A stretch of 22,022 nucleotides of DNA. It comes from a virus. The notes beneath the pieces are model-generated. The model searched no databases and had not been told where the DNA came from. It saw nothing but the letters and a program-made list of their open reading frames with translations. This document shows, piece after piece, positions 1 through 22,022 of the stretch (its first letter is position 1; every line of letters starts with the position of its first letter). Location of the stretch: positions 1-22,022 of the IMG/VR virus record IMGVR_UViG_3300044825_001704; one strand, written 5' to 3'. The translations under genes were made by a program, and so were the position numbers.

Positions 1-68
1 TCCAGATGCGAGGAAAAGCCAGCGCGACGGCCGAGAGCCTGCAATACGGCATCATGTGCCTTTACTGA
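1..68 (+). CDS. 3' end of an upstream gene (partial)
   Basis: An open frame enters from the left edge and ends in TGA at 66-68. The visible C-terminus is about 21 residues and ends in QYGIMCLY. It lies 9 bases before the next start, on the same strand, and so belongs to the same virion-gene operon. In podovirus gene order the capsid gene often precedes small connector genes, so this could be the end of the major capsid protein. That is only inference from position. Too little sequence is visible to name a family. Confidence 0.55.
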   Translation, partial: QMRGKASATAESLQYGIMCLY

Positions 69-77
69 GGAAAACCG

Positions 78-428
78 ATGGCCGTCACCGAAGCATTCTC
101 CGGCTCCGAGACGATTAGCACCACCGAATGGTCGCTGACGACGGACACGGCCGGGCCGGACGTCGAGACGACGGCGGGAACCTACGTGCCGTTCCTGGAC
201 CTGAGCGCTCTCGCTGACGGCGACCAATACACCTTCCGGGCCTACGAGAAGGTGCTCAGCGGCTCGACCCAGCGGTGTGTCTATTCCTACACCTTCTCGA
301 ACGCCCAGGGTGCCGACGACGCGAACTGGGTGGGGCCGCCTCTCCCCTTCCTGCACGGCTGGGACATGACCCTGGTGAAGGTGGCCGGGACCGACCGGAA
401 CATCGACTGGTCGATCAGGACACCATGA
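78..428 (+). CDS. Hypothetical phage virion-module protein, 116 aa
   Basis: The ATG at 78 is preceded by a good Shine-Dalgarno sequence (GAGGAAAA, about 5 bases upstream). The product is a soluble, beta-rich-looking protein without signal peptide or membrane segment. It has aromatic-rich strands such as DQYTFRAYEKV and a C-terminal part with HGWDMTLVKVAGTDRNIDWSI. From memory, proteins of this general type sit between capsid and connector genes in alphaproteobacterial phages, but I know of no assigned function. It ends one base before the next ATG, so the two genes are probably translated together. A minor head or connector component is possible, on context only. Confidence 0.75.
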   Translation: MAVTEAFSGSETISTTEWSLTTDTAGPDVETTAGTYVPFLDLSALADGDQYTFRAYEKVLSGSTQRCVYSYTFSNAQGADDANWVGPPLPFLHGWDMTLVKVAGTDRNIDWSIRTP

Positions 429-429
429 C

Positions 430-1134
430 ATGGCGTTGTACCATTACTACGGCTTCCTCCTGGAGCAGCCGACGGGCGGCGCGACCGGCAGTGTCGGCAC
501 GATCGCCGGCACGTCGACCTGCGTCGGCGTAGGCGCTTCCAGGGCGGCAGCTGCTGGTACGGTCAACGGAACATCGACCTGCTCGGGCGTCGGACGCTGG
601 AAGGCGGAGGGCGCCGGCAGCATCGCCGGCACATCCGCCGTGGCCGCCGTGGGGCGGTCCAACGCGGCCGGCGCGGGCAGCGCGGCTGGCACCTGCACGG
701 TCCAGGGGCGCGCCGGCTCGCGCGGCAGCATCGCCGGCACCAGCACGGCGGCAGGCGTCGGGCGCTCGAAGTTTGCCGGCGTCGGCTCGATCATCGGCAC
801 CTCCACCTGCGTGGGGACCGCCACGACGCCCACAGGCAGCGTCGGCACCATCAACGGCACTTCGACCTGCTCGGGCGCGGGCGCCCAGAAGAACGGCGGC
901 GCGGGCACAGTGGTGGGCACCTCGACCTGCGCAGGCGTCGGACGCTCCAAGGCGGCCTCCGCCGGCAGCTGTTCGGGCACCTCGAACGTGATCGGGCGGT
1001 CGCTCTCGGTGAACGACGAGACCGGGCTCGGCGACGGTCTGCCGGGCCTGACCCGCGTCTATGACGGCCACACGCCGCTGCCCGGAACCGGCGTGGCGCT
1101 CGGCGACGCTTTTCACATCGTCCTCACGCCGTGA
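430..1134 (+). CDS. Cys-containing tandem-repeat virion protein, 234 aa
   Basis: The ATG at 430 follows the previous stop directly, with AGGA about 10 bases upstream. After a short aromatic head (MALYHYYGFLLEQP), residues of about 18-198 consist of roughly nine imperfect units of 18-20 residues. The unit consensus is G-x-G-(T/S)-I-x-GTSTC-x-GVGRSKAA. A non-repeat C-terminus follows, containing GLTRVYDGHTPLPG and ending in FHIVLTP. Many units carry a Cys in the same place, which is unusual for a phage structural protein. The Gly/Ser/Thr repeat suggests an elongated beta-structured stalk or fibre. The genome context (capsid to connector region) fits a virion decoration or tail-associated role. 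Function is not established, and the long antisense ORF over the same bases is an artefact of the repeat. Confidence 0.75.
   Translation: MALYHYYGFLLEQPTGGATGSVGTIAGTSTCVGVGASRAAAAGTVNGTSTCSGVGRWKAEGAGSIAGTSAVAAVGRSNAAGAGSAAGTCTVQGRAGSRGSIAGTSTAAGVGRSKFAGVGSIIGTSTCVGTATTPTGSVGTINGTSTCSGAGAQKNGGAGTVVGTSTCAGVGRSKAASAGSCSGTSNVIGRSLSVNDETGLGDGLPGLTRVYDGHTPLPGTGVALGDAFHIVLTP
484..1005 (+). repeat. About nine ~57-60-bp tandem repeats coding GTSTCxGVG units
   Basis: Repeated coding units of about 54-63 bases share a core meaning GTSTC (for example around 510, 570, 798, 858 and 918). The units vary in the codons used and in the linker between cores, so this is a diverged protein-level repeat and not a recent DNA expansion. 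The boundaries are approximate. Confidence 0.7.
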
Positions 1135-1146
1135 TAAGGTGAAGCC

Positions 1147-1839
1147 ATGGCAACGAGCGGCACCTACAACTTCAACCCAAGTTTCGGCGAGCTAGCCGGG
1201 CAGGCCTTCCGCCGGCTGCAGATCCCGCGCGCAGCAATAAGTCAGGAACATCTTCTCGACGCCCGCAACGAGGCGTCGCTGATGCTTCTGACCTGGGCGA
1301 ACAACGGCCCGAACCTTTGGGCAATCGAGGAGCTGACCATCCCTCTGCTGCAGGGCGTCGCGACCTATGACCTGCCGGTCAATCTGGTCGACATGCTCGA
1401 CACCTGGATCTCGCTCGACAACGGCGACGGCACCACGACCGACCGCCTGATGCAGCCGATCAGCCGCTCCGAGTATGCGGCCTACGGCGCCAAGAGCACG
1501 CCCGGTTCGCCCTCGACCTACTGGATGAACAAGGCGGTCATGCCGACCGTCACCATCTTTCCGGTGCCGGTGAACGACGAGTTCACCATGAAGTACTATG
1601 GTTTGCGCTGGCAGCAGGACGTGAACCTCGCCAACGCGGAGACGGTGGACGTGCACCGCCTATTCCTGGCGGCCTTCGTGGCGGGCCTCGCGGCAGCCCT
1701 GGCGCCGATCTACAAGCCCGAGGCCTACACGGCGCTGAAGGCGATCGCCGACGAGACCTGGGCCACCGCAGCGGCCGAGAACACCGAAACGGCCGGCTTC
1801 TACATCGCACCCTCGATCGGAGGCTACTACCGGCCATGA
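1147..1839 (+). CDS. Phage adaptor (head-tail connector) protein 1, gp4/SU10-adaptor-like
   Basis: The 230-residue product has the layout of podovirus adaptor proteins (P22 gp4-like tail accessory factor, SU10 adaptor family). These form a ring below the portal and start tail assembly. The N-terminus is helical, with LDARNEASLMLLTWANNGPN followed by a strand-turn segment GVATYDLPVNLVDMLDTWI, which I recognise as typical of the family. The C-terminal part is an Ala-rich helix bundle (residues about 170-210). The start at 1147 has AAGGTGA about 6 bases upstream. The gene overlaps the next one by four bases (ATGA). A second protein of similar type lies at 4525-5196. Family assignment is from pattern recognition, not alignment. 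Confidence 0.75.
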   Translation: MATSGTYNFNPSFGELAGQAFRRLQIPRAAISQEHLLDARNEASLMLLTWANNGPNLWAIEELTIPLLQGVATYDLPVNLVDMLDTWISLDNGDGTTTDRLMQPISRSEYAAYGAKSTPGSPSTYWMNKAVMPTVTIFPVPVNDEFTMKYYGLRWQQDVNLANAETVDVHRLFLAAFVAGLAAALAPIYKPEAYTALKAIADETWATAAAENTETAGFYIAPSIGGYYRP

Positions 1840-2177
1840 GACCGCACGGGCGCGCACAAGTCAGCTCGACCAACCCGCGCGCCTTCGGCTGCTGCGATAG
1901 GTGCAACTTTTGGTACAATCGAGACCGGCTTAACATGCAGTACGAGTGGGGCGGCCGCGAGCTGATCTCGCTCGGCGTCTACGTCTGCCCGATGTGCACG
2001 GACGATCCGAACCCGCAGTTGCGCTCGATCATCCTGCCGCCCGACCCGGTCCCGGTCTACCAGCCGCGCATCGATCAGAACCTGATCCCGATCGACGACA
2101 TCCGCGTCACCGAGGACGGCGACATCCGCGTCACGGAGGAGGACGACATCCGCGTCCCGGAGGGCGAGCCCACATGA
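1836..2177 (+). CDS. Small zinc-ribbon-like phage protein, 113 aa
   Basis: The ATG at 1836 overlaps the adaptor stop (ATGA). The protein has two CxxC knuckles, C20/C23 and C51/C54, with an extra C19. They are separated by 27 residues that include a Trp and an EWGGRELISLGVYV segment. This arrangement fits a zinc ribbon or rubredoxin-like fold. Residues 88-111 are three 8-residue repeats of the form DIRVTE(D/E)(G/D). The protein lies between an adaptor and a tail fibre gene, so it may be a small virion or assembly factor, but its function is unknown. Its stop overlaps the start of the fibre gene (ATGA), again suggesting translational coupling. Confidence 0.75.
   Translation: MRPHGRAQVSSTNPRAFGCCDRCNFWYNRDRLNMQYEWGGRELISLGVYVCPMCTDDPNPQLRSIILPPDPVPVYQPRIDQNLIPIDDIRVTEDGDIRVTEEDDIRVPEGEPT
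2097..2168 (+). repeat. Three 24-bp tandem repeats coding DIRVxExx
   Basis: Three consecutive 24-base units begin at 2097, 2121 and 2145, each starting GACATCCGCGTC. They encode three acidic octapeptides at the C-terminus of the zinc-ribbon protein. The near identity at DNA level points to recent slippage or duplication. Confidence 0.85.
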
Positions 2178-3880
2178 GCTACAAGGCCATTACCGACCTC
2201 TCGCCGATCGTCAACGTGGCGGGCAGCGCGGAGGTCGAGATCGCGCAGACGGGCTCGTCCTATCGCGCCACGATCCTGCAGCTGAAGCCGGCGATGGCCC
2301 TGGTCGTCTCCGACATCGGCGGCGTGACGGCGTTCGGGCAGACCGTGCTCACGGCCTCCACCATCTCGAACATTCTCGACAACGTCACCACGACGCCCGG
2401 CTCGGTGATCTACCGGGGCGCCGTGACCTGGGCCGGCCTTGGACCCGGCACGCCGGGGCAGGTGCTGCAGACCAACGGCTCGGTCGTGCAGTGGGCCTCG
2501 GTGGGCGGCGTCGGCACCGTCACCTCGATCACCTTCGGCACCGGCCTGACCGGCGGCACCGTGACCGGCATCGGCAACGTCGCCTTCGACACCGCCTGGG
2601 GCGACGCCCGCTACATCTCGACGACCGGCGCCACCATGACCGGCTTGTTCATCACGGTCGCCTCGGCGTCCGGTGGCGCAGGCCTGCGCTTGCCGCACGG
2701 CGCCGCGCCCTCGGCGCCGACCAATGGCGACATGTGGACGACCACCGCCGGTCTGTTCGTGCGCATCAACGGCGTCACGGTCGGCTATGTCGGCGACACC
2801 CGCACGATCTCGACCACGGCGCCGCTCGCGGGCGGCGGCAACCTGTCGGCCGACCGCACCCTTTCGATCAACACGAACGGCATCACCTACGCCTTGTTCC
2901 AGCAGGTGGCCGCATCGTCCCTGGTTGGAAACCCGACCGGCGCGCTCGCCAACGCCCAGGGCATCACCCTCGGCGCGACGCTGACCTTCTCGGGCTCCGC
3001 GCTGCGCACCACCGCGCTGACCGGCGACGTCACGGCGGCCGCGAACAGCTTCGCCACCACGATCGCCAACAACGCCGTCACCTACGCGAAATTCCAGCAG
3101 GTCACGGCGGCGCGCCTCTTGGGCAATCCGACCGGCGGCGCCGCGAACGCGTCGGAGATCTCGCTCGGCGCGACGCTCGCCTTCTCGGGCTCGGCACTGC
3201 AGACGGCCGCGCACACGGGCGACGTCACGAGCGCGGCGAACAGCTTCGCCCTGACCATCGCCAACAGCGCCGTCACCTTCGCCAAGATGGCCAACCTCGC
3301 GGCCACCTCGCTGGTCGGCAACGCGACCGGCGGCTCCGCCGTGGCGACCGCGATCACGCTCGGCGCGACCCTCTCCTTCGTGGGCACCGCGATCCAGACC
3401 GCCGCGCACACGGGCGACGTCACGTCGAGCGCGAACAGCTTCTCGATGACCCTGGCGAATGCCGTCGTCACCTACGCCAAGATGGCCTCGTCGGCGATCG
3501 CCAGCGTGTCCGAGCACCGCGCCGCGACCGCCTCGAAGCTCCTGGACAGCGCCACCGCCTGGGGCGCGGCCGCTGAGGTGGCCCTGACCGACGCGGCCAC
3601 GATCGCGGTCGACATGAGCACCGGCTGGAATTTCGCCGTCACGCTCGGCGGCAACCGCACGCTCGGCGCGCCGACCAACACCAAGGTCGGCCAGAGCGGC
3701 TATATCCGCATCCTCCAGGACGCGGGCGCGCCGCGCACGCTCGCCTACAATGCCGTCTGGAAATTCCCCGGCGGCACCGCGCCCGTTCTGAGCACGGTCA
3801 ACGGCAAGATCGATTACCTCTTCTACACGGTGCGTTCGTCGACCGAGATCGTCGCCTTCGTCCAGCTTGACGTTAGGTAA
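2174..3880 (+). CDS. Tail fibre protein with tandem 65-aa repeats, 568 aa
   Basis: I chose the ATG at 2174, which overlaps the previous stop. The frame is open upstream to 1946, but that part is Arg/Pro/His-rich shadow sequence. The N-terminus (MSYKAITDLSPIVNVAG) is a common phage fibre attachment motif. Residues of about 110-160 contain GTVTSITFGTGLTGG and a DARYISTTGATMTG element typical of fibres. TTAPLAGGGNLSADRTLSI follows near residue 215. Residues 237-431 are three tandem repeats of exactly 65 residues, and the C-terminal 100 residues form a distinct beta-rich head. The protein most likely makes a trimeric fibre or a tail appendage that contacts the host. The receptor and exact location in the tail cannot be told. 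Confidence 0.85.
   Translation: MSYKAITDLSPIVNVAGSAEVEIAQTGSSYRATILQLKPAMALVVSDIGGVTAFGQTVLTASTISNILDNVTTTPGSVIYRGAVTWAGLGPGTPGQVLQTNGSVVQWASVGGVGTVTSITFGTGLTGGTVTGIGNVAFDTAWGDARYISTTGATMTGLFITVASASGGAGLRLPHGAAPSAPTNGDMWTTTAGLFVRINGVTVGYVGDTRTISTTAPLAGGGNLSADRTLSINTNGITYALFQQVAASSLVGNPTGALANAQGITLGATLTFSGSALRTTALTGDVTAAANSFATTIANNAVTYAKFQQVTAARLLGNPTGGAANASEISLGATLAFSGSALQTAAHTGDVTSAANSFALTIANSAVTFAKMANLAATSLVGNATGGSAVATAITLGATLSFVGTAIQTAAHTGDVTSSANSFSMTLANAVVTYAKMASSAIASVSEHRAATASKLLDSATAWGAAAEVALTDAATIAVDMSTGWNFAVTLGGNRTLGAPTNTKVGQSGYIRILQDAGAPRTLAYNAVWKFPGGTAPVLSTVNGKIDYLFYTVRSSTEIVAFVQLDVR
2882..3466 (+). repeat. Three tandem 195-bp repeats in the tail fibre gene
   Basis: Units start at 2882, 3077 and 3272, and a truncated fourth begins at 3467. 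Each unit codes for (I/V)T(Y/F)A(L/K)(F/M), then LxGN(P/A)TG, then a LGATLxFxGxA segment, then TGDVTxxANSF. The period is constant at 65 codons with no insertions, consistent with duplication of a fibre shaft module. Confidence 0.9.
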
Positions 3881-3885
3881 GCGCC

Positions 3886-4515
3886 ATGATGTGCGGCATG
3901 AATGTGGCACCCTGCAAGGCCAACGTCACCCCGGCGGTCTACACCTTCTCGGGTGCGGTCAGCGGCAACTTTACCGTGCCTCCGCACAACGCCATCAAGG
4001 TCGAGAGCTACGGCTGCGGGGGCGAGGGTGGCGGCGTCTCGGCCAACGGCAACCTCGGCTCGACCAACACGACCTGGGGAGGCCTGCACGCGGCCGGGCG
4101 CGGCGGCGTCGGCGTCAATGCCGGCGGCACCCAGGCAGGCGGCACGGGCGGCACGGCCTCGGGCGGCAACGACAACAACACCGCCGGCACGACAGGCAAC
4201 TCGGGCGCGGCAGCGCGCGGCGGCTTCGGAGGCGGCTGCGCCGGCCCGCAGGGCGGCGCCAACACAGTCAACACCACCGGCAACAGCCAACCGGGCGCGG
4301 CCGGCAACAGCTTCGGCGGAGGCGGCGCGGGCTCGACCGACGGCACCGGGAACGGTGGCGGCGGCGGAGGCGGCGGCGGCTACTGTCGCTCGATCTGGGC
4401 AAACACCCAGTACGCACCCGGCCAGTCGGTCGCCTACGCGTCCGGCTCCGGCGGCTCGGGCGCCTCGAACGCCGGCAACGGTGCCGACGGCGCGACCGTC
4501 ATCACCATCACCTAG
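3886..4515 (+). CDS. Glycine-rich tail adhesin-like protein, 209 aa
   Basis: After a short N-terminal beta segment (residues about 15-45, TPAVYTFSGAVSGNFTVPP), residues 48-165 are dominated by Gly, Asn, Ala and Thr. A run of nine Gly lies just before YCRSIW. The C-terminus ends in GADGATVITIT, the usual final strand of phage glycine-rich-domain proteins. Such proteins can fold as packed polyglycine-II helices and act as receptor-binding tips (compare the distal adhesins of T-even phages). The gene follows the fibre directly, so it may cap it, which is inference. The start could be the ATG at 3886, 3889 or 3898, and the ribosome site is weak in each case. Confidence 0.75.
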   Translation: MMCGMNVAPCKANVTPAVYTFSGAVSGNFTVPPHNAIKVESYGCGGEGGGVSANGNLGSTNTTWGGLHAAGRGGVGVNAGGTQAGGTGGTASGGNDNNTAGTTGNSGAAARGGFGGGCAGPQGGANTVNTTGNSQPGAAGNSFGGGGAGSTDGTGNGGGGGGGGGYCRSIWANTQYAPGQSVAYASGSGGSGASNAGNGADGATVITIT

Positions 4516-4524
4516 GAGGGGTCA

Positions 4525-5196
4525 GTGGACTACAACGACTACCTGACCCGCGTCGCCACCACGATGGTGCAGAGCGACACTGCCGATCCCGACTGGCTGA
4601 GCATGCTCTCGGCCTCGATCGACTATGCCGAGAAGCGGATCTACCGCGAGCTGGACTTGCTCGACACCCTGGTCGCCGACACGTCGCTGTCGACCACGGC
4701 GAACAACCGGCTCCTGCCGATCGGCAACGCGACCCTCGGCCGCTTCGTGAAGCTCGCCTCGGTCAACGCGGTCACCCCCACGGGCGTGCAGACGGTCGAC
4801 GACGGCACCCGCGTACCCCTTAGCCCAGTGTCGAAGGAGTGGCTGAACGCGGTCTACCCCAGCTCGCTGCAGAACGGTGTGCCGGCCTACTATGCCCTGA
4901 TCGACAGTCAGACGCTGATCCTCGGCCCGTGGCCGGATCAGGCCTACAAGATGGAGCTGATCGGCAACATCCGCCCGGTGCCGCTCTCCTCGCAGAACAG
5001 CGAGACCATCCTCAGCCTCTACTTCCCCGACTTGATGTTCGCCGCCGGCATGATCCATGTGTCCGGCTTCATGCGCAATTTCGGCTCCCAGGCGGACAAC
5101 CCGCAGATGGCCATGTCCTGGGAGACGGTCTACGAAAAGCTGAAGGAGGGCGCCTCGATCGAGGAGGCCAAGAAGGCCCTGGGAGCCGCCGCCTGA
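4525..5196 (+). CDS. Phage adaptor protein 2 (gp4/SU10-adaptor-like), 223 aa
   Basis: The start is a GTG at 4525, chosen because a strong GGAGGGG site lies at 4515-4521. The N-terminal helix (DYLTRVATTMVQSD, then LSASIDYAEKRIYRELDLLD) and the following strand (NNRLLPIGNATLGRFVKLASV) match podovirus adaptor proteins well. The segment AYYALIDSQTLILGPWPD is typical of the family beta core. The C-terminal helix carries EKLKEGASIEEAKKAL. In such phages this protein forms a dodecameric ring between portal and nozzle. It is directly upstream of, and overlaps by one base, the nozzle gene, a pairing that supports the assignment. Adaptor 1 at 1147 belongs to the same broad class. Confidence 0.8.
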   Translation: MDYNDYLTRVATTMVQSDTADPDWLSMLSASIDYAEKRIYRELDLLDTLVADTSLSTTANNRLLPIGNATLGRFVKLASVNAVTPTGVQTVDDGTRVPLSPVSKEWLNAVYPSSLQNGVPAYYALIDSQTLILGPWPDQAYKMELIGNIRPVPLSSQNSETILSLYFPDLMFAAGMIHVSGFMRNFGSQADNPQMAMSWETVYEKLKEGASIEEAKKALGAAA

Positions 5197-7217
5197 TGCC
5201 CACCGGAGCCGTCCGCCTCAAGCCGGGCATCAACGTCGAGCAGACCCTGGCGCTCAACACCGCCGGCTGGAGCAGCTCGGCCTACGTGCGCTTCCGCGAC
5301 GGCCTGCCGGAGAAGCTCGGCGGCTGGTCGCGATACTACCCGGTCTCGGTTGGCGACACCGTGCGGGCGCTGCACCCGTGGCAGGACATCAACAGCGCCA
5401 AGCGGCTCGCCGTCGGCGCGCTGACGTCTCTGCAATACATCCAGGACGGCTCGCTGCGCGACATCACGCCGCTCGGCCGGTTCGCGATCGTCACGGTCGA
5501 CGTCTCGACCACGATCGGTTCCTCCCTGGTCGACATCGTCGACACCGGGTGCCTGATGACGACCTACGACACCGTCGAGATCCAGACACCGCTTATCGTC
5601 GGCGGCCTCTCGATCTATGGGGTGTTCCCGATCACGGCCGCTCTTTCGAACGATCGGTACCAAATCGACGTGGGTGTCCTGGCGACCTCGACCGTCGTCT
5701 CGGGCGGCGTCGTCCCGGAGTTCAACACCACCTCGGGCTCGGCGATCGTCACCGTCGACTGGGTCGGCCACGGCTTCAGCGTCGGCGCCACGGTGCCTTT
5801 CATCCACTCGACCACCTCGGTCGGCGGCGTCGAGATCCAGGGCCTCTACACGGTCCTCTCGGTGCCCACCGCCGACAGCTTCACGATTTCGGTGTCGTCG
5901 CAGGCGACCTCGACCACGTCCGGCTTCATGAACAACGGGGACGCCGCCTACAGCTATTTCGTCACGCGCGGCCCGCAGGCGGCCGGCATCGGCTACGGGG
6001 GCGGCGGTTACGGTTCAGGCGGCTACGGCACCGGCACGGCCGTCTCGGGCGGCAACGGCACGCCCATCACCGCGACCGACTGGACCCTCGACAACTGGGG
6101 CTCGGACCTGCTCGCGTGCCCCCAGGGCGGCGCCATCTACGTCTGGTCGCCCCTGCAGAACTTCGCCACGGCGACCCTCCTGCCCAACTGCCCTGTGCAC
6201 AACACCGGCATGTTCGTCGCCATGCCCCAGCGCCAGATCATCGCCTACGGCGCCGAGGAGCTGGGCGAGCCCGACCCGCTCCTGGTGCGCTGGTGCGACG
6301 TGTCCGACTACACCGTCTGGACGGGCTCGGCGATCAACGAGGCGGGCAAGTATCGCATCCCGAGGGGCTCGAAGATCGTCGGCGGCATGCAGGTCTCGCA
6401 GCAGAGCATCCTGTGGACCGACCTGGGCGTCTGGTCGATGCAGTACATCGGCCTGGAGAACGGCGTGTACGGTTTCAACGAGGTCGGCAAGGATTGCGGC
6501 CTCATCTCGCAGAAGGCCGCCACGTCGTCGGGCAACATCATCGCCTGGATGGGCCAGAACGGCTTCTACATGATGACCAGCAACGGCGTCGAGACGATCG
6601 ATTGCCCGATCTGGGACGTGGTGTTTCAGAACATAAACCGCAGTTACGTCGACAATATCCGCGCCGGTTCGAACGCCGACTTCTCGGAGCTGTGGTGGTT
6701 CTATCCGTCGGTGAACTCCACCTCCGGCGAGAACGACAGTTACGTCAAAGTCCAGGTGCGCAACAATGCCTGGGACTTCGGTCTCATTGGCCGCTCCGCG
6801 TGGGCCGACAAGTCGGTTCTCGGCCAGCCGCTCGCCGCCTTCAACGGCATCATCTACCAGCACGAGAGCGGCCGGAACGACGACACCAGCGCAATGAACG
6901 CGGTGATCAGGTCAGGCTGGTTCGCGCTTGACGAGGGTGCCAACAAGATCACGGTGGACCTCATCTGGCCGGACTTCAAATTTGCGGCGTATGATGGTAG
7001 TTCTTCGGGCGCCGTGTATCTGACCTTCTACCTGTCCGACTACCCGGAAGGGCCGGTCAGTGTCTTTGGTCCGATCCGCGTAGACAACGCGACGCAATAT
7101 ATTAACAAGAGAATGCGGGGTAGACTGATGTCGATCCAGATCAGCTCGAACGACCTGAACACGTTCTGGCGCCTGGGCAACATCCGCTACCGTTACGCCA
7201 TCGACGGAGCCCGCTGA
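5196..7217 (+). CDS. Nozzle / packaged-DNA stabilisation protein (P22 gp10-like), 673 aa
   Basis: I start the gene at the ATG at 5196 (TGATG overlap with adaptor 2). The frame stays open upstream only as shadow. The protein resembles P22 gp10 (Phage_stabilise family), a beta-propeller-like hub that closes the DNA channel. Supporting segments are an N-terminal NTAGWSSSAYVRFRDGLPEK, and later QRQIIAYGAEELGEPDPLLVRWCDVSD, SILWTDLGVWSMQYIG and WMGQNGFYMMTSNGVETIDC. Residues of about 108-170 and 180-243 look like two copies of one inserted beta domain, followed by a Gly/Tyr-rich linker (YGGGGYGSGGYGTG). It likely forms the tail nozzle together with the two adaptors. Confidence 0.85.
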   Translation: MPTGAVRLKPGINVEQTLALNTAGWSSSAYVRFRDGLPEKLGGWSRYYPVSVGDTVRALHPWQDINSAKRLAVGALTSLQYIQDGSLRDITPLGRFAIVTVDVSTTIGSSLVDIVDTGCLMTTYDTVEIQTPLIVGGLSIYGVFPITAALSNDRYQIDVGVLATSTVVSGGVVPEFNTTSGSAIVTVDWVGHGFSVGATVPFIHSTTSVGGVEIQGLYTVLSVPTADSFTISVSSQATSTTSGFMNNGDAAYSYFVTRGPQAAGIGYGGGGYGSGGYGTGTAVSGGNGTPITATDWTLDNWGSDLLACPQGGAIYVWSPLQNFATATLLPNCPVHNTGMFVAMPQRQIIAYGAEELGEPDPLLVRWCDVSDYTVWTGSAINEAGKYRIPRGSKIVGGMQVSQQSILWTDLGVWSMQYIGLENGVYGFNEVGKDCGLISQKAATSSGNIIAWMGQNGFYMMTSNGVETIDCPIWDVVFQNINRSYVDNIRAGSNADFSELWWFYPSVNSTSGENDSYVKVQVRNNAWDFGLIGRSAWADKSVLGQPLAAFNGIIYQHESGRNDDTSAMNAVIRSGWFALDEGANKITVDLIWPDFKFAAYDGSSSGAVYLTFYLSDYPEGPVSVFGPIRVDNATQYINKRMRGRLMSIQISSNDLNTFWRLGNIRYRYAIDGAR

Positions 7218-7498
7218 TGCGCGAGCGCACCCGCACGGTGATCATGGGCGACGACGCGCCCAACCCGTTTGACATCGCGGACCCGTCGACGACCGCCACC
7301 GCCGTGACGTCGATGCAGCAGCTCGTGAGCGCGATCGGCAAGCTGACCGCCGCCGTCAAGAACGTCAGCTTCCAGTCGACCGGCGTCACCAGCTCCGCCA
7401 CGGCCGGCGCCGCGACGCTGCCGGCCAACCCCGTGGGGTTCCTCACCATCACGCTGCCCTCGGGCGAGCCGGCGAAGGTGCCCTACTATGATCCATGA
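7217..7498 (+). CDS. Small hypothetical virion-module protein, 93 aa
   Basis: The ATG at 7217 overlaps the nozzle stop (TGATG), and GGAG lies at 7206-7209. The middle is Ala/Thr/Ser-rich with a short helix (MQQLVSAIGKLTAAVKNV). The C-terminus is a short beta unit, NPVGFLTITLPSGEPAKVPYYDP, of a kind seen in many phage genomes beside nozzle or tail genes. There is no signal peptide or membrane segment. Function is unknown. It overlaps the next gene by 11 bases. A small virion component or assembly factor is the best guess, on context alone. Confidence 0.75.
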   Translation: MRERTRTVIMGDDAPNPFDIADPSTTATAVTSMQQLVSAIGKLTAAVKNVSFQSTGVTSSATAGAATLPANPVGFLTITLPSGEPAKVPYYDP

Positions 7499-7973
7499 CC
7501 GCGCGCTCGACCGCGCCATGAAGCTCGCCTCGGGCGGCAACGCAGCGAACAACAATGAGATGTTCGAGCGCGTGTCGCCCTACACGGTGGGGTACATCCA
7601 CTCGAAGGTGCCCGGTCGCACCGACAAGCTGCCGACCACGGTCCCGAGCGGCGCCTACGTGATCCCGGCCGACGTCGTCAGCGGGTTCGGCGAGGGCAAC
7701 TCCATGGCCGGCGCGCACTTCCTGGAGAAGCTGTTTCACTCCGGCCCCTACGGCGTCCCGCACCGCGCGCAGGGCGGGCGCCTCAACGGCGACCATCCGC
7801 CGACGCCGGTCATCCTGGCCGGCGGCGAGTTCGTGATCGCCCCGGAGGCGGTCAAGAAGATCGGCGGGGGCGACATCGACAAAGGCCACGAGGTGCTCGA
7901 CCGCTTGGTCGTGCGCCAGCGCAAGAAGCTGATCGGGACGCTCTCGAAACTGCCAGGACCGAAGAAGACATGA
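7488..7973 (+). CDS. Hypothetical phage protein with GGEFVI motif, 161 aa
   Basis: The ATG at 7488 overlaps the previous gene by 11 bases. The stop overlaps the acetyltransferase start (ATGA). Recognisable elements are VPSGAYVIPADVVSGFGEGN (residues about 52-71), an AQGGRL element and VILAGGEFVIAPEAVKKIGGG (about 108-128). A basic helix lies near the C-terminus (VVRQRKKLIG). GG-phobic elements of this sort recur in large phage internal or tail proteins, including the 1740-aa product downstream (LALGGAVED, MARGGR). I believe related proteins are common in alphaproteobacterial podophages, without known function. Confidence 0.75.
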   Translation: MIHDRALDRAMKLASGGNAANNNEMFERVSPYTVGYIHSKVPGRTDKLPTTVPSGAYVIPADVVSGFGEGNSMAGAHFLEKLFHSGPYGVPHRAQGGRLNGDHPPTPVILAGGEFVIAPEAVKKIGGGDIDKGHEVLDRLVVRQRKKLIGTLSKLPGPKKT

Positions 7974-8479
7974 CCCAGCCCTCCGTTGTTCGCCTCGCCA
8001 CGATCGACGACTGCCAGGACATCCTGGCGCTCTGCCATATGCTGTTCGAGGAGAACGGTTTCGCGAGCCTGAACGAGCACAAGGTGATGATGACGATCGC
8101 CCAGGGCGTCACGCTCGACGGCGGCATGATCGGCGTGATCGGCGCGCCCGGCCGCCTGGAGGGCGTCATCTCGCTCAGCTTCGACGGGCTCTGGTACACC
8201 GACGACATCCATTTGAGTGAGCGCTACAACTTCGTCCACCCGGAGCACCGCAAGAGCGGCCACGCGAAGGCCTTGATCGAGTTCGCCAAGCGCTCCGCGC
8301 GCGAGCTGGGCGTGCCGCTCATCATCGGCGTGATCTCGAACGAACGCACCGAGGCGAAGGTCCGCCTCTACCGGCGCCAGCTGGCCGAACCGGCCGGCGC
8401 CTTCTTCATCTACGGCCAGGGAGGGAAGGCGCGCGCTGCGGCCACCGCACCGGAAGCCCAGGCGGCAGTGGCCGCGTAA
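7970..8479 (+). CDS. GNAT-family N-acetyltransferase, 169 aa
   Basis: The protein shows the GNAT layout: an N-terminal strand (SVVRLATIDDCQDILALC), a central beta strand pair (GVISLSFDGLWYT), then motif A. Motif A is NFVHPEHRKSGHAKALIEFA, with the acetyl-CoA pyrophosphate-binding pattern R94-x-x-G97-x-A99. Motif B-like strand PLIIGVIS follows. The last part (GAFFIYGQGGKARAA) is followed by an Ala-rich tail. Members of this superfamily move an acetyl group from acetyl-CoA to an amine. In phages they are often found in virion gene clusters and may modify a host or phage protein, but the substrate here is unknown. The gene lies between connector and ejection genes and overlaps its neighbour by four bases. 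Confidence 0.85.
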   Translation: MTQPSVVRLATIDDCQDILALCHMLFEENGFASLNEHKVMMTIAQGVTLDGGMIGVIGAPGRLEGVISLSFDGLWYTDDIHLSERYNFVHPEHRKSGHAKALIEFAKRSARELGVPLIIGVISNERTEAKVRLYRRQLAEPAGAFFIYGQGGKARAAATAPEAQAAVAA

Positions 8480-8491
8480 GGAGCTACGGGA

Positions 8492-11400
8492 ATGTGCAAG
8501 GGTTCGAGCCAGTCCACGACCAACCAGAAGCCGGATCCCCGCGCGATGCGGGCGTATCTCAACGTCTTCAGGAAGGCGCAGAAGGCAGCCGCCGAACCCT
8601 ATCAGGCCTACGAGCGCGAGCTGGTGGCGGATCCGACCGCCGACATGAACGCCGCCTACGCTTCGATCAGGGGCCTGCAGGGCGCCTACCAGCCGGCCTT
8701 CGACAAGGCGACGGCGATGTTCGATCGCGCTGGCCAGCCGATCACCCCGATGGCGTTCTCGAAGGCCGCCGTCGACCAATACATGGATCCCTACCTCTCG
8801 AACGTGGTCGACACGACCGCCGCGAATATCGCGCGCGAGAACGCGATCGCGCAGCGTCGCCTGCAGGGCAACGCGATCTCGCGCGGCGCGTTCGGCGGCG
8901 ATCGCTCGGGCGTCGCGGCGGCCGAGCTGGAGCGCAGCCAGGGCCTCGCCCGCAACCAGACCATGGCCGAGCTGATGAGCAAGGGCTACGGTCAGGCGCT
9001 CGGAATGTTCAACACGCAACAAGGGGTTGACCTCAACGCGCAGCAGCAGAACGTCGCCAACGCGCTCGCCGCCGGGCAGAACTGGTACAACTTCGGCCAG
9101 GGGCAGGTGCAGACCGGCCTCGGCGTCGCGAACGCCCAGCTCCAGGCCGGCCAACTCCAGCAGCAGCAGCGCCAGAACGAACTGAACTCGCTGTATCAGC
9201 AGTGGCAGAACCGCAAGGCCTACCCGTTCCAGAGCATCGGGTGGCTCGGCAACATCGTGTCCGGCGTCGGCAACAACACGGGCGGCACCTCGACCACCAC
9301 GCAGGCGCCGCCGTCGCTGTTCTCGGGCCTCGTCGGCCTGGGCACGGCGGGCCTCGGCGCGATCTCGGATCGCCGCATGAAGACCGGCGTGGCGCGTGTC
9401 GGACGCACCGATGACGGCCAGCCGATCTATCGGTTTCGCTACAAGGGCGACCCGAGCGGCGTCGCCCACATGGGCCTGATGGCCCAGGAGGTCGAGAAGA
9501 AGCATCCGGGCGCCGTGCAGGAAGACGCCTACGGCGTCAAGCACGTCGACTACGATCGCGCGACCGGCAAGGCGGCGGGTGGCGGCGTCGCGCCGGCCGG
9601 CGCCATGAGCCCCTACGCGAGCGACTACATCGGCCTCGACCCGTTCGGCACCCGCAAGGACGATTTCATCGTGCGCGTGCCGGGCCTCGCGCTCGGCGGC
9701 GCCGTCGAAGACGAGCCCTATTCGTCCGGCCTCGGCTATGTGCCGAAGCCGAAGTCGATCGGCGGGGGCGGCAAGTGGGGCATCAACGCCCCGCCGCCGG
9801 AGAAGAAAGAAGGCCTGATGGGCCTGGGCGTGTCGACCAAGGAGCTGACCGACCTGGGCGTGGCGGCGAAGTCGGCGGCGCCCAAGATCAAGGGCATCCT
9901 CGGCCTGGAGCCGCCGAAGCCGCCGATCGCGCCGGAAGGCCAGGGCGGCATCGGCTCGATGGCGCGCGGCGGCCGCACGCGCGACGCGCGCGGCGTCTCG
10001 AAGGCGGCATTCTCGACGCGCAGCGACGGTTCGAACCCCGGCAACGAGTGGGGCGCCGGAGGGACCGACAACGGTCAGGGCCAGACCTATACCGAACATC
10101 CGGGCTACAACAACCCGCTCGCGGACAACCCCAACGGCGGCATCATGGACGGCTGGGGCGTCGGCATGGCCGACAGTGGCATGAACTCGACCGGGTACGT
10201 TCCGGGGATGGATCAGCCTTCCCTGGTCTCGCTCGGCTCGAACACCCAGGGCCTGCCCGGCCCGCCGGTCGGCCGCACCTATGGCTGGAACAGCCAGATC
10301 GCCTCGCGCTACACCGGCACGGGCGGCCCCGCTGGGCCGGCGGTCGGCGGGCGTCGAGGCTTGCTCGGTGGCACGGCCCTCGGCGGTGTTCCGGGAGCTG
10401 CGCCCGCACCGGGCGGCGTCATGGGCGGAGGCGGCTTCAGCTACAGCGGACCCATGTCCGACGCCGGATATGGCAGCGTTGCTGACCCGAATAACTACGG
10501 CGGCTTCGCGGGCCACGGCTACGGCACCCACGATTATGGGATCGGCGCCCAGGCGGCAGGCTTCGCCGGGGGTGACAACTACGGCCTGTCCGACTTCTCG
10601 GGCAACTCGCCGTCGAGCAACGGCCCGTCCTCGGGCGGCAGCTCGGGCGGCTACAGCGGCGCCGGCACGGGCGGCTTCGGCGGGGCTGACGGCTTCGAGA
10701 GCCGCGCCCGTGGCGGCCGCGCGCAGCAGGCCGCGCCCATGGCCATGATGCCGCCCGGCGCTCAGGCCCCGGCTCCCGGCTTCACCGTCGTCAACCAGCG
10801 GCGCACCGCGCCTGCGCGGGCTCTCGGCGCGACCACGCGCTCGGCCGCCGTGGAGGGACCGGGCGGCCAGGGTGGATGGGATCCGGCCGGCAACCCGGTC
10901 GATCCTGGGTTCAACTCGGGCGGCACCTTCGACGGCCGCACTCCCACCGGCCCGAACATCTACGAGGGTGACGGCGTGTTCGGTGGCACGCTGCGCGACG
11001 ACGGCGGCTGGCTCGATATCGGTGGGTGGCAGAACGCGGGCGACTATCTGCGCGGTCAACTCCCCGAGGATCCGAACGGCTTCCAGGGCGTGAATTTCGA
11101 CATGGCTCCAGACTTCAGCTCGCAGCCGATGGCGAGCCGGGGCTGGAGCGCGTTCGGCCCGAACGGATTGCAGCCGGGCGCGATGGGGCCGGCGCCCAAC
11201 CCGCACCCGCTCGGCTACAGCTACAGCCCGTCGTCCACGGCCGGCGGCTCTTCGGGCAGCTATGGCGGTTTCTCGGGCAGCGCCGATGCGCCGGGCACGT
11301 CCGCCGGCACTGGCTCGTTCGGCTCCGCCGACGGCTATGACAGCCGGGCGCGCGGTGGCGGCGTCTCGGCGATGGCGTTCGCGCGCGGTGGCGCCCGGCG

Positions 11401-13714
11401 GCCGCCGGCTCCGGCATTGCGCTCATCTGCGAAAAGCGATCCGTCCGGCGACGCGTTCAACGACGCGGGCGGCTACGGCGGCTTGGGCTCTGAGGCGCCT
11501 CCCGGTCGCCCCGGTTACGAGATGCTTAGTGGCGACAGCTTTGTCGACATGGGCAACAAGTGGACCGGATACGGCGACGGAACGACAAACATCTACGGGC
11601 AGCCACTGGGCATTCAGACCGGCTTCAACCAGCCGCCGGTTCCTGGACAGGTTCCCATTCGAACGTCTGACGTGACGATCACCACCAAAGGGCCGCCGGC
11701 TCCTCCTGGCGTCACTGTGCGCCCGGCGGGAGGCGGCAAACCTGTTACGGTTCCGGGCGCAGTCGTGCCGGGCGGAGCGGGGCCGGCACCTGGAGGGTCT
11801 GCCCCCGCCGGGTACTCGGGCAACTATTCGGATGCCGGCTACGGCAGCGTGGCGGACCCGAACAACTATGGCGGCTACGCCGGCCACGGGTACGGCACCC
11901 ACGACTACGGCGTCGGCGCCCAGATGACCGGCTTCACCGGGGCCGATAACTTCGGCTTCACAGATTTCAACGGCAGCGAGCCCGGCTCGAACGGCCCGTC
12001 CTCGGGCGGGTCGAGCGGCGGCTACTCGGGCGCCGGCTCGGGCGGCTTCGGCGGGGCCGACGGGTTCGAAAGCCGCGCTCGGGGTGGCGGTGTCGGCCCG
12101 GCGAGCATGCGCTTCGCAACCGGCGGCGTGCCCATGTCCGCCATGATGTCGGAGGAAGAGGCGCGCGCCATCCTGGCGAAGGAGCGAGCGGGCGAAGAGG
12201 CCGACGCGGCGCGCTTCATCGCCCAGGGCAAGGCTACCGGCGATGTCGACCCGGTGACCGGCCTCATGCCGAAGACGCTGCGCCGCGACCCGGCGCAGGA
12301 GCGCCCGATCCCCGGCTCGCGCCGGGCGATCCCGATGACCGAAGAACCTGACATGCCCGCGCCCAAGGCGGGCGTGGCCGCCATTGCGCGCGCGGCCGGC
12401 GAGCCTGCCGGCGTCGCAGCTGTGGCCAAGCCGGAGCCGAAAGGCGGCATCGAAGGCCTCGCGGCCAGGATCAAGAACACGTTCACGGGCGAGGGCGAAG
12501 GCTTCTCGCCGGAGACGCGCGCGGCCCTGATGGCGGCCGGGTTCGGGATCATGGCCGGCGGCAGCCGCAACCCGTTCATGAACATCGGCGCGGGCGGCCT
12601 CAAGGGCGTCGAGCAGTACAATGTCGGCATAACCCAGGGGCAGAACACGCGCCGCCTGGATCAGGCCGCCACGCAGCTCGCGCAAGACCTGCTCCGTATC
12701 CAGAACGAGACCAAGCTGGCGGACGCCGAGGTCGATGTCTCGCGCCGCGTCGGCATCGATCCGAAACTCATCCTCGGCGCCGGCAACGTGCCGAAGACGG
12801 TGGTCATGGGCGCCAACGCCCTGCCGGACGGCACTGCCGTGACCCGCCCGGTGACGCCCGCGCCGGGTGGAGGCGCGGCCGTCACGCCCGGTGGAGCGGC
12901 CGTGGACGCCGGCAAGAAGACGATCGAGGAGGTGCTCAACAGCACCGCCGACGCCGGCCCGCGTCCGATCAACGAGGTGGTCAAGGCCGACGCGCTGGCG
13001 GATCCGGGCAACGGCGTCGCATGGGTCGAGCCGCTGCAGCGCCGCTACGAAGCGCGCAGCGCTCCGGTCATCGAGCGCACCCAGACCGGCGCCCGCGCGG
13101 CCCAGGCGAACGTGCAGCGCCTGAAGACCCTGGAGCACGTCATCGACGCGGCGCCGAAGTCGGGCCTGTTCGCGCCCGGCGCCACCGCCGACGCGCGCAC
13201 TGCGTTCGGAGGCGCGCTCCTCGACGCGGCCACGGTGGCCGGCATCTCGCCGTCCAAGACCGCCGGCCTGTCGCGCGACGTGGGCAACGCCCAGGAGTGG
13301 AACAAGACCGTGCGCACCATGGCCGCCGAGATCGCGGCTGCGGGCGGCCAGGAGAGCTACGGCGCGCTGCAGTCGTCGCTCGAAACCGTGCCGTCGCAGA
13401 TGCTCGCGACGGTCGGCAGCCGGCGCATCCTGGAAGGCCTGAAGGCGATCAACCAGCGCCAGCTGGACAAGGCGTCGTTCATGGAGAGCTGGCAGCGCCA
13501 GAACCCCGGCGTGCCTCTCGACACGGCGGAGAAGGCCTTCGACGTGCGCTACCCGCCCGACCTCTACGCCACGCGCGCGATCGCACTGTCGATCCCGAAG
13601 GACAAGGTGAACGCGTTCCTGCGCGACGACCACCCGCAGGCGGCCGCCGATTTCGACGCCGCCTTCGGCAAAGGCTCGGCCGCCGCCGTCAAGCGCTTCA
13701 AGTGGGGTGAGTGA
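8492..13714 (+). CDS. Giant DNA-ejection / internal virion-type protein with S74-like segment, 1740 aa
   Basis: The ATG at 8492 has AAGGAG 7-8 bases upstream. Residues 1-285 are helical and Gln-rich, with ARENAIAQRRLQGNAISRG typical of phage ejection-type proteins. Residues 291-355 resemble the peptidase S74 intramolecular chaperone: SDRRMK, then YRFRYKGDP, HMGLMAQEVEKKHPGAV and VKHVDYD, with Ser292 and Lys297 in the usual S-x4-K spacing. Residues of about 360-1215 are low-complexity Gly/Pro/Ser sequence with two 92-residue copies and several RARGG elements. Residues 1215-1740 are again helical and soluble-looking (for example EEEARAILAKERAGEEADAA). Related phages often have the first ~350 residues as a separate protein, so this may be a fusion. 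The role as ejected protein is inferred from place and composition. Confidence 0.75.
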   Translation: MCKGSSQSTTNQKPDPRAMRAYLNVFRKAQKAAAEPYQAYERELVADPTADMNAAYASIRGLQGAYQPAFDKATAMFDRAGQPITPMAFSKAAVDQYMDPYLSNVVDTTAANIARENAIAQRRLQGNAISRGAFGGDRSGVAAAELERSQGLARNQTMAELMSKGYGQALGMFNTQQGVDLNAQQQNVANALAAGQNWYNFGQGQVQTGLGVANAQLQAGQLQQQQRQNELNSLYQQWQNRKAYPFQSIGWLGNIVSGVGNNTGGTSTTTQAPPSLFSGLVGLGTAGLGAISDRRMKTGVARVGRTDDGQPIYRFRYKGDPSGVAHMGLMAQEVEKKHPGAVQEDAYGVKHVDYDRATGKAAGGGVAPAGAMSPYASDYIGLDPFGTRKDDFIVRVPGLALGGAVEDEPYSSGLGYVPKPKSIGGGGKWGINAPPPEKKEGLMGLGVSTKELTDLGVAAKSAAPKIKGILGLEPPKPPIAPEGQGGIGSMARGGRTRDARGVSKAAFSTRSDGSNPGNEWGAGGTDNGQGQTYTEHPGYNNPLADNPNGGIMDGWGVGMADSGMNSTGYVPGMDQPSLVSLGSNTQGLPGPPVGRTYGWNSQIASRYTGTGGPAGPAVGGRRGLLGGTALGGVPGAAPAPGGVMGGGGFSYSGPMSDAGYGSVADPNNYGGFAGHGYGTHDYGIGAQAAGFAGGDNYGLSDFSGNSPSSNGPSSGGSSGGYSGAGTGGFGGADGFESRARGGRAQQAAPMAMMPPGAQAPAPGFTVVNQRRTAPARALGATTRSAAVEGPGGQGGWDPAGNPVDPGFNSGGTFDGRTPTGPNIYEGDGVFGGTLRDDGGWLDIGGWQNAGDYLRGQLPEDPNGFQGVNFDMAPDFSSQPMASRGWSAFGPNGLQPGAMGPAPNPHPLGYSYSPSSTAGGSSGSYGGFSGSADAPGTSAGTGSFGSADGYDSRARGGGVSAMAFARGGARRPPAPALRSSAKSDPSGDAFNDAGGYGGLGSEAPPGRPGYEMLSGDSFVDMGNKWTGYGDGTTNIYGQPLGIQTGFNQPPVPGQVPIRTSDVTITTKGPPAPPGVTVRPAGGGKPVTVPGAVVPGGAGPAPGGSAPAGYSGNYSDAGYGSVADPNNYGGYAGHGYGTHDYGVGAQMTGFTGADNFGFTDFNGSEPGSNGPSSGGSSGGYSGAGSGGFGGADGFESRARGGGVGPASMRFATGGVPMSAMMSEEEARAILAKERAGEEADAARFIAQGKATGDVDPVTGLMPKTLRRDPAQERPIPGSRRAIPMTEEPDMPAPKAGVAAIARAAGEPAGVAAVAKPEPKGGIEGLAARIKNTFTGEGEGFSPETRAALMAAGFGIMAGGSRNPFMNIGAGGLKGVEQYNVGITQGQNTRRLDQAATQLAQDLLRIQNETKLADAEVDVSRRVGIDPKLILGAGNVPKTVVMGANALPDGTAVTRPVTPAPGGGAAVTPGGAAVDAGKKTIEEVLNSTADAGPRPINEVVKADALADPGNGVAWVEPLQRRYEARSAPVIERTQTGARAAQANVQRLKTLEHVIDAAPKSGLFAPGATADARTAFGGALLDAATVAGISPSKTAGLSRDVGNAQEWNKTVRTMAAEIAAAGGQESYGALQSSLETVPSQMLATVGSRRILEGLKAINQRQLDKASFMESWQRQNPGVPLDTAEKAFDVRYPPDLYATRAIALSIPKDKVNAFLRDDHPQAAADFDAAFGKGSAAAVKRFKWGE
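9362..9556 (+). other. Peptidase S74-like (intramolecular chaperone) segment inside the giant protein
   Basis: Codons 291-355 read ISDRRMK..., a Tyr-rich strand, HMGLMAQEVEKKHPGAV and VKHVDYD, the order seen in S74 domains at the ends of tailspikes and fibres. Ser292 and Lys297 are present at the spacing known for the catalytic Ser-Lys pair. The placement is unusual, because about 1385 residues follow it. Whether it cleaves itself cannot be judged from sequence. Confidence 0.7.
10442..10717 (+). repeat. 276-bp repeat, copy 1 (92 aa)
   Basis: Codons 651-742 of the giant protein, from YSGPMSDAGYGSVADPNNYG to ESRARGG. By hand count 76 of 92 residues match copy 2 (11813-12088), with no gaps. Copies lie 1371 bases apart. 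Confidence 0.9.
11218..11359 (+). repeat. Degenerate, shortened third copy of the Gly-rich module
   Basis: This part codes for YSYSPSSTAGGSSGSYGGFSG, then an Ala/Gly linker, then GSFGSADGYDSRARGG. It matches only the second half of the 92-aa repeat (SSGGSSGGYSGAG...ADGFESRARGG). The left edge is approximate. Confidence 0.6.
11813..12088 (+). repeat. 276-bp repeat, copy 2 (92 aa)
   Basis: Codons 1108-1199 of the giant protein, gap-free match to 10442-10717. Most differences are conservative (Phe/Tyr, Ile/Val, Ser/Thr), which suggests a duplication kept under protein-level selection. Confidence 0.9.
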
Positions 13715-16677
13715 TGGCTGAAGCTCGCCCCAACCCGTACCTGCAGGAGGACGCGCCCGAGCAGGGTCCGCCGGCCGCGCCGCCGCGCGAGAACCCGTAC
13801 CTGCAGAGCGAAGTGCCGGTGTCGCCGCACCCCGGCATACTCGCCAACGACCCGAAGGACGGTGACTGGACCGATGTCGGCAAGAACATCGCCACGGGCG
13901 CCGTGAAGGGCGGGTTCGGCATGGACACGGTGATCGACTACTTCACGCCGCTAGGTGGCGCGAAGAAGCTCGCCGGCATCGGTGCGCAGATCGCCGAGAA
14001 GGAAGGATACATCAAGCCCGAGACACGCGACGCCATCCTCGACAAGACCGAGCAGGCAGGCGTCCCAGGGCTCAACGCCGAGACCGCACTGCGCACGACC
14101 GGCGAGTATGTGCCGGAGACGGCGGAGGGCCGGATCGGGCAAGCTGCGGTCGCCAACGCCGTCGGAGGCATCGGCCCCGGCGGTCTCGGTCGCATGGCAG
14201 TGGACGCCGGCATCGGCGCAGTCTCGGGCGCCGTCGGTGCCGGAGCGCGCGAGGTGGGCGAAGCGACAGGCATCAAGAACCCGATCGCGCTGGGAGCGCT
14301 CGATGTCGCCGGCAACCTGGGCACCGCCGTGGGGCTGCACGGCGTCGCGCGCACGGCCGCCAAGGTCGGCGACGAGATCGCGCAGAACCGCTACCGCAAG
14401 ACGGAAGCCGGCCAGGACGCCATCGTGGGCGAGCGGCTGCGCTCGAACCTCAGCGAGGGCGCCGATGCCGAAGAGGTGGCGAAGCGCCTGGACATGCCCG
14501 ACTACGTGCCGGGCTCGACGCGTGTGACCGGCGAGAAGTCGGGCGACGCCGGTCTCGCCGAACTCGATCGCGAGCTGACCACGCGCGACGCCGACTATCG
14601 TGGCAACTGGCTGGAGCGGCGCAACGCCAACGACGAAGCCCGCCTGGAGTATGCCCAGGGGCTCGCCAAGGGCGACCCGCTCGCGGTGCAGCGCACCGTG
14701 AAGCAGACCTTCGACGACCTCGACAACGCGGCCGGCGAGATCGTCGACAGCTACCGCACGAGCGCGGACGATCTGGCCGCTGGCCTCGGCCAAGGCCGCC
14801 GGGCGGAAGACGTCGGCCCCGACATGCGCGAGCTGCTGGAGACCCGGCACAAGACCGCGCGCGAGGCCGCCAGCCGGATCTACCGGGCACTCGAAGCGCG
14901 CGGGCGCTCGATGGAGGTGGCGCCCCTGAAGCAGGGTTGGGCCGCCACCTACAGGAGGTTGACATCGGAAGATCGCGCGGGGATTATTCCCGCCGAGCGG
15001 ACGATCGGCAAATTCATCAGCGGCTACGGCGACGTCGTGCCCTTCAACCGGGTGCGGTCGCTCGACAAGCTGATCACCGACGCCATGGCGACGGAGCGCA
15101 ACGCGAACGGCAAGTCGGCCGCGTGGGGGCGCCTGTCGCTGCTGAAGGGTTCGTTGAACGACGCCCTCAGCTCGGCCGCTCTGTCCCAGGCCGAACGCGA
15201 CGCCCAGGCGGTGGCGCGCGGCCAGCTGAAGGAGCAGGACAGCCTTGCCGCAATCCTTCGAGGATTGGAGACGGACATCGGCGCCGAAGTGGCTGCCGGA
15301 CGAAGCGCGTCAGGGGCTGCAGACGTTGCTGGACAAGCACGGGCTGTCGATGGGGTGGGTGCTGGCGATGGCGCAGCGGGCACTGCGGGAGCAGGACTGG
15401 CCGCGCCTGCACCTGTTCGATATCTACCTGCAGCAGATCGGAAGGTCAGACCTAGCCCTCCAGATCCTCCGTCCGCCACCTTCACCGACACCGACCGCGC
15501 CGATCTCCGCCGCGCCAATACGGGGTGGGCATCTCAGGCTCGTACATTCGGCAAGGGATCGGTAGGGCAGGTTCTCGCCACCGACGGCCGGGGCGACTTC
15601 AAGCTCAACGCCAGTGCGGCCCCGTCGCGGTTCTTCCGAGCCGGCGAACAGGGCGGCGACGCCATGCGCCAGTACACGGAAGCCGCCGGCCCTCGCGGCG
15701 CCGCGCTCGCGCAGGACTATGCCGTCGAGCGCATGCTCAATGCGGCTGCCGACACGCGAAACGGCCGGATCGACCCGAAGAAGCTCGCCAGCTTTACCAA
15801 GGCACACCGGGCCGCGCTCGACACCATGCCCGAGTTGCGCGACCGAATGACCTCGGTCGAGAACGCCGAACGCCTGTTCGACGACGCCGCCAGGGCGCGC
15901 AAGGACGCCGCCGACGCCCACCGGGCGACGCTCGCCGGCAAGCTCATGGGCGTCGAGGATCCCAGCGAGATGAGCCGCAAGATCGGCACGGTGCTCCAGA
16001 GCGCCGAGGGGCCGAAGCAGATGCGCACCCTCATGGCCGAGGTGCGCAAGTCGCCGGAGGCGCTGGAAGGTGCCCAGAAGGCGGTGATCGACCACATGCT
16101 GGCGACCAGCGACCTGAAGGGCCAGAGCTTCGTCAACTACCTGAAGAAGCACCGGGACGCCCTCGCCGAGGTGCTCACGCCGGAACAGCTGCAGGGCATC
16201 GAGCGGATCGCGGCCGACATCGGCGCGAAGCAGCGCTCGACCGGCAAGCAGACCGCCGTGCCCGGCCGTTCGACCACGGCGATCGACCTCGTGCGAGACA
16301 TGCTGACCCAGGGTGCGAGCCGTCCCATGGCACCGGCAGAGGCGGCCGACGCGGCTGTCGCCAATGCGCCGCTCTTCGTGGGCCTCAACCCAAAGGCCGC
16401 CATCGGCATCGGCGCGGCGGCCGGCGCGGCCGCCAAGGTGCAGAACATCATCTGGAACTTCCGTAACGCCGGGCTCGACGACATCAACCGCATCACCCGG
16501 CAGGCGATGCTCGATCCGAAACTGGCCGCCATCCTGCTGCGCGAACAGCCGCCGCGCATGACCAAGACGTGGATGGATCATCTGCAGCGTGATCTGGCCA
16601 ACAGACTGACGAGGCACGCCGTCTTCGCAGCCACGGGTGACAAAGCGGAACGTTTCGAACCGAAGGAAAAAGAGTAA
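13714..16677 (+). CDS. Large DNA-ejection / internal virion-type protein, 987 aa
   Basis: I prefer the ATG at 13714 (TGATG overlap with the previous stop, GGGG about 6 bases upstream). A GTG at 13711 is an alternative. The N-terminus has two NPYLQ motifs (about residues 7 and 28). Residues of about 140-230 are Gly/Ala-rich and hydrophobic (AVGGIGPGGL, GAVSGAVGAGA, GNLGTAVGLHGVA), as in proteins that enter the host envelope during DNA delivery. Long helical, charged stretches follow. A second Gly/Ala hydrophobic patch (AAIGIGAAAGAAAKV) lies near residue 895. Its position after the 1740-aa protein and before a collar fibre fits podovirus ejection proteins. Residues of about 521-575 have atypical codon use because another frame is better there (see 15245-15565). 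Confidence 0.75.
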   Translation: MAEARPNPYLQEDAPEQGPPAAPPRENPYLQSEVPVSPHPGILANDPKDGDWTDVGKNIATGAVKGGFGMDTVIDYFTPLGGAKKLAGIGAQIAEKEGYIKPETRDAILDKTEQAGVPGLNAETALRTTGEYVPETAEGRIGQAAVANAVGGIGPGGLGRMAVDAGIGAVSGAVGAGAREVGEATGIKNPIALGALDVAGNLGTAVGLHGVARTAAKVGDEIAQNRYRKTEAGQDAIVGERLRSNLSEGADAEEVAKRLDMPDYVPGSTRVTGEKSGDAGLAELDRELTTRDADYRGNWLERRNANDEARLEYAQGLAKGDPLAVQRTVKQTFDDLDNAAGEIVDSYRTSADDLAAGLGQGRRAEDVGPDMRELLETRHKTAREAASRIYRALEARGRSMEVAPLKQGWAATYRRLTSEDRAGIIPAERTIGKFISGYGDVVPFNRVRSLDKLITDAMATERNANGKSAAWGRLSLLKGSLNDALSSAALSQAERDAQAVARGQLKEQDSLAAILRGLETDIGAEVAAGRSASGAADVAGQARAVDGVGAGDGAAGTAGAGLAAPAPVRYLPAADRKVRPSPPDPPSATFTDTDRADLRRANTGWASQARTFGKGSVGQVLATDGRGDFKLNASAAPSRFFRAGEQGGDAMRQYTEAAGPRGAALAQDYAVERMLNAAADTRNGRIDPKKLASFTKAHRAALDTMPELRDRMTSVENAERLFDDAARARKDAADAHRATLAGKLMGVEDPSEMSRKIGTVLQSAEGPKQMRTLMAEVRKSPEALEGAQKAVIDHMLATSDLKGQSFVNYLKKHRDALAEVLTPEQLQGIERIAADIGAKQRSTGKQTAVPGRSTTAIDLVRDMLTQGASRPMAPAEAADAAVANAPLFVGLNPKAAIGIGAAAGAAAKVQNIIWNFRNAGLDDINRITRQAMLDPKLAAILLREQPPRMTKTWMDHLQRDLANRLTRHAVFAATGDKAERFEPKEKE
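15245..15565 (+). CDS. Candidate nested gene (106 aa) in the +1 frame of the ejection gene
   Basis: This ORF starts with TTG at 15245, ten bases after AAGGAG at 15229-15234, and ends in TAG at 15563-15565. An in-frame stop at 15227-15229 limits it upstream. For 15278-15439, third positions are G or C in 50 of 54 codons in this frame, against 21 of 54 in the host frame (hand count). The product has a balanced, helical composition with several Trp (WLPDEARQGLQTLLDKHGLS, MGWVLAMAQRALREQDWPRL, then LHLFDIYLQQIGRSDLALQIL) and a Pro-rich, basic tail. The host frame over the same bases is an Ala/Gly-rich string. I do not recognise the family. Alternatives are a paired frameshift in the host gene or a sequencing error pair. 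Confidence 0.55.
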   Translation: MPQSFEDWRRTSAPKWLPDEARQGLQTLLDKHGLSMGWVLAMAQRALREQDWPRLHLFDIYLQQIGRSDLALQILRPPPSPTPTAPISAAPIRGGHLRLVHSARDR

Positions 16678-17957
16678 TGGCCTCGACGTACACGTCCAAC
16701 AAGCGGTACGAGAAGCAGGGAACCGGCGACAACGTCGGAACCTGGGGGCCGTTTCTCAACGCCAACTTCGATCTGATCGACCAGAACTTCGGTGGAACGC
16801 TGTCGCTCGCGCTGACCAATATCGACGTGAACATCTCTCAACCGCAGCAGGAGAACGTCCGCCAGCTGCTGACCGGCGTGCTGAGCGGCAACGTCAACCT
16901 GATCCTGGCGAACGGCTACTCCGGCTCCTTCATAATCGACAACCGCACCACCGGTTCGTTCTCGGTCAACATCCTGACCGACGCAGTCGGCTCGACCGGG
17001 GTTAACTGCGCCCAGGGGTTCCGCACCTTCGTGTTCTGCGACGGCACCCATGTCGTCTACGCGAACAACGCGCCGGGCTCGGCCACGGCCGCCGCCACCA
17101 GCTTGACGCCGACCGGCTACGTCACCGCCACCGACCTGCAGGCCGCGATCGCGCAGATCGCCTCGCGCAACCCGGTGGGCACGATCATCGACGCCGCCGG
17201 CACCACGGCGCCGGCCGGCTCGCTCGCCTGCGACGGCTCGGCGGTGAGCCGCGTCACCTACGCGTCGCTGTTCGCCTATCTCGTCACGGCGCCCGGCTAT
17301 GCCGCGACCACCTGCACGTTCGGGTTCATCGGCTCGCCCACGATCATCAACAAGACGGCGCACGGTTTCGTGGGCGGCGAGCGACTGCGCTTCTCCACCT
17401 CCGGCTCGCTGCCGACCGGGATGAACACCTCGACCGACTACTTCGTCGAGGTGATCGACGCCAACTCCTTCTGGCTCCAGACCAGCCAAGCGACGACAGG
17501 TTCCGGTACCCGGCTCGTGACCAGCGGCGCGGCCTCGGGCGTGACCCAGTACACGCAGTCCCTGTGGGGCCTGGGCGACGGCAGCACGACCTTCAACGTG
17601 CCCGACCTGCGCGGCGTCTTCTCTCGCGGCAAGGACGGCGGGCGCGGACTGTCGCTGGTCGACTATCAGGTCGGCGTGCGGCTCGCCGATGCGTTCGCGG
17701 CGCACACCCATACCGGCACGACCAATACCGACGGCGCGCACACGCACGACGTCAAGTACAACTCCCGCACCGACGTCGCCACGACCGGCGGCGGCACCGC
17801 CGTGCAGAACATCTCGGCGGGCGGATCTTCGACCGGCGCCAACGCCGCGATCAGCTCGGGCTCGACCCACAGCCACGCCTTCACCACCGACAGCACAGGC
17901 ACTGGCGCCGAGACCGTGCCGAAGCACGCTATCCTCCTGAAATGTATCGTCTACTGA
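16677..17957 (+). CDS. Tail fibre with phage tail-collar domain, 426 aa
   Basis: The ATG at 16677 overlaps the previous stop (TAATG), with AAGGAAAAAG upstream. The N-terminus (MASTYTSNKRYEKQGTGDNVG, then TWGPFLNANFDLIDQNFGG) is a common fibre anchoring motif. A tail-collar domain (gp12-like) starts at about residue 167 with GTIIDAAGTTAPAGSLACDG and resumes at residue 297 with WGLGDGSTTFNVPDLRGVFS. Between them, residues of about 206-295 form an inserted beta domain (KTAHGFVGGERLRFSTSGSL). HTHTGTT and AHTHD near residues 342-358 could bind metal as in collar proteins. The end GAETVPKHAILLKCIVY is typical of the family. It likely serves in host recognition. It sits next to the lysis genes, as the last virion gene. 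Confidence 0.88.
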   Translation: MASTYTSNKRYEKQGTGDNVGTWGPFLNANFDLIDQNFGGTLSLALTNIDVNISQPQQENVRQLLTGVLSGNVNLILANGYSGSFIIDNRTTGSFSVNILTDAVGSTGVNCAQGFRTFVFCDGTHVVYANNAPGSATAAATSLTPTGYVTATDLQAAIAQIASRNPVGTIIDAAGTTAPAGSLACDGSAVSRVTYASLFAYLVTAPGYAATTCTFGFIGSPTIINKTAHGFVGGERLRFSTSGSLPTGMNTSTDYFVEVIDANSFWLQTSQATTGSGTRLVTSGAASGVTQYTQSLWGLGDGSTTFNVPDLRGVFSRGKDGGRGLSLVDYQVGVRLADAFAAHTHTGTTNTDGAHTHDVKYNSRTDVATTGGGTAVQNISAGGSSTGANAAISSGSTHSHAFTTDSTGTGAETVPKHAILLKCIVY

Positions 17958-17964
17958 GGGCATC

Positions 17965-18498
17965 ATGAGCGCATTGCCGGAACGGTTCGCATTCCTGGCC
18001 GAGGAGCCCGGCCCGCGCATGCTGCGCGAGGCCCTGCCGCTGCTCGGCACCGTCGAAACGCCCGGCAAGGGCAACAACCCGACCATCATGGCCTGGGCCG
18101 CCGAGGTGGGCCTGAAGGAGGCTTACTCCGAGGACAGCATCCCCTGGTGCGGGCTCTTCATGGCGCTGATCGCGAAGCGCGCCGACAAGCCGATCGTGAA
18201 GGGGCCGCTGTGGGCCTTGAACTGGCTCAACTTCGGCGTGTCAGTGCCCCGGCCAAGCTTAGGCGACGTCATCGTCGTGCAGCGCGAAGGCGGCGGCCAT
18301 GTCACTCTGTATGTTGCAGAAGATGAGAAGAACTACTATGGTCTCGGCGGCAACCAGAGCGACATGGTGAGCATCGCGCCGATCGCAAAGAACCGTAAAC
18401 CCTGGTTCCGCCGCCCGAAATACATAAACCAGCCTGCGAATGTTCGACCAATTATTCTTGGCGGTTCGCTAACACAGCCTACCGGAAAGGAAAGCTGA
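17965..18498 (+). CDS. Endolysin, TIGR02594-like Cys/His peptidoglycan hydrolase, 177 aa
   Basis: The protein has the order of conserved parts of the TIGR02594 / NlpC-P60-CHAP-like group: a Trp-Cys nucleophile motif (SIPWCGLFMALIA, Cys62), then ALNWLNFGVSVPRPSLGDVI, then GGGHVTLYVAED (His112), then YGLGGNQSDMVSIAPI (Asn130, Asp133). These supply a likely Cys-His-polar catalytic centre that cuts peptidoglycan. There is no signal peptide, so release should depend on the holin encoded directly downstream. GAGGGC just before the ATG at 17965 acts as a weak ribosome site. Codon use in the last third (after about 18300) is visibly more A/T-rich than in neighbouring genes. Confidence 0.85.
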   Translation: MSALPERFAFLAEEPGPRMLREALPLLGTVETPGKGNNPTIMAWAAEVGLKEAYSEDSIPWCGLFMALIAKRADKPIVKGPLWALNWLNFGVSVPRPSLGDVIVVQREGGGHVTLYVAEDEKNYYGLGGNQSDMVSIAPIAKNRKPWFRRPKYINQPANVRPIILGGSLTQPTGKES

Positions 18499-18499
18499 C

Positions 18500-18730
18500 A
18501 TGGATTGGGCAGTTATCGGGGCGTTCATTCGCCAGATCCTGACGATCGCCGGAACCTGGGCAGTCAGCAAGGGCTGGCTCGACGGGGGCATGGCGGAGCA
18601 GCTGACGGGCGCGGTTCTCGTGCTCGGATCCTTCGTCTGGTCGTTCGTCCAGAAGAAGGGCGCGCAGACGGCCCTCACCAAGGCCGAGGTCTCTCCGGCG
18701 CAGCCGCCGACGACCAAGCTCCCTGCTTGA
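18500..18730 (+). CDS. Holin, Pam3_gp28-like, 76 aa
   Basis: The ATG at 18500 lies one base after the endolysin stop, with GGAAAG upstream. The protein has two hydrophobic stretches (AVIGAFIRQILTIAGTWAV and LTGAVLVLGSFVWSFV) separated by a short polar turn (SKGWLDGGMAEQ). A charged, Pro-rich tail follows. Size, topology and a MDWxxIGxFxRxxLT opening match the Pam3_gp28 group of putative holins as I remember it. Its expected role is to permeabilise the inner membrane at a set time so that the endolysin can reach the wall. Confidence 0.8.
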   Translation: MDWAVIGAFIRQILTIAGTWAVSKGWLDGGMAEQLTGAVLVLGSFVWSFVQKKGAQTALTKAEVSPAQPPTTKLPA

Positions 18731-18734
18731 CGCG

Positions 18735-18971
18735 GTGGAGTGGGTCAAGCTGATCCTGGCGCTTCTGGGCGTCGTATCGATGATCAACCGATGGGCGAAC
18801 CGCTCGAAGTTGGCGTCGGACGCCCAGGCGCAGCTCGTCGCGAAAGCCCTGGAGGCCGCCAATGTCACGATCCACACCGCGCAGGAGGCTCGCCGCCGGC
18901 AGCTTGAGCGTGATGCTGATCCTGCCCGGCTGCGTGACGACGACGGATACAAACGCCGTGACGATCTCTAA
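18735..18971 (+). CDS. i-spanin (Rz-like), 78 aa
   Basis: The start is a GTG at 18735, four bases after the holin stop, so reinitiation is likely. The N-terminal helix WVKLILALLGVVSMI is a membrane anchor. It is followed by a long, charged, Ala-rich helix (LASDAQAQLVAKALEAA and QEARRRQLERDADPARLRD) suited to a periplasmic coiled coil. This is the usual shape of an inner-membrane spanin. The second half overlaps, in another frame, the lipoprotein gene at 18862, as in many Rz/Rz1 pairs. Together they should fuse the inner and outer membranes at the last step of lysis. Confidence 0.75.
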   Translation: MEWVKLILALLGVVSMINRWANRSKLASDAQAQLVAKALEAANVTIHTAQEARRRQLERDADPARLRDDDGYKRRDDL

Positions 18972-19107
18972 CGCGCAGGTCAACGTCGCATGCCAAAGCT
19001 TCAGGCCGCTGTCGTGGTCGTCGAAAGATACGGATCAGACGATCCGAGAAGCGAAAGCGCACAACGCCGTTTGGGTAGCGATCTGTCAAGGCCCTGGAGC
19101 ACCCTGA
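18862..19107 (+). CDS. o-spanin (Rz1-like) lipoprotein, 81 aa
   Basis: The ATG at 18862 has GGAGG about 7 bases upstream, inside the i-spanin gene and in another frame. The overlap is 110 bases. The N-terminus is a lipoprotein signal: a basic start (MSRSTPRRRL), a hydrophobic core (SVMLI) and a lipobox LPGC with Cys24 as lipidation site. The mature part (ACQSFRPLSWSSKDTDQTI, then AHNAVWVAIC) resembles proteins of the Rz1-like type in phages of Alphaproteobacteria. It is expected to be anchored in the outer membrane and to bind the i-spanin. Confidence 0.8.
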   Translation: MSRSTPRRRLAAGSLSVMLILPGCVTTTDTNAVTISNAQVNVACQSFRPLSWSSKDTDQTIREAKAHNAVWVAICQGPGAP

Positions 19108-19385
19108 TGGCACCGAGGCCCGGTATTGATGATGGTCACCGATCCATACTTCAAGACATCGCCAAAGAAGCGGCCAAAAGCACCATCCAAGAATTTTTCT
19201 TTTCCCTGGGTTATGATTTGGAAGAGGCGGAAGATCGCAAAAACCTCATTGCAGATCTTAGCTTTTTGCGTAAACAACGCGAAACCTACTCTGATCTTGG
19301 TTCGCATATCCTCAAGGTGATCGCCGGCCTGATCGCGATCGCCTCGGCGACCGCGCTTTGGCAGTTCTGGAAGCCCCCAGGTTGA
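19107..19385 (+). CDS. Small membrane protein after the spanins, 92 aa
   Basis: I start this gene at the ATG at 19107, which overlaps the o-spanin stop (TGATG). The open frame reaches back to 18990 but only as shadow. Residues 1-65 are amphipathic and charged (SILQDIAKEAAKSTIQEFF, LEEAEDRKNLIADLSFLRKQ). Residues 68-87 are one membrane helix (ILKVIAGLIAIASATALWQF) close to the C-terminus. Base composition is clearly more A/T-rich than in nearby genes, with runs such as GAATTTTTCTTTTCC. A tail-anchored lysis helper or second holin is possible, but neither is shown. Its stop lies inside the -35 element of the next promoter. Confidence 0.75.
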   Translation: MAPRPGIDDGHRSILQDIAKEAAKSTIQEFFFSLGYDLEEAEDRKNLIADLSFLRKQRETYSDLGSHILKVIAGLIAIASATALWQFWKPPG

Positions 19386-19397
19386 CACTCGTCAACC
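19380..19397. promoter_or_regulatory. Palindromic operator candidate on the -35 element
   Basis: GGTTGACACTCGTCAACC is a perfect inverted repeat with 7-base arms (19380-19386 and 19391-19397) and a 4-base spacer. It covers the -35 hexamer of the promoter for the YdaS/Cro-like gene. A dimeric repressor bound there would block that promoter, so autoregulation is a natural reading. No T-run follows, so it is not a terminator. Confidence 0.55.
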
Positions 19398-19410
19398 CGG
19401 CCTCTATATC
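19382..19410 (+). promoter_or_regulatory. Sigma70-type promoter for the YdaS/Cro-like gene
   Basis: A consensus -35 (TTGACA, 19382-19387), a 17-base spacer and a -10 of TATATC (19405-19410, four of six consensus bases). Transcription should start near 19416-19418, at the ATG of the gene at 19418, giving a leaderless mRNA. Confidence 0.65.
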
Positions 19411-19417
19411 CAAGTCC

Positions 19418-19627
19418 ATGGGCACTAAGCAAGAACGGCTGCAGAAGGAAGGCGTCGCGAGAGCCGTCATGGCCGTCGGGACGTTCTCCGAGCTAGCTCG
19501 CCGGCTTGGCACGAGCCGTCAGGCCGTGCAAAAGTGGGCGCGTGTCCCGGAGGCTCGGGTGGAGCAGGTTGCCCGCATCACGGGCGTGCCCAAGCACATC
19601 CTGCGCCCCGACCTCTACGAGAAGTAA
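19418..19627 (+). CDS. YdaS/Cro-like helix-turn-helix DNA-binding protein, 69 aa
   Basis: I chose the ATG at 19418 because the promoter lies just upstream. The frame is open to 19358, inside the previous gene. The core GTFSELARRLGTSRQAVQKW is a helix-turn-helix with a Q-A-V recognition helix. It is followed by ARVPEARVEQVARITGVPK and HILRPDLYEK, the usual ending of the YdaS / Cro-like antitoxin-regulator group. There is no Shine-Dalgarno sequence, consistent with leaderless translation as in lambda cI. It may control lysogeny or the switch between the plus-strand and minus-strand units. It could also control only itself. No partner toxin is visible. Confidence 0.8.
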   Translation: MGTKQERLQKEGVARAVMAVGTFSELARRLGTSRQAVQKWARVPEARVEQVARITGVPKHILRPDLYEK

Positions 19628-19632
19628 CGCCT

Positions 19633-19647
19633 GTCGACCGGGTCGAC
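19633..19647. promoter_or_regulatory. Short perfect palindrome after the YdaS-like gene
   Basis: GTCGACCGGGTCGAC is an inverted repeat with 7-base arms and one central base, five bases after the stop codon. The arms share the GTCGAC core with a further site at 19706-19711. It could be a protein-binding site. No T-run follows, so it is not a terminator. Confidence 0.4.
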
Positions 19648-19774
19648 CCCTGCAGCGGTATCAGCACGGCAAGCGTGTAAGGCGCTACAAGGGCGGGTTC
19701 GGGAGGTCGACAGGTGGTGGCGCGCCGCAGCGCTACGATGAAGGCATGCCCGTGAAACCCGCCAACGCTGACAA

Positions 19775-19800
19775 AAACGCCCGGCTTTCGCCGGGCGTTT
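19775..19800. terminator. Bidirectional intrinsic terminator
   Basis: AAACGCCCGGC, loop TTTC, GCCGGGCGTTT: a perfect 11-bp G+C-rich stem with a 4-base loop. Read on the minus strand, the stem is followed by a T-run (TTTTTGT counting the stem end), which makes it a strong terminator for the polymerase-lipoprotein unit. On the plus strand, it is followed by TTTCTG, which is weaker. It lies between converging genes, as expected. Confidence 0.88.
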
Positions 19801-19831
19801 CTGCGTTCAGGTCCGGGGGGAACCTTCACAA

Positions 19832-19871
19832 CCTGGGCCGAGCGGGGAAGCCAACTTCGGTTCGGCCCAGG
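19832..19871. other. Long stem-loop downstream of the lipoprotein gene
   Basis: CCTGGGCCGA (19832-19841) pairs perfectly with TCGGCCCAGG (19862-19871) across 20 bases. The 20 bases contain a smaller GAAG-CCAA-CTTC hairpin. In minus-strand transcripts it lies between the lipoprotein stop and the terminator. It could protect the mRNA 3' end or bind a protein. Its role is not known. Confidence 0.5.
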
Positions 19872-19902
19872 GGTCTCGACGATACGCCGGCAGGCGAGCG
19901 TG

Positions 19903-20049
19903 TCAACACGTCTTGAACTGCGTGACGCCGGGCCTGACCTCCTTCTGGCAGGCCGGCGGGGGCGGCTTCGAGGCCTCGTGCCGGTAGCCGTTGGTGTCGA
20001 TCTGGCAGCCGGCCAGCAGGACGGCCAGGACGAGCGCGATGGTTCTCAT
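19903..20049 (-). CDS. Small lipoprotein, 48 aa
   Basis: The ATG (20049-20047) overlaps the polymerase stop by an ATGA, so translation is probably coupled. The N-terminus MRTIALVLAVLLAGC is a lipoprotein signal with lipobox LAGC (Cys15). The mature peptide is 34 residues, with two more Cys (34 and 48) and a PPPPACQKE segment. Short phage lipoproteins can act in superinfection exclusion or as o-spanins. Since a spanin pair is already present at 18735-19107, exclusion or an unknown envelope role seems more likely. This is inference only. The gene ends just before a long stem-loop. Confidence 0.75.
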   Translation of the reverse strand: MRTIALVLAVLLAGCQIDTNGYRHEASKPPPPACQKEVRPGVTQFKTC

Positions 20050-22022
20050 TTCCGGTACCTCTCCGCTTCGAAGCCGCCGACCGCGATCGGCAATTCGCTC
20101 CAGTCCTCGTTGTCGTTGGCGGCCTTGCGCGCCCACCCGGGCGTCTGCCGCATGATCGCGTTGAACTCCTCCAGGCTGCCGAAGCCCTCGGCCACCTCGG
20201 CCACGATCTCGTCGTGGACGTGCAGGACGATCGAGTAGCCGGCGGCATCGAGGCGCAGCATGGCATCCCGCATGCAGTCGCGCGCAGCCGCCTGGGTGGC
20301 GTTCTCGGCCAGCTTGCCGCCGTAGGTCGACAGCCGGGTCCACTTGCCCTTGGTGGGCGAGCCGGACCTGCTGTCGATGCCCATGTAGGTGACGACTTCC
20401 TTCAGCTCGCCCCAGGGCGTCTTGCGCATCGAGAGGCGGGGGAAGGGGTAGAAGAGGCGCCGGCCGGACGGCAGGCGCATGGTCAGGAACGAGCCGTCGA
20501 CCTTGAAGCTGATGTGGTCGCCCGCGTAGAAGGTCTCCTTGGGGAACATCACGGCCGCGACGGCCGCCTCCTCCAGGGCCTTCCAGAACTTCACGATCCT
20601 GGGGTGCTTCGCGCGCCACGCGTTCTTGATGTCCTCGGCCTCGTCGTCGGTCACGATGACCCGGTAGCCCGACGCCATCTTTTGGAACGCGACCTTGCCG
20701 CCGCCGAAGCCGAGCGCCAGCTCGGCGACCTTGCCCACCTGCCGGCGATCGTCTTTCTTACCGATCGTAGCCGGGTCGACGTGATAGATGGCGCCGGCCG
20801 CGATGATGTAGGGATCCGGTCCCATCTCCGCGTCGTTCAGGCGGAACACGTCGAGCTTGCTCTCCTCGCCGGCCAGCCACGCCAGGACGCGCCCCTCGAT
20901 GTTGCTGAAGTCGCCGGCCATCAGACGGTGCCCGGCGGCCGCGACCAACACGCCGCGCATGCAGTCGCCGATCGCCTCCAGGGCGTCGCCGAACATCAGC
21001 TCCAGCAATCCGTAGTCGCCGAAGCGCTTGATCAGCTTGATGATCTGGGCGACCACCTCATAACCGACCGTCGGACGCTTGAGGTTATGGGGTTGAAATC
21101 TCCGGCCGCCCCACCGGCCCGTGGAGGCCGCGCAGTACTGCAGCAGGCCTCGCACGCGACCGTCCTGCATCAGGCCGGCCAGGAGGGCGTCCAGCTTGCT
21201 CGCGGACGCCTTGGCGCCCATGCGGCGGACCTCCAGCACCTGCCGGATCAGACCCGGCTTGCCGGGCGCGTCGCCGGGCAGGGGCTGGCCGAGCAGCTCG
21301 TGCACGGTCTCCTTGCCGATGCTCTCGATGCCGTCCTCTTCGTCGCCCTCGCCTAGCCGCGCCAGGATCTCGGGCGGCAGGCGCTTCTCCAGCCACTCGA
21401 TCAGCTTCTTGCCCTGGTTGGTCGAGTGGACGTAGCCGTCGGTGAGGTGCTTGATGCGGGCGTTCAGATCCTTCTGGGCCGCGCCGACGATCTTGAGGGC
21501 GTGCTCGACCAGCTCGATGTCGACCTGGATGCCGCGATCGTTGATGCGCTGGTCGAGCGCCCAGGTGGCCTGCTCGACCTTCGACAGCTTGCACAGGCGC
21601 TGCCCGAGGCGGATCTCCGCCTCGACGTCGCCGATGCAGTAGAGCCCGAGCCGGCGCCTCTGCTGGGGCGTCTCGTGCCATGTCAGGGGGTAGGTGGTCT
21701 TCGGCCGGCACATCAGCAGCATGAGCTGGTAGCCGCCAGGATCCTTGGCGATCTCCATGCCGACGGCGCGGCACGCGTCCTCCAGGCCGCCCGGCAGCGC
21801 CTGGGCATAGGCCATGGCCATCGTGCAGCGCCAGCGCTCGGGCGGCGGCGGCGCCGGCCATCCGTAACGGGGGTGCAGGACGAACGCCCAGATCGCGCGC
21901 TCGAAGGCCGCGTTGTGAGCCCAGAAGAGGGTGTCGGGGTCGGCAGCCGCCATGCGGATGTCGACCGGGCAGCGGTAGCGCTCGACCCCGGTGACGTCGT
22001 GATAGGTGATGTCGTCGAGCGT
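20046..22022 (-). CDS. Family A DNA polymerase with 3'-5' exonuclease (5' end outside window)
   Basis: The frame is open to the right edge, so at least 658 residues are present and the start lies outside. Near the visible N-terminus, TLFWAHNAAFERAIW matches the Exo II region, and GLYCIGDVEAEIRL matches Exo III (YxxxD). Polymerase motif A is GDFSNIEGRVLAWLAGE, motif B is RQVGKVAELALGFGGGK and motif C is VLHVHDEIVAEV (HDE at 20216-20208). All key residues of a working family A enzyme are visible. The Exo I (DxE) motif would lie upstream. It should copy the phage genome. It is transcribed toward the late genes and overlaps the lipoprotein gene by four bases. Confidence 0.92.
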   Translation of the reverse strand, partial: TLDDITYHDVTGVERYRCPVDIRMAAADPDTLFWAHNAAFERAIWAFVLHPRYGWPAPPPPERWRCTMAMAYAQALPGGLEDACRAVGMEIAKDPGGYQLMLLMCRPKTTYPLTWHETPQQRRRLGLYCIGDVEAEIRLGQRLCKLSKVEQATWALDQRINDRGIQVDIELVEHALKIVGAAQKDLNARIKHLTDGYVHSTNQGKKLIEWLEKRLPPEILARLGEGDEEDGIESIGKETVHELLGQPLPGDAPGKPGLIRQVLEVRRMGAKASASKLDALLAGLMQDGRVRGLLQYCAASTGRWGGRRFQPHNLKRPTVGYEVVAQIIKLIKRFGDYGLLELMFGDALEAIGDCMRGVLVAAAGHRLMAGDFSNIEGRVLAWLAGEESKLDVFRLNDAEMGPDPYIIAAGAIYHVDPATIGKKDDRRQVGKVAELALGFGGGKVAFQKMASGYRVIVTDDEAEDIKNAWRAKHPRIVKFWKALEEAAVAAVMFPKETFYAGDHISFKVDGSFLTMRLPSGRRLFYPFPRLSMRKTPWGELKEVVTYMGIDSRSGSPTKGKWTRLSTYGGKLAENATQAAARDCMRDAMLRLDAAGYSIVLHVHDEIVAEVAEGFGSLEEFNAIMRQTPGWARKAANDNEDWSELPIAVGGFEAERYRK

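Follow-up and report, generated by a model that had tools for sequence, protein, structure and literature searches.

A putative conserved gene nested out of frame in the linker of an ejection-type phage virion gene

Most known nested phage genes are lysis genes and homing inserts. The embedded spanin genes Rz/Rz1 of lambda-like phages are one precedent (PMC5295617, PMC6139136), a conserved small gene lying there out of frame in another phage gene. The nearest precedent that we found for the locus described here is the ShiLan domain, an out-of-frame 195-aa HNH homing endonuclease inserted in actinobacteriophage DNA methylases, with a patchy and mobile distribution (PMC11855218). No gene nested in an ejection protein was found in the open-access literature searched.

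The window, i.e. the whole stretch of 22,022 nucleotides analysed here, comes from a 22-kb viral record (IMGVR_UViG_3300044825_001704) and contains a gene for a 987-aa ejection-type virion protein with an Ala/Gly/Pro-rich linker. According to what we consider the best explanation, with a probability of about 0.8, this linker holds a second genuine gene that would be translated in the +1 frame. As in ShiLan, a small out-of-frame gene would lie within a larger phage gene whose own frame stays open, would use a non-ATG start (GTG in ShiLan) and was missed by annotation. Unlike ShiLan, the nested products of the related loci described below have 60-69 aa and no nuclease match, and they are encoded at one fixed site of an ejection-type gene in divergent phages, all in the +1 frame. 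The locus also differs from Rz/Rz1: Rz1 is a lipoprotein acting in lysis with the product of its host gene, whereas the nested members lie in a virion gene, are hydrophilic (highest 19-residue hydropathy 1.07, 0-1 Cys each) and show no lipoprotein signal or membrane segment. Their small size, hydrophilicity and lack of membrane segments therefore argue against spanin, holin and single-gene lysis roles. What appears new is a family of small proteins that a virion gene of the ejection type conceals in a shifted frame. It has been retained by phages whose host proteins share only about a quarter to a third of their residues, and gene finders overlook it in the named records examined.

The ejection-type gene and the composition of its linker

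The first-pass annotation had assigned the host gene to an ejection protein. The 'DNA ejection protein' match (phrog_4287) belongs to the neighbour, the 987-aa gene lying directly downstream of it (Table 1), and the 987-aa protein itself gave no significant PHROG or Pfam match and matched no named ejection-protein family. We keep the designation in the weaker form 'ejection-type', which relies on this synteny and on the 'structural protein' label of a distant homologue, gp21 of Paracoccus phage vB_PmaP_KLEP18-1 (OM654376.2, E 7e-29). In the 1740-aa neighbour, the Peptidase_S74 domain is located at residues 292-337, far from the C-terminus, and is followed by recurring long Gly-rich segments, e.g. 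GGYSGAGTGGFGGADGFESRARGG.

Table 1. Features of the host gene, its upstream neighbour and the nested ORF in the window
Feature	Coordinates	Strand	Basis and remarks
Upstream neighbour, 1740-aa ejection-type protein with S74 chaperone domain	8492..13714	+	phrog_4287 E 8e-28, Peptidase_S74 E 7e-5
Host gene, 987-aa ejection-type virion protein	13714..16677	+	ATG start; ORF and translation; frame 0 unbroken across the linker
Shine-Dalgarno-like AAGGAG	15229..15234	+	10-nt spacer before TTG; sequence and start-site table
Nested +1-frame ORF, 106 codons	15245..15565	+	TTG 15245 start, TAG 15563-15565 stop; slot and frame as in seven homologues
Coding-like part of the nested ORF, ~78 codons	15245..15478	+	GC composition, coding score
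Ala/Gly/Pro-rich linker of the 987-aa host protein	15274..15486 (limits approximate)	+	host GC3 down to 0.38

Over 15280-15439 (53 codons), GC1/2/3 is 0.92/0.74/0.38 in the host frame and 0.74/0.38/0.92 in the +1 frame, the reference GC3 being 0.84 for the whole host gene and 0.90 for the record (6,494 training codons). These values match an earlier hand count of G/C third positions, which gave 21/54 in the host frame and 50/54 in the +1 frame. A high +1 GC3 is almost inevitable here: the third nested position coincides with the first host position, which is G in all codons for Ala, Gly, Val, Asp and Glu. What is informative is that host GC3 is low. As a null model, the host residues over 78 codons were back-translated at random 20,000 times with the record's own codon usage. 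The observed host GC3 is 0.44, and the minimum among the 20,000 back-translations is 0.74. Similarly, the +1 coding score reaches +0.8 bits, compared with -23.3 for the best of the back-translations (mean -51.3, sd 7.4).

Could these properties arise with no second gene at all? If codons in a repetitive Ala/Gly linker were chosen in an unusual way, such as to avoid GC-rich runs, the host GC3 would be low and the appearance of the +1 frame a by-product. Dips of GC3 are indeed found in other Ala/Gly/Pro linkers, some of them without a known nested gene, such as PAE2_14 in L093 and repeats in L051, L068, L030 and L074. Moreover, the +1 frame is open in 81% of the back-translations, as codon choice would have it; its mere openness is therefore no evidence for a gene and was rejected as such. 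Nevertheless, the +1 translations of the control linkers are low-complexity strings and not ordinary helical proteins, and codon choice cannot yield six mutually homologous +1 peptides across barely alignable host linkers (see below). We consider this explanation improbable.

The same sequence check reproduced other elements noted earlier, the AAGGAG ten bases before the TTG, the stop and the presence of several Trp, of which there are four. The proposed 106-aa product stands as far as the ORF does have 106 codons. The coding signal fades by about 15478, leaving the last ~28 codons unsupported, so that this length is probably overestimated; the homologues have 60-69 aa.

A scan for out-of-frame coding signal in 435 ORFs of at least 300 aa gave 33 hits, most of the strongest being, as judged by eye, spurious long ORFs over real genes; the nested cases recognised were the window linker and L128. 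As for PAE2_14 of Pseudomonas phage PAE2, it is an unrelated protein in whose Gly/Pro linker (L093 7918-8158) the host GC3 goes down to 0.40 and the +1 frame is open for some distance, which may reflect codon choice or another hidden ORF.

Homologues of the host protein and their nested ORFs

When phages and viral contigs were searched directly, neither the 987-aa protein nor the nested peptide found a relative, and a search of genome contigs and plasmids with the nested peptide found nothing. Among annotated phage records, the distant KLEP18-1 gp21 is the only relative of the host protein; in MW202675, PAE2, OspP_OH, RHph_N2 and phiM5, which carry a syntenic S74/ejection gene, there is no detectable homologue of it. 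The neighbouring head protein (4863-7214) led to 80 viral loci, one of which, L026, encodes a host homologue. Its linker shows a GC3 dip as in the window, and the +1 frame is open there, with GAGGAATACC preceding a GTG. L083, fetched by the window/L026 pair alignment, again has a linker with a GC3 dip and a +1 ORF, and the nested peptides of L026 and L083 match at blastp E 1.6e-10 over 60 residues. Scanning genome contigs with the two-protein alignment gave no match.

To extend the set independently of the nested frame, we searched with a DNA pattern representing a motif that the host protein has downstream of the linker. This gave 28 loci, from which the host profile picked L108 (E 1e-240) and L112 (E 2e-186). 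A nested profile built from L026 and L083 only then matched the linker ORFs of L108 and L112 at E 5e-14 and 7.5e-11, among 17,007 ORFs. The L108 host protein led to three alphaproteobacterial plasmids, pAU20g of Aureimonas sp. AU20 (WP_061979152.1) and two Microvirga plasmids (one with WP_322883923.1), all with nested ORFs (E 3e-12 to 7e-11). The plasmids with WP_061979152.1 and WP_322883923.1 share with the window the host protein family, the linker and the +1 nested gene; unlike that of the window, their nested gene encodes 60-67 aa alignable with the family. For two plasmids the annotation lists the host gene, and it includes a nested gene in neither. The closer host homologues are thus seven, from four viral contigs (L026, L083, L108, L112) and three plasmids, to which the window host protein is only 23-30% identical. 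Each of the seven records has a single nested copy, always in the host gene. In L026, the host protein carries at 19540-20130 a second copy of part of the post-linker domain (two overlapping profile matches), which is absent from the window protein.

As defined here, the nested family comprises L026, L083, L108, L112, L127 and L128/L131, i.e. six divergent lineages, L131 being a near copy of L128. In all six the linker is Ala/Gly/Pro-rich, little conserved and at an equivalent alignment position, and there as in the window the nested frame is coding-like and host GC3 collapses. The open +1 ORF is found inside the linker of 7/7 homologues, with a product predicted to be helical. The location test places the window and all members in the linker, at frame offset +1 and in neighbouring alignment columns: starts of the six lineages fall within 7 columns of each other and that of the window 9 columns earlier.

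Comparison of the peptides carries most of the argument. Among the six lineages, 15/15 pairs of nested peptides scored above each of 500 shuffles (Z 7.9-22.6), whereas the host-frame peptides of the same DNA have a lower Z in 15/15 pairs, often near 1-3. The nested alignment contains invariant E, D, L, R, Y and P and the motif E-x7-DL-x3-R-x4-Y. We take it as shown by these alignments that the ancestor common to at least six divergent lineages already carried a homologous nested ORF with the marks of a gene. The claim of an unannotated out-of-frame gene in the linker is supported by the seven homologues, whose linker likewise contains a small +1 gene with a conservation exceeding that of the host frame.

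Variation by codon phase points in the same direction. In the 40-codon core aligned by the nested frame, the maximum (0.58) is at nested position 3 and the minimum (0.43) at host position 3, which is the most variable one (0.66) outside the overlap. The contrast weakens in an alignment of the overlap by the host frame, with values of 0.53/0.48/0.58 and a peak at host position 3 that is only reduced. This test supports nested coding, as judged from six lineages, without deciding. The close pair of Microvirga has 2 substitutions across the overlap, a near-identical tract, too few for dN/dS. Between L128 (about 8238-9700) and L129/L131, the two phage-like Microvirga plasmids, the nearly identical central tract includes the nested gene, the host gene being otherwise 87% identical, and it looks as if it had been recently exchanged by recombination.

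The putative start sites are uneven across members. L026 and L112 have a GTG with AGGA/GGAGG at 5-6 nt and L127 a TTG with GAGG at 6 nt. In L083 and L128 the ATG is not preceded by a good Shine-Dalgarno sequence, and in L108 the corresponding position has no standard start codon.

Paired indels or a sequencing error would mean that the +1 stretch was once in frame with the host protein, and a normal-coding +1 stretch between flanks coding in frame 0 is the pattern to be expected from such events. Homologues carrying the peptide in frame, which the first-pass annotation had named as their sign, did not turn up: seven independent homologous records put the helical peptide in +1 and the linker in frame 0. 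Furthermore, in KLEP18-1 gp21 the N-terminal part runs into the TFGxGxVG domain with no linker, the segment being missing and not in frame. Indels or errors are extremely improbable, and from the homologues the locus very probably is a conserved out-of-frame nested gene. KLEP18-1 has no nested gene anywhere in its genome; in the cases seen, linker and predicted nested gene are present or absent together, the absence being represented by one distant example.

That absence, an insert-like distribution, also fits a selfish homing insertion carrying an out-of-frame gene, as do the open host frame and the non-ATG start, for which the ShiLan HNH element of actinobacteriophage methylases is a precedent (PMC11855218). 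On the other hand, no HNH or homing endonuclease was matched by nested members in Pfam, NCBIfam or PHROGs, and 60-69 aa is all that they offer. There is one copy per record, always in the host gene, and a single site is held across very divergent phages. We regard a homing element as very improbable.

The window peptide and the nested family

The earlier expectation of +1-frame conservation stands for the site, at which a nested gene is kept in the relatives, and lacks support in the sequence of the window peptide, which is not significantly similar to theirs. Unlike the 15/15 pairs among the six relatives, comparisons of the window peptide with the family gave p 0.053 with the profile, 0.10 for the ungapped motif (shuffles) and 0.22 for the semi-global alignment (shuffles). 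For the best of six single pairs, 16/500 shuffles were as good (p about 0.03). The core of the window peptide is longer by roughly 15 residues, and its ORF begins with TTG and runs past the stop position that the family shares. AlphaFold2 gave only helices for both L112 (mean pLDDT 73) and the window peptide (mean pLDDT 70, a modest value; residues 5-11, 19-32, 36-48, 52-64 and 68-75), a likeness too weak to prove a shared fold. Membership of the window in the nested family is shown by position, frame and composition only.

Two readings of this divergence were weighed. The window +1 ORF could be a different, unrelated nested gene that replaced the family gene or newly overprinted the linker, the gene of the relatives being real. 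The lack of significant similarity, the extra core residues and the missing stop at the family position speak for it. Alternatively, the window peptide could be a diverged orthologue of the family, the reading that we prefer. Both share the linker and the +1 frame and nearly share the start column, both are predicted to be all-helical, and the weak match to L083 covers, by eye, conserved A, R, D, L and Y positions. In addition, with host proteins only 23-30% identical, a fast-evolving small protein could diverge beyond recognition. We judge an unrelated gene in the window to be rather unlikely.

Possible expression and role of the nested gene

Under the preferred reading of a conserved nested gene, ribosomes on the virion-gene mRNA would read frame 0 straight through to give the 987-aa protein; frame-0 readthrough is suggested by the homologues, whose frame 0 is unbroken and one of which has no linker at all. 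Other ribosomes would initiate internally at the TTG behind AAGGAG, and their product would be a soluble helical protein of small size. The nested frame has the normal codon composition of the record and the host frame does not, so the nested gene is probably the constrained partner. The main constraint on the overlapping DNA would then come from the small protein, and the Ala/Gly linker would largely be its out-of-frame shadow. From codon composition and conservation, we suppose that such a shadow is tolerated since flexibility is all that the host protein requires there.

The description of the product as not recognised still holds, no convincing family or fold match having been obtained for the nested peptides. 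Foldseek gave no known fold for the family (best E 3.2 in PDB, 0.8 among viral structures), the best VIA-align Z, 5.1, was to a designed protein, and the best PDB sequence-profile match had E 0.28. For the window model, the best PDB match had E 4.7. Nor was there a convincing family or defence match for any member. A weak resemblance to DNA polymerase III theta/HOT (one member matching phrog_20697 at E 0.025; 1se7 at E 0.86) and a DrmC match of one member (E 0.024) were set aside as chance.

Tentatively, and as a guess from position, the small protein might be an accessory of the ejection-type protein in assembly, packaging or ejection, co-expressed with it from one mRNA. A broader proposal is more doubtful still: that an ancient conserved protein is made inside the ejection gene and works with it in assembly, packaging or the ejection channel, that the linker is merely its shadow, and that shadow linkers may mark further hidden genes. 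As a suggested rule, a hidden gene may be what lies behind an Ala/Gly linker in which host GC3 collapses locally and a neighbouring frame is the better conserved one. The system also lends itself to testing concretely whether one stretch of DNA encodes both a virion protein and its helper.

Two other genes of the window deserve mention. A GNAT acetyltransferase gene (7970-8479, Pfam E 7e-7) is located just upstream of the S74/ejection-type gene. Genes annotated as acetyltransferases occupy the equivalent place in MW202675 (L092 8513-9007), Ochrobactrum phage OH (L094 8613-8966), Rhizobium phage RHph_N2 (L095 7730-8203) and Paracoccus phage KLEP18-1 (L130 2413-2802), making it a conserved enzyme gene among virion genes. 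The record ends with a gene for a family A DNA polymerase (20046-21953, Pfam E 3e-15), which lies on the - strand and is transcribed away from the virion genes.
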